NCBI RefSeq assembly: GCF_019646055.1
Contig: NZ_JAESFE010000002.1
Location: forward strand, 1-64,000
Direction of reading: 5' to 3'
Length of the DNA: 64,000 nucleotides
Origin: Sodalis sp. CWE
GTDB taxonomy: Bacteria; Pseudomonadota; Gammaproteobacteria; Enterobacterales; Enterobacteriaceae
Below, in pieces: positions 1 to 64,000 of this stretch (the first letter of the stretch is position 1; every line of letters starts with the position of its first letter). A program made the position numbers and the translations under genes. The notes below the pieces were generated by a model. The model saw nothing but the letters and a program-made list of their open reading frames with translations. It was not told where the DNA came from and did no database searches.

Positions 1-641
1 AGAGGGAAAAATATGTTTTTTAAGTTCTGAAGGAGGTTTTTAAACAAAAATTTAAAGGAATTTTAGTAAATTTCTTATAGTTTTAAACTAATTGCACTGG
101 TTTGTAAGCCAACTGATTTTAGTTTAAACAAAAATTTTTAAAAAACTCGAGAATTAGTATAATTTCAAATTTACTTATAGTTAATTTGCTCGCATAAATA
201 AAATAGTCACTTCTTAAGTTTATAATTTAATTAATCAAAATAAGTACTAAGCCTTTCAAAAAGGTACTTGTTGGAAAAATAAAATTCTATTTTGTAAAAA
301 TAAAAATACGAATACCAAAGTATATCTAACATTCAAATAAGTAAATTCTTCCCCAAAAAATTCGATTTTTGATAATTAGCTCACTAATATTACAAAACTT
401 ATCAAAATTGACCTTATAATCAAGAAACATTTTAAATAATAAAATTTTCTAGAATCTTGTATATATTTTAATAATAGCTTTTAAGCTTAAAAGTTTAACT
501 ATTTTCTTTAGAAAATCGCAACAAACTATTGCAAAATGCAATAATTTATGCTTGAATGGGTCGCGGTATGATGGAAAATAGATCATTAGATTTTATTCAA
601 GCAATTTGCTCTGTATTCAAAAAAATGTAAAAGATGTGAAG
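1..641. other. gene-free left edge upstream of tRNA-Thr
   Basis: No credible gene is seen on either strand. In E. coli the genes upstream of this tRNA cluster are coaA, birA and murB, but no remnant of them is recognisable here. An imperfect hairpin lies at 242-269 (AAGTAC pairing with GTACTT, with an inner CTTT/AAAG). A TATGAT box at 567-572 could be the -10 of a promoter for the tRNA-tuf transcript, although no good -35 sits at the right distance. Confidence 0.6.
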
Positions 642-714
642 GCCGGCATAGCTTAATTGGTAGAGCAACTGACTTGTAATTAGTAGATCGAAGGTTCGAA
701 TCCTTCTGCCGGCA
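642..714 (+). tRNA. thrU: tRNA-Thr (anticodon TGT)
   Basis: A cloverleaf is visible: acceptor GCCGGCA pairs with TGCCGGC, the T arm is GGTTCGAATCC, and the anticodon loop CTTGTAA carries TGT at 675-677, reading ACA. The discriminator base A is followed by TTA, so CCA is not encoded and must be added by tRNA nucleotidyltransferase. It is the first of four tRNAs ahead of tuf, in the same order as E. coli thrU-tyrU-glyT-thrT-tufB. Confidence 0.95.
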
Positions 715-724
715 TTAACAATTT

Positions 725-806
<82 letters not shown>

Positions 807-955
807 TTTCAGTTTAACTTGAATTTATAATTATCGAAAAAATTTCTATTACTAACTGAAATCAAATTTAAAAAAATTCAAAAAACAGCTAATGCAGAAC
901 TCCAAATTTTAATACTTCTATTTCTCAAATAGAAATGTTAAAAAATAGTCAAAAG

Positions 956-1029
956 GCGGGCGTCGTATAATGGTATTACCTCAGCCTTCCAAGCTGATGA
1001 AGTGGGTTCGATTCCCACTGTCCGCTCCA
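956..1029 (+). tRNA. glyT: tRNA-Gly (anticodon TCC)
   Basis: The acceptor GCGGGCG pairs with TGTCCGC through G-T wobbles, and the anticodon TCC is at 988-990. The discriminator T at 1026 is followed by an encoded CCA. It is the only one of the eight tRNA genes in the window that encodes its CCA. Confidence 0.95.
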
Positions 1030-1033
1030 ATGG

Positions 1034-1106
1034 GCTGATATAGCTCAGTCGGTAGAGCATACCCTTGGTAAGGGTAAGGTCGGCAGTTCGAAACTGCCTA
1101 TCAGCA
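1034..1106 (+). tRNA. thrT: tRNA-Thr (anticodon GGT)
   Basis: The acceptor GCTGATA pairs perfectly with TATCAGC, and the anticodon GGT is at 1067-1069 in the loop TTGGTAA. It is four nt downstream of tRNA-Gly and about 110 nt upstream of tuf, as in the enteric tufB operon. No CCA is encoded: the discriminator A is followed by CTT. Confidence 0.95.
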
Positions 1107-1216
1107 CTTGTAGTTTAGTGCTCTTCCGTTTCCATTCAAACCAAAGCTGAGCGTTTTTTAATTGTTTTCACATAACAACGTTACAGCGTACTCACATTAT
1201 GATAAAGGAGTAATTC

Positions 1217-2401
1217 ATGTCTAAAGAAAAATTTCAACGAACTAAACCTCATATTAATGTTGGTACCATTGGGCACGTGGATCACGGTAAAACTACTTTG
1301 ACTGCCGCTATTACTAGCGTCTTAGCTAAATCTTATGGTGGTAGCGCTTATTCTTTTGAACAAATTGACAATGCACCAGAAGAAAAAGCTCGGGGAATTA
1401 CTATTAATACCTCACATGTTGAATATGATACTCCAGTTCGTCACTATGCACATGTAGACTGTCCAGGACATGCTGATTATGTAAAAAATATGATTACTGG
1501 TGCCGCACAAATGGATGGTGCTATTTTAGTAGTAGCTGCCACTGATGGCCCAATGCCGCAAACCAGAGAGCATATCCTTCTAGGTCGGCAAGTTGGAGTG
1601 CCACATATTGTTGTATTCATAAACAAATGTGACATGGTTGATGATGAGGAATTATTGGAGCTAGTTGAAATGGAAGTGCGTGAATTACTTTCACAATATG
1701 ACTTTCCAGGAGATAAAGTTCCAGTAATTCGCGGTTCGGCACTAAAAGCGTTAGATTACGACGATAATTGGACTAATAAAATAATTGAGCTGGCAGAAGC
1801 TTTAGATAATTATATTCCAGAGCCGAAACGTGCTGTCGATAAACCATTTCTTCTTCCTATCGAAGACGTATTTTCTATTTCTGGTCGTGGCACAGTGGTA
1901 ACTGGTCGAATAGAACGTGGCATTATTAATGTAGGTGAAGAAGTAGAAATTATTGGTATAAAAAATACTTCTAAGACAATCTGTACCGGTATTGAGATGT
2001 TCCGTAAGTTGCTAGATGAAGGGCGAGCCGGAGAAAATGTAGGTATACTTTTACGTGGAATTAAACGTGAAGACGTTGAACGTGGTCAAGTTTTGGCAAA
2101 ACCAGGCTCTATTAAGCCGCATACTAAATTTGAGTCAGAGGTTTATGTCTTAAATAAAGAAGAGGGAGGAAGACATACGCCATTTTTTAATGGTTATCGA
2201 CCCCAGTTTTATTTTCGTACAACTGACGTAACTGGCACCATCGAATTACCAAAGGATGTTGAAATGGTTATGCCTGGAGATAGTATTAAAATACTGGTTA
2301 ATTTGATTGCTCCAATTGCTATGGATGATGGATTGCGTTTTGCTATCAGAGAAGGAGGTCGCACAGTCGGAGCTGGTATCGTTTCAAAAATTATTAATTA
2401 A
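1217..2401 (+). CDS. tufB: elongation factor Tu
   Basis: EF-Tu is the GTPase that delivers aminoacyl-tRNA to the ribosomal A site. At 394 residues it has exactly the family length. The G domain carries GHVDHGKT at 19-26, ARGIT in switch I, DCPGH near 81 and NKCD near 136, followed by the two beta-barrel domains. A strong AAGGAG precedes the ATG. Its position right after thrT identifies it with E. coli tufB by synteny; no second tuf copy is in the window. It is probably co-transcribed with the four tRNAs. Identity is essentially certain; the choice of tufB over tufA rests on context. Confidence 0.98.
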
Positions 2402-2515
2402 CACACTAACAAATGCTAATAAAAATATCAACTGAAGTTAAATTTTTCTGTTTAAAAACTGAAAATCAATCTCTTAAGAAGAGGAGGAGTAATGGTTTTA
2501 AGCTTTTTTAAAGAG

Positions 2516-2533
2516 GTAAACTTTTTAGTTTAC
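2516..2533. terminator. hairpin in the tuf-secE spacer
   Basis: A perfect 7-bp stem (GTAAACT/AGTTTAC) has a T4 loop, lies about 115 nt after tuf and is preceded by a T-rich stretch. A smaller CTCTT/AAGAG hairpin is at 2471-2483. A terminator separating tuf from secE-nusG is plausible, but there is no clear T tract on its 3' side. Confidence 0.35.
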
Positions 2534-2601
2534 TAAGGCATTTTTGAAAATACTGTTTTGTTTCTAGTTTATTAAAATTTTTACAGTATGAGTTTAAAGG
2601 A

Positions 2602-2964
2602 ATGTTGCGAATTTCAGATTTTATTAAATGGTCTATCATTATAATGTTATTGACGACAGCTATTATTGGCAATCATTTTTACTGTGACCATAATTTGCTA
2701 TTACGAATAGTATTGACTACAATTATCATTGTTATTGCTGGCAGTTTAATTTCAATGACAACTAAAGGAAAGTCTATTATTTCATTTATAAATGAGGCAC
2801 ATATTGAAGTACGTAAAGTAATTTGGCCATCCCGTCAAGAAGCTTTTCATACTACTCTCATCATCGCTGTTGTAACCATTATAACGGCGATGCTTTTGTG
2901 GGGGTTAGATACTATTTTAGTCCAAGCGGTATCTTTTATTACTAATCTAGACCTGGGGTCCTAA
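2602..2964 (+). CDS. secE: preprotein translocase subunit SecE
   Basis: SecE is the small clamp subunit of the SecYEG inner-membrane protein-conducting channel. The 120 residues (E. coli 127) show three hydrophobic segments at about 9-27, 35-54 and 85-112. The amphipathic hinge motif [17 protein letters not shown] lies just before the third segment and is the diagnostic SecE signature. The stop codon is two nt before nusG, giving the secE-nusG operon found across proteobacteria. GGAATG-like bases precede the ATG but the ribosome binding site is weak. Confidence 0.96.
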
Positions 2965-2966
2965 AG

Positions 2967-3509
2967 ATGTCTGACGTAAAAAAGCGTTGGTACGTTATTC
3001 AAACATTTTCTGGTTTAGAAAGTAGTGTGGTAAAATCACTTTGTGAACATATCAAATTTAAGAATATGGAAAAGTTTTTTGGAAAAATTTTAGTGCCAAA
3101 GGAAGAAATAGTTGAAATTCGTGGTGGTCATCGCCGAAAAAGTGAAAGGAAGTTTTTTCCTGGTTATGTTTTAATACAGATGACAATGAATGATGCTAGC
3201 TGGCACTTAGTTCGTAACGTACCACGCGTTATGAGTTTTATTGGCGGTGCTGGGGATCGACCTTCTCCTGTCAGCGATAAAGAAGTAGATGCAATTATGA
3301 ATAGTTTGCAAAAGGTTGGAGATAAGCCGCGCCCTAAAACTATTTTTGATCCTGGAGAATCAGTACGCGTTACTGATGGTCCTTTTGCTGATTTTAACGG
3401 TGTTGTAGAGGAAGTTGACTATGAAAAAAGTCGACTGAAAGTGTCAGTGCTAATATTTGGTCGCGCTACACCTGTAGAGTTAAATTTTAATCAAGTTGAA
3501 AAAAGCTAG
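2967..3509 (+). CDS. nusG: transcription termination/antitermination factor NusG
   Basis: NusG binds the RNA polymerase clamp and links the polymerase to Rho or to ribosomal protein S10. The 180 residues (E. coli 181) contain the N-terminal NGN domain ([14 protein letters not shown] at the start, FFPGYVL in the middle) and a C-terminal KOW domain beginning near [18 protein letters not shown]. It lies directly behind secE and upstream of rplK. Rho is also retained (16534-17793), so the NusG-Rho pair is intact. Confidence 0.97.
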
Positions 3510-3608
3510 CTTAGAATTGTTTAAGAAACTATATTTAGTATTTTTTTTATTAAATTTCTTTGAGTTTTTTAAACTGAAAGAAAAATTCTCTCTTGAGAGG
3601 TTATGCTT

Positions 3609-4037
3609 ATGATTAAAAAAATACAAGACTATGTTAAGCTACAAATTGCTGCAGGAATGGCAAGTCCCAGTCCACCAGTAGGTCCTGTTTTAGGACAAAA
3701 AGGTATTAATATCATAGAATTTTGTAAAGCTTTCAACAATAAAACCGAAAATATTGAAAAGGGATTGCCAATTCCAGTTGTTGTTACTGTTTATTCTGAC
3801 CGTTCCTTTACTTTTCTCATTAAAACTCCACCAGCTGCAATTTTGCTAAAAAAGGCTGCAGGTATTAAGTCTGGGTCTTCAAAAGCAAGCAAGGAAAATA
3901 TTGGGAAGGTGACTCATGCGCAGATTCGTGAAATCGCAGAAATTAAAGCGATGGACATGACTGGTAGTAATTTAGAAGCAATGTCTCGTTCCATTGTTGG
4001 TACCGCGCACTCTATTGGTTTAATGGTAGAAAACTGA
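3609..4037 (+). CDS. rplK: 50S ribosomal protein L11
   Basis: L11 forms the GTPase-associated stalk base on 23S rRNA and is needed for the stringent response. I chose the second of two in-frame ATGs (the first is at 3603): it gives 142 residues, the E. coli length, with N-terminus [12 protein letters not shown], and leaves 8 nt between the GAGAGG ribosome binding site and the ATG instead of 2. The signature [15 protein letters not shown] and the C-terminal [15 protein letters not shown] are present. It is one nt from rplA, as in the L11 operon. Confidence 0.96.
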
Positions 4038-4038
4038 A

Positions 4039-4743
4039 ATGACTAAATTAACTAAGCGTATGCGAGTGATGTTCGATAAGATTGATGTTACCAAACAATA
4101 TGATCTCACTGAAGCAATTTTACTGTTGAAAGAGATCACTGTTACTAACTTTATTGAGAGTGTTGACGTTGCTATTAATTTAGGTATTGATCCTCGTAAG
4201 GCCGACCAAATTATCCGTGGCACTGTTGTATTACCGCACGGTACTGGACGTAATATATTAGTTGCTGTATTTGCTCATGGAATACAAGCAGAAGAAGCAA
4301 AAGCGGCCGGAGCAGATTTAGTTGGTATGGAGGATCTGGCTGATGAGATTAAAAAAAAGAAATTTAATTTTGATTTGCTTCTCGCTACTCCTAATACGAT
4401 GCATATCGTTTATCAGTTAGGACAATTGTTGGGTCCGCGTGGGCTAATGCCAAATCCAAAGTTCGGAACTGTAAATTCGAATATTGCTGAAGCAGTTAAA
4501 AACGCTAAATCTGGTCAGATACATTATCGTAGTGAGAAAAATGGTATAATTCATGCTGCCATTGGTAAGATAAACTTTCCTCCTAATAGATTAAAAGAAA
4601 ATCTAGAAACTTTCTTATCTACACTGAAAAAATCTAAACCAATACAGTTCAAAGGAAGTTTTATTCAAAAAATCACTTTATCTACTACGATGAGTGTAGG
4701 TCTCGTTATAAGTCAAAATAGTTTGTCAGCGACAATTACTTAA
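4039..4743 (+). CDS. rplA: 50S ribosomal protein L1
   Basis: L1 is the mobile stalk protein at the ribosomal E site and, in E. coli, the translational repressor of its own L11-L1 transcript. The length of 234 residues equals E. coli L1. The L1 signature is seen around [16 protein letters not shown]. The ATG follows the rplK stop almost immediately, so translation is likely coupled. The C-terminus diverges but there is no frameshift. Confidence 0.97.
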
Positions 4744-5072
4744 TATTCCTTTACTTGAATATATTTTTTGTTAAAATACTGGAAAATACTGATACCACTC
4801 GAAGTTTTCTATATAAGTGGTAAAAAGAAGTTAATTATTAATCTAGTTTTCAATCGTGCCTTAAAGTTCTTGCTTTAAGTAATCATACAGCTATGAAGCA
4901 TAGCATAATGTTTGGTCTTTTTTCGTGAAGAAGAATCACTTTAAGTAAGTTAGTTAGTGTACAATACTATTTTATGTATTTTTAACTCGCAAAAGAAAGA
5001 TTTTCTAAATTAACTTAAACAGTGTTATTAACCATCTTTCAGCTAATTAATTTTAGAAGGATTAATAAGTTA
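4744..5072. promoter_or_regulatory. rplA-rplJ spacer, probable L10 leader
   Basis: This 329-nt spacer lies where enterics have the rplJ promoter and the L10 autoregulatory leader. A hairpin at 4793-4822 has a perfect 7-bp stem TACCACT/AGTGGTA around a 16-nt loop. A TGTACAAT extended -10-like element sits at 4958-4965, but the -35 region is poor. I could not identify the L10-binding kink-turn by eye. The assignment as leader rests mainly on position. Confidence 0.35.
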
Positions 5073-5576
5073 ATGGCTTTAAATCTTCAAGATAAAAAAT
5101 TAATTGTTTTTGAAATCAATAAAATTGCTAAGGTTGCATTATCCGCTGTTATTACAAACTTTTACGGCATTACAGCAAACAAAATGAATGAACTTCGTAG
5201 AATAAGTCGAACTTATGGAATATACGTAAAAGTTATTCGAAATACTCTTATAAATCGTATTATTGAAGGAACGAATTTCGAATGTTTGAAAGGTGATTTT
5301 CCAGGATCCATCCTTATCCTATTTTCTAAGGATCATCCAGGAGTTATTGCTCGTTTATTCAAATTTATTGCTAATAATAGGGAAATAAACATTACTTTGA
5401 ACATCAAGACTGTAGCTTTTGAAGGTCAAATTATTAAAGAACTATTATTCGATCGTTTGGCTACGGTATCAGATTTTAAAGAAGCAATTTCGTTCTTAAT
5501 TTTTGCTTTAAAAGAAGCATCTATAGGAAGATTGATTCGAATGCTAACTGTTTTAAGAAAACAGAAGGAAAAATAG
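5073..5576 (+). CDS. rplJ: 50S ribosomal protein L10
   Basis: L10 anchors the L7/L12 dimers to the ribosome. The reading frame stays open from 5022, but homology to enteric L10 begins at MALNLQDKK, so the ATG at 5073 is chosen; an AGAAGG lies 12 nt upstream. This gives 167 residues (E. coli 165). Recognisable stretches are VIRNTLINRIIEGTNFECLKG and the C-terminal helix KEASIGRLIRMLTVLR that binds L7/L12. It is followed by rplL. The sequence is more diverged than its neighbours but uninterrupted. Confidence 0.95.
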   Translation: MALNLQDKKLIVFEINKIAKVALSAVITNFYGITANKMNELRRISRTYGIYVKVIRNTLINRIIEGTNFECLKGDFPGSILILFSKDHPGVIARLFKFIANNREINITLNIKTVAFEGQIIKELLFDRLATVSDFKEAISFLIFALKEASIGRLIRMLTVLRKQKEK

Positions 5577-5651
5577 ATCAATTATATTGGTTTCTGAATT
5601 TATCGAAGTGCGTACATAAACATTTTAATATGCAGGATAAGGTCTGTTATT

Positions 5652-6029
5652 ATGTCCCTTACTAAAGAAGAAGTTCTAGACACAATTGCTAAAATGTCCG
5701 TTGTAGATATAGTCGAACTTATTTCCATGATGGAAAAAAAATTTGGTATTTCTGCTTCTTCTGTTGCTTCTATACAAGCAAGTCCAGCTTCCATAAAAGA
5801 AGAAGTTAAAGAAGAACAGACTGAGTTTAATGTTGTTCTTAGCGCAATAGGAGAAAACAAAATTTCTGTTATTAAAGCAGTACGAAATGCCATGAATTTA
5901 GGTTTAAAAGAAGCTAAAGATTTAGTTGAGTCTGCACCAGTCTCTTTAAAAGAAGGTGCTAGTAAAGAAGAGGCTATGACACTTAAAAAGACTTTGGAAG
6001 AGATAGGTGCTTCTGTTGAAATTAAATAA
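5652..6029 (+). CDS. rplL: 50S ribosomal protein L7/L12
   Basis: L7/L12 is the multi-copy stalk protein that recruits and activates translational GTPases. The 125 residues (E. coli 121) show an N-terminal dimerisation helix pair ([18 protein letters not shown]), a short hinge (about 35-55), and the globular C-terminal domain with [22 protein letters not shown]. The hinge is Ser/Pro/Glu-containing instead of the Ala-rich enteric hinge. It is followed by the attenuator and rpoB. Confidence 0.97.
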
Positions 6030-6068
6030 ATTAAAACCTCAAATTATAAAGTTGACTCTTGCTGTAAT

Positions 6069-6103
6069 GGCTGGCAACTTTTAGTAGTAGTTACCAGTCT
6101 TTT
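6069..6103 (+). terminator. rplL-rpoB attenuator
   Basis: The stem GGCTGGCAACT (6069-6079) pairs with AGTTACCAGTC (6089-6099), with one C-A mismatch and one G-U pair, and is followed by TTTT. The E. coli rplL-rpoB attenuator occupies the same place and has a near-identical left arm (GGCTGGTGACT). It is a partial terminator that makes rpoBC expression lower than ribosomal protein expression. A second imperfect GC-containing stem follows at about 6106-6146, where E. coli has its RNase III site. Confidence 0.65.
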
Positions 6104-6310
6104 AAGCCGCAAAAGGAAGAGGCCTTCTCACTTGGCGGTTAGAAGTATATTATTCGATGAGTAAATCTACTAATAATGCTATTGATCATTTGGTTTTATT
6201 CAAAAAAATGATAACGCAAATCCTTATATGTCAATCCATAATTGGTAATAAATTCGAAACAGAATGATCTTCTTTGTTAGAAGAGTCTTATTAAAGATGA
6301 GGAGCTCGCT

Positions 6311-9300
6311 GTGTTGTTTTCCTATACCGAGAGAAAACGAATTCGTAAAGATTTTGGAAAACGTCCAAAAGTTTTAGACGTTCCATATCTTCTATCTATT
6401 CAACTTGCTTCTTTTCAGAAATTTATTAAAAAAGACCAAAAAGGGCAATGTGGATTAGAAGCAGCATTTCGCTCTGTATTTCCTATAAAGAGTTATAGCG
6501 GAAATTCTGAATTACAATATATTGATTACCATTTAGGTGATCCAATTTTTGACGTTAAAGAATGTCAGACTCATGGAGTAACGTTTTCTGTACCTTTACG
6601 AGTTCAGCTTCGCCTTATTGTATATGATCGCGAAGCACCCGAAGTAATAAAAAACATTAAAGAACAAGAAATCTATATGGGTGAAATACCGCTTATGACT
6701 GATAATGGCACTTTCATTATTAATGGAATTGAGCGGGTAGTTGTTTCTCAGTTACATCGCAGTCCTGGTGTTTTTTTCGATAGTGACAGAGGAAAAACTC
6801 ATTCATCTGGGAAAGTATTGTACAATGCGCGTATTATCCCTTACAGGGGATCTTGGCTAGATTTTGAATTTGATCCAAAAGATCACTTATTTGTTCGCAT
6901 TGATAGACGTCGTAAATTACCAGCAACTATTATTTTGTATGCGTTGAGTTATAATACCAGTCAAATTTTAGATGAATTTTTCGAAAAAACAGTTTTTGAT
7001 ATTCAAAGCGAAAAATTACAAATGGAGTTAATTCCTAATCGATTACGGGGAGAAACTGCTTCATTTGATATAAATGCCAATGGTGTAACTTATGTCAAGA
7101 AGGGAAGGCGAATTATCACACGCCATATTCGTCAATTAGAAAAGGATAATATCTCAAAAATTGAGGTTCCTGTTGAATATATTGTTGGCAAAGTGGTTGC
7201 AAAAGATTATATCAATAAACATACCGGAGAAGTTATTGTATTTGCTAATACAGAGCTTACATTAGAATCCTTAAAAAAACTCAAACAAACAGATAATAAA
7301 CGTATTGAAACATTATTTACTAATGATTTAGATCACGGTGCATATATTTCTAATACACTTCGCATTGATTCTAGTAACGATCGGTTAAAGGCCCTAACAG
7401 AAATTTATCGTATGATGCGTCCAGGAGAACCGCCAACTCGAGAAGCGTCTGAGAACTTATTTGAGAATTTGTTCTTTTCAGAAGAACGCTATGATCTGTC
7501 CGTAGTAGGCAGAATGAAATTCAATCGTTCATTATCGCGTAAAGAAATCAAAGGTCCTAGCACTCTAAGCAAAAATGATATTATTGATGTAATGAAGAAA
7601 CTCATTGATATCCGTAATGGAAAAGGAGAAGTGGATGATATTGATCATCTAGGAAATCGTCGTGTTCGTTCTGTAGGTGAAATGGCTGAAAATCAATTTC
7701 GTATTGGTTTAACTCGCGTAGAACGTGCGGTAAAAGAGCGATTATCTTTAGGTGATTTAGATGAATTGATGCCACAAGATATAATTAATGCAAAACCAAT
7801 TTCAGCAGCATTAAAAGAATTCTTCAGTTCAAGTCAACTTTCTCAGTTCATGGATCAAAACAACCCTCTTTCTGAGATTACTCATAAGCGTCGTATTTCA
7901 GCATTAGGTCCTGGTGGATTAACTCGAGAACGGGCAGGTTTTGAAGTAAGAGACGTACATCCAACTCACTATGGACGCGTATGTCCTATTGAAACTCCAG
8001 AAGGACCAAATATAGGCCTTATTAATTCTTTGTCTGTATACGCACAAATAAATGAGTACGGCTTTTTAGAAACTCCTTATCGACTTGTTAAGGATGGTAT
8101 AGTTACTGATGAAATACACTATCTTTCAGCAATTGAGGAAGGAAATTTCGTCATTGCGCAAGCTAATACAAAATTGCTTGATAGCGGTCGATTTATTGAT
8201 GATTTAGTTATCTGTCGAAGCAGAGGCGAATCAAGTTTATTTTGTCAAGATCAAATTAATTATATGGATGTTTCTACTCAGCAAATAGTTTCTGTAGGAG
8301 CTTCATTAATTCCGTTTTTAGAACATGACGACGCTAATCGTGCTTTAATGGGTGCGAATATGCAACGTCAAGCTGTCCCAACATTACGTACTGATAAGCC
8401 ATTAATAGGCACTGGTATGGAACGATCAGTTGCGGTTGACTCTGGTGTTGCCGTGGTAGCCAAAAGAAGTGGAATAGTACAATATGTAGATTCTTCCCGT
8501 ATTGTAATTAAGGTTAATTTAGATGAAATAAGTATAGAAGAATCGGGTATCGATATTTATAATTTAATAAAATTTGTCCGTTCTAATCAAAATACATGTA
8601 TTAGTCAAAAACCTTGCGTCTCTCTTAACGAGAGAGTTCAACGTGGAGATACACTTGCTGACGGTCCTTCTACTGATTTAGGCGAATTGGCACTTGGTCA
8701 AAATATGCGTATTGCGTTTATGCCATGGAACGGTTTTAACTTTGAAGACTCAATGCTAATTTCAGAGCGTGTAGTACAGGAAGATCGATTCACTACAATT
8801 CATATTCAGGAATTAGCTTGCATATCTCGTGATACCAAGCTTGGTCCCGAAGAAATCACTGCAGATATTCCAAATGTTGGCGAAGCAGCACTTTCTAAAT
8901 TAGATGAGTCTGGTATCGTCTATATTGGCGCAGAAGTAACTGGTAACGATATTTTAGTAGGAAAGGTAACGCCAAAAGGTGAAACTCAGCTTACTCCAGA
9001 AGAAAAGTTGCTTCGTGCTATTTTTGGTGAAAAAGCTTCTGACGTGAAAGATTCATCGTTACGTGTACCAAATGGTGTATCTGGCACGGTTATCGACGTT
9101 CAAATATTTACACGCGATGGAGTGAAAAAAGATAAGCGTACATTAGAAATTGAAGAGATACAACTACAGCAAGCTAAAAGAGACTTAACTGAAGAATTAA
9201 ACATTTTTGAAAATAGTTTACTTTCCAGGATCCGTAGCATGTTGATTTCTGATGGAATTAAAGCAGAAAAACTTGATGCAATGGATTATGAACATTGGTT

Positions 9301-10333
9301 AAAACTAGAGCTCATTGATAAAAATAAAAAAAAACAGCTTAAACAACTTTTTAAAAAGCATAAAGAACTTCAGCTGGAATTTGAAAAGAAATTGGAAGCT
9401 AAACGTCGAAAAATCATACAGGGAGATGACTTAGCTCCAGGAATACTAAAAATAGTTAAGATTTACTTAGCCGTAAAACGACAGATTCAACCTGGTGATA
9501 AAATGGCGGGACGCCATGGAAATAAAGGCGTTATTTCTAAAATAAATCCAGTAGAAGATATGCCTTACGATGAAAAAGGTATTCCAATAGATATTGTCCT
9601 AAATCCACTTGGTGTTCCATCAAGGATGAATATTGGTCAAATTCTCGAAACTCACTTAGGTATGGCAGCAAAAGGAATCGGAGAAAAAATTAACACTATG
9701 ATAGTTCAAAATGAACAAGTAAGAAAGCTACGCGAATTTATTCAAGAAGCATATAACTTAGGTGATGATGTACAACAAAAAGTAAATTTAGATATCTTAT
9801 CTGATGAGGAGATACTTTGCTTAGCAAGCAATCTGAAAAAAGGGATGCCTATTGCAACACCAGTGTTTGACGGTGCTACAGAAAAAGAAATTAAGGATCT
9901 ATTGCAATTTAGTGGATTACCGATTTCTGGCCAGATTGTTCTATTTGACGGACGTACTGGTGAAAAATTTGAACGTCCAGTTACGGTAGGTTACATGTAT
10001 ATGTTAAAACTTAACCACTTGGTTGATGATAAAATGCATGCACGTTCTACAGGCTCTTATAGCTTGGTCACTCAACAACCGCTTGGTGGTAAAGCTCAAT
10101 TTGGTGGTCAACGATTTGGAGAAATGGAAGTATGGGCTCTTGAAGCTTATGGAGCAGCTTATACACTACAAGAAATGCTAACGGTTAAGTCTGATGATGT
10201 TAGTGGTCGAACTAAGATGTATAAAAATATTGTAGATGGCAACCATACAATGGAACCTGGTATGCCAGAATCTTTTAATGTCCTATTAAAAGAAATTCGT
10301 TCACTTGGTATTAATATTGATTTGGAAGGTTAA
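6311..10333 (+). CDS. rpoB: RNA polymerase beta subunit
   Basis: This is the catalytic beta subunit of RNA polymerase. The 1340 residues (E. coli 1342) are intact throughout, including the lineage insertion between [11 protein letters not shown] and GDDLAPG. The start is GTG, with GAGGAG upstream, and aligns with the E. coli N-terminus ([16 protein letters not shown]). The rifampicin region [20 protein letters not shown] is wild type in the usual resistance positions. Catalytic-centre motifs [12 protein letters not shown] and the C-terminal switch region are present. It is 102 nt upstream of rpoC. Confidence 0.99.
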
Positions 10334-10435
10334 TTCTCATCTGGAAAAAATTCATAGTAAAATTCATTTTTGGTAATAAAAATATTTGTATGTTCAAGCA
10401 CTTACTATAAGTCTAATCCCGATAGGAACGAATTT

Positions 10436-13400
10436 GTGAAACACTTACTTAAATTTTTGAAGGAACAAACTAAAATTGAAGAATTTAATACAATTAAAAT
10501 TTCTTTAGCTTCACCAGATATGATTCGTTCTTGGTCATTCGGTGAAGTAAAAAAACCTGAAACAATTAATTATCGAACTTTTAAACCAGAACGAGATGGA
10601 TTATTCTGCGCTCGCATTTTTGGACCCGTTAAAGATTATGAATGCTTATGCGGGAAATATAAGCGCCTAAAGCATCGCGGTGTTATCTGTGAGAAATGCG
10701 GAGTTGAAGTCACCCAGACCAAAGTACGCCGTGATCGTATGGGTCACATTGAACTAGCTTCGCCTACTGCTCATATTTGGTTTTTAAAATCCTTACCTTC
10801 TCGTATTGGTCTATTATTAGATATGCCTTTACGTGATATTGAACGTGTATTATATTTTGAGTCTTACGTTGTAATTGACAGTGGAATGACCAATCTTGAG
10901 AATCGTCAAATTTTGACTGAAGAGCAATATCTTGAAGCTTTGCAAGAGTTTGGTGATGAGTTTGAAGCGAAAATGGGTGCTGAAGCAATTCAGATTTTAC
11001 TAAAAAACTTGGCGCTAAAACAAGAATGCAACCAATTACGCGAAGAATTGGAAGAAACCAACTCTGAAACTAAACGAAGAAAATTTACTAAACGTATTAA
11101 ATTGTTAGAATCTTTTATTTATTCTGAAAATAAACCAGAGTGGATGATTTTAACTGTTTTACCAGTACTGCCTCCAGATCTTCGTCCTCTGGTACCGTTA
11201 GATGGAGGACGATTTGCAACTTCAGATTTAAATGATTTATATCGTCGGGTAATAAACCGTAACAATAGATTAAAACGTCTGTTGGATCTAGCAGCTCCAG
11301 ACATAATTGTCCGTAACGAAAAACGTATGTTACAGGAAGCAGTGGATGCGTTATTAGACAATGGTCGAAGAGGTCGTGCCATTACTGGAGCTAATAAACG
11401 CGCACTAAAATCGTTAGCTGATATGATCAAAGGAAAACAAGGACGTTTTCGTCAAAATTTACTTGGTAAACGAGTCGACTATTCTGGCCGATCAGTTATT
11501 ACTGTTGGTCCTTATTTACGTTTGCATCAGTGCGGTCTTCCAAAACGAATGGCACTAGAACTTTTTAAGCCTTTTATTTACGGCAAGCTAGAATTACGCA
11601 ATTTTGCAACGACTATTAAAGCAGCAAAAAAAATGGTTGAACGCGAAGAGGCAGTTGTTTGGGATGTTCTTGATGAAGTTATTCGGGAACATCCAGTTAT
11701 GCTAAATCGTGCACCAACTTTGCATCGTCTAGGAATTCAAGCATTTGAACCAATATTAATTGAAGGTAAAGCAATTCAATTGCATCCTTTAGTATGCGCG
11801 GCTTATAATGCTGATTTTGATGGCGATCAAATGGCAGTACATGTTCCATTGACATTAGAGGCCCAATTAGAGGCTCGTGCATTGATGATGTCAACTAATA
11901 ATATTCTTTCTCCTGCTAGTGGAGAGCCGATTATTGTACCATCCCAAGATGTTGTATTAGGAATATATTATATGACTCGTGAACGGATAAATAGTAAAGG
12001 AGAAGGGATGGTTTTGTCTGGACCGAAAGAAGCAGAACACGTCTACAGCTTAGGAATAGCTGATTTGCATGCTAGAATTAAAGTTCGTATTACCGAATAT
12101 GAAAAACATAATAGTAAAGAATGGGTAAAACATACTCATTTGGTGGACACCACGGTTGGTCGAACTATTCTTTGGATGATTGTTCCAAAAGGATTGCCTT
12201 TTTCACTTGTAAATCAAACATTAGGTAAAAAAGCTATTTCTAACATGCTTAACACTTGTTATCGGGTATTGGGTTTGAAAGCAACTGTAATTTTCGCTGA
12301 TCAAATTATGTATACAGGTTTTTTCTATGCCGCTCGTTCTGGTTCATCAGTTGGTATTGATGATATGGTTATTCCAACTAAAAAGATCGAAATTATTCAT
12401 GAAGCCGAAGATGAAGTTTCTGAAATCCAAGAACAATTTCAATCAGGTTTAGTAACTTCTAGTGAGCGTTATAATAAAGTTATTGATATTTGGGCTGCTG
12501 CTAATGAACGAATAGCTAAAGCAATGATGGATAATCTTTCTACTGAAACTGTGATAAACCGTACAGGACAAATGGAACGTCAAGTTTCGTTTAATAGTAT
12601 TTTTATGATGGCTGATTCTGGCGCACGTGGTTCGGCAGCGCAAATTCGTCAACTAGCCGGTATGCGTGGTCTCATGGCTAAACCAGATGGTTCAATCATT
12701 GAAACACCAATTACTGCAAATTTTCGAGAAGGATTGAATGTACTTCAGTATTTTATTTCCACACATGGTGCGCGTAAAGGTTTAGCAGATACCGCATTAA
12801 AAACTGCGAACTCTGGCTATTTGACTCGTCGTTTAGTTGACGTAGCACAGGATTTGGTGATTACTGAGGATGACTGTGGTACTTTTTCTGGTATTATTAT
12901 GACGCCAATTATCGAAGGAGGTGATGTTAAAGAACCACTACGCGAAAGAGTTTTAGGTCGTTTAACTGCAGAGGATGTTTTAAAACCAGGAACTTTAGAT
13001 GTGTTAATTAAACGTAACACATTATTAAATGAACAGTTATGTGATACTTTAGAAGAAAAGTCTGTCGATACTGTTAAAGTACGTTCAGTTGTAACTTGCG
13101 ATACCAATTTTGGTGTATGCGCCAACTGCTATGGACGCGACTTAGCGCGTGGACATTTGGTTAATAAAGGTGAGGCAATTGGTGTTATTGCTGCTCAGTC
13201 AATTGGAGAACCAGGCACACAACTTACTATGCGCACCTTTCATATTGGGGGAGCTGTATCTCGTGTTGTCGCTGAGTCCAGTATTCAGGTTAAAAATAAA
13301 GGAATTGTTCGTCTCAATAATGCCAAATTCGTGATGAATAGTAATGGAAAATTAGTAATAACTTCACGCAATACTGAACTGCAATTAATTGATGAGTTTG

Positions 13401-14656
13401 GTCGTATCAAAGAAAGTTATAAGGTTCCTTATGGGGCTATAATGGAAAAAGGTAACGATGAAGAGATCATGAGTGGCGAAACTATTGCTAATTGGGATCC
13501 ACATACCATGCCGATAATTTCTGAAGTAAGTGGTTTCGTTCATTTTATCGATATGATTGAAGGACAATCAGTTACTCGTCAGACTGACGAGTTGACCGGA
13601 CTGTCTTCTATTGTTCTACTAGATACTTCTGAACGTACCAGTGCTGGTAAAGATCTTCGTCCAGTCCTTCGCATCACAGATGCTAATGGTGAAGATATAT
13701 TTTTGCCAGGTACAGATACACCAGCGCAGTATTTTCTGCCTGGAAAAGCAATTCTTCAATTAGAAGATGGATCTAGAATTACTAAAGGTGATACGCTTGC
13801 TCGTTTGCCGCAAGAAACAAGCGGAACTAAGGATATTACTGGTGGCTTACCAAGAGTTGCTGATTTATTCGAAGCGCGTCGTCCGAAAGAACCAGCAATT
13901 CTAGCAGAAGTTAGTGGTGTTATTTCTTTTGGAAAAGAAACCAAGGGGAAGCATCGACTACTTATTTCTCAAGACGAAAAAATTATTCATGAAGAGATGA
14001 TTCCGAAATGGCGTCAATTGAATGTATTTGAAGGAGAATATGTAGAAAAAGGAGATGTAATTTCAGATGGTCCAGAGTCCCCACATGATATTTTACGATT
14101 GCGTGGTGTACATGCGGTTACTCGTTTCATTGTTAATGAAGTTCAAGATATATATCGTTTGCAAGGTGTAAAAATTAATGATAAGCATATTGAAGTTATT
14201 ATTCGCCAAATGTTACGTAAAGCAACAATAGTAAAAAGTGGAAGTTCAGAATTTTTAGAAGGCGAACAGGTAGAATATTCACGTATTAAAATTGCTAATC
14301 GTCAGTTGAAAGATCAGGGAAAAGAAAAAATTAATTATGTGCGAAATTTACTTGGTATTACTAAAGCATCACTGACAACAGAATCATTCATCTCTTCAGC
14401 ATCATTTCAAGAAACCACGCGAGTTCTGACTGAAGCTGCTGTTGCTGGAAAGCAAGATGAACTTAGAGGTCTGAAAGAGAATGTCATTGTCGGACGATTA
14501 ATTCCTTCTGGAACTGGTTATGCATACCATCATGAACGAAAGCGTTACCGAAATAAAAATGAAGTAACTACTAAATCATCACAAATTATTCCTGAAACAA
14601 TTTGCGACAATTTTACTGAATTACTCGGTGTGGGTTTAAATAATAAAAAAAATTAG
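10436..14656 (+). CDS. rpoC: RNA polymerase beta-prime subunit
   Basis: The beta-prime subunit holds the Mg-binding NADFDGDQM loop of the active site. The frame is open from a TTG at 10370, but the GTG at 10436 is the likely start: it is preceded by AGGA with 8 nt spacing, gives the enteric N-terminus ([12 protein letters not shown]) and a length of 1406 (E. coli 1407, also a GTG start). The N-terminal zinc ribbon ([19 protein letters not shown]), the second zinc site ([11 protein letters not shown]) and the C-terminal omega-binding tail ([13 protein letters not shown]) are intact. Confidence 0.98.
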
Positions 14657-15036
14657 CTATTATGTATACATTGATTAAGACATACTAAACCAACAAGTCT
14701 ACTTACCTAGATTTGACTGATATGTGATTATAAAATCTAACTAAATTTATTATAGAGAGCTAATATCTGATCTAAATCATTCTCATTAAAAAATAAAGTA
14801 AAAAATTTAAATATAGCTTGTTAACTATTCATTAAACTTAGCAGTATTCTTCATAAGAAGATTAAGAATATTTTTATAATATAAAAGAACAATTAACTTG
14901 CAAAACGATTACTTAATGTTAGTGATATTTACTAAAAATTCGACAAAAATTACTAAAAACACTGGTGAAATGCTATTTCATTTAAGTTAAAAGTAAAAAT
15001 CAGCGCGAATGAATATCTTAAAAAGGATAAAGTAAT
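14657..15036. other. gene-free spacer rpoC-hupA
   Basis: 380 nt without a gene. In E. coli many genes (thi, hemE and others) lie between rpoC and hupA, and none is recognisable here. An AAAAAGGAT ribosome binding site precedes hupA. No terminator of rpoC is evident. Confidence 0.6.
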
Positions 15037-15309
15037 ATGAATAAAACTCAATTAATTGATGTTATTGCAAATAAAGCAAATTTGTCTAAAACACAGGCTA
15101 AATCAGCGTTAGACTCTGCCTTAGCAGCAATTATTGAATCTCTTAAAGAAGGTGATATAGTACAATTAGTTGGTTTTGGTACTTTTAAAATTAATCGTCG
15201 TAGCGAACGCATCGGACGTAATCCACAAACTGGAAAAGAAATTAGAATTGCAGCAGTTAATGTACCAACTTTCATTTCTGGAAAAATCTTAAAAGAAGCT
15301 GTTAAATAA
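15037..15309 (+). CDS. hupA: DNA-binding protein HU-alpha
   Basis: HU is a small nucleoid protein that bends and compacts DNA. The 90 residues equal the family length, with the signature [24 protein letters not shown] in the beta arm. The N-terminus [22 protein letters not shown] is closest to the alpha subunit HupA, and the position downstream of rpoBC also matches hupA. With ihfB missing between rpsA and msbA, HU may be the main DNA-bending protein here, although ihfA could lie elsewhere. Confidence 0.97.
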
Positions 15310-15863
15310 AAAAACTAAGAAATATTAATAATCGTTTATAAATTTCATTAATCAAAAAGGGATTAATAACAAATTCGATTCGAAAGAAAGTAACATATTT
15401 ATGCTATTCAACTTAATATAAAGTTTTATAAAAAGGAAAATACAGTTGAAGAGACGTTTTTCAAAAATTTTAATAAGTATTTTTTTAAAAACTGAGTCAG
15501 TATATACAATAGATTTATATCTTAAAACTTTTTATTAAAAAATGAGACCACAAGCAAAGTATTTATGTAACTTACGTTTCTAATCACGATTAACTTAGTA
15601 ATTTACTTCCAGATTTAGATGTCTGTATGACCTCCTTTGATTATACTAAATAAAAAGTATTTAATAAAATGTTAATTGTAATCGTTTTTGATAATGTTAA
15701 AGTCTAAAAGAAGCATTTATAGATTTACATCTTTTTCATGAATTATGATAAAATTACATTTGCAAGTAATTAAACATTGCAATTGAGTTTGCAAAAATAT
15801 ATGCCTAAATAAAATTGGTCATATATACGAGTAGTTTCAATTACTATATTTATGGAGAAAAGC
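15310..15863. other. gene-free spacer hupA-trxA, rearrangement junction
   Basis: 554 nt without a gene. A perfect 7-bp hairpin ATTAATC/GATTAAT with loop AAAAAGG at 15347-15367 may terminate hupA. In E. coli hupA (about 90 min) and trxA (about 85 min) are far apart, so this spacer holds a junction between two ancestral blocks. No repeat or mobile element is visible at the junction. Confidence 0.55.
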
Positions 15864-16193
15864 ATGAATGATAAAGTTTTGCATTCTGATGACAAAAACT
15901 TCGAAAAAAATATATTGCACGGCAGGGGATTTTTTCTAGTCGATTTTTGGGCTCAATGGTGCGGTCCTTGTAAAATGTTAACTCCTATTTTAACAAAAAT
16001 AGCCGATGAGTTTGAAGAAAAGGTAACTTTCTTTAAAGTAAATGTTGACGAGAACCCAATTATTACATCAAAATATAACATTCGCAGTATTCCAACTTTA
16101 TTATTATTTCAAGATGGAGTATTAGTAGACACTAAAACTGGCTCTCTAACAAAAAAACAATTAGAAGACTTTCTTAACAAGAATCTTAAATAG
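15864..16193 (+). CDS. trxA: thioredoxin 1
   Basis: Thioredoxin is a cytoplasmic disulfide reductant recycled by TrxB, which is also in this window. Active site WCGPC has cysteines at 33 and 36, and the cis-proline is in the RSIPTLLLF segment. The frame also has an ATG at 15852, but the GGAG inside that codon run sits 6 nt before the ATG at 15864, which yields the standard 109 residues. It is directly upstream of rho, as in E. coli trxA-rho. Confidence 0.97.
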   Translation: MNDKVLHSDDKNFEKNILHGRGFFLVDFWAQWCGPCKMLTPILTKIADEFEEKVTFFKVNVDENPIITSKYNIRSIPTLLLFQDGVLVDTKTGSLTKKQLEDFLNKNLK

Positions 16194-16533
16194 TATTATG
16201 AAGATTTCTTTCTCCTTTTCGCTATTCTGTTAGATAAAAGCTATTTTAAACATTTCTTAATAAATTATTGTCTAATAGATAATACAACTTCGTCTGATAT
16301 ATCCCTATCAGGGTCAAGACAGGATCATACTAAGGTATGATAATTAAAATGCATTTATTCAATTGGAATTCATTTATGTTTTAATCCATGCATTTTATCC
16401 TCTGCCTATTCGCCTCTGCTTGAAGATAGAACACAAATACGTTTTTAATTTTAAACACTGGTCCACTCGCAAGTTCAATTGAGCCGAGTAATATCCTAAA
16501 ATAAATTTCGAGTTTAAGTTTAAGAACCACATT
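16194..16533 (+). promoter_or_regulatory. rho leader with alternative hairpins
   Basis: This is a 340-nt leader between trxA and rho. Two mutually exclusive stems share bases: CTGATA/TATCAG (16294-16311) and CCCT/AGGG (16303-16313). A third perfect 7-bp stem ATCATAC/GTATGAT is at 16324-16341. In E. coli the rho leader region is subject to Rho-dependent autoregulation. No counterpart of the leader peptide RhoL was found. Regulatory use of these stems is inference. Confidence 0.35.
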
Positions 16534-17793
16534 ATGAATCTTACCGAATTAAAAAATATGCCGGTTCCAGAATTAGTAATTCTTGGCGAAGGAATGGGAT
16601 TAGAAAACCTAGCTCGAATGCGTAAACAAGATATTATCTTTACTATTCTCAAACAACACGCTAAGAGCGGCGAGGATATTTTTGGAGATGGAGTGTTAGA
16701 GATTTTACAAGATGGATTTGGATTTTTACGTTCTAGTGACAGTTCTTATCTTGCTGGTCCAGATGATATTTATGTTTCTCCTAGTCAGATCCGCCGTTTT
16801 AATCTTCGTACTGGCGATACCATTTCTGGAAAAATCCGCCCTCCAAAGGAAGGAGAACGTTACTTTGCTCTATTGAAAGTTAATGAAGTTAATTATGATA
16901 AGCCAGAAAACGTTCGTAATAAAATTCTATTCGAAAATTTAACTCCATTACACGCCAATTCTCGTTTACGCATGGAAAGAGGCAATGGCTCTACAGAAGA
17001 TTTGACTGTACGCGTTTTAGACTTAGCTTCTCCTATTGGAAGAGGGCAGAGAGGGCTAATTGTAGCACCTCCGAAAGCTGGAAAGACCATGTTATTACAA
17101 AATATTACTCAAAGTATTGCATGTAATCATCCAGATTGTGTCTTAATAGTATTATTAATTGATGAGCGCCCAGAAGAAGTAACTGAAATGCATCGTTTAG
17201 TAAAAGGCGAAGTGATTGCCTCAACCTTTGACGAACCGGCTTCTCGTCATGTACAAGTTGCTGAAATGGTAATCGAAAAAGCTAAACGTTTAGTTGAACA
17301 TAAAAAAGATGTCATTATTTTATTAGATTCCATCACGCGTTTAGCGCGAGCTTATAATACTGTTGTGCCTGCTTCCGGAAAAGTTCTAACTGGTGGTGTA
17401 GATGCTAATGCACTTCATCGTCCAAAGCGTTTCTTCGGCGCTGCAAGAAATATGGAAGAAGGAGGTAGTTTAACTATAATTGCAACTGCGCTTATTGATA
17501 CCGGTTCAAAAATGGATGAAGTAATTTATGAAGAATTTAAAGGAACTGGAAATATGGAATTGCACTTATCTCGAAAAATTGCTGAAAAACGAGTATTTCC
17601 AGCCATTGATTATAATAGGTCAGGAACTAGAAAAGAAGAACTGCTTACTACTCAAGAAGAGCTACAGAAAATGTGGATTTTACGTAAAATTATCCACCCT
17701 ATGGCTGAAGTTGATGTTATGGAATTTCTAATGAATAAGTTGTCAATGACAAAAACAAATAATGAATTCTTTAATTTAATGAAGAGATCGTAA
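16534..17793 (+). CDS. rho: transcription termination factor Rho
   Basis: Rho is a hexameric RNA-dependent ATPase that ends transcription of untranslated RNA. Length is 419, identical to E. coli. Seen are the N-terminal three-helix region ([19 protein letters not shown]), the cold-shock-like RNA-binding domain (about 50-120), Walker [10 protein letters not shown] near residue 178, and [15 protein letters not shown] of the Walker B/Q-loop region. No interruption is seen. Retention together with NusG indicates Rho-dependent termination still operates. Confidence 0.98.
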
Positions 17794-18135
17794 ATTATAG
17801 ACAAATTAAATATTTTAATTCAGCACCAAGATTCTATTCTAGCGCTCTAGAGAAGAAAAGTTATGCTTTTACATTAAAAAAACTACATATAATCAGTTAT
17901 TTTGATACTATATTTATCAACTATTTATTTCATAAGTTCATATAATATGATGTAAATACTGCGAGTAAAGATAAATAACTGAAATTATTAATTCAACTAC
18001 TATATTCTCTGACGCAGAAATAGAACTAATCACTCAATTAATCATTAATAAAAAATTTTTTCAAAAATTTCTAGAGATTTAATTCTTACTTAAGCTTTTG
18101 AAGCAAGGGTTATATTTTGTTTTTATTTCGATTTC
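17794..18135. other. gene-free spacer rho to tRNA-Arg
   Basis: 342 nt. A weak hairpin TCTAG/CTAGA is at 17838-17851. E. coli has the wec (enterobacterial common antigen) cluster at this place, which is completely absent here. No clear tRNA promoter could be assigned. Confidence 0.5.
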
Positions 18136-18209
18136 GCGTCTGTAGCTCAGTTGGATAGAGCACTGCCCTCCGAAGGCAGAGGTTTCAGGTTCGAATCCTG
18201 TCAGGCGCG
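18136..18209 (+). tRNA. argX: tRNA-Arg (anticodon CCG)
   Basis: The acceptor GCGTCTG pairs with CAGGCGC (one T-G). The anticodon CCG is at 18170-18172, and the discriminator G at 18209 is not followed by CCA. It is the first of the argX-hisR-leuT-proM group, in E. coli order. Confidence 0.95.
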
Positions 18210-18295
18210 TCTCTTTTCTTACCAAGAAATTATAAATAACATTTGTATTACGCACTTAATAGCTTTAATATATAACAAAACAAGAAAGTTTACAT

Positions 18296-18369
18296 GGTGA
18301 TTGTAGCTCAGACGGCAGAGCCCTGGATTGTGGTTCCAGTTGTCGTGGGTTCGAATCCCACCAATCACC
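18296..18369 (+). tRNA. hisR: tRNA-His (anticodon GTG)
   Basis: The acceptor GTGATTG pairs perfectly with CAATCAC, and the anticodon GTG is at 18330-18332. The extra 5' G(-1) at 18296, the histidine identity element, is encoded opposite discriminator C. The three bases after the discriminator are CAC, so CCA is not encoded. Confidence 0.95.
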
Positions 18370-18398
18370 CACACTTCCTCCTATTTGTAACGAAGAAA

Positions 18399-18483
18399 GC
18401 GAAGATGGCGAAATTGGTAGGCGCGCTAGCTTCAGGTGCTAGTGTCTCTTTATGGCATGAGGGTTCGAGTCCCTCTCTTCGCA
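18399..18483 (+). tRNA. leuT: tRNA-Leu (anticodon CAG)
   Basis: This class II tRNA has anticodon CAG at 18433-18435 in the loop TTCAGGT, flanked by CTAGC/GCTAG. It has a long variable arm and an acceptor GCGAAGA/TCTTCGC. The discriminator A is followed by TTA, so CCA is not encoded. Confidence 0.95.
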
Positions 18484-18515
18484 TTATCTTTTGATTTTAT
18501 TTTAACAATTTCCAT

Positions 18516-18589
18516 CGGCGAGTAGCGCAGTCTGGTAGCGCAACTGGTTTGGGACCAGTAGGTCGGAGGTTCAAATCCTCTCTCGCCGA
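18516..18589 (+). tRNA. proM: tRNA-Pro (anticodon TGG)
   Basis: The acceptor CGGCGAG pairs with CTCGCCG, and the anticodon TGG is at 18550-18552. It reads nearly base for base like E. coli proM. The discriminator A is followed by TAG; CCA is not encoded. Confidence 0.95.
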
Positions 18590-18963
18590 TAGAAATTTTT
18601 AATCAACGTGCAACTAAGAAAGTACTTCTCTTTATATTCACTGAAAACTTTCAATAAAGCTAAATTTTTTGTTGTAAATAACTTTTTTAAGAAATTTTCT
18701 ATAAAGATTTTTTAAAAAAATTAAGTAATCTCATCATTTTTAATATTTTTATTCTTTTTATTTAAAGAATGCGATTCTTATTTGAGATAATTTTTAGATT
18801 AAATTAACTTAATTATTACTGTTTGATGATAATTAGGTATATATTTTGAATATATAAATTCATATGTTAAATTTGATAAATATCTAAATTTGAAAAAACG
18901 TTTCAGTTTCAGCCTTTAAGTTTTTAAATAAAACATCTGTTGTAATTACAGTTTTAATATTGA

Positions 18964-18989
18964 AATGGAAAAACAATTACATTTCCATT
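18964..18989. repeat. 8-bp perfect hairpin AATGGAAA/TTTCCATT
   Basis: Arms at 18964-18971 and 18982-18989 enclose a 10-nt loop, in the middle of the empty stretch between proM and lptM. No gene lies within 500 nt on either side, so a terminator role is doubtful. Confidence 0.6.
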
Positions 18990-19418
18990 CAAAGTTAGAA
19001 TAGAAAATAAATTATTATATTAAGTATAATAATATTTTTTATTTAACTAAAGTTAACTAATCAAATTTAATTCTTAGTTGCATTAATAATTGATCTAACT
19101 CTAAGGATAAGCAACTCAATAATTAATATACGACGAGTTTTCTTTCTTTCTGAAGAGAGTTTTTCAGATTTTGATTTCAGATTATGCGTGAACTCATACA
19201 ACCTTTTTATCAGTAAATGATTTATACGGATATTTTTAACAATTTAAATTGTTTATTTTTTCTGCACTAAAAGTCATTCTAAGAATGATTAGCTTCCTTT
19301 TATAAAAGGGTAGTTTCTATATTACTTGGTAGATTTTTTCTACGCAAGACTTTGTATATGTTCTAAATTTTTACTTTACATAAGTAAAGAGATAGTAATT
19401 ATTTCTTTTTAATGTCAG

Positions 19419-19447
19419 TTATAAAATGTCTGAATATGTACTATAAT
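19419..19447 (+). promoter_or_regulatory. candidate sigma-70 promoter for lptM-dapF
   Basis: A perfect -10 TATAAT (19442-19447) is preceded by TGTAC. At 17 nt spacing stands TTATAA (19419-19424), which matches only three of six -35 positions. It lies 59 nt before the lptM ATG. In a genome this AT-rich, a chance -10 match is common. Confidence 0.35.
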
Positions 19448-19506
19448 TTCGCACGAAATACTTGTTTATTAGCCTAGTGTTAAACTGGTACATCCGAATA
19501 ATAATT

Positions 19507-19620
19507 ATGTTACATAAACTGAAATTAATATTGTTAATACTAACAATTGGACTGTATGGTTGTGGTTTAAAAGGTCTTTTGTATTTTCCTCCAGAAAAGG
19601 AAACAAATAAAATAAATTAA
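19507..19620 (+). CDS. lptM: LptM (YifL) mini-lipoprotein, 37 residues
   Basis: This very short lipoprotein reads MLHKLKLILLILTIGLYGCGLKGLLYFPPEKETNKIN. A signal peptide with a basic start and hydrophobic core ends in the lipobox LYGC, with Cys19 as the lipidation site. The following CGLKG-LYFPP matches enteric LptM/YifL (CGLKGPLYFPP), a lipoprotein that helps mature the LptD-LptE LPS translocon. The E. coli protein is about 67 residues; here almost all of the C-terminal tail is gone. It is upstream of dapF, exactly where E. coli has lptM. The first ATG is used, without an obvious ribosome binding site. Confidence 0.82.
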   Translation: MLHKLKLILLILTIGLYGCGLKGLLYFPPEKETNKIN

Positions 19621-19765
19621 AATTGAAATTAAAATTTCTTAACTTGATTTAAACAAGTTAATTAATTAGTCTCGTTAGACTTTTATCAAAAGATAAATAA
19701 AATTAATTATAATATTTATAGAGTCTAAATGTTTTTGATGATTCTATTTTTTAGACAGGTGTAGC

Positions 19766-20590
19766 ATGTGGTTTTCTAAAATGCATGGATTAGGTAACGA
19801 TTTTATGGTCGTAGATGCTGTAACGCAAAGCGTATTTTTTTCACCGGAAAAAATTCGTTATCTTTCAGATAGAAATTGTGGTATTGGATTTGATCAGTTA
19901 TTGATTGTGGAACGATCTAAAAACATAACAGCTGACTTTCATTATCGTATTTTTAATGCTGATGGAAGTGAAGTGGCGCAATGCGGTAATGGGCTTCGTT
20001 GTTTTGCTTATTTCGTTCGAATGAAACATTTAACTAATAAAAAAAGTATTTGCGTTAGCACCGTAAATGGAAAAATATTGGTATTAGCCTTTATCAAGGA
20101 TAATTTAATTCGTGTTAATATGGGCGAACCAAATTTCAATCCACAGATGATACCATTTTTTTCAGAAAAAATTAAAAAAACATATGTTATACGTACAACA
20201 GAAGGACGCATAGTTCCTTTTGGAATGGTTTCTCTAGGAAATCCACATTGCGTTATCGTTGTAGATAAAATAAGCAACACTTTGCTTAAAAAGCTTGCTC
20301 CAGTACTAGAGAAACATAAACGATTTCCAGAACGAGCAAACATTGGGTTTACGCAAATATTAGATAGAAAACATATTAGGTTGCGAGTATATGAACGCGG
20401 TGTTGGAGAAACCAAAGCTTGTGGTAGCGGTGCTTGCGCTGCAGTTGCGGTTGGTATTCAGCAAGGAAAGTTAGAAAAAGAAGTAGAAGTAGAGTTGATT
20501 GGTGGAAAACTTCTTATTAATTGGCTTGGACCTGGTTATCCACTTTACATGACTGGCTCGGCTACTCATGTTTATGATGGATTTGTTTAA
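19766..20590 (+). CDS. dapF: diaminopimelate epimerase
   Basis: DapF interconverts LL- and meso-diaminopimelate, the last step before peptidoglycan cross-link precursor and lysine. The 274 residues equal E. coli. Both active-site cysteines are present: Cys73 in AQCGNGLRC and the second near 217 in [12 protein letters not shown]. It works in the same pathway as asd (26839-27954). The adjacent E. coli genes yigA, xerC and yigB are missing before uvrD. Confidence 0.98.
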
Positions 20591-21047
20591 AACAAGGGTA
20601 CACATTTAATTTATTTTAACTAACAACTCTTTTTTTTAAGATAAAGAGGCTATTGTAAAACTAGTATTACACAGTAAAAACATTGCTTTTATTATTTTTT
20701 CAAATAAATAAAACAACAACTAATTTTATTCGATTGAACCAAAAAGTATTAATAATAAAATAGTTGAAATAGTACCAATAGTTATTAAAAATCGAAAAAC
20801 AATTAAGTTTCTTAAATTGGATAATTTCATGTATCTGAATATTTGATATGTATTTTTTAATCTATTGCTCATTAAATTTTTTCATTTAAAAAATTTGTAT
20901 TTAATTGTTTCAGAAATCTTTTCTTTAAAAGAAAACCTTTTTTTATAACTATTATATGCTTGTGAATAATGTACATTTATTGTAAATAATTTTACTCCTT
21001 TTATCAAAAAAAACCATTCAAATACTTTTCTTTACATTAAGATTATT
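20591..21047. other. spacer dapF-uvrD, site of lost xerC
   Basis: 457 nt in which E. coli would carry yigA, xerC and yigB. No trace of the XerC recombinase is found. A weak CTCTTT/AAAGAG hairpin (20627-20648) may end dapF. The only open frame of note is a 34-residue hydrophobic one on the minus strand at 20726-20830, listed separately. Confidence 0.6.
20726..20830 (-). CDS. possible 34-residue membrane peptide, unrecognised
   Basis: A minus-strand ATG frame gives a peptide with a basic N-terminus (MKLSNLRN) and one long hydrophobic stretch (ITIGTISTILLLILF), ending GSIE. I do not recognise it, and it has no clear ribosome binding site. AT-rich spacers readily produce Ile/Leu-rich chance frames, so it may be noise. 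It is recorded because it looks like a single-pass membrane peptide. Confidence 0.2.
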   Translation of the reverse strand: MKLSNLRNLIVFRFLITIGTISTILLLILFGSIE

Positions 21048-23030
21048 ATGATCACTCCTAATTTATTCAAAAATTTAAATGATAAACAACGGGAGGCTGT
21101 AGAAGAATCAAGTTGTAATTTGCTAGTTTTAGCAGGTGCTGGTAGTGGAAAAACGCGAGTTCTTGTGCATCGCATTGCCTGGTTACTTTCAGTAAAACTT
21201 TGTCCATCTTATTCAATAATGGCAGTGACTTTTACTAACAAAGCAGCAATGGAAATGCGAAATCGTGTAGAAGGTTTAATCGGTACTGCTATCACCAATC
21301 CGAATTCTATTTGGATTGGTACCTTTCATGGATTAGCTTATCGTATTTTAAGGATACACTATAAAGATGCCAATCTTCCTAAAGATTTTCAAGTTATTGA
21401 TAGAGATGATCAGCTTCGTTTATTAAAACGTTTGATTCTTTCTTTAAATTTAGATGAAAAAAAATGGTCTCCATACCGAGCAATATGGTATATCGAGAAA
21501 AAAAAAGATCAAGGACTTCGTCCGCAAAAAATAGAACAAAATAAATTAAATTTAACTGATGTTGTTTGGAATCGCATCTATCACTCTTACCAAGAGGTGT
21601 GTAATCGTACTGGATTGTTAGATTTTACGGAATTGTTACTATGCATACGTGAGTTATGGTTAAGCAAACCAAATCTTTTACTTCATTATCAAAAACGTTT
21701 TACCAATATTTTGGTTGATGAGTTTCAGGATATAAATCGACTTCAGTATGACTGGATTCGTATACTAAAAAGTAAAGAGCATAATATAATAATCACTGGT
21801 GATGATGATCAGTCAATTTACAGTTGGCGTGGAGCGCAAGTAGAAAATATCCAGCTTTTTTTAAAAGATTTTCCAAAAGCTAGAGTTATACGATTGGAAC
21901 AAAATTATCGCTCTACTGGAAATATTTTACGAGCGGCTAATATTCTAATCGCTAATAATAATAGCCGACTCGGGAAAACATTATGGACCAATAGTGCCAA
22001 AGGAGAACCAATTTCCCTTTATTGTGCTTTTAATGAATTCGATGAAGCATATTTCGTTACAAAGTGCATTAAAGAAGCTCAAGAAAACGGTAGATCACTT
22101 AAGGATTATGCTATTCTTTATCGAAATAATTATCAATCACGTATATTCGAAGAGTCAATGCTTCGAATGAGAATTCCTTATAGGATTTACGGCGGAACAC
22201 GTTTTTTTGAAAGACAAGAAATAAAGGATGTACTTTCCTATTTACGTCTTATTGTTAATCGAAACGATGACGTTGCTTACGAGCGCATCGCCAATAGACC
22301 CTCTCGAGGTCTCGGTGAACGCACTATAAATATTATACGTCAAATTGCTCATAGCAGAAAAATAACACTGTGGCAATCAAGTTTATTCTTACTTAAAGAA
22401 AAACTTTTAATAAAAAAATCTATTTCTGCTTTACAAAAGTTTTTAAGCTTAATTGATGTTCTATCAAAAAAAATAGAAAAATTCCCTCTGAATGTCCAGA
22501 TTGACTTGGTAATTAAAAATTCAGGATTATGGAATATGTACAAACAGGAAAAAGGAGAAAAAGGACAATCGCGCATAAACAATCTGAAAGAACTAGTTTC
22601 AGCTGCTTGTCAATTTAGGTATCTTTCTGATGAAGATCAAAATTTATCTCCGCTACAATCTTTTTTAATTGTTACTACTTTGCAAGATGTAAGTAATAGA
22701 GCTGATTTAAATCAAGATGCGGTACAATTAATGACTTTCCATTCTTCTAAAGGACTTGAATTTCATCAAGTATTTATGGTTGGTATGGAAGAAGGAATTT
22801 TTCCAAGTCAAATATCATTAAATGAGCCTAGACTTCTTGAAGAAGAGCGTCGCTTAGCGTATGTTGGTATTACTCGAGCAATGGATAAGTTAACTATTAC
22901 TTATACAAAAAATCGTCGATTGTATGGAGAAAAATCCTATCGTCGACTATCTCGTTTCATTAATGAATTACCAATAGAATGTATAGAAAGAATTATCTCA
23001 AAAAACATTAATTATACAACCCATGTTTAA
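21048..23030 (+). CDS. uvrD: DNA helicase II UvrD, C-terminally shortened
   Basis: UvrD is an SF1 3'-to-5' helicase that removes the incised strand in nucleotide-excision and mismatch repair. Walker A AGAGSGKT is at 29-36. DEFQD near 221, the GDDDQSIYSWRGA motif and the late motif YVGITRAM are all present, so the motor is complete. The length is 660 against 720 in E. coli. The missing part is the disordered linker and the C-terminal Tudor-like fold reported to contact RNA polymerase and UvrB. No leftover of that domain follows the stop. The start ATG aligns with the enteric N-terminus. Confidence 0.96.
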   Translation: MITPNLFKNLNDKQREAVEESSCNLLVLAGAGSGKTRVLVHRIAWLLSVKLCPSYSIMAVTFTNKAAMEMRNRVEGLIGTAITNPNSIWIGTFHGLAYRILRIHYKDANLPKDFQVIDRDDQLRLLKRLILSLNLDEKKWSPYRAIWYIEKKKDQGLRPQKIEQNKLNLTDVVWNRIYHSYQEVCNRTGLLDFTELLLCIRELWLSKPNLLLHYQKRFTNILVDEFQDINRLQYDWIRILKSKEHNIIITGDDDQSIYSWRGAQVENIQLFLKDFPKARVIRLEQNYRSTGNILRAANILIANNNSRLGKTLWTNSAKGEPISLYCAFNEFDEAYFVTKCIKEAQENGRSLKDYAILYRNNYQSRIFEESMLRMRIPYRIYGGTRFFERQEIKDVLSYLRLIVNRNDDVAYERIANRPSRGLGERTINIIRQIAHSRKITLWQSSLFLLKEKLLIKKSISALQKFLSLIDVLSKKIEKFPLNVQIDLVIKNSGLWNMYKQEKGEKGQSRINNLKELVSAACQFRYLSDEDQNLSPLQSFLIVTTLQDVSNRADLNQDAVQLMTFHSSKGLEFHQVFMVGMEEGIFPSQISLNEPRLLEEERRLAYVGITRAMDKLTITYTKNRRLYGEKSYRRLSRFINELPIECIERIISKNINYTTHV

Positions 23031-23466
23031 CTAATTAATCAGAAACCTACCGAAAAAATAGTAAAAGATAAAATCAGAAAGTTTCTTTCGGTTAAACGTA
23101 TGACATTCAAAATTTTGTGAACGAATAATAGTTTATAAAAAATAAAGGAAAAGAAAGATATTTAAAAACCACTTTCAAGATAAAGAAAATAAATAATGAA
23201 CTATTAGTATTAAGCATTATTTTAATTTTTAAAAAGGACGAATAAATTACTGAAAATTATATAAGTAATGTTTTTCCTACTCTTCTTTAAATAAATTTTT
23301 CCTAAAAACTTAGGAAAGTTAAGAAAGACCTCAATAGCCTTTATTAGATTTACATAATCCTAATTTTTTGATACGCTTAGAGCGGATGCAATATCACCCT
23401 TTTCTTTATGTTTCTATAATCAGATATATTTTCCGTTTACTATCAGACAATAAAGAAGCAAGGCTT
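23031..23466. other. spacer uvrD-corA
   Basis: 436 nt. The corA frame is open upstream of its true start as far as 23368, but that extension (Arg/Tyr/Phe-rich) has no homology to CorA. No other gene or strong structure is seen. Confidence 0.5.
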
Positions 23467-24417
23467 ATGCTAAATGCATTTCAATTGAAAAACCATCGTT
23501 TGTTGCGCCTTGATATCGAAGAGTTAGGAACACTGCCAAAGGCAGTTTGGATTGACTTGGTTGAACCTAGCAATGATGAACGAGAACGAGTCCAATATGA
23601 ATTAGGACAAAAGCTAGCTACGCGTCTTGAATTGGAAGATATTGAAGCTTCTGCTCGTTTTTTTGAGGATGAAGATGGACTACATATTCATTCTTTTTTC
23701 TTTTACGCTGACACTGAAGATCATACTGGCAATGCTACAGTAGCGTTTACTATTCGTAACAGTAGACTTTACACTTTGCGTAAACGAGAACTTCCGGCTT
23801 TTCGCTTATATCGAATGAGGACTCGTAATCAAATTCTAACTGACGGTGATGCTTATGAGTTATTGTTGGATTTATTTGAAACAAAAATCGAACAATTAGC
23901 AGATGAAATTGAAAATATTTACAGCGATCTAGAATCACTTAGTCTGGTGATTATGGACGCAAGACAAGAAAATGAGTATGACAAAGCTCTTTCTATTCTC
24001 TCTACACTTGAGGATATAGGTTGGAAGGTTAGACTATGTTTAATGGATACACAGCGAGCTATAAATTTTTTAGTTCGTAAAGCAAAATTGCCATCTGGTA
24101 GATTAGAACAAGCTCGTGGAATTTTACGTGATATTGAATCACTTCTCCCTCACAATGAATCTCTCTTTCAAAAAGTAAATTTTTTGATGCAAGCAGCTAT
24201 GGGTTTTATAAACATTGAACAAAATCGAATTATCAAAATATTTTCGGTAGTTTCAGTTATTTTTCTTCCACCTACCCTTGTTGCATCTAGTTATGGAATG
24301 AATTTTGAATTCATGCCTGAGCTCAAATGGTCTTTTGGTTATCCTAGTACTATTTTACTAATGATCCTTGCTGGATTATTACCTTACTTATATTTTAAGA
24401 GAAAAAACTGGCTATAA
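23467..24417 (+). CDS. corA: magnesium/cobalt transporter CorA
   Basis: CorA is a homopentameric inner-membrane Mg2+ channel. The chosen ATG gives 316 residues, the E. coli length, starting [15 protein letters not shown]. An upstream in-frame ATG at 23368 would add 33 unrelated residues. Most of the protein is the cytoplasmic funnel ([20 protein letters not shown] and others). Two C-terminal membrane helices flank the [13 protein letters not shown] selectivity loop with its GMN motif, and the C-terminus YFKRKNWL is enteric. It neighbours uvrD as in E. coli. Confidence 0.97.
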
Positions 24418-24854
24418 ACACTGCAACAGTATAAATTTTATAAAAAATTATTAATGTTAGATAAATTAAATTTTATATAACTACAACTAAATAATAATTT
24501 TATTTTAAATATAAAAATTATTAATCAGTTAATAATTATAGATCTAACCTACCCTCTAAAGTTCGTTGAGTTTTACTTAATTATGAAAATTTCTTATCAA
24601 GAAATAAGAATATTCCAAACATATAAATCGCTGATTAAATTTTCTTATTTGTTTCATGTTCTTTTTGCTTAATTAAAATTATAATAATTTCATTTATGAA
24701 TATGATAAGATTATAGATTTACATGGCTTTTTATCACATATTTGAAAATAGTGATTTCGTAAGTAGTAAGTCTTAAGAAATTTCTTTATAGAAATTTACG
24801 TTAACTTCAATTAATTTCTTTCTGTAAAAATTTTGCGCAATAGAGGTTTTTTCT
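24418..24854. other. spacer corA-yigL
   Basis: 437 nt of AT-rich sequence. E. coli has about ten genes here (rarD, pldA, recQ, rht genes, pldB), none traceable. No strong terminator or repeat is visible. Confidence 0.5.
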
Positions 24855-25667
24855 ATGTTTCATATTGTTGCGTCTGATTTGGATGGTACATTACTTTCTC
24901 CAGCCAGAAGATTAACTCCTTATACTAAAAAAATCCTGCAGATGTTAACTTCGAAAGGAATTCATTTTGTTTTTGCTACTGGAAGGCATCATGTTGATGT
25001 TGCAAAAATGCGGTCTAACTTAGAAATCAATGCTTATATGATAACTTCTAACGGAGCACGTATACACAACATTGCTAGTGAACCGATCTTTTCTTACAAT
25101 TTAGATAAAGATATTGCTGCAGAATTGTTAAGTATGGTAGATCGGGATCAAAGAATCCTCACGAACGTTTTTCGCAACGATGAATGGTTTATGAATCGAA
25201 ATCGTTCTGACCAAAAGGACTTTTTTCTTGAATCTTCTTTTAAATACCAAGTATATCAACAAGGAACATTACCTACGGATGGTATTTGTAAAGTTTACTT
25301 TACTTGCGAGGATTATCAACGACTCTTAATACTCGAAAAGACGCTTAATGCTAGATGGGGTGATCGGATCAATGTTAGTTTTTCATTACCTGGATGTTTA
25401 GAAGTTATGGCTGGAGGTGTTTCTAAGGGGCATGCATTACAACAAGTAGCTAGTTTACTGGGCTATCAATTACAAGACTGTATTTCTTTCGGAGACGGAA
25501 TGAATGATCAAGAAATGCTATCAATGACTGGAAAAGGTTGCATTATGCAAAATGCGCAGAATCGCCTTAAGAAAATATTACCGAACTTAGAAGTTATTGG
25601 AAGCAATGAAGAAGAGGCAGTACCTCGTTATCTTTACGACATGTACTTCGGTAATCCCTTCAAATAA
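24855..25667 (+). CDS. yigL: HAD-family sugar/pyridoxal phosphatase YigL
   Basis: This is a Cof-type haloacid dehalogenase phosphatase. In E. coli YigL acts on pyridoxal phosphate and some sugar phosphates. The 270 residues include the nucleophile motif ASDLDGT (Asp8, Asp10) at the N-terminus, FATGR for motif II, and GDGMNDQEML for motif IV, with the C2 cap between. Near-identical stretches to E. coli YigL (NARWGDR, CLEVMAGGVSKGHAL, AVPRYL) support the name over other Cof phosphatases. Confidence 0.92.
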   Translation: MFHIVASDLDGTLLSPARRLTPYTKKILQMLTSKGIHFVFATGRHHVDVAKMRSNLEINAYMITSNGARIHNIASEPIFSYNLDKDIAAELLSMVDRDQRILTNVFRNDEWFMNRNRSDQKDFFLESSFKYQVYQQGTLPTDGICKVYFTCEDYQRLLILEKTLNARWGDRINVSFSLPGCLEVMAGGVSKGHALQQVASLLGYQLQDCISFGDGMNDQEMLSMTGKGCIMQNAQNRLKKILPNLEVIGSNEEEAVPRYLYDMYFGNPFK

Positions 25668-26067
25668 GGATTTTCATTGAAAGCAACCACCCTTTTGAAG
25701 GAAAATCTTCTTGTTAAGAGGAGGGAAAGTATTAAAAAAAATAATTCGCCACTTAACTTCTATTAAATAGAAATTAGAGATAATATAAGATAAGATCTTT
25801 GGATCTAAATTCAAATTCAGATAAGATGTATTCTCTTTAACTAAAGATTAAAACGATACCGTTTTACACTCTTGTTATCATTAAACTCTACCATTACTCA
25901 AGAATTTTATGCAAGTTCTCTTTACTATGAATCATAAGATTTTCTATTAAGAAATAATTGACATTATATAATGAACATATCATGTATTTAATGTGATTTT
26001 TTTCAAAAAAATAAAAAATGTTGTAATTCTTCCTTTTGAATTTCTCTTGTTTAAAAGAAATTGATAA
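25668..26067. other. spacer yigL-yhgN, rearrangement junction
   Basis: 400 nt between convergent genes. It joins the 86-min block of E. coli (yigL) to the 77-min block (yhgN-asd). A weak CCTTTTGAAGG and a TCTT...AAGA element follow yigL. No repeat or recombination site is visible. Confidence 0.5.
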
Positions 26068-26679
26068 TTAAAATGAATTCCAGAAACGAAAATAAGAATG
26101 AACACCATCTAAAAACATTTGTATAGCAATCATTAATAATAATAGCCCCATCAACCGTTCGAAAATAATGACACCTTTCTTTCCTAAGAAATGTAAAAAA
26201 ATGTTAGATAACATTAATATAAAAAAGGATATTCCCCAAGCCGCCAATAGCGCCAATGTTAATTGTTTAATTTGGTGAGGATACTGACGCGATAGTAATA
26301 ACAATGTTGCGAGGACAGATGGTCCAGCTACTAACGGAGTTGCCAAAGGTACTAAAAATGGTTCTTCTTCCTTTGTTGAGAAATCAAATTTATTATGATC
26401 TTGCTGCGTTATGAAAACCATTTTTATAGCGATTAAAAATAAGATAATTCCGCCAGAAATTGATACGACTTCAGTGCGCAAATTTAAAAATGAAAGTACT
26501 TGTTCTCCAATAAGTAAAAAAGCTATCATTAGTAACAATGCTACTAACATTTCTCGAATAATAATAACTCGACGTCGAATTGGACTAAAGTGTTTTAGTA
26601 TTGATATAAAAATCGGTAAATTCCCAAAAGGGTCTATTACTAAAAATAGTAAAATAGAAGTTGACATCATTTCACTCAT
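26068..26679 (-). CDS. yhgN: MarC-family inner-membrane protein YhgN
   Basis: This multi-pass membrane protein of the MarC family has unproven function, sometimes annotated as a transporter or antibiotic-related. The 203 residues (E. coli YhgN 197) have about six hydrophobic segments. Family motifs are IDPFGNLPIF near the N-terminus, TVSISGGIILFLIAIKM-like sequence in the middle, PLATPLVAGPSVLATL, and the C-terminal RLMGLLLLMIAIQMFLDG. It is divergent from asd, matching the asd-yhgN neighbourhood of E. coli. Confidence 0.92.
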   Translation of the reverse strand: MSEMMSTSILLFLVIDPFGNLPIFISILKHFSPIRRRVIIIREMLVALLLMIAFLLIGEQVLSFLNLRTEVVSISGGIILFLIAIKMVFITQQDHNKFDFSTKEEEPFLVPLATPLVAGPSVLATLLLLSRQYPHQIKQLTLALLAAWGISFFILMLSNIFLHFLGKKGVIIFERLMGLLLLMIAIQMFLDGVHSYFRFWNSF

Positions 26680-26838
26680 CTACTTTCTCTGCTATTAACA
26701 TTAGCTTGTGATATAATAATAATAAATAGGAAAAAATTATAAAGTTATTACTTCTAAAAATTTTTTAATTAAAAGACTGTCTTTCATATAACATTAAAAA
26801 GTTTGAAGAAAAAGTTTATTTTTTAATAAAGTATTAAC

Positions 26839-27954
26839 ATGAAAAAAGTTGGCTTTATCGGTTGGCGCGGTATGGTTGGTTCAGTACTAATACAACGTAT
26901 GATTGAGGAAAATGATTTTGATACTATTTTCCCCATGTTTTTTTCTACTTCTCAATACGGTCGATTAACTCCATTTTTAATGAAAGGTCGCCGAAGTGTA
27001 TTGCAAAACGCGCGAAATTTATCAGCATTGAGCAGTTTAGATATCTTAGTTACTTGTCAAGGAAATAGTTACACTAATGAAATTTACCCAAAGCTTCGGA
27101 AAATAGGATGGCAAGGTTACTGGATTGACTCCTCTTCATCTTTACGAATGAAAGACGATGTAATCATTATTTTAGATCCTATCAATCAAACTGCAATTCA
27201 GAAAGGAATAGATCGCGGTATTAAAACTTTTGTGGGAGCAAACTGCACTGTAAGCCTCATGCTGATTCCGTTAGGCGGTTTGTTTGAGCAAAGGCTGATA
27301 GAATGGATATCAGTAGCCACCTATCAAGCAGCATCTGGTTGTGGCTCACGTTGTATGCGTGAATTGCTAGTACAAATGGGCCAAATATATGGCAAGGCAA
27401 ATAAATTACTGCAAGATCCAGCATCATCTATTTTGGACATTGAGCGCCAAATCACCAGTTTGGTACAAAGTCGCGATTTGTCAACAGAAAATTTTGGTGT
27501 TCCTTTAGCTGGTAGTTTAATTCCTTGGATTGGAGAAAATCTAAAAAATGGTCAGAGCAGAGAAGAATGGAAGGGTCAAGCTGAAACAAATAAAATTCTT
27601 AATTCTTCGCATCATGAATTGGTATTCGTGGATGGTCTATGTGTACGTATAGGCTCTCTTCGTTGTCATAGTCAGGCACTAACGCTAAAATTAAAAAAAA
27701 ATATTCCAATAGCAGAAATTGAACAACTTCTTTCATCTCATAATAACTGGGTCACTGTAATTCCTAACGAATTCGAATTATCTATTCGAGAACTAACACC
27801 AACAGCAGTAACTGGCACGTTAAGAACGCCTATTGGTCGTTTAAAAAAATTGAATATGGGGCCAAAATATCTTTCAGCTTTTACTGTCGGTGATCAATTA
27901 TTGTGGGGCGCAGCAGAGCCTATTCTTCGAATGATACGTCAACTAACTCGTTAA
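26839..27954 (+). CDS. asd: aspartate-semialdehyde dehydrogenase
   Basis: Asd reduces aspartyl phosphate to aspartate semialdehyde, the branch point to diaminopimelate/lysine, threonine and methionine. The 371 residues (E. coli 367) have the NADP-binding start [13 protein letters not shown] and the nucleophilic cysteine in [10 protein letters not shown], about residue 136. A further cysteine-containing stretch, [15 protein letters not shown], replaces the enteric GGGAR-like motif, a moderate divergence. DHRMA-like drift is not seen. With dapF it supports diaminopimelate supply. Confidence 0.96.
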
Positions 27955-28116
27955 GTTTTAAAAGTTTAAAAATAACTGAGTAAATAAGTATTAATTTTCT
28001 CAGTAAGATTTTTAACTAAAAATCATATAATTTTAAACTATATCTAAAGATATAATCGTACTAGGTAGAAAAACTATTTCAGTTAAAGCAACCGGGATAA
28101 AAGCAGTTAGATTTAA

Positions 28117-28698
28117 TTACTTGTAATAAGAATGCTCTCCTCGTTGGTGTTCAGTAAAATCAGATACCCCTTTTAGTTCAGGGAATCGAGCTAATAGTTT
28201 TTTTTCAATTCCTTCTTTAAGAGTGTAGCCAGCCATTAAACATCCATTGCAACCACCACTAAATTTTAGAACAGCCAACATATCGTTATTAATTTCTACT
28301 AATGTTATTTGACCTCCATGAAAAGCTAATTTCGGATTAATCTGTGAATGAATAAAGTATTCTACTCGATCAGCAAGCGAGAGATTAGTATCTGCTTTAT
28401 TCATTAATTTGATGTTAGGAGCTTTGATGGTTAATTGAGATTCTAAATTTTCTTTAATTAAATCAATTTTAGCATCTTGTAAATAAGGAACAGATAGTTT
28501 GTCAATATAAACAGAAAACTTACCAAATTTTAGCTCTATATCAGTATTTTCTACTGTACCTGAAGGGCAATAAGAAATTCCACATTCTGCATTAGGTGTT
28601 TCAGGATTAATAACAAAAACACGAATATGAGTACCTGGTTGCTGATTAACTAATAATTTTATAAAATGTTCTTTAGCAACTTCTGTAATTTGAATCAT
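28117..28698 (-). CDS. nfuA: Fe/S biogenesis protein NfuA
   Basis: NfuA carries [4Fe-4S] clusters to client proteins, including lipoyl synthase. The 193 residues (E. coli 191) consist of a degenerate A-type N-terminal domain and a C-terminal Nfu domain with the cluster-binding CxxC in GGCNGC (Cys150 and Cys153). It is divergent from bioH, as in E. coli where gntX lies between them; gntX is lost. Confidence 0.96.
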
Positions 28699-28928
28699 AA
28701 TATCTAGTTAGCGAATTTTTAAATTAAAAATTCATTATAAAGCCATATTTAATTAATAACAAAATTTAATATAATAAATTTATACACACTTAATTTATTA
28801 ATAAAATAAATATTTGCTTTTAATAAAGATTCCAAGATTTTGAATTAATTAGCCAATAATCTTACTTTTTACTAAATTAACCTAACTATAGATAATACTA
28901 ATTTATTAATTAATAACTAACTTTTAAT

Positions 28929-29720
28929 ATGTCAAAAAATATAGCGTCAATTTTTTGGAAAACTATTGGTAATGGAAATAATGACCTCATTATGTTGCAT
29001 GGTTGGGCGCTAAATTCTTCAGTGTGGACTTGTATTATTCCATATCTATCCTCTCGCTTTCGACTTCATTTAGTAGATCTACCAGGATACGGAAAAAGCT
29101 ACAGCTATGGTTCATTAACCCTTGATGATATGTCAGAAAAAATTGCATTGCAATTTCCTCAAAATGCTTTCTGGTTAGGTTGGTCGCTTGGAGGGCTTAT
29201 TGCAACCAAAGTGGCATATAAGTATCCTAATATAGTTTCAGGACTAATAACTGTTTCTTTTTCTCCACGTTTTTGTGCAAGTAATGACTTCTGGCCAGGG
29301 GTAAAACCAGAAGTGCTAAAAAATTTTTTATCTAGGTTAAATAAAAATTCTCATCATACTGTTAATCGATTTTTTAGTTTACAAACGAAAGGAACGGCGT
29401 CGTCAAAACAAGATGCCCGTAAACTGAAAAATATATACTCTTCTAGTCCTGTCAAAAACGAGGTTTTAATCAGTGGAATAGACCTTTTATACAAAAGCGA
29501 TTTGCGTGCGATACTTAGTCGATTAAATATGCCATTACTTCATCTATATGGACTTCTTGATAATATCGTTCCAAATAATGTAATACCGTTAATCGATAGA
29601 TTAAACCTTTCTAGTCAGAAAGTCGTGTTTTCCAATGCAGGGCATGTTCCATTTATTTCTCATTCAGAGTTATTTTGTCAAGTTTTATCCGATTTTATTC
29701 AAAGTAATTTTGAAGGCTAA
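28929..29720 (+). CDS. bioH: pimeloyl-ACP methyl ester carboxylesterase BioH
   Basis: BioH removes the methyl group from pimeloyl-ACP methyl ester to give the biotin precursor. It is an alpha/beta hydrolase of 263 residues (E. coli 256). The oxyanion HGWALN, the nucleophile elbow GWSLGG (Ser86) and the late Asp (LLDNIVP) and His (AGHVPFISH) of the triad are present. No other bio gene is in the window, so whether a full biotin pathway exists cannot be judged. If it is used, it fits a nutritional symbiont providing B vitamins. Confidence 0.93.
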   Translation: MSKNIASIFWKTIGNGNNDLIMLHGWALNSSVWTCIIPYLSSRFRLHLVDLPGYGKSYSYGSLTLDDMSEKIALQFPQNAFWLGWSLGGLIATKVAYKYPNIVSGLITVSFSPRFCASNDFWPGVKPEVLKNFLSRLNKNSHHTVNRFFSLQTKGTASSKQDARKLKNIYSSSPVKNEVLISGIDLLYKSDLRAILSRLNMPLLHLYGLLDNIVPNNVIPLIDRLNLSSQKVVFSNAGHVPFISHSELFCQVLSDFIQSNFEG

Positions 29721-29732
29721 AGAAAATAAATT

Positions 29733-29749
29733 AAAAGGTTTTACCTTTT
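29733..29749. terminator. bidirectional terminator bioH / ssrA
   Basis: A perfect 7-bp stem AAAAGGT/ACCTTTT with a T3 loop lies 12 nt after the bioH stop and 23 nt beyond the tmRNA 3' end on the other strand. Read on the plus strand it ends CCTTTTT; read on the minus strand it ends CCTTTTAATTTATTTT. It is well placed to end both convergent transcripts. Confidence 0.55.
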
Positions 29750-29772
29750 TCAGTAAAGGCGTAGAAATATAG

Positions 29773-30161
29773 TGGAGCTGGCGGGATTTGAACCCGCGTC
29801 CGAAATCTCTACGTTCTCTGCACTACATGCTTAGTCATATCTTTAAAATTTATTCACTCGTTAGTCTCAGATAGACATGCTACTATCAAGTTATCCTGAT
29901 TAATTTTTTAACGTTTTGTTCTCAGGAGGAACTTTTACGCGATCTCTTTAATTAAAAAGACCTCTTTTCTCTTTCTCAAAGAGAAAAGATATAGAGAAAG
30001 AGGGAACCTTTAGTTTATTGGACTAATTAAGCTGCTAACGCAGCAGGTTCAAGTCGAGAGTTATTTGCAACTATTTTTTTTGAGGTTTTTTACGAGGATT
30101 ACCTCACCTCGACATGCGCTTTGAATTTCATAAACCTCGTCAAATCCAAAAAATCAGCCCC
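29773..30161 (-). ncRNA. ssrA: tmRNA (ssrA)
   Basis: The minus strand begins GGGGCTG (30155-30161), which pairs with CAGCTCC at the 3' end, followed by discriminator A. The T-arm GGTTCAAATCCCGCC and the GGATTTGACGAGG 5' region are typical of one-piece enteric tmRNA. The resume codon and tag lie at 30027-30068 and encode ANNSRLEPAALAA followed by TAA. No CCA is encoded (the next bases are CT). With SmpB (37597-38070) it rescues stalled ribosomes and tags the product for proteolysis. In enterics ssrA sits right behind smpB; here it is about 7.5 kb away between bioH and gloC. Confidence 0.95.
30027..30068 (-). other. tmRNA proteolysis-tag reading frame
   Basis: Thirteen codons GCA AAT AAC ... 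GCA GCT and a TAA stop give ANNSRLEPAALAA; the alanine on tmRNA itself is added before it. The C-terminal ALAA is the part recognised by ClpXP, so the degradation signal is kept although the middle differs from the E. coli tag ANDENYALAA. Confidence 0.93.
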
Positions 30162-30582
30162 GTAATTATCAAGGTAAATTCATTTAGAATGATTATCTTA
30201 AATTTACTAAAAAGTTTACTTAAGATTGATATTGTTTATTTATGTACTTCTGAAATGGAGACAAATAAACGCTTATATTTATAACTAATAGTAATTAATT
30301 AATCAACTAATCATTTGTAAATACTTGATTAATTTTAATAAATTATATAATTTCCCTTTGAAAGGGGATTGCTTTTTTATTATAAAATTCAATGGAAGAA
30401 ATATTTAATATTTAATTTTTTTAAATTAGCGATAATTATCTATGGCAAATAGCACAATATATTATGTTGTTCAGTGACATTTTTTAAAAAAATTAAGTTG
30501 CATACTAAAAGTAAACTAGCAAAAATTGCCATAAATAATTCAATTTAAGATAATCACTGTTACTAATGTAAAAAATAGACAC
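30162..30582. other. spacer ssrA-gloC
   Basis: 421 nt between divergent ssrA and gloC. It should hold the ssrA promoter, and a GATAAT-type -10 occurs on the minus strand, but no convincing -35 was found. No gene is visible. Confidence 0.45.
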
Positions 30583-31212
30583 ATGGAATATTTTGTTATA
30601 CCTGTAACGGCATTTAATCAAAATTGCTCTCTAGTTTGGTGCAAGGAAACAGGCAATGCTGTAATAGTGGATCCCGGTGGAGAAGCAAAACGTTTACAAA
30701 AAAAAATAGCAATGCTTGAAATAGTAGTTAAGGAGATATGGCTGACTCACGGTCATTTAGATCATGTTGGTGCCGCAAGCGAATTAGCTAAATTTTATAA
30801 GGTTCCTATTATAGGACCACATCATAATGAGAAAATTTTAATGACAAGTTTACCTTGGCAATGTCAAATCTTTGGTATGAAAATTATTCAACCCTTACTT
30901 CCAGATCGTTGGTTGCAAAATGGCGAGATTTTAAAAATTGGAAAAACATCGTTTCATGTCTTACACTGTCCTGGCCACTCTCCTGGACATGTGGTTTTTT
31001 GGAATAAAGAAAAAAAATTTATTTTAATGGGTGATGTTTTGTTTAATGGTAGAATTGGTTGTACTAATCTTCCTGGAGGTAATATATCTACCCTACTAGA
31101 ATCAATTCATCGTCAAATTCTTCCATTAGAAGACAGCACTGTTTTTTTACCGGGGCATGGTTTAGAATCAACATTAGGTAATGAAAGGAAAACTAATCCT
31201 TTTTTGAAATAA
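30583..31212 (+). CDS. gloC: hydroxyacylglutathione hydrolase, type II glyoxalase GloC (YcbL)
   Basis: This metallo-beta-lactamase-fold hydrolase splits S-lactoylglutathione in methylglyoxal detoxification. The 209 residues (E. coli YcbL 215) include the metal motif THGHLDH (His56, His58, Asp60, His61), the later histidines in HCPGHSPGH and FLPGHG, and the bridging Asp in LMGDVLF. It matches YcbL better than GloB because it starts FVIPVTAFNQNCSLVWC and lacks GloB's C-terminal substrate-binding domain. As in E. coli it neighbours asnS, with aspC and ompF lost in between. Confidence 0.9.
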   Translation: MEYFVIPVTAFNQNCSLVWCKETGNAVIVDPGGEAKRLQKKIAMLEIVVKEIWLTHGHLDHVGAASELAKFYKVPIIGPHHNEKILMTSLPWQCQIFGMKIIQPLLPDRWLQNGEILKIGKTSFHVLHCPGHSPGHVVFWNKEKKFILMGDVLFNGRIGCTNLPGGNISTLLESIHRQILPLEDSTVFLPGHGLESTLGNERKTNPFLK

Positions 31213-31461
31213 CAGAAGTAAAAAATTTCAATCAGATTGAATTAAAAATAAAGTATCATTGTTTTATCAACAGTCGCAATAAACTGTTAAGAAACAAATA
31301 TTATAACTTAATAACCTGCAAAAGTATCTCTCAAGTTTCTATTTTTTTAGGTTTTATTTTCAGAAGTTAGCGCATTAAGAAGAAATAACAGCTAACATTC
31401 TTTTTTTTTCTTACTCGCAGAGAATTTATACAAATCAGCCTTAATTAGTTTTAAATGGATT

Positions 31462-32862
31462 TTAAAAATTTGCATTACGTGAACTTCGTGGAAACGGTAT
31501 TGTATCACGAATATTTTTCATTCCAGTAATGTATGCTATTAATCGTTCAAAGCCTAATCCGAAACCTGCATGAGGAACACTTCCATATCGACGTAAGTCA
31601 CGATACCACCAGTAATTTTCTTTATTAAGTCCTGTTTCTGTTAGTCGTTGATCTAATAGATTTAATCTTTCTTCGCGCTGCGAACCACCAATAATTTCGC
31701 CAATATTAGGCATTAAAATATCCATGGCTGCAACTGTTCTTTGATCGTCATTCATTCGCATGTAAAATGCTTTAATATCCTTTGGATAATTTTTTATCAC
31801 TAACGGTGATTTGAAATATTTTTCAACCAAAAAACGCTCGTGTTCTAAAGATAGATTATGGCCCCAGAAAATTGGTTTTTCAAACTTTTGGTTATGTTTT
31901 TGAAGAATTGTTATTGCTTCAGTATAATTAATTTTGGCAAAATCTGTATTGATACAATAAACAAGATGACTGATTGCTTCTTTATAAATTTGTTTTGCAA
32001 AAAATTGCATATCGTCCTCTCTTTCCTGCAAAATTGTTCGAAACAGGTATTTCAGCATTTTTTCTGCTAAATTTATTGCATCATCTAAAGTGGAGAATGC
32101 TATTTCTGGTTCTACCATCCAAAACTCAGCAAGGTGACGACTAGTATTAGAATTTTCTGCACGAAACGTTGGGCCAAAAGTATAAACTTTTGACAGAGCA
32201 CAAGCATAACTTTCACAATTCAATTGTCCTGAGACTGTTAGGAAAGTTTTTTTTCCAAAAAAATCTTTGCGGTAATCTACTTTACCATCTGATAAATATG
32301 GTAAATTTTCAAGATCGAAAGCAGTCACATGAAACATTTCTCCACTGCCTTCTGTATTAGAAGTGGTTATTAATGGCGTTGATATCCATAAAAACCCTTG
32401 TTTCTCCATAAAACGATGGATAGCTTGTGCCAAAGTGTTTCGCACTCTAGTTATTGCACCAATAAGATTGGTGCGTGGACGTAAGTGGGCCACTTCTCTT
32501 AAATATTCCACGCTATGGCGCTTAGTTGCTATGGGATATGTATCTGGACTCTCTACCCAACCGATCACTGTGATTGTTTTCACCTGTATTTCATAATTTT
32601 GCTTTCTTCCGAAAGACCTAATTACTCGACCTACTACTGATACAGAGCAACCTGTCGTCAATCGCAAAACATCTTTTTTATAATTAGGAAGAGTACTGCT
32701 GATAACAGTTTGTACTGCATCGAAACAAGAACCGTCATAAATAGTAAGGAAAGAAATTCCAATATTTGAATCTCGACGAGTCCGTACCCAACCTCTTAGG
32801 ATTATTTCCTGATCGGACGAAATGGATCCTCGTAAAATATCGGTTACATATACTATATTCAT
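31462..32862 (-). CDS. asnS: asparaginyl-tRNA synthetase
   Basis: AsnRS charges tRNA-Asn directly. The 466 residues equal E. coli. An N-terminal OB-fold anticodon-binding domain (about 15-105) is followed by the class II catalytic core, with motif 2 around [25 protein letters not shown] and motif 3 [15 protein letters not shown]. It is intact and ends SRNANF. It stands convergent with gloC and divergent from ung. Confidence 0.98.
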
Positions 32863-33771
32863 GAATAAACTTTATTCTTTATAAGTAAATAATTAAAGGT
32901 TTTTAATGTTTTGAAAAATTAATCTATTCTAGAAATAGAAGTTCATAACAATTATTTTTAGGCTGAATAATCAATGTATTTTACGTACACTAAACACTAG
33001 TTATCAATAAACAGTATTAATATTAATATGTTAAAAAAATAAAATATAGGAAGCTTTTTCTTAACTTTAGAAAAAAATTTTAAATGCTTTTAGATAAAGA
33101 GTAAATGCCAAATGCAACCTTTTAATTTATTTAAATATTTATCTAAGTTAAAAAATTTAACTATTTATTTTATAAATGGCTAACAATAGTTTGTTTCTAA
33201 AAACTTTTATTTAAATTATGAACTAGTGATTTTTTTATGTTAAAAATAATACTTTTGTAATAAAAATTGTAAATTTTTTATTGTTAGAGTTTAACAAATT
33301 TTGCTAGAGTAAAGTTATCGTCATTGGATTAAGTATGCATGACTAGATTTTTTACTTAAATTAGCTCAACTTTTTAGTAAAAAAAATTGTACAGTCATCT
33401 CCTCCTCGTAAGAGGAGATAAGCAAGCAGTGTCTACTTCAAATATTCATATTCAATAATATTAAATTATATGTGGTATTTTCATCAAAATCTTCTTGCTA
33501 AAGAGTGCTAATAGTTAGATATAATTAATAATGAACTTTTCAAACTAAAACTAATTTTCAATAACTTATATAAATTTCAAAAAGAGATCACATTTAGAAT
33601 ATACACTTAAAAATCAACACTTAATGGATTAACTTTCCAATTTTTTGAAAAAAAATAATTCTCTTTAAGAAAAATTTTTAATCATACATCATGCATGCTA
33701 TTCTTAAATAAACCTAACAGACTATACAGTTTAACCTACTATTTATTTTTTTATAAAATGCAATTTTTTAA
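32863..33771. other. 909-nt gene-free region asnS-ung, rearrangement junction
   Basis: No gene on either strand. It joins the E. coli 21-min block (gloC-asnS) with the 58-59-min block (ung-grpE-nadK-smpB). It contains an 8-bp hairpin at 33397-33419. Promoters for both divergent genes must lie here but cannot be told apart from AT-rich background. Confidence 0.55.
33397..33419. repeat. 8-bp hairpin ATCTCCTC/GAGGAGAT
   Basis: This perfect stem with a 7-nt loop is unusually GC-rich for its surroundings and belongs to the family of C/T-A/G hairpins scattered through the spacers. It is over 350 nt from either flanking gene. Confidence 0.6.
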
Positions 33772-34470
33772 ATGAATAAGAAAATTACTTGGCAGGATGT
33801 TCTTGCAAAAGAAAAAAACCTTCCTTATTTTCAAAAAATTCTGTTGTTTTTATTCAGAAGGCGCGCATCAGGAATAATTGTTTATCCGTCAGCCAAGGAT
33901 ATTTTTAACGCTTTTCGATTTACAGAATTAAACAAAATAAAAGTAGTTATTCTAGGACAAGATCCGTATCACGGTCCGAATCAAGCTCATGGTTTTTCTT
34001 TTTCTGTTAAGCCAGGAGCACCTATCCCTCCTTCTTTATACAATATATATCGAGAACTTTCTAAAGATATTCCTAATTTTATCATTCCCAATCACGGCTG
34101 TTTGCAAAGCTGGGCAAACCAAGGTGTAATGCTACTTAATACAATACTAACAGTTGAGGCTGGAAAAGCCTATTCTCATGGTAATATAGGTTGGGAAATA
34201 TTCACCGATAAAGTTATCAAAATCCTTAATGCAAACCGTAAAGGTATCATTTTTTTATTATGGGGTGCACATGCCCAAAAAAAGAAAATCTTCATAGATT
34301 CAAAACGTCATTATGTGCTTACTGCACCTCATCCGTCACCATTGTCTGCTCATCGAGGATTTTTTGGATGTCGTCATTTTTCTAAAGTTAATTTACTGTT
34401 AAAACAACAAGGAGAAAAAGAAATTAATTGGATACCAATTCCGATACTTACCTATCACGATTTCTTATAA
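33772..34470 (+). CDS. ung: uracil-DNA glycosylase
   Basis: Ung excises uracil from DNA, the first step of base-excision repair of cytosine deamination. The 232 residues (E. coli 229) carry the catalytic water-activating Asp64 in GQDPYHG, the uracil pocket Asn in [11 protein letters not shown], and the minor-groove loop [17 protein letters not shown] with the catalytic His. All family motifs are intact. Retention is notable in a genome drifting toward A+T. Confidence 0.97.
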
Positions 34471-34737
34471 AAAGTTTTCTTTAAAAGAAGAAAAACATAT
34501 CTTTTGATATTTATATAGATGTATCCACTATATGATATAGACTTTTAAAAAAATTTGAACTTTTATTTTTTTTTGTAATTTTAACCACTAATGCTCTGGT
34601 AGAGATTAAAGAATGGGAATGAAAATAATTCAATGCTAAATCTATAGAAAAGCTACTCACTAGCCGCCTATGTCAGTATGACGGTTCGGTAGTAAACTGC
34701 TTTTTTCTTCTTTTTCTATATTTTCAAAGAAGAAAGA

Positions 34738-35382
34738 TTAGCAGTTTTTAGCTTTTGAAACGACAACCATTGCTGGACGAACAAGACGACCATTAAGAAT
34801 ATATCCTTTTTGGATTACCATTGTTACCTGATTAGGTTCATGTTCACTAGATTCTAGTATTGTCATTGCTTGATGAATTTCCGGATTGAATGGTACATTC
34901 GCATCTTTTATTACATTAAGACCAAATTTTTGTACTACATTTAATAAAGACTTAAGTGTTAGTTCAATTCCTTCAATTGTGGATGCCAATTCGATTTGAG
35001 ATTTATCCGACATATCTAATGCTCGTTCTAGATTATCTATAACGGGTAATAGCTCAATAATGAAACGTTCTAATGAAAATTTATGTGCTTTTTCAATATC
35101 CTGTTCGCTACGACGACGCACATTTTCAATTTCCGCTTTAGACCGCAATACGATATCACGTTCGCGTTTTTTTGCTTGGATTAGCATTGCTTCTAATTCA
35201 ATAATACGTTCGTCTCTTGAGTCTAAAGCAGTTGCCATTTTGGAAGCATGTGTATCGGAGGCGTTTTGTGAATCTGTAAAATCAGCCGACTCAAGTTCTG
35301 TTTTTACTTGCTGTTTTTTTTCATTTTTATTTTCTTGTTCAATTTGTTCATCATTGTTACTTTGTTCTTTATTGCTTGACAT
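34738..35382 (-). CDS. grpE: GrpE, nucleotide exchange factor for DnaK
   Basis: GrpE releases ADP from DnaK in the Hsp70 cycle. The 214 residues (E. coli 197) comprise a low-complexity acidic/Gln/Lys N-terminus of about 60 residues (longer than usual), a long coiled coil (about 65-130, [20 protein letters not shown] onward) and the C-terminal beta domain with the signature around [18 protein letters not shown]. It is divergent from nadK as in E. coli. A heat-shock-like promoter lies upstream. Confidence 0.95.
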
Positions 35383-35425
35383 AAGTCTTCTCCGCGATTC
35401 AGAAATAGTTCTCGCTAATTCTTAT

Positions 35426-35454
35426 ATTATAAGGATAAATAGCAGTGATTCAAG
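35426..35454 (-). promoter_or_regulatory. candidate sigma-32 / sigma-70 promoter of grpE
   Basis: On the minus strand CTTGAA (35454-35449) is followed after 14 nt by CCTTATAAT (35434-35426), close to the heat-shock consensus CTTGAA-N13-15-CCCCATNT. The same bases also give TTGAAT-16 nt-TATAAT, a good sigma-70 promoter. It lies about 45 nt before the grpE ATG, and GGAGAAG at the start of the gene is the ribosome binding site. Confidence 0.5.
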
Positions 35455-35520
35455 AGGAAGGACAATCTATAACAAAGCTCGTAAAATTACATTTGAAATC
35501 AATAATTAAATTAACAATTA

Positions 35521-36405
35521 ATGACCAAATTTTTTCATACTGTCGGAATAGTCGGTTATCCACGTCATTCTCATGCCTTAATTACACATGAAATGCTATT
35601 TTATTGGCTAAATAAAAAAGGGCATCGTGTAATAATAGAACATCAAATTGCAAACAATTTAGCTTTACATAAAGTGGCTGACACTGGTAGTTTAGCTGAA
35701 ATTGGTCGGCAAGCTGATTTAGCGATTGTGATTGGTGGAAATGGTAATATGTTAGGTGCAGCTCGTGTGCTAGCGCATTATGATATTAAAGTAATAGGTA
35801 TTAATCACGGAACTCTTGGCTTTTTAACTGACCTTGATTTAAAGGATTCATCTTTATTAAAGTTGAATAATATATTGGACGGTCATTTTTATAGTGAAAA
35901 ACGTTTTTTGTTAGAAGTTAAAATCTTTCGAAAAAATGTATGTACCCGATGGAGTAGCGCTATTAATGAAGTTGTTTTACATTCTAGAAAAATAGCTCAT
36001 ATGATTGAATTTGAAGTTTATATTGATAATGTTTTTGCTTTTTCTCAACGGTCTGATGGTCTTATTATTTCTACCCCAACAGGATCTACAGCTTATTCTC
36101 TTTCTGCTGGCGGTCCGATACTTACTCCATTAGTAGATGCTATTGCTCTAATAGCGATGTTTCCACATACTCTCTCTTCAAGACCGTTAGTTATTAACGG
36201 TAACAGTTTAATACAATTGAAATTCCCAAAACTCACATCGAACTTAGAAATTAGCTGTGACAGTCAAATTGGCTTGTTAGTTCAAGATGGAGAAGAAGTT
36301 TTTATTCGTCGAAGTGACTACTATCTCGATTTAATTCATCCAAACGATTACAATTATTTTAGTATCTTAAGTAGCAAGTTAGGCTGGCTAAAGAAATTTA
36401 TATAG
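35521..36405 (+). CDS. nadK: NAD kinase with altered GGDGN motif
   Basis: NadK phosphorylates NAD to NADP, an essential step with usually no backup. The 294 residues (E. coli 292) align end to end, from [21 protein letters not shown] to [10 protein letters not shown]. The second half ([24 protein letters not shown]) is nearly identical to enterics. But the hallmark GGDGN reads GGNGN: Asn74, codon AAT at 35740-35742, replaces the aspartate regarded as catalytic in the family. Nearby INRGNLGFL has become INHGTLGFL. The frame is intact and otherwise under clear constraint. There is no clear ribosome binding site before the ATG. Confidence 0.95.
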
Positions 36406-36819
36406 ATCAACTTCTTTTATTTTGATATTGATAGCGATCAATTCAAATTTGATGTCTAAAAATAAATATAAACTAAGAAAATTGAAATTCTTTGTAAGAA
36501 GTTCTGACGAATCTCAGTGGATCAATGCTTATTTATAGAAAGAGCGGCCTATTCAACAATAATTTAAAAAAAATCTATATAGCTTTATTCGATTTAAGTA
36601 AAATCCCCATTCTATTCTGAAATAGAAATCTAAGAGGTAATGCCATATTTAGACACTAATACTTATTCAAATCTTAAGTGAGGATTAAAAAAAATCTTTT
36701 TAGTAAAAATTTTAATTTGGAATAATAAAAAATATCTATAATAATTATTTAATAAATCGATATTTCTTTTCGAGGAAAAGATTCTATTCATTAAATGAAA
36801 AATTTAACATAAGAGAACG
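36406..36819. other. spacer nadK-rnfH
   Basis: 414 nt where E. coli has recN and bamE. No remnant of either is recognisable. The two flanking genes are convergent. No convincing terminator is seen. Confidence 0.5.
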
Positions 36820-37107
36820 TTACTTCTTTTTTTTATGATTTATATGCTGACGGCGTAGGTCTTTTGCACTAATTCTTAATGGTCGATAGATTTCAACTCT
36901 ATCTCCATCATTTAATTTATCTTTTAACTGAGTAAGTCTTCCAAAAATGCCAACTTTATTAACGGAAAGATTAATATCCGATCTTATTAATAAAAGTCCA
37001 GAAGCGTGAATTGCCTCTTCAACAGTGCTCCCTTTTTTTAAAACTAATTGATGTACATATTGTTTTTCTGGTAAAGCGTAAACAACTGTAACTCGAACTT
37101 TTGGCAT
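36820..37107 (-). CDS. rnfH: RnfH family ubiquitin-like protein
   Basis: This is a small beta-grasp protein of the RnfH (UPF0125) family whose function is unproven; despite the name it is not fixed to the Rnf complex in E. coli. The 95 residues (E. coli 96) show the family pattern [23 protein letters not shown] at the start, [26 protein letters not shown] in the middle and a basic tail. Its usual operon partner ratA is missing, but the position next to smpB is the ancestral one. Confidence 0.9.
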
Positions 37108-37596
37108 AATAAATTTTTTAATTTTAAAAAGTTTCTTTTTTAGTGATAATTTTATTGTCTGTCACTAAAAGATAATGTTTATGTTAATCTCAACAAACTA
37201 CAAATTTTTTGGTAGAACTAAAACTTTTTTTAAATTTCTAACGATTTTTAAATATTTAGCATTTCTTCTTCTTAAGAAGAGAATTCTATTTTGAACAACA
37301 ATCTTTTAAAGATAAAAAATGAATTTTCTTTCTACAAAAGAAATTTTATAGATTAAAATTTATGATAAATAAGTATAATATATCTTATTAAAGCAATTAA
37401 ATATTAAAAATTAATTTTTATGATGATCAAGACGAAAAATATAAACTGATAAATTCAATTTATATTTATTAAATCCTATATAAACGACATTTATTGATAC
37501 TTAATAAGTTGACACTTGCTCAAAATAAAAACTGCTATTTGCTAAATAGCATTTATTTTTCTATTTTAAAGTCAGACATATTAAATAACGTTTGTT
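37108..37596. other. spacer rnfH-smpB
   Basis: 489 nt between divergent genes, the site of lost ratA. A C/T-A/G hairpin TCTTC-TTAA-GAAGA is at 37267-37280. No gene is visible. Confidence 0.5.
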
Positions 37597-38070
37597 ATGA
37601 AAAAGAAAAAAAAATCGACAGAGATTATTATTACTCAAAATAAAAGAGCTAAGCATGAGTTTTATATAGAAAAAGAACTTGAAGCAGGACTCGTCCTATT
37701 AGGATGGGAGGTTAAGTCACTTCGATCTGGTCAAGTAAATATTAGCAATAGTTACGTATTAATTAAACATAGAGAAGTCTATCTTTTTGGCGCTGTCTTT
37801 CAGCCACTAATAGTATCTACTTCCCACGAAGTTTTTGATCCCGCTCGAACTCGAAAGATTTTGCTTAAAAAGCATGAAATAAATTTCTTATTTAACTGTA
37901 TAAATCGTAAACGTTATACAGCAATAGCTCTGTCTCTTTTTTGGAAGAGTTCTTGGGCAAAAATGAAAATTGGTGTAGCCATGGGAAAAAAAAAGTATGA
38001 TAAACGAATAAAAATAAAAGAACGAGAATGGCAAATAAATAAAAAACGAACCACAGACTATTTAAGCTGA
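37597..38070 (+). CDS. smpB: SmpB, tmRNA-binding protein
   Basis: SmpB binds tmRNA and places it in the A site of stalled ribosomes. The 157 residues (E. coli 160) form an OB-type fold with HEFYIEKELEAGLVLLGWEVKSLRSG near the N-terminus, and a basic C-terminal tail (YDKRIKIKEREWQINKKR) that reads the empty mRNA channel. The poly-lysine start KKKKKS replaces the enteric N-terminus. Its RNA partner is encoded at 29773-30161. Confidence 0.97.
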   Translation: MKKKKKSTEIIITQNKRAKHEFYIEKELEAGLVLLGWEVKSLRSGQVNISNSYVLIKHREVYLFGAVFQPLIVSTSHEVFDPARTRKILLKKHEINFLFNCINRKRYTAIALSLFWKSSWAKMKIGVAMGKKKYDKRIKIKEREWQINKKRTTDYLS

Positions 38071-38128
38071 AAAAAAGCTTTTTTATCTTGGAACCAATAA
38101 GACTAAACAGATCTTTTTTCAAAATTAA

Positions 38129-38156
38129 TTAAAAGCTTATAATAAGCAGCTTTTAA
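38129..38156. terminator. hairpin between convergent smpB and kdsB
   Basis: A perfect 9-bp stem TTAAAAGCT/AGCTTTTAA has a 10-nt loop, which itself can refold (GCTTA/TAAGC). It lies 58 nt after smpB and 28 nt beyond the kdsB stop on the opposite strand, so it could serve both transcripts. Confidence 0.45.
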
Positions 38157-38184
38157 GTACAAACATACTTAAAAGTAAAGGTAT

Positions 38185-38940
38185 CTAAGTTTTTAACAAA
38201 CGAGCTTTTTCTAATTCTGATGCAGTATTCACACTTACTCCAGATATTTTCTTTTCTATTGCGACATAAATCTTTTCGCCATACCATAAAATTCGTAATT
38301 GTTCAAGCTTTTCAATTTTTTCTAATGGACTAGTTGACCAATTAACATAACGACGTATAAAATCTACACGATAGGAATATATTCCTATATGACGCAATAA
38401 CAATAATCTATGGATGGAAGATTTAGATTGACGAGAAAATTTTTTTTGGCTCCATGGAATGGAGGAGCGGGAAAAATATATTGCATAATTATACGAATTT
38501 ACAACCACTTTAACTATATTTGGGTTAGATGCTTCTTTTAAAGTTGTAATCGGCACTGCTAATGTTGTAATTTTTCTTTGCGGGTCTTCTATTAGATCAT
38601 TTGCTACTCGGCGGATAAATTTTGGTGATATGAAAGGCTCATCACCTTGTACGTTGACAATGATTTGATTATCAGGAAAGTTACGCTGGTCAATTACTTC
38701 TCTTAGACGTTCAGTGCCGGATAGATGTTCCTTACTAGTAAGACATGCCTCACCACCAGCAGTGTGGACAGCTTCTATTACTTTCATATGGTCAGTAGCG
38801 ACAATAACTCGATCAGCACCAGAAGCCTGTGCCTGTTCCATTACACGTACTACCATAGGTTTCCCATTAATATCAATTAACGGCTTACCTGGCAATCGAA
38901 TTGCTGCAAATCGAGCGGGAATGATCACTATAAAACTCAT
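38185..38940 (-). CDS. kdsB: CMP-KDO synthetase
   Basis: KdsB activates KDO (3-deoxy-manno-octulosonate) with CTP for transfer to lipid A. The 251 residues (E. coli 248) start with the nucleotidyltransferase motif [16 protein letters not shown], then [11 protein letters not shown] with the metal-binding aspartate, and RHIGIYSYR. It is the last gene of the msbA-lpxK-ycaR-kdsB cluster, 10 nt after ycaR. Its presence with lpxK and msbA indicates that LPS inner core is still made. Confidence 0.97.
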
Positions 38941-38950
38941 TGTTTTAACC

Positions 38951-39169
38951 TTATTCTATTGATGATTCATGATTAATAGTTTTAGTAATTAAATCAGCAG
39001 TTTTTATATCGATAGATCGTGCCTTGTTCTTTAAAAGAACAGGAATGCCATTACGAAATGGGTAAGCTAGTGCATCTGATTTACAAATTAACTCTTGATG
39101 TTCTTTATCATAATAAAGTTGTCCAGTACACACTGGACAAGCAATAATTTCCAATAAGCGATAATCCAT
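38951..39169 (-). CDS. ycaR: YcaR, Trm112-like zinc-ribbon protein
   Basis: This is a small protein of the UPF0434/Trm112-like family, function unknown. The frame is open from 39247, but the ATG at 39169 is preceded by GGAGA and begins [18 protein letters not shown], which aligns with the E. coli start ([14 protein letters not shown]). This gives 72 residues (E. coli 60). The CPVC pair and a later cysteine (LICKSD) are kept. It is sandwiched between lpxK and kdsB as in enterics. Confidence 0.92.
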
Positions 39170-39456
39170 AATGTCTCCGAAAAGTTCATGATATAAAATA
39201 TTGCAGATATATTTAGAGTATAACATGTATATTACACAATTTTGCATTATTACAGTTGAATGCTCTACTAATAGCTGCTATTGAGAAATGATTAAACATG
39301 TCCTACAAGTAGCACATCCAGAAAACTGGCTTTAAAGAAATAATTAGAGAGTTGCATTAATCAGACCGAAAATGGTGTTTTTATAAAAACTTTACTCAGG
39401 CCTTTTAAATTATTAATAATATTAAAATATGTCGCTAAATTTATTTCTATTTCTTT

Positions 39457-40515
39457 TTAATATTTTGATTTGAGCGAAAGAAGAGAAGAATCTTTAATTG
39501 CCTGCAGGATTGGTTTCAATAACTTTTTTTCTACATCAAGTGGTATTTGAACATTAATCGGCAAATACCACCAGTTTATACGAGCAAAATCAAAACACTT
39601 AACTGCATCTTTTTCTGTCATCAAAAGTTGCTCTTCCGGGGAAACTAATTCATCTAACATACATTGTCGATAAACTTGGTGATCTTTAAATGTTACCTCT
39701 CTTAGAGGTGTTATACCTTCTTTACGAAGGATAGAAAAAAATCGAGGAGGATAACTAATACCGGCCATTGCAACTATTAACTTTAAACTAGTAAGAGCGC
39801 GTTGTTCTCCATTTAATATATTGATAGCATTACCAATAGTAAAAGTCATGGAAACTTCATTAAATTGAATGTTATTATTTCCATTAGTAATGATGGCTTG
39901 CACTGTTTCTAATCGCCATGTTCGTTCACGCATAGGACCTGCTGGTAACCACCAGCCGTTACCAAACCGACGATCTCCATCAACTACTATCCATTCAATA
40001 TCTCTTCCTAAAGCATAATGTTGTAATCCATCATCGGTTATTATTACATCTAACGGATAAGTTTGCAGTAATGCTTTTACTGCTTCAACACGTTTTGGCG
40101 CTACTGCAATTGGTACTCCAGTACGTCGCCAAATAAGAAGCGGCTCATCCCCACATTGATCACTAGTGGTAGATGCGTTTAATAACAGCGGATAACGTTT
40201 TGCCTTTCCACCATAACCTCGTGCTACAACTCCAACTCGATATCCTTTTTTTTGTAATTTGTCTACTAACCATAGTACAACTGGCGTTTTACCATTTCCG
40301 CCAACTGTCAAGTTACCTACTACCACAATTTTTGTAGGAAAACGATGCACTTTAAGCCAATTAAATTGGTAACTATAACGAATGAATGCTGTAGTTAATC
40401 CATACAACCAAGAAAATGGTAAAAGTATCCAATATAGTCGCGAGGCTCTGAACCAAATATAAAATATTATTGACCGAACTGCAGATGATGAATTTGAGCG
40501 TAAACCCCCTGGCAT
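39457..40515 (-). CDS. lpxK: tetraacyldisaccharide 4'-kinase
   Basis: LpxK adds the 4'-phosphate of lipid A at the inner membrane. The core is intact: an N-terminal membrane segment ending [12 protein letters not shown]-loop [23 protein letters not shown], and [16 protein letters not shown]. The start is unusual. At the position of the E. coli initiator (overlapping the msbA stop) the codons are ATA ATA. The only standard in-frame start is the ATG at 40515, inside msbA, with AAGGA 9 nt upstream; it gives 352 residues (E. coli 328) and a 49-nt overlap. I use that start, but initiation at an ATA/ATT codon near 40470 is possible. Confidence 0.93.
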
Positions 40516-42233
40516 GATATTAGTTCCTTATGACTTCCGCGTTCAACAATTCGTCCATCTACTATCACGAAAATTTCATCAGCTTTTTCGATGGTAGAAA
40601 GACGATGAGCAATAATTACTGAAGTGCGATTCTTCTGTAATGAATCTAGCGCTTTTTGAATTGCTTGTTCGGACTCAATATCAAGTGCTGAAGTAGCTTC
40701 ATCTAAAATAAGGATTGGACAGTCACGCAGAAGGGCTCGTGCAATTGCGATTCGTTGACGTTGTCCACCAGATAATAGGATGCCATTTTCTCCAATTATT
40801 GTGTCTAAACCTTGGTCCATTTTTTCAATGAAATCCATAGCATAAGCCATAGATGCAGCACTTTCAATTTGTTTACGTGAGTAAATAGATTGGCTAGCGT
40901 AAGCAATATTGTTTGCAATAGTGTCATTGAATAAGTGCACAGTCTGAGAAACTAATGCTACTTGATTCCGTAATGAAGAAAGTTTATAAGCACGTACATC
41001 ATTACCGTCTAATAATATCTGACCTTGCTGGACATCATAAAATCGAGTTAATAAATTAGCGATCGTTGACTTTCCAGCACCAGATCGCCCAACTAGAGCC
41101 ACTGTATGACCTGCAGGAATTTTTAAATTAATATTATGAAGAGAAGGTGTTTTTTTACCTGGATATGAAAAAGTAACACGGTGAAAAGTAATATCTCCAT
41201 TTCCACGTTTTATTTCTAAATAACCCTCGTCTTTTTCAGTTTCCATGTCAAGAATGGAAAATAAAGTTCGACAAGCGGCCATACCACATTGAAATCTGGC
41301 ATTAACGCTGGTTAATGATTTTAACGGACGCATCAAAGCGATCATTGAAGAAAAAATAACAGTAATTGTTCCAGCAGTTAATGTTTCGATTACTGATGGT
41401 AAACTAGCAGTGTATAATACAAACGCTAAAGCAAGCGAAGCAATGAATTGAATTAATGGATCAGAAATCGAAGAAGCTGCTGCCATTTTCATACCTTGTT
41501 GACGCATGCGATTACTGACATCGTTGAAACGTTTTCGTTCCATTTTTTGGCCACCGAAAATTAGTACCTCTTTATGTCCCTTAAGCATTTGTTCAGCACT
41601 AGCGGTTAGTTGTCCCATAACGTTTTGCATTTTTTTGCTGATTTTTCGAAATCGTTTCGATACTTGTTGAATTGAGAGCGAAACTATAGGTATAGTTATG
41701 ATTAAAACCAAAGAAAGTTGCCAACTATAATAAAACATCATTGATGATAAACCAACGATTGATACGCCCTCACGAATAAGAATAATTAAGGTTCCGGAAG
41801 AAGATAGGGCCACTTGTTCAGCATCGTAAGTAATGCGAGAAAGCAGTTTCCCAGTAGATTGTTGATCAAAGAAGGACATTGGCATATTCATCATATGATT
41901 AAACAATCGGCGACGCATATTCATAACTACATTTCCAGAAACCCAGGAAACGAAATATCCAGATACAAAACTGCTGATTGTCCTCATTATCATTAATCCT
42001 ACTACTATTAGTGACATCCAAGCTAAAACACCACTATTTTTTCCGTTAGATTTTTTGTTAAATCCATCATCTAAAAGAGGTTGCAGTAACGATAACATAA
42101 AAGCGTCACTAATAGCATTTAGCATTAAGGCAACTGACGCAATAATCAAACCTAATTTGAATGGTGAGATCATTGGCCAAAGACGGAGAAAAGTATGCCA
42201 AGTAGAAAATGGAGGAACTTTGTTGTTTAGCAT
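40467..42233 (-). CDS. msbA: lipid A flippase MsbA
   Basis: MsbA is an ABC half-transporter that flips lipid A-core across the inner membrane. Of its 588 residues (E. coli 582), about 1-330 form the six-helix membrane domain, and the ATPase domain has Walker [10 protein letters not shown], signature LSGGQRQR and Walker [13 protein letters not shown]. It heads the msbA-lpxK-ycaR-kdsB cluster and is separated from rpsA by about 400 nt in which ihfB and ycaI are missing. Confidence 0.98.
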
Positions 42234-42641
42234 TCATTGACTAGTGTGCGTGAAAGCGAATAGTTTTAAGACAGAAACAAACTTTGCTGACATTAAGTAG
42301 GTAGCGATTTTTTGATATAAATGAATAACTTCATATATGGAACGCTAATTGAATAATCTAAGTCAGTTCAGATAAAATTTCATAACCGTTTACAAATTTA
42401 TAAAATAACCTATCTTTTATAGAATTCAACAAAATAAGAAATTGGACCAAAACCTAAAATTTATAACGTTAGCTGAATGGAATTTATCTTTCATGTTGAA
42501 GTAATTTTTCTATGTGAAATTAAAAACTTTTCTAAAAATTTTCGTTTTTTCAATCTGCAAATACTTTCAGGTAGAAATATAAAAACATTAACGACTACTT
42601 TTTTTTAGATACTATTTTTTTCTCTCTATTTAATTTATTTA
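42234..42641. other. spacer rpsA-msbA, site of lost ihfB
   Basis: 408 nt. E. coli has ihfB and ycaI here. No IHF-beta remnant is recognised. It must hold the msbA promoter; nothing distinctive can be named. Confidence 0.5.
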
Positions 42642-44315
42642 TTATTGGTTGTTATCGTCTTTAGTTGCAGCTTTAAAAGCTTTCACCATTGTATTAAAAA
42701 TACTGTCTTTTTCTTCTTCCATAGTGTTAGAGATGTCGTTCGAAGCATTAGTTGGTAACTTGGATAAATTGATTATCCTATTTTTTCGATCAATACTAAT
42801 AAATTTTGCTTCTAATCTATCCCCAACATTTATACCTTTCATAACATTCTCAATACATTCATTTGAAGCTTCTGATGCACGCAAACATCCTTTAATATTA
42901 TTTTCTAACTCAATTATAGCACTTTTTTCTTCAATTGACTTTACAAGTCCAGTAACAATATCTCCTTTTTTATATAAAGAAAGATAGTTGTTAAAAGGAT
43001 CTTCATTTAATTGTTTTATACTTAAAGAAATACGTTCTCTTTCTGGGTCAACTTGCAATACTATTGCTTTGACTTCGTCACCTTTTTTATACTCTTTTAC
43101 AGCTTTTTCATCAATTGAATCCCAGGAAATATCAGATAAATGAATTAAACCATCTATGCCTCCTTCTAGTCCAATGAAAATTCCAAAGTCAGTTATTGAC
43201 TTAATTTTTCCTTTGACACAGTCACCTTTATTATAAGCTTCAGAAAATTTTTTCCATGGATTTGTTTTGCATTGTTTCAATCCAAGAGAAATACGACGGC
43301 GTTCCTCATCGATATCTAAAACCATAACTTCTACTTTATCACCTAAGTTAACCACTTTAGTAGGATGAATGTTTTTATTAGTCCAGTCCATCTCAGAAAC
43401 ATGCACTAAACCCTCAACACCTTCTTCGATTTCAACAAAACATCCGTATTCTGTTAGATTTGTAACTTGACCAATCAAACGTGTTCCTTCTGGAAAACGT
43501 TTAGCAATTGCGATCCATGGATCTTCTCCCAACTGTTTTAGACCTAGTGAAACTCGAGTTCGTTCACGATCAAATTTTAGTACCTTAACAGTAATTTCCT
43601 TTCCAATATCTACAATTTCTTTTGGGTGTTTTACACGCTTCCAAGCCATATCCGTAATGTGAAGTAACCCATCAATACCACCTAAATCAATAAACGCACC
43701 ATAATCAGTAAGATTCTTAACAATTCCTTTAACTTCTATACCTTCCTGTAAATTCTTTAATAGAAGATCGCGTTCAACACTACTTTCAGATTCAATAATA
43801 GCGCGACGAGAAACCACAACATTGTTGCGCTTTTGATCTAGTTTAATTACCTTAAAATCAAGCTCTTTTCCTTCTAAATGAAGAGCATCTTTAATAGGTC
43901 GTGTATCAACAAGAGAACCTGGGAGAAATGCACGAATGCCACTTAATTCAACGGTAAATCCGCCTTTTACTTTTCCGCTAATAGTTCCACTAACAATGGA
44001 TGATTTTTCATATGCCTTTTCAAGCATGATCCAAGTTTCATAGCGTTTAGCTTTTTCACGAGAAAGTATTGTTTCGCCAAAACCATCTTCAATCGTGTCT
44101 AATGCAACGTCAATTTGATCACCTATTTCAATTTCAAGTTCTCCACGAGCATTACGAAACTGCTCTATCGGAATAGCAGACTCAGATTTTAGTCCTGCAT
44201 CAACTAAAACTAAGTCTTTTGCAATGGATACAATGGTTCCGCGAATAATAGAACCAGGACATATTTCTACTTCTTTTAAAGATTCTTCAAAGAGAAGGGC
44301 AAAAGATTCTTTCAT
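42642..44315 (-). CDS. rpsA: 30S ribosomal protein S1
   Basis: S1 binds mRNA leaders and unfolds them for initiation, which matters in a genome with weak ribosome binding sites. The 557 residues equal E. coli. Six S1 OB-fold repeats can be followed, each with a G-x-V/I...G-GF or YGAF/GCFV/FGIF strand (for example [19 protein letters not shown]). The N-terminal 2-binding helix [13 protein letters not shown] is kept. It is downstream of cmk, as in E. coli. Confidence 0.98.
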
Positions 44316-44378
44316 TTTTAATAGTCTTCAATATTTTATCTGAAATGGATATTCAGTGACTTTTTGTTGAAAATGGAT

Positions 44379-44399
44379 CCTTTCTTTTCAAAAGAAAGG
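44379..44399. terminator. 10-bp palindromic hairpin cmk-rpsA
   Basis: CCTTTCTTTT and AAAAGAAAGG are perfect complements around a single C. It lies between cmk and rpsA, where a partial terminator or processing site would separate an enzyme gene from a strongly expressed ribosomal gene. With a one-base centre the RNA hairpin would open at the top. Confidence 0.4.
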
Positions 44400-44468
44400 T
44401 TATTTTTCTTATAGTAAATTTTCGATAATTTGATTATATTTTTAGCATTGGTTTATTGGTGATCCTGT

Positions 44469-45167
44469 TTATTTTTCATCATATAAGTCCAGAGCCTGGC
44501 TAATGTATTCTAGCGCTTTTTTTGTTACTTCATCAATAGTTAGATTAGTAGAATCAAGAACTACAGCATCAACTGCTGGAATTAATGGTGCTATAGTGCG
44601 CTTACTATCTCGATAATCTCGTTTTTCTATTTCAAATAGAACATCGTTAAAATTAACATTAAAGCCTTTTTTTTGCAACTGTTGCGTACGACGCTTTGCT
44701 CTATCTTCTAATGAAGCATCAAGAAAAATTTTTAATGATGCATCTGGAAACACAATAGTACCCATGTCCCTTCCATCAGCAATTAATCCTGGTATAATAC
44801 GGAATTTTTTTTGGTATTGTAATAGCGCTTTTCGCACTCGTGGAAATACAGCTATTTTTGACGCAATATTTCCAACAGCTTCATTATAAATGATTTTATC
44901 AATCTTTTTTCCTTCTAAAAGGATGCTGAATTTTCCTTGTTCATTTTTGAAATGAACGTTAAGATATGCAGCAAGAGAAGCTATTCTTGCTTCATTATTT
45001 ACAGTTATATCTACTTGATGACGTATAGTAATTAGTGCTAATGTCCGATAAATCGCGCCTGAATCCAAAAAATTCCATTGTAATTCTGCTGCTAACGCTT
45101 TAGAAAGAGTTCCTTTTCCTGAACCACTTGGCCCGTCAACAGTGACTACTGGAGTTATAAAGATCAT
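44469..45167 (-). CDS. cmk: cytidylate kinase
   Basis: Cmk phosphorylates CMP and dCMP. The 232 residues (E. coli 227) have the P-loop VDGPSGSGKGT at about 10-20, LDSGAIYRTLA, the substrate motif LIADGRDMGTIVFPDA and the lid region RAKRRTQQLQKKG. It lies between aroA and rpsA in the ancestral order. Confidence 0.97.
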   Translation of the reverse strand: MIFITPVVTVDGPSGSGKGTLSKALAAELQWNFLDSGAIYRTLALITIRHQVDITVNNEARIASLAAYLNVHFKNEQGKFSILLEGKKIDKIIYNEAVGNIASKIAVFPRVRKALLQYQKKFRIIPGLIADGRDMGTIVFPDASLKIFLDASLEDRAKRRTQQLQKKGFNVNFNDVLFEIEKRDYRDSKRTIAPLIPAVDAVVLDSTNLTIDEVTKKALEYISQALDLYDEK

Positions 45168-45205
45168 TATTTTTACCTTGAAAGTAAAACTTAGATTTTT
45201 TATAT

Positions 45206-46522
45206 TTAAGAATCAAGTTCAATTTGAGTAGTTGCGATTGATGTAGTTAATGTTGCTAACTTAACAAAAAAATCCGGAAAGGTTTTATGTGTACATTGCG
45301 GATTAAGAATGGTTACGGGAATATCGGACATTGCTATTAGTGAAAAAGACATTGCCATGCGATGATCATTATATGTTTGAATACGAGCAGTGACTAATTT
45401 AGCAGGAGGCGTTACTGATATATAATCCCTTCCTTCGTATACGATTGCACCTACTTTTCTTAGCTCTTTAGCCATCGCTGTTAATCGATTTGTTTCTTTT
45501 ACTCGCCAGTTAGCAATGTTACGTATCATAGTAGTTCCACCTTTAGCAAATAAAGCAGTAACTGCAACAGTCATAGCTGCATCAGGTATATGGTTCATAT
45601 CCATATTAATCGCGTTCAACTCAGATCGACTACATTCAATGTAATTTTTTCCAAAACGGATTATTGCACCCATTTTTTCTAAGATTTTAGCAAAGTAAAT
45701 ATCACCTTGTATACTAGATTGATCTACTCCTATCACACGTACAGTACCACCACGAATTGCCGCGGCTGCCAAAAAATATGAAGCACTGGAGGCATCTCCT
45801 TCTATTAAATAATTGCCAGGAGACTGATATATTTTCCCACCGGGGATATAATATATCTTATGATTATCGTGTGGTATTTCAACACCAAAATTTCTCATTA
45901 ATGAAAGAGTAATATCGACATAAGGACGAGAAACTAATTTTCCTAAAACGAAGATACGTCCGCTTTTTTTTGCCATTGGAGCCATCATTAGTAGTGCGGT
46001 AAGGAATTGACTGGAAATGCTGCCATCGATAGTAATATCTCCACCTTGATACCCTCCTAACAAACGGATTGGAGGATAATGATTTTTTTTAATATACTCA
46101 ATACGAGCCATTCCCTGACGTAATGCATCAATTAAATGTCCAATAGGACGCTCTTTCATGCGAGGTTCTCCTGTCAAAATGATATCTTGCTTTCGTAGTG
46201 AAAGCGCGGCAGTTAACGAACGCATAGCAGTGCCTGCATTACCAAGAAATAAAGTAGGCTTTGATTTTGAAAATAAAGGACCACCTAAGCCATCAATTTC
46301 ACAATTACGATGATTTTTTGATAAGCGATAGTTTACACCAAGTTGACTAAGCGCCTTTAACATATAACGAATGTCATCGCTATTGGAAAGATTTTTCAGA
46401 CACGTAGTACCTTGTGCCTGTGCCGCCAATAATAAAGCACGATTAGATATACTCTTAGAACCAGGCAAATCAATGGCACCATTAACGAATTTAATTGCAT
46501 TTAAGGTTAAAGTGCTCTTCAT
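45206..46522 (-). CDS. aroA: EPSP synthase (3-phosphoshikimate 1-carboxyvinyltransferase)
   Basis: AroA makes EPSP from shikimate-3-phosphate and PEP, the sixth step to chorismate. The 438 residues (E. coli 427) show the start [17 protein letters not shown] with the PEP-binding Lys, [15 protein letters not shown], the second signature [16 protein letters not shown], the catalytic Asp in [10 protein letters not shown] and the Glu in RVKETNRL (enterics have D for N; the family signature allows both). With aroH in this window it suggests the chorismate pathway is kept. Confidence 0.97.
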
Positions 46523-46614
46523 ATGTGTATGAAATAGCGCATACTATTTATTGGCTTCCTTTTATTTTTTGTTATTTCAACAATGCATTCTAAGATCTAA
46601 AATTATCCTAGTAT

Positions 46615-47700
46615 TTAACCATAGCGACGAGAAAATCTAAGCATAAAATTTACCAACGCTTGCACACCTTTGATCGGCATAGCGTTATACAAAGAAGCAC
46701 GCATGCCCCCTACCACTCGGTGTCCATTTAGTGCTCGCAATCCAGATGCTAGTGACTCTTTTAAAAAGAGCTTGTTTAATCTACTATCTTTCAATTGAAA
46801 TGGAACATTCATGCAGGAACGGTTTGAATGTGCAATGGTATTACGATAGAAATCATTTTCATCGATACTACGATATAATAAAGCAGCTTTAGCTCGATTT
46901 CGTTTCTCCATCTCCACTAAACCGCCTTGAGATTTTAACCATTTGAACACTAGTCCAGATAAGTACCAAGCAAATGTTGGAGGCGTATTAAACATAGATT
47001 TATTTTTAGTTAAAATATCATAATTAAACACAGACGGAAGTTGTTTCATTGAACGATCAAGTAAATCTTTGCGTATAATAACTAATGTAAGACCAGATGG
47101 TCCAATATTTTTTTGTGCACTAGCGTAGATTACGCCAAAATGATTAACATTCAGTGGGCGTGATAAAATTGCGGAAGAAAAATCTGCTACCACTACTCGA
47201 TCTTTGAAATGTGGTAATTCATCAATGGACAAACCATCAATTGTTTCATTCGGACAGTAGTGTACGTAAGCGCTATTTGATGACAATGTCCATTCATCCA
47301 TTGATTTAACCGCGCGACAACCATCTATCTCGGTGGTAATATCAGTTACTTGAGGATAGCAATATTTTTGAGCCTCTTTTATTGCACTACGTGACCAATA
47401 ACCTCCACTAATATAATCAGCACAAGTAAATTGGCCTAATAAATTCATCGGCACTGCAGAGAACTGCGCACGTGCACCGCCTTGGCAAAATAAAACTTCA
47501 TAATTATCAGGAATTGTTAGCAATTCTCGTAGATCCTGCTCAGAAGACTGAGCTACTTCAAGAAACTCTTCACTACGATGACTTATTTCCATAACTGATG
47601 CACCAAGACCATGCCAATTACATAATTCTTGTTTTGCCTTATGTAATACTTCAGTAGGAATCATCGCTGGACCTGAACTAAAATTAAATACTGGATTCAT
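46615..47700 (-). CDS. serC: phosphoserine aminotransferase
   Basis: SerC is a PLP enzyme for serine synthesis and also acts in the pyridoxal phosphate pathway. I start it at the ATG whose product begins [15 protein letters not shown]; it has GTGGA upstream and gives 361 residues (E. coli 362). The open frame would allow 12 more residues without homology. The PLP lysine is in [13 protein letters not shown]; the C-terminal [17 protein letters not shown] is conserved. It forms the serC-aroA pair, as in E. coli. Confidence 0.96.
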
Positions 47701-48623
47701 TAAAGTTCCACCATGACCTGTATTAAAGATAATCAAAAATTATGAAAGATAATAATCTTATACAAAAATAAAATTTGCATTAAAAAATCTTAACTGAGAA
47801 AACTTAACTACTATTGATAGTAATATTATCTGGTGTATTATCGTAATAGTACTCGAATCGAAATAAAACTATTATATTTTAACGATAAATGCAGAAAACG
47901 TAGCTCAAAAACTTCCAATTGTTAGATAAGTTTGAAGCTATATTCGTTGTACCAGTTTTAAATTTATTGTTTTGATTATTTAATAATTAGAAAAAATCAA
48001 ATTTTTGTTAGAGGCGAAAATTTTTATTTAAAAACAGAAGATAGTCAATAGTTATATGATGGACTAAATAACATTTCAGCTTCGATTTACAATCTTGTAT
48101 CAAAATTTATTGGAATACTTTCAATAGTAAGTTGAAACCTTTTTAAGTAGACAATTGATATTTTATCGCAATATATCATTGATCTAATCAATTAGATTCT
48201 AATTGATTAGATCAATGATAACTAATTTCCCTAAATTTAAGAACCTAAAACATTAGTAATGTATATTCTAAATAAAGAATTTGATAATTATTTTTATTTG
48301 GAAATTTCTATTTCTATAGAATAGAGTGAATATGTAAAGCTTCTTTCTTTTTTTTAAGATTCTTCTTAATGTGTTTAATAAGGTGAAATGTTTTAGAAGA
48401 TTTGATGAGCATTCAGTGACTACTGACTAATAAAAAATAATTATTCCACTCCAGCTACTAATTGTTGTACTTTTTACAAAGTAACCACTTATTTTTGCTT
48501 CAGTATATAGAAGATTAACTTTTAATGTCTCTTAAACTTTACTACTTGAAATTTATTAAAGTAATAGTGAAATACAGATTTATAACCTATATGAGAAAAA
48601 AGATAGAAAGGCTTTTTATTGTG
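47701..48623. other. 923-nt gene-free region with perfect palindrome
   Basis: No gene is seen on either strand. In E. coli focA-pflB, ycaO and dms genes lie between serC and serS. The region contains the perfect 47-nt palindrome at 48174-48220, listed separately, and otherwise AT-rich sequence with no coding signal. Confidence 0.6.
48174..48220. repeat. perfect 23-bp inverted repeat
   Basis: Arms 48174-48196 and 48198-48220 are exact reverse complements around a single T. Each arm holds one GATC site (48181-48184 and 48210-48213) and the core reads CAATTAGATTCTAATTG. It stands in the middle of the empty serC-serS spacer, over 400 nt from either gene, and has no T tract, so it is not a typical terminator. 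It does not resemble dif or a DnaA-box array. Confidence 0.9.
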
Positions 48624-49940
48624 TTAAAATAATTTTTCACAACAAATATATGTCATTCCTTTCATATACGAACGAAGCGCTACTGGTACAACAACACGTC
48701 CATCAGCTAGTTGCTGATTTTCTAGAATCGCTGCTAATGTACGACTAATTGCAAGTCCAGATCCATTTAATGTATGTATTAGTCTTAGTTTTTTGTCTTT
48801 TTTACTTCGATAACGAGCATGAATTCTTCTAGCCTGAAAATTACCAATATTAGAACATGAAGAAACTTCGCGATAGGTATTTTGAGCTGGAAACCAAACT
48901 TCTAAATCATATGTTTTGCATGACGAAAAACTCATATCACCAGCACATAGTAGTATTTTTCGATATGGAAGTTGTAAAATCTGTAGGACTTTTTCAGCAT
49001 GATTGGTCATTTCTTCTAGAGCTTGCATTGATTGTTGTGGTGTTACTATCTGGACCATTTCAACTTTTTCAAATTGATGTAGCCGAATTAGACCTTTGGT
49101 GTCTCTTCCATAAGAACCAGCTTCAGAACGAAAACATGGAGTATGAGCAGTCATTTTTATAGGTAATGCATCTTCTTCGATTATTTTGTTGCGCATCAGA
49201 TTAACCAATGGTACTTCTGCAGTTGGAATCAGTGCATATAAATTTTTATTTATTTTTTCTTCTTTGTGGTTAAATGACGAAGTAAAGAATAATTCTTCAG
49301 AAAATCTCGGTAATTGTCCAGTTCCATAGAGTGAATTTTTATTAACCAAATAAGGTAAATAGTGTTCTTCATAACCATGCTTCTCAGTGTGAAGATCCAG
49401 CATAAATTGAATTAAAGCACGATGTAAATGGGCTATTTGACCACGTATTACTACAAATCGAGTACCGGTTAATTTTGCCGCAGAAGGAAAATCAATTTCT
49501 CCAGCAATTTCTCCTATCTCTAGATGATCACGGACGGGAAAGTTTTGTTTATTTGTATCTCCCCAACGCATTACTTCTAAATTGTCTTTTTCATCTTGTC
49601 CGTTGGGTACTTCATCGTCTGGAATATTAGGCAACGAAAGCATATAGTCAATAATTTCGTGTTGCAAAGTGGAAGCTTCTATTTTTATAGACTTTAAACG
49701 TTTGCATAATTGCTTAACTTCCTGTCGGAGTGACTCAATATTTTCTCCTCGAAATTTTGCAACACCTATTATTTTAGAACGAGCGTTTCGTTCTGCTTGT
49801 AAAATTTCAGTTTTTGATTGAAGAACCTTACGACGCTCTTCTTTTTGGCGAAAAGTTTTTATATCTAAATTAAATTTTCTTCTAGCCAATTTTTTTGCAA
49901 CCATTTCAAGTGCATTACGCAGTAAATTTGGATCAAGCAT
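48624..49940 (-). CDS. serS: seryl-tRNA synthetase
   Basis: SerRS charges tRNA-Ser. The 438 residues (E. coli 430) comprise the N-terminal tRNA-binding coiled coil (about 30-100, rich in Arg/Lys/Glu), then the class II core with [28 protein letters not shown] (motif 2 region) and [18 protein letters not shown] (motif 3). The C-terminus carries about eight extra residues (ICCEKLF). No frameshift is seen. Confidence 0.97.
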
Positions 49941-50023
49941 ATAATGTCCTTGTATACAAAGCGATATGATAATTATTTTTTAGTTTCTCCTTGGAGATTT
50001 TTGAGCCAGTTTTTAATCGCTAT

Positions 50024-50644
50024 TCAGCGTTGATCGTCTAATATTACACCTTTAGGTATAATAAAATGAAATTCTGTGTCTTTAATCTGGCTGTTTTTTT
50101 GATTTATTATTTCAATAATGTTTTGCTGTCCGTTTTTTTCTATGAGAGAAAAATTAGTAATGATTCCTCTAATAGAGATTGTGATTTTAATTTTTTTTAA
50201 ATCTATACGGTTAGATTTTGGGATCAAATAAAAATTATCATCTTTTTTTTTTATATTGTACTGATACAAGTTAGTAGTGTCACCTATTATTAATAAGTAT
50301 GGTACATGAACGGAAACATCCTCTAACCAATTAGCTGTTACTTGTTCAATAAATGGATTATAAAACCAAAGAGTTTTACCATCAGATATTAATATAGTTT
50401 CATCAGGAATAGTTGTATGCCAAATAAATAAATTAGGTCGTTTTATCGTTAAAACTCCTACACTCTTTTGTAAACAATTCCCTTCAGTATCAATTATTTT
50501 TTGAGTGAATTCGGCACGAAAACTATGAATTTGATTTAGACGACTTTGAAAAATTTTAGCATCATTGGTATACGCCAATGTTTTCGACAAAAACGAAATA
50601 AATACAAAAATGAATGAAAAAATAATTTTTAATTGTTTTTTCAT
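50024..50644 (-). CDS. lolA: outer-membrane lipoprotein carrier LolA
   Basis: LolA is the periplasmic chaperone that ferries lipoproteins from LolCDE to the outer membrane. The 206 residues (E. coli 203) start with a Sec signal peptide (KKQLKIIFSFIFVFISFLSKTLAY, cleavage likely after LAY or TLA). Then comes the beta-barrel half with FRAEFTQKIID, GVLTIKRPNLFIWHT, GKTLWFYNPFIEQVTA. The AGGAGG ribosome binding site 7 nt before the ATG is one of the strongest in the window. The LptM lipoprotein is a potential cargo. Confidence 0.93.
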   Translation of the reverse strand: MKKQLKIIFSFIFVFISFLSKTLAYTNDAKIFQSRLNQIHSFRAEFTQKIIDTEGNCLQKSVGVLTIKRPNLFIWHTTIPDETILISDGKTLWFYNPFIEQVTANWLEDVSVHVPYLLIIGDTTNLYQYNIKKKDDNFYLIPKSNRIDLKKIKITISIRGIITNFSLIEKNGQQNIIEIINQKNSQIKDTEFHFIIPKGVILDDQR

Positions 50645-51046
50645 CTCTATTCCTCCTAATAGCGAACTTACAAATTATTGCAATGTTCTACTTAAAGAGA
50701 ACTATTATGGAATAGATAACATTAAAAACTTTCTCAAAGAATTCTAAAAACTAAATTTAAGTTAATTGATTCTTCTTTAAGAAGAAAGAAAAACTCTTCT
50801 CTTAAAGAAGAAAATAAACCCATGTATTACTAAATCTAACTAAAATATTCACCAAAAAGTTTTTAAGAGAATTAATTATGCAGTTTTATTGGCTCAATAA
50901 TTTTTTCTTAAAAGAGAAAAATATGTAACTAAGTACAATTAGAAAATCTCCTTCTTATAAAAGAAGGAAATTAGTTTTATTTTTTAATCAGCAAATTGAA
51001 TTGTTTTATTTTAATATTGAAATATCATTAATCATCTAATATTAAA
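50645..51046. other. spacer ftsK-lolA with three hairpins
   Basis: 402 nt after the shortened ftsK. Three C/T-A/G hairpins are present: 50770-50786 (TTCTTCT/AGAAGAA), 50795-50811 (TCTTCT/AGAAGA) and 50949-50968 (TCCTTCTT/AAGAAGGA, 8 bp, 4-nt loop). The last is suitably placed as a terminator of ftsK. No remnant of the FtsK gamma domain could be read in any frame by eye. Confidence 0.55.
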
Positions 51047-53710
51047 TTATGAAGTTTTACGGGACTTCCAGTCTTGTACAACTGCAAGTACTTCTTCATC
51101 ATGTACAAACGCACCATGTACACGCAAAGGTAATGAAGAGTTAGAGGCTAAATAAAGCATATCTCCCTCACCAAGTAATGACTCAGCACCAATTTGATCA
51201 AGAATAGTACGAGAATCAATTTTGCTAGAAACGGTAAAAGAAATTCGTGTTGGGATATTAGCCTTGATAAGTCCAGTGATAACATTTACTGAAGGACGCT
51301 GGGTTGCAAGCACTAAATGAATGCCCGCTGCTCTTGCTTTTTGTGCTAAACGAACAATTAGTTCTTCTACTTTTTTTTTAATCACCATAACTAAATCTGA
51401 AAACTCATCTATTATCACCACGATATAAGGTAGTCTTTCCAAAAGAGGATACATTTCTGTTGTATTGTCATTTTTTTTCCAGAAAGAATTTGATAATGAT
51501 TTTTTTTCTATTTTTGCATGTTGGATGTATTCATTAAAATTAACTAAATTCCGTACTCCAAGTGCTGACATTAATTTATAGCGCCGTTCCATTTCAATAA
51601 TGCACCAATGTAATACATCAACAGCACACTTTGTATTGGTGATAACTTCTGTTAACAAATGAGGAATTCCTTTATATAGAGATAACTCCAACATTTTTGG
51701 ATCGATCATGACAAGACGTACTTCTTTTGGAGTTGCTTTATAGAGTATGCTCATAAGCATAGCATTAATTCCTACTGATTTTCCAGATCCAGTTGTTCCT
51801 GCTATTAATAAATGTGGCATTTTTTCCAAATCAGCTATTACAGGTTGGCCACTAATATCTTTACCAAGAACTAAAGTTAGTGGAGATCTATTTTTACGAA
51901 AAACGTCACATTCAATTACCTCACGTAAATAAACTATTTGTCGTTTTTCATTAGGTAATTCTAAACCTATGTAAGGCTTACCAGGAATCGCTTCTATCAC
52001 TCGAACCGATGCAACTGATAAAGCGCGTGCTAAATCAACGGACAAATTAGAAATCTGCACGGCTTTTATGCCAGGAGCTGGATCTAATTCAAATCGAGTA
52101 ACAACTGGCCCTACAGAAACATTAACAACTTTTGCCTTAATACGATAATCAGCTAGTCGAGTTTCTATAAGATGCGTTATTTGTGTCAGTAATGCCGTGT
52201 TAAGCGATTCCTTTTCTTTCTTCTTCGGTTTCAGAAGAAGATCCACGGATGGTAGTTCTTGTGAAGATCTTTTGATAGGTTTTCTTTTCCTTTGGTAAGG
52301 AATTAGAAAAGAACGATTATACATTGGTAATTTTTTTTTTGTATATAAAGCAGCGTCACTTTCATTAGAAATGTTCTGTTGTGGAAATTCCTCTTGACTA
52401 GAAATTTTTTCTATTATAGTAAATGATTTATCTTGTTGTTTTATTTTCTTGCTTAGCGGAGAGTGCATAGATTTTGATAAGGAACCAATCGGAGGAAAGT
52501 CTACATTATATTGATCGTCATTATCGTTTTTTAGGTACCATAGTCGTGGATAAATTTTAACTTTACACGAAATGGCCCTGAATTTTATTCTGGTAAAAAT
52601 GAACCCCTGTTTGGAAGAAGTTTCTTCTAATTTAGAATCTATTTTAATTGCTAGATTGGGATAGTCTTTCCTAGAAAAAAAAAATCGCATAAAATTTTTT
52701 ATTGTTTGAATGTAACTCTTAGTATTAGATGCCATTTGTCTAGTAGTTTTTTTAGCTCTAATGCTTTCTTGTATTTTATTGAGACCACAAAAAGTTATTA
52801 AGTTCGCAGCGTTATTTATATGTTGATTATTTTTCACAAAACCTTTTCTTGTCAAGGAGGGTAACCATTTCTGACGCGGAAGAGTATATATCTTCAAGGA
52901 AGAAGCTGCATTATCTGAAAAAGTATTTTTATCGTTAAATACCTTTGTTGGATGAATTCTGAACAAACTATGATTAATATAATTGGTATTTTTGAAGAAA
53001 AAGGACGATGAACTTATATGTTTTTGTTGATAGGTCTTTAGAAGATTTTGATTATATATCACAGCCCTATTAACTATAGAGCATCGTAAAGAATTTTTTC
53101 GCTTATGACTAAAGAAAAAAGTTATGCAATTAATTGCAATTATTCCAGCTGTTCTTTTAATTATTAACCACACTCTCTTAGAGAAGAGAATTAGTCCAAA
53201 TACCCAGATACATAAAAAAACTGTGGTAGCCTCAGCGTTATTATGTTTTAAAAGCATAGTATTGCTTAATAAGCTTCCAATTAATCCTCCACTGAAAAAA
53301 AAAGGATTATTAACATGCAATGCAAATATCCCACAAGAACTAAACAGTAACATTATACTTCCAAGTAATTGGAGTACACATCTACTAAATAGATATGCAA
53401 AATTTCTATTTATTTTCATAATAAAAACATTCCAAAAGAAAAATATCGCAATAAGCGGTATCATGTAGGACAAAGTCCCAAAATAAAAAAATAAAGATTT
53501 GGCAATAACTGTTCCTATTTCAATGTAAAAATTGAGGACAGAATTATTATGATTATAAAGATAAATGTTTGGTGGACTTTTCTGATCAGAAATAGTAATA
53601 GAATTAATCAAAGCTATCATCAAACAAATTGAAAATACACTTAAAAAAATCAATACGACCACAAAAAATCTATTACTAAGTACTTTGTAAAAGTTGTCTT
53701 TACGATTCAA
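51047..53710 (-). CDS. ftsK: DNA translocase FtsK, short linker, no gamma domain
   Basis: FtsK couples division to chromosome segregation. The 887 residues (E. coli 1329) begin with a TTG codon and a four-helix membrane domain in about the first 190. A linker of roughly 300 residues is basic and Ser-rich, unlike the Pro/Gln-rich E. coli linker. The motor has GPVVTRFEL, Walker [12 protein letters not shown] and Walker [12 protein letters not shown]. The protein stops at [18 protein letters not shown], just where E. coli continues into the winged-helix gamma domain that reads KOPS and activates XerD. That domain is absent. Confidence 0.95.
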
Positions 53711-56320
<2,610 letters not shown>

Positions 56321-57113
56321 TCAATTGGAACGCTATAAATAGCTTTATTAGTAATTTTTAATTAGTCATGTACCTTAGATGTTCATTGACATAACGAAAC
56401 ATTCGTTTTTTGTTTATGCGAGAGTTGATTACTAATTAAATCGTAAAAAAGTTAATATTAACGGCTATTAAGCAATAAACATCAGACTAATTTTTTTAAT
56501 TCACTAAAAAAATACGTTTTTATATATAAAAAAACGAGTATTAATTGCAAGTTTTTTCATTAAATTTTTTGTAACTTTTTCCTTTCGTGTAAAAGTGGAC
56601 GAAATTCTTAAAGACTACAATTATCTGTGTTGTTTTCATGAGAATTATGCAATATTTTTCTGATTTAAAATAGAAATAAATTTTCTTTCGAAAAAAAAGA
56701 TCGTTCAGACTAAAGATTAAACATATGTTAACAAATGAAAAAATTTCAGATTGTGTAGATATAGCATTTGGATGCTAGTAAAATTTTACTCTTACGATCC
56801 TTTTTTTAATTTTTTTGCAACAAACTTATATTTGATCATTGAAATTGAAATAATTCAATTTACTTAGCTTTTTGAAAAAAGCAGATCGTTTAAAGTACAC
56901 GCGCTATTTGTCACCTCGCATAGTTTTCTTCTGATAATTAAAATAAAATATTATTGATTACAAAAATCAATTCATGGTAGTAATGTCAGGAAAACGAAAA
57001 AGAAAGGGAATACTCGTTTTTCATTTTAAAAAAGTAGTTTTTAATGATTGTATATAATCTGATCGGTTGTAAAATAAATATTTATGATTTTTAGACCTAT
57101 CTGAGAATAATAT
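56321..57113. other. 793-nt gene-free region infA-aroH, rearrangement junction
   Basis: It joins the E. coli 20-min block (ending at infA) to the 37-38-min block (aroH, grxD, rnt, nth, tyrS). The spacer lies between convergent genes and contains no readable gene. Several A/T homopolymer runs occur. Confidence 0.55.
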
Positions 57114-58160
57114 TTATCTGTTAAAACGACAACTAACCATTTTATTTAATAAGATTATCAGTTGTTCAGTATCATCCCAGCCAAGACAAGCATCTGTAAC
57201 TGATTGACCGTAAATTAAAGGTAAATCAGAAAAAGGTTTTTGATTTCCTTCAACTAGGTTACTTTCGATCATTACGCCCACTATTTGACGATGATTGCTT
57301 TGAAGCTGCTCACATAAGGAGTGTGCAACTTTTAACTGATGAAGATATTGTTTCTGACAGTTACCGTGACTGAAATCTACTAACAAATGAGAAGGTAACC
57401 CAAACGATGCTAATTGTATACAGGCGTTTGTGATGTCTTGTTTTTGATAATTAGGCACTGCCCCACCACGCATAATAATATGTCCGTGTTTATTGCCTTT
57501 AGTTCGATAAGCTGTAATTTGACCTTTTTTATTTTGAGATAAAAAAAAATGAGAAGAACGCGCTGCACGTATAGCATTAATAGCAATTTGAATGTTTCCA
57601 TCTGTATTATTTTTGAAACCAATCGGGCAAGGCATTGCAGATGCCATTGCCCGATGAACTTGGCTTTCGGCAGTACGTGCTCCAATTGCTCCCCAACTAA
57701 TTAAATCGATAATATATTGACCTATTATAATGTCTAAAAATTCAGTTGCACTTGGCAGACCTAAAGTATTAATTGCAAGTAGTAATTGTCTTGCGATTTT
57801 TAATCCATCATTTATACGAAAACTATTATCTATTCCAGGATCTGCAATTAACCCTCTCCAACCTGCTATAGAGCGTGGTTTTTCAAAATATGTACGCATG
57901 ACAATTTCTAATCGACTTTGATACTTAATACGTAACAAATTCAAACGACGTGCATAATCTAATGCAGCATCAACATCATGAATAGAACAAGGGCCTATGA
58001 TAACTAGTAATCGAGGATCATTACCGCATAAAATATTTCCGATACGTTGACGGGCCTTTAATATATTTTCTTTCATTACTGCGCTTAACGGAAAGGAAGA
58101 GATAAGCATATTAGGGGTAATTAATTGACTGATTTGTTTGGCGCACAATTCATCTGTCAT
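57114..58160 (-). CDS. aroH: DAHP synthase, tryptophan-type (AroH)
   Basis: It condenses PEP and erythrose-4-phosphate to DAHP, the entry to the shikimate pathway. The 348 residues equal the AroH length. Class I motifs present include LLVIIGPCSIHD, RTYFEKPRS, the SATEFLD strand, WGAIGARTAESQVHR, PIGFKNNTDG, and VDFSHGNCQKQ with metal ligands. Closest wording is to E. coli AroH (the Trp-inhibited isozyme), for example YQSRLEIVMRTYFEKPR. A TCTCTC/GAGAGA hairpin at 58187-58201 stands in its leader. Confidence 0.93.
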   Translation of the reverse strand: MTDELCAKQISQLITPNMLISSFPLSAVMKENILKARQRIGNILCGNDPRLLVIIGPCSIHDVDAALDYARRLNLLRIKYQSRLEIVMRTYFEKPRSIAGWRGLIADPGIDNSFRINDGLKIARQLLLAINTLGLPSATEFLDIIIGQYIIDLISWGAIGARTAESQVHRAMASAMPCPIGFKNNTDGNIQIAINAIRAARSSHFFLSQNKKGQITAYRTKGNKHGHIIMRGGAVPNYQKQDITNACIQLASFGLPSHLLVDFSHGNCQKQYLHQLKVAHSLCEQLQSNHRQIVGVMIESNLVEGNQKPFSDLPLIYGQSVTDACLGWDDTEQLIILLNKMVSCRFNR

Positions 58161-59311
58161 TTTTGAACTCTCAACTTAAATAACGCTCTCTCTTAGAGAG
58201 ATACTAAATAAAAAATGTTTATTATTTAATGAATAATAAATTCCAATTTAATTTTTATAAGACAAATCATATTGATACTTAGTGAGAATGATCTTTCTCA
58301 AAAGAAAAAATATTCAACTTATTTTTTATTAAAAAATGAAATTCATTAGTAGATGCAATCCTGGATTCTTTAGTTGTATAACCATTTTTATTTATAATGA
58401 TTTTATGAAAATTTTCAAAAAATATCTCTCTAAAAGAGTTTAATTAAGCTTCCTCAAAGTAAAAGGACTCATGATAATATATTAAAATTATAACTAAACA
58501 AGTATTTTTAATTATTTCATTTATCTAATTTAATCATTAAATTGAGAATAAAATATTTTATACATCGTATAATTTTCAAAATATTTGAAAGAATTATAAT
58601 ATACAAAATTTTAAATGCATTTGTTTAATTAAGTTGATATAAAGTATCAATTAACAAAAATCAGTTTTTGTTAAAAGTAATAGATAAATAGTTTAGAAAT
58701 ATATCTATTTTTATTAGTTTTTATCAAAAATTATTTCGATTTAGTTAATAAAAATTAAAAAGAAAATTTTCTCTATTCTTAATAAAAGATTAAGTTTATT
58801 TATTAAATAATGATCTTTTTAACGATATTATTATTAATCACTCACCGGACTCATTATAGTTGACTTTCGCTATTTGAGAATAAAAAACTTCTTTACGAGA
58901 ACTTATAAAAAATAAGAAATTGCTAGTAATCTTTACTATAAATATATTTCCTCTTAAGGAAGAGTAGTCAAATATAGATAAAAACTGATAAGAATTGCAG
59001 TATCACCAATTTATAAATAGTTATAATTATATTTTATATATAAATATAATTACTACTTCTTGTACAACAGAAAAACTATATTCATTGATGAAATTTATCT
59101 TTAAAGCTAATTCAGTTAGTCAATACTGTTAACGACATTTAACTGCCTAATTATAATTAGCTCTCATCATTTTAAAAAAGAAAAAAATTCTTTATTTGTG
59201 AAAAAGAAATTATTGATATTAATTTTAATGCTTAATATTATTCATAATTTGATTTTTTCTATAAAAAATTCTAATCTAATAAAAAATATACCTTAAATTA
59301 AGGAACTTATC
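58161..59311. other. 1151-nt gene-free region aroH-grxD
   Basis: One of the longest empty stretches. Hairpins occur at 58187-58201 (aroH leader) and at 58948-58964 (TTCCT/AGGAA overlapping CTCTT/AAGAG). No tRNA, ORF of note or gene remnant is recognised. E. coli has ppsA, nlpC, btu and other genes here. Confidence 0.6.
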
Positions 59312-59647
59312 ATGTCTACAGTACTTGAAAAAATAAAAAAACAAATCAATGATAATCCAGTTATTTTGTATATGAAAGGTTCACCAACATTACCAAACTG
59401 TGGATTTTCTGCCAAAGCGGTACGCATACTTTCTTCTTGTGGTGAACGTTTTGCTTACATTGATGTATTATCAAACGCTGATATTCGTGCTGAATTACCA
59501 AAATTTGCTAACTGGCCTACTTTTCCACAATTGTGGATAAATGGAAAACTAATCGGTGGATGTGATATTATCATCGAAATGTATCGATGTGGTGAATTGC
59601 AATCGCTTATCAAAGCTTCCATAGAAAAGCACAACCTACAAAAATAA
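59312..59647 (+). CDS. grxD: monothiol glutaredoxin GrxD (Grx4)
   Basis: This CGFS-type glutaredoxin binds a bridging [2Fe-2S] cluster with glutathione and passes it on in Fe/S assembly. The 111 residues (E. coli 115) show Cys30 in PNCGFS, the GSH-contacting NWPTFPQLWINGKLIGGCDI segment and the GELQSLI C-terminus. It cooperates conceptually with nfuA. Convergent with rnt across a 64-nt gap. Confidence 0.97.
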   Translation: MSTVLEKIKKQINDNPVILYMKGSPTLPNCGFSAKAVRILSSCGERFAYIDVLSNADIRAELPKFANWPTFPQLWINGKLIGGCDIIIEMYRCGELQSLIKASIEKHNLQK

Positions 59648-59711
59648 ATGAAATACGATTTTAAAAATTCTATTTTTAATAGTATAAAAAATAAATTTTG
59701 TGAGACGTATG

Positions 59712-60353
59712 TTATAACGATTCTATAATCGGCCAACCACCAAGACGTTTCCAACGATTAACTAACTCACAAAACAATACTGCAGTTCGTTCAGTATCGT
59801 ATAATGCAGAATGAGCTTCGTTGCTATCGAAAGAAATTCCAGCGACAGCACAAGCCTTAGCTAGAACAGTTTGACCTAATACTAAACCGCTAAGAGCAGC
59901 TGTATCAAAAGTGACAAACGGATGAAAAGGATTACGTTTTAAGGAAGTTCGAGCAACTGCAGCCATTAAAAAACTGTGGTCAAATGCAGCATTATGAGCA
60001 ACCATAATAGCACGGTTACAATTGCAGCTTTTAATACCTATATCAATCATTTCAAAAATCTTGCGCAGTGCGTCATATTCGTTAATTGCACCACGCAAAG
60101 GATTTTTTGGGTCGATACCGTTAAAAGATAACGCTTCTGGTTGTAATTTCGCTCCTGGAAAAGGATTAATATGAAAATGCAGAGAAGAGTCCGCTTGTAA
60201 CCAGCCACTATTATCCATTTTCAACGTCATAGCAGCAATTTCTAAAAGAGCATCTGTTTCAGAATTAAATCCTGCAGTTTCAACATCAATGACAACAGGA
60301 TAAAATCCGCGAAACCGGGCTTTTAAGGAGCAAAACTCATTTTGTTCAACCAT
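59712..60353 (-). CDS. rnt: ribonuclease T
   Basis: RNase T is a 3'-5' exonuclease that trims tRNA and 5S rRNA 3' ends, often stopping near CCA. The 213 residues (E. coli 215) have the DEDDh residues: Asp23 and Glu25 in VIDVETAG, the Asp in [10 protein letters not shown], and His/Asp in [15 protein letters not shown]. In a genome whose tRNA genes lack CCA, 3' trimming followed by CCA addition is the expected maturation route, making retention sensible. Confidence 0.97.
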
Positions 60354-61534
60354 GATTTTTAAAAAAAATTAATTAATTACTCTAACATAGAATTATATTC
60401 TTAACAAGAAGTAAAATTTGTCTATTAAAGACAGTATTTATTGATAAAGTAGAAGATATTTATCAGGTCTTTTAAATTAAAGCTCTAAGAAATTAAAATT
60501 TTATCTCTTATAAAATCACTTATTTATTTTGATTTAAATAGTTGAATTTATTTTTATTTCTAATTTCCATTAAAAAGGAAAAATAACTTAAATGTTCTTC
60601 ATGACATTCAACATGGAAATTTTATTAGGAATTTTAATATGAAAAACTTTAGTCTAATAAAACAAAGCTGAATATTTTCAACATTCAGACTATTTAATAA
60701 TATGCAATAATATTTTTTTTCTGAAACTAATTAGTAATCTTCTTTATTAAATAAAGATAAAAAACCTTTTAAGTAAAAAAATTATTTAATTTTCATGATT
60801 TTGTATTAAAAAGAACAATAAAGTTTAATTTCAAAAAAATACTTATAAACTATTTTTTTTGTTTTAAAAAAATGCGAATAAAAATTATCATTCTTCAATT
60901 TAAGAATAAGAAGAAATTTATGTCTTCTTATTCTTAAATTTAAAAAGTTACCAAAAAAAATAAAAATTATCTCCAAGACAGGAACTATAACAAACAGACT
61001 TTTCTTCTTAAGAAAGAATAAACCCCTCTGATAAATAAAATGAAATTGTTTATTAAATAATTATCTCCTTCTTAGACAGATAGATTGTTTTTATAGATAA
61101 ACATTAACAACTTAATTAAATTGATTAAAATTTCTAAGAAATTTTCTGTAAAAAGTCATACTAAAAATAATCTCTTCTTATTAAAGAATGATCTTTACTG
61201 TTGTTTTATTTTTGAGAAAAATTAATTTCTAACTTACAACCTTGACCCTCTTTAAAAAAGAGAAACGGCTAGGTTTTTTGTATTTCGTAACGAAGATAGC
61301 TACTATTATTTTTTATTTCATAGGAAATAAATTATAAACATGTGTTTTGTTTATACATACGTTTGTTATTGAATTTTTCCATTTAAAGCTTGTAAAGAAT
61401 AAAACTCTATTATAAATGACTTTAATTAGAGCAAAATTTTTATTAGTTTATCAAAAATATCTTTTGATATAATCTATTTACATATAAAAATTTTCTTCAA
61501 AAGAAGATTACTAATACAATTATTAAATTCAACA
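60354..61534. other. 1181-nt gene-free region rnt-nth
   Basis: This is the longest empty stretch, between divergent genes. It holds the 18-bp hairpin at 60897-60940 and smaller ones at 61001-61015, 61248-61262 and 61494-61507, and an 8-bp hairpin TATCAAAA/TTTTGATA at 61449-61469 overlapping a TATAAT (61468-61473) that could be the nth -10. No gene is seen. Confidence 0.6.
60897..60940. repeat. perfect 18-bp inverted repeat, 8-nt loop
   Basis: Arms 60897-60914 and 60923-60940 are exact complements (AATTTAAGAATAAGAAGA and its reverse complement) around AATTTATG. It is more than 540 nt from both rnt and nth, which point away from it, so it is not the terminator of either. Confidence 0.9.
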
Positions 61535-62182
61535 ATGGATCAAAATAAACGATACGAAATATTATATCGATTGCAAAATGAAAGTTTTTCTTCTACTACT
61601 GAGTTAACATATCGTTCGCCATTTGAACTTCTTATTGCAGTAATGCTATCAGCGCAGACTACCGATAAAAAAGTTAATAGTGTTACTGGACCACTTTTTT
61701 CACTAGCCAACTCACCACATAGTATGTTAGAGCTAGGTCTTGAGTCGATTAAGAAATATATTAAGCCAATAGGAATGTTTAATAAAAAAGCAGGAAACAT
61801 TATTAAAATTTGTCAAATATTATTGGAGAAATACTCTGGGGAAGTGCCGCAAGATCCTGCAGCATTAGAGGCGTTACCAGGTATCGGTAGAAAAACTGCA
61901 AATGTAGTACTAAATGTTGCTTTTAGCTGGCCTACTATTGCGGTGGACAGACATGTTTTTCGTGTTGCAAATCGAACTAACTTTGCAATAGGAAAAACAG
62001 TGGAAGCAGTAGAAAGAAAAATGTTAATTTTTGTTCCAAATGAATTCAAGATAAGCTGTCATCATTGGTTTGTTTTGCATGGACGCTATACTTGTAGGGC
62101 CTACAAACCGCGTTGCGATTCTTGCTTAATTGAAGATTTATGTGAATATAATCAAAAAAACAATAAAAAAGATGAGTTTTAG
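61535..62182 (+). CDS. nth: endonuclease III
   Basis: Nth is a bifunctional glycosylase/AP lyase for oxidised pyrimidines. The 215 residues (E. coli 211) carry the helix-hairpin-helix LPGIGRKTANVVL with catalytic Lys120, Asp138 in AVDRHVFRV, and the C-terminal [4Fe-4S] ligands in C-x6-C-x2-C-x5-C (CRAYKPRCDSCLIEDLC). The rnf operon that precedes nth in E. coli is absent, although rnfH is kept elsewhere in the window. Confidence 0.98.
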   Translation: MDQNKRYEILYRLQNESFSSTTELTYRSPFELLIAVMLSAQTTDKKVNSVTGPLFSLANSPHSMLELGLESIKKYIKPIGMFNKKAGNIIKICQILLEKYSGEVPQDPAALEALPGIGRKTANVVLNVAFSWPTIAVDRHVFRVANRTNFAIGKTVEAVERKMLIFVPNEFKISCHHWFVLHGRYTCRAYKPRCDSCLIEDLCEYNQKNNKKDEF

Positions 62183-62346
62183 CAAATTTGCTAATTAATT
62201 TTCTTAGATTTAAGAAGGTCAACTATTTAACGTATCAATAATACATTTTTTTATTTAAAAAATCTCACTCTGAGAGAGATGGTACATGCTTAAATCTACT
62301 TTTATTGTTTTTGATTAAAGTTGGAATTTTGTCTATCTAAACCTTC

Positions 62347-63627
62347 TTAAACCCAATTAAGAAGACAAAAATGCTTTTTTCCACGACGTATCAGTGTATA
62401 TTTTTTGTAAAGTCTATCAGATTCTTCGAATATATAATTTTCTGAGATTTGTTTTTTTTCGTTAACCGAGATAGCGTTAGACCTTATTAAGGTACGTGCT
62501 TGTTTTTGTGAAGGCGCAAGCTTTGCCGCTACCAGTGCAAGCTGTAAATTCATATCGTGTTTAAGTTTAACTGTCGGTATTCCGTCTTTTGCTAGTTGAA
62601 TGAAATCGTTTTCAGTTAGATCTTTTAATGTTCCTAAAAATAAACTTTTAGTAATACGCTTCGCCGTTGTCAATCCATGATCACCATGCACAATACGAGT
62701 TACTTCTTCTGCAAGAAGACGTTGAGCAAATAACGGTGTATCTTTATTATAATTTTTTTGCAAAAATTCATTGATTTCATCAGGGTGAAGAAAAGTAAAA
62801 AATCTTAAAAAGCGGAATACGTCACTATCAGCAACATTAACCCAAAACTGATAAAATTTATAAGGACTGGTTTTAGTTGAATCTAGCCAAATAGTATCAT
62901 TTTCAGTTTTTCCAAATTTAATACCATTCGATTTGGTGATCAGAGGAATCGTTAAGCCAAAGACTTTTTTATGGCATAATCGACGCGTTAAATTAATTCC
63001 AGAAGTAATGTTTCCCCATTGATCAGAACCACCAATTTGTAGTCTCACTCCATAATATTTGTTTAAATAAGCAAAATCGTAACTCTGCAGAAGGTTGTAT
63101 GAAAATTCAGTAAATGAAATTCCTATACCATCGCGATTAAGCCGATTTTTTATTACATCTTTATTAATCATTTGGTTAACAGAAAAATGTTTACCAACCT
63201 CTCGTAAAAATGAGATAACATTTATCGATCTGAACCAATTATAATTATTGATTATCATAACGTTTTTTTTATTGCAGCTAAAATCAAAAAACGTCAATAT
63301 CTGACGCTCAATTTTTTCTGTCCATTCTTGAATAATTTCGATACTATTAGTTTTACGTTTGCCAATTTTAAAACTAGGGTCTCCAATAAGACCGGTTGCA
63401 CCTCCAATTAATATAATTGGTTGATGCCCAGATAATTGAAAACGTTTCAAACATAATAACGGCATCAAATGTCCCAAGTGCAAACTATCTGCAGTAGGAT
63501 CAAAACCACAATACAATTTAATTGGTTTAACTGCTAATCTTTCAGATAAAAGTTTTTCGTTGGAAATTTGAACAATTATCTCACGGTTTTTTAATTCTTT
63601 TATTAAATTAATTTTAGTGTTTTTCAT
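62347..63627 (-). CDS. tyrS: tyrosyl-tRNA synthetase
   Basis: TyrRS is a class I synthetase. The 426 residues (E. coli 424) have the HIGH-like motif [11 protein letters not shown], the tyrosine pocket [11 protein letters not shown], the KMSKS-equivalent KFGKTEN, and a C-terminal S4-like RNA-binding domain ([30 protein letters not shown]). It charges the tRNA-Tyr encoded at 725-806. Convergent with nth as part of the ancestral nth-tyrS neighbourhood. Confidence 0.98.
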
Positions 63628-64000
63628 TAAAAAATTACTTAATGCGAAGTTTTCAAAAAGAAAATCAAAATAAATAGTACTTATTTAAATTCTAAATTAT
63701 AGAATGGTCCTTCTAGATTTCATCTAGGATTATGATGAATATAATTAAAAAAATGCAAGCTTACACTAAATTTGATAGTAATTATTTTCAATTCAATGGA
63801 TAACTTGTCGTATAAGGAATTGTACTCCATTCAAAAACTTTTTATATTTTACACTTGTTTTTTTAGAAACTAAAAAAATAAGCTCACTTTGAGTTTAAAT
63901 TAATTCTAAATTTAGAAGTTATTTTCAATATGCAGCTTATGATGACATAATCAAATTAATACGAAATAAAAATATTAATCTGACTTTTAAAAAAGTAAAA
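63628..64000. other. gene-free right edge
   Basis: 373 nt upstream of tyrS with no gene readable on either strand; pdxH of E. coli is not visible. The tyrS promoter must lie here but cannot be singled out. Confidence 0.5.

Follow-up and report, generated by a model that had tools for sequence, protein, structure and literature searches.

Asparagine in place of the catalytic GGDG aspartate in the NAD kinases of Sodalis sp. CWE and three other reduced genomes

Main finding

The window, a stretch of 64,000 nucleotides from Sodalis sp. CWE (contig NZ_JAESFE010000002.1), encodes a NAD kinase (NadK) carrying asparagine in place of the GGDG aspartate, which is described as the residue activating the NAD 2'-hydroxyl. 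The observation is correct and more general than one genome, as the same swap has occurred four times in open, full-length genes. This natural experiment leaves two readings: the aspartate matters less than has been believed, or a host can take over the supply of NADP before the gene shows any sign of decay. The change from Asp to Asn, which is near-isosteric, is probably tolerated and would leave a weaker but adequate NadK.

Gene, codon and genomic context

The nadK gene is an intact open reading frame (ORF) of 294 amino acids in the ORF list, with no internal stop. Its in-frame triplet AAT encodes Asn74 and converts GGDGN to GGNGN, just as the sequence-only reading had proposed. NCBIfam NF002893 scored 464 bits on the protein against a cut-off of 386, and Pfam PF01513 and PF20143 scored 69 bits (cut-off 25.5) and 131.7 bits (cut-off 23.7), respectively. 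Membership of the NAD kinase family by descent rests on the two Pfam domains, the catalytic GGDG signature being replaced by GGNG. Among solved structures, its nearest chains are 4hao and 2an1, two NAD kinases that have Asp at the column of residue 74. The NE/D motif and conserved region II are kept (N149, E150, D179, T187, T190 and Y192). We read the protein as a normal ATP-type NAD kinase of enterobacteria in which asparagine has taken the place of the GGDG aspartate.

The sequence-only reading had also singled out INHGTLGFL in place of INRGNLGFL. The substitutions are real (H96 and T98) but uninformative, and R96H/T98 was rejected as part of a special motif since, in the reduced-genome set, 27 of the 77 rows with Asp74 have a residue other than Arg at site 96. 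A search for a second NAD kinase, which that reading had recommended, found none: PF01513 gave a single match across the whole genome, namely the window nadK.

Table 1. Coordinates of nadK, its notable residues and other genes in the window
Feature	Position	Strand	Basis
nadK, NAD kinase, 294 aa	35521..36405	+	ORF; NF002893, PF01513 and PF20143 over cut-off; sole PF01513 match in genome
AAT codon, Asn74 in GGNGN	35740..35742	+	Sequence; Asp in 109/109 relatives; 78 Asp and 4 Asn in 82 rows
H96-G97-T98 of INHGTLGFL (most relatives INRGNLGFL); varies elsewhere too	35806..35814	+	Sequence, alignment
N149-E150, NE motif, unchanged	35965..35970	+	N149 in 84/84 and E150 in 85/85 covering rows
D179 of RSDG, unchanged in window	36055..36057	+	Asn in four other reduced genomes
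A212, Pro in relatives; possible co-change with Asn74, lead only	36154..36156	+	Alignment
grpE-type neighbour	34738..35382	-	ORF; name from position and sequence; matches ORF beside nadK in Sodalis locus L032
trxB, NADPH-type thioredoxin reductase, GGGNTA and HRRSTFR	54638..55585	+	Family search, motifs
asd, aspartate-semialdehyde dehydrogenase, NADPH user	26839..27954	+	TIGR01745, 600 bits against cut-off 402.9

The source genome comprises 797,418 bases in two contigs, and the G+C content of the window is 27-36%. Protein matches put the genome close to Sodalis, its NadK being 76% identical to that of Candidatus Sodalis sp. SoCistrobi, and the genome's RpoB groups with rows that include close matches of the Sodalis group in the RpoB tree. 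From genome size, composition and relatives we infer the life style of an insect symbiont. The sampled genome sets held no other genome of the window's genus.

Behind nadK, the Sodalis locus L032 carries ORFs of 553 and 143 amino acids, with two more of 94 and 128 amino acids on the opposite strand. Only the 94-aa ORF was matched in window positions 33001-39000, where those of 553, 143 and 128 amino acids had no counterpart at E 1e-4 or better; by E. coli gene order the absent ones would be recN, bamE and ratA. As the downstream neighbours have been lost from the window (36406-37596), nadK was retained while its neighbours disappeared. Elsewhere in the window, a GloB-like protein of 209 amino acids (30583-31212) scored 107 bits against a cut-off of 200.8; it is short, divergent and possibly decaying.

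The NADPH-type enzymes TrxB and Asd, which had been named as consumers of the cofactor, were located in the window by profile and motif searches. Expected motifs are present in DapF, Asd, Ung, TrxB, UvrD, LpxK and CorA of the same genome, and a genome-wide loss of catalytic residues was rejected as an explanation on this ground. Rough motif patterns gave no match for SerC and AroH, for two of three patterns for AroA and for one of two for KdsB.

Distribution of Asn74

All 109 NadK relatives aligned (rows L003-L111, in which a species may occur twice) have Asp at the column of residue 74. DNA patterns were then matched against larger sets; they detect GG.GNM only, and Asn with a different next residue is missed by them in larger genomes. 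Within this scope, GGNGNM matched in 14 of 392 genomes of the family, inside NadK only in the window, G184 and G073, and GGDGNM in 322 of the same genomes, counted irrespective of the gene in which the pattern fell. GGNGNM gave five matches among 295 genomes drawn from the order, of which only that of the window lies within NadK.

The reduced-genome set consisted of family genomes up to ~2.4 Mb plus five small genomes of other families in the order, and NadK was matched in 57 of 80 and 29 of 50 of them (86 of 130). The resulting alignment has 87 rows including the window, one genome contributing two fragments; the split genes of G021, G152, G210 and G377 are represented by their best fragment alone, and in both G152 and G210 a GGDGNM match also lies within the nadK stretch. 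Site 74 is covered by 82 rows, with 78 Asp, four Asn and no other residue. The Asn carriers are the window, G184, G073 and G007, the last having the motif GGNGS, which is invisible to the GGNGNM pattern. In all four the gene is open, full length and free of stops. An alignment of related NadK had been suggested to see whether Asn is fixed in the lineage; the 109 aligned relatives uniformly have Asp, and the recurrence of Asn in G184, G073 and G007 means that the change is not private to the window.

Every one of the four Asn codons is AAT, and the Asp codons are 69 GAT and nine GAC. That the replacement is always Asn is weaker evidence than it may seem, because one G-to-A substitution, of a type favoured by AT-rich genomes, turns GAT into AAT. 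At another position, Asp179 of RSDG, Asn was observed in G184 (L130), G155 (L166), G146 (L175) and G249 (L203), G184 having Asn at both sites 74 and 179.

Independent origins

A tree of RpoB was built for 50 genomes, and the five rows without intact NadK were left out of the trait scoring. Four independent Asp-to-Asn changes are required on this tree (45 rows scored), which is a quick, single-gene tree with SH-aLRT support only and with 20 of 47 inner branches weak. G184 forms a pair with the Asp-bearing G015 of the same genus (SH-aLRT 97), G007 pairs with G204 (SH-aLRT 97) and G073 with G147 (SH-aLRT 84). The window falls within a group of 16 rows (SH-aLRT 99), whose 13 other scored members all have Asp.

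Constraint on the gene

The ratio of NadK to RpoB terminal-branch lengths was obtained with the RpoB topology fixed and site 74 masked, after three rows with very short branches had been dropped. Among the 39 Asp carriers the median was 1.98 (interquartile range 1.63-2.57). The window has the lowest ratio of all 43 rows (1.07), G184 is average (2.17, rank 26), and G007 (2.98, rank 39) and G073 (4.01, rank 43, the highest) evolve fast. Compared as groups, Asn and Asp carriers did not differ in this ratio (Mann-Whitney p=0.41). Besides residue 74, the numbers of changed sites among 78 near-invariant ones are two in the window, three in G184, five in G007 and 10 in G073, the last being the highest among 46 rows. 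No variation was seen at G72, G73, G75, N95, G97, N149, E150 and D247 in the rows of the reduced set that cover them. The genes of the window and G184 thus look normal or tight, and those of G073 and G007 look relaxed.

The window nadK does not resemble a pseudogene, in view of its stop-free frame of full length, its few changed near-invariant sites and its low branch ratio. These data uphold the view of the sequence-only reading, in that the frame is intact and the gene looks selected.

NadK loss and TrxB retention

In 23 of 80 small genomes NadK was undetected by the family alignment, and PF20143 was silent in the same 23; as a control, PF20143 matched the six NadK bearers run alongside and 12 of 14 control genomes. 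The enzyme can therefore be dispensable. In addition, the nadK copies of G021, G152 and G210 are broken.

TrxB scored over the threshold of its family in all four Asn carriers, 15 of 18 NadK-less genomes tested, all three genomes with broken nadK and 19 of 22 Asp carriers. The NadK-less genomes without TrxB over cut-off are G087, G100 and G125, that of G125 with an internal stop codon. Those lacking NadK yet bearing TrxB (L269-L283) are G006, G010, G030, G033, G076, G096, G106, G111, G112, G115, G133, G150, G154, G173 and G407. Such genomes pose the question of their NADP source. As TrxB outlives NAD kinase, NADP should be derived from outside or from some other enzyme, unless TrxB there uses another donor. 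The earlier proposal that NADP may come from a host or partner is made plausible by these counts.

The arginines of the HRRxxxR motif of TrxB bind the 2'-phosphate. All of them are present in seven of 21 Asp, three of four Asn and five of 19 lost or broken genomes, G139, G087 and G100 being left out of this table as they have no TrxB over cut-off. No association was found between the arginine state and the NadK state (Asp and Asn against lost or broken, Fisher p=0.52), and the idea that TrxB turned to NADH in genomes deprived of NadK was rejected accordingly. The arginines are incomplete in 29 of 44 TrxB rows (window 54638-55585 and L266-L308) regardless of NadK state, and these TrxBs may have become less strict in their cofactor. 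A search for a TLC-type nucleotide importer gave no match in 14 genomes, but 14 control genomes were equally silent.

A probably tolerated asparagine and rival readings

Retention of activity with Asn74 could be accounted for as follows. Asn74 would retain the shape of the aspartate and the hydrogen bond holding the NAD 2'-hydroxyl, and phosphoryl transfer would need no strong base from the protein: the proton would go to the phosphates of NAD or ATP, in a substrate-assisted catalysis. The outcome would be a slower enzyme, still sufficient for a symbiont that grows slowly and requires little NADP. Residual activity, replacement of the base and low NADP demand are the parts of this account that we infer. 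According to a review (PMC8553519), the 2'-hydroxyl gives up its proton to Asp-45 in the Listeria NAD kinase, for which a substrate-assisted catalysis involving the NAD diphosphate has also been proposed. The same review describes the equivalent Asp-85 of the Mycobacterium NAD kinase as vital by mutagenesis, which speaks against tolerance.

A tolerated change is favoured over a dead enzyme because reduced genomes acquired it on four or more occasions, and because a single near-isosteric swap recurs with the other core residues unhit, whereas dead enzymes would be expected to bear varied lesions. The fold evidently accepts Asn, since chain 2i2f of Listeria NADK1, with Asn at this site, was crystallised. 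Retention of TrxB in all four carriers also speaks for tolerance, as do the low branch ratio of the window gene, the average one of G184 and the few near-invariant sites changed in these two; the relaxed appearance of G007 and G073, two of the four, speaks against it.

The main rival holds that the Asn form has little or no activity left and that the gene is beginning to be lost, with NADP supplied by the host or by another symbiont living alongside. An inactive NadK could be survivable, because so many small genomes have none detectable, and the broken copies, the TrxB persisting in genomes with absent or broken nadK, and the fast evolution of NadK in G073 and G007 all agree with such decay. 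This explanation is nevertheless unlikely, though well within consideration: by branch ratio, no NadK among the 43 is more constrained than that of the window and G184 lies mid-range, Asn is the sole replacement at site 74 with the other core residues never altered in the covering rows, and no uptake route for NADP was identified, the TLC search being uninformative in view of its silent controls. Persistence of activity is thus somewhat favoured over decay with outside NADP, although persisting activity, compensation and outside NADP are options that sequence alone does not separate.

It is also conceivable that the gene encodes Asn74 and the protein regains Asp. Asn-Gly pairs deamidate fast and spontaneously, Gly follows Asn in all four carriers (Asn74-Gly75 in the window), and a part of the enzyme might become Asp or iso-Asp and be active. 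If this were true in at least four symbiont lineages, the active site would be completed by protein ageing and not by the gene. The idea is improbable, as the main product is expected to be iso-Asp, which may not work, the Listeria chain 2i2f was deposited as Asn, and precedents looked for in the literature were not found. Compensation by a second change, as the sequence-only reading had envisaged, is very improbable, and no convincing residue emerged for it. Site 212 is Ala in the window and G007 and Ser in G073, and among the 77 Asp carriers it is Pro in 71 and Ser in six, so that Ala or Ser is found in three of four Asn carriers against six of 77 (p=0.0037); non-Arg at site 96 occurs in four of four against 27 of 77 (p=0.019). 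Both p values are uncorrected for ~290 columns and ignore relatedness, neither site survives such correction, and G184 retains Pro212, leaving P212A/S as a lead only. An error of sequencing or assembly that made GAT into AAT is scarcely credible: the base in the window rests on assembled sequence and not on raw reads, but the remainder of the gene is clean and the same codon change recurs in three other genomes of different genera, for which reason error was judged unlikely as the sole cause.

Comparison with known NAD kinases

The window NadK shares family, length and all other motif residues with enterobacterial NadK (NF002893; 2an1, 4hao), and differs from it in having GGNGN for GGDGN, plus H96, T98 and A212. 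With the proteins of G184, G073 and G007 it has in common Asn at site 74, the codon AAT and an open, full-length frame. Their origins are separate from that of the window on the RpoB tree, and they differ further in the GGNGS of G007, the additional D179N of G184 and the fast evolution of G073 and G007. Searches of the literature, by title or abstract opening, found no paper on the Asp-to-Asn change or on NadK loss in these symbionts, and a term search of the Blochmannia paper PMC4389277 gave no occurrence. Listeria monocytogenes NAD kinase 1, chain 2i2f, likewise folds and crystallises with Asn replacing the GGDG Asp, but that chain is a laboratory mutant, as deduced from adjacent wild-type chains, of a distant family member.
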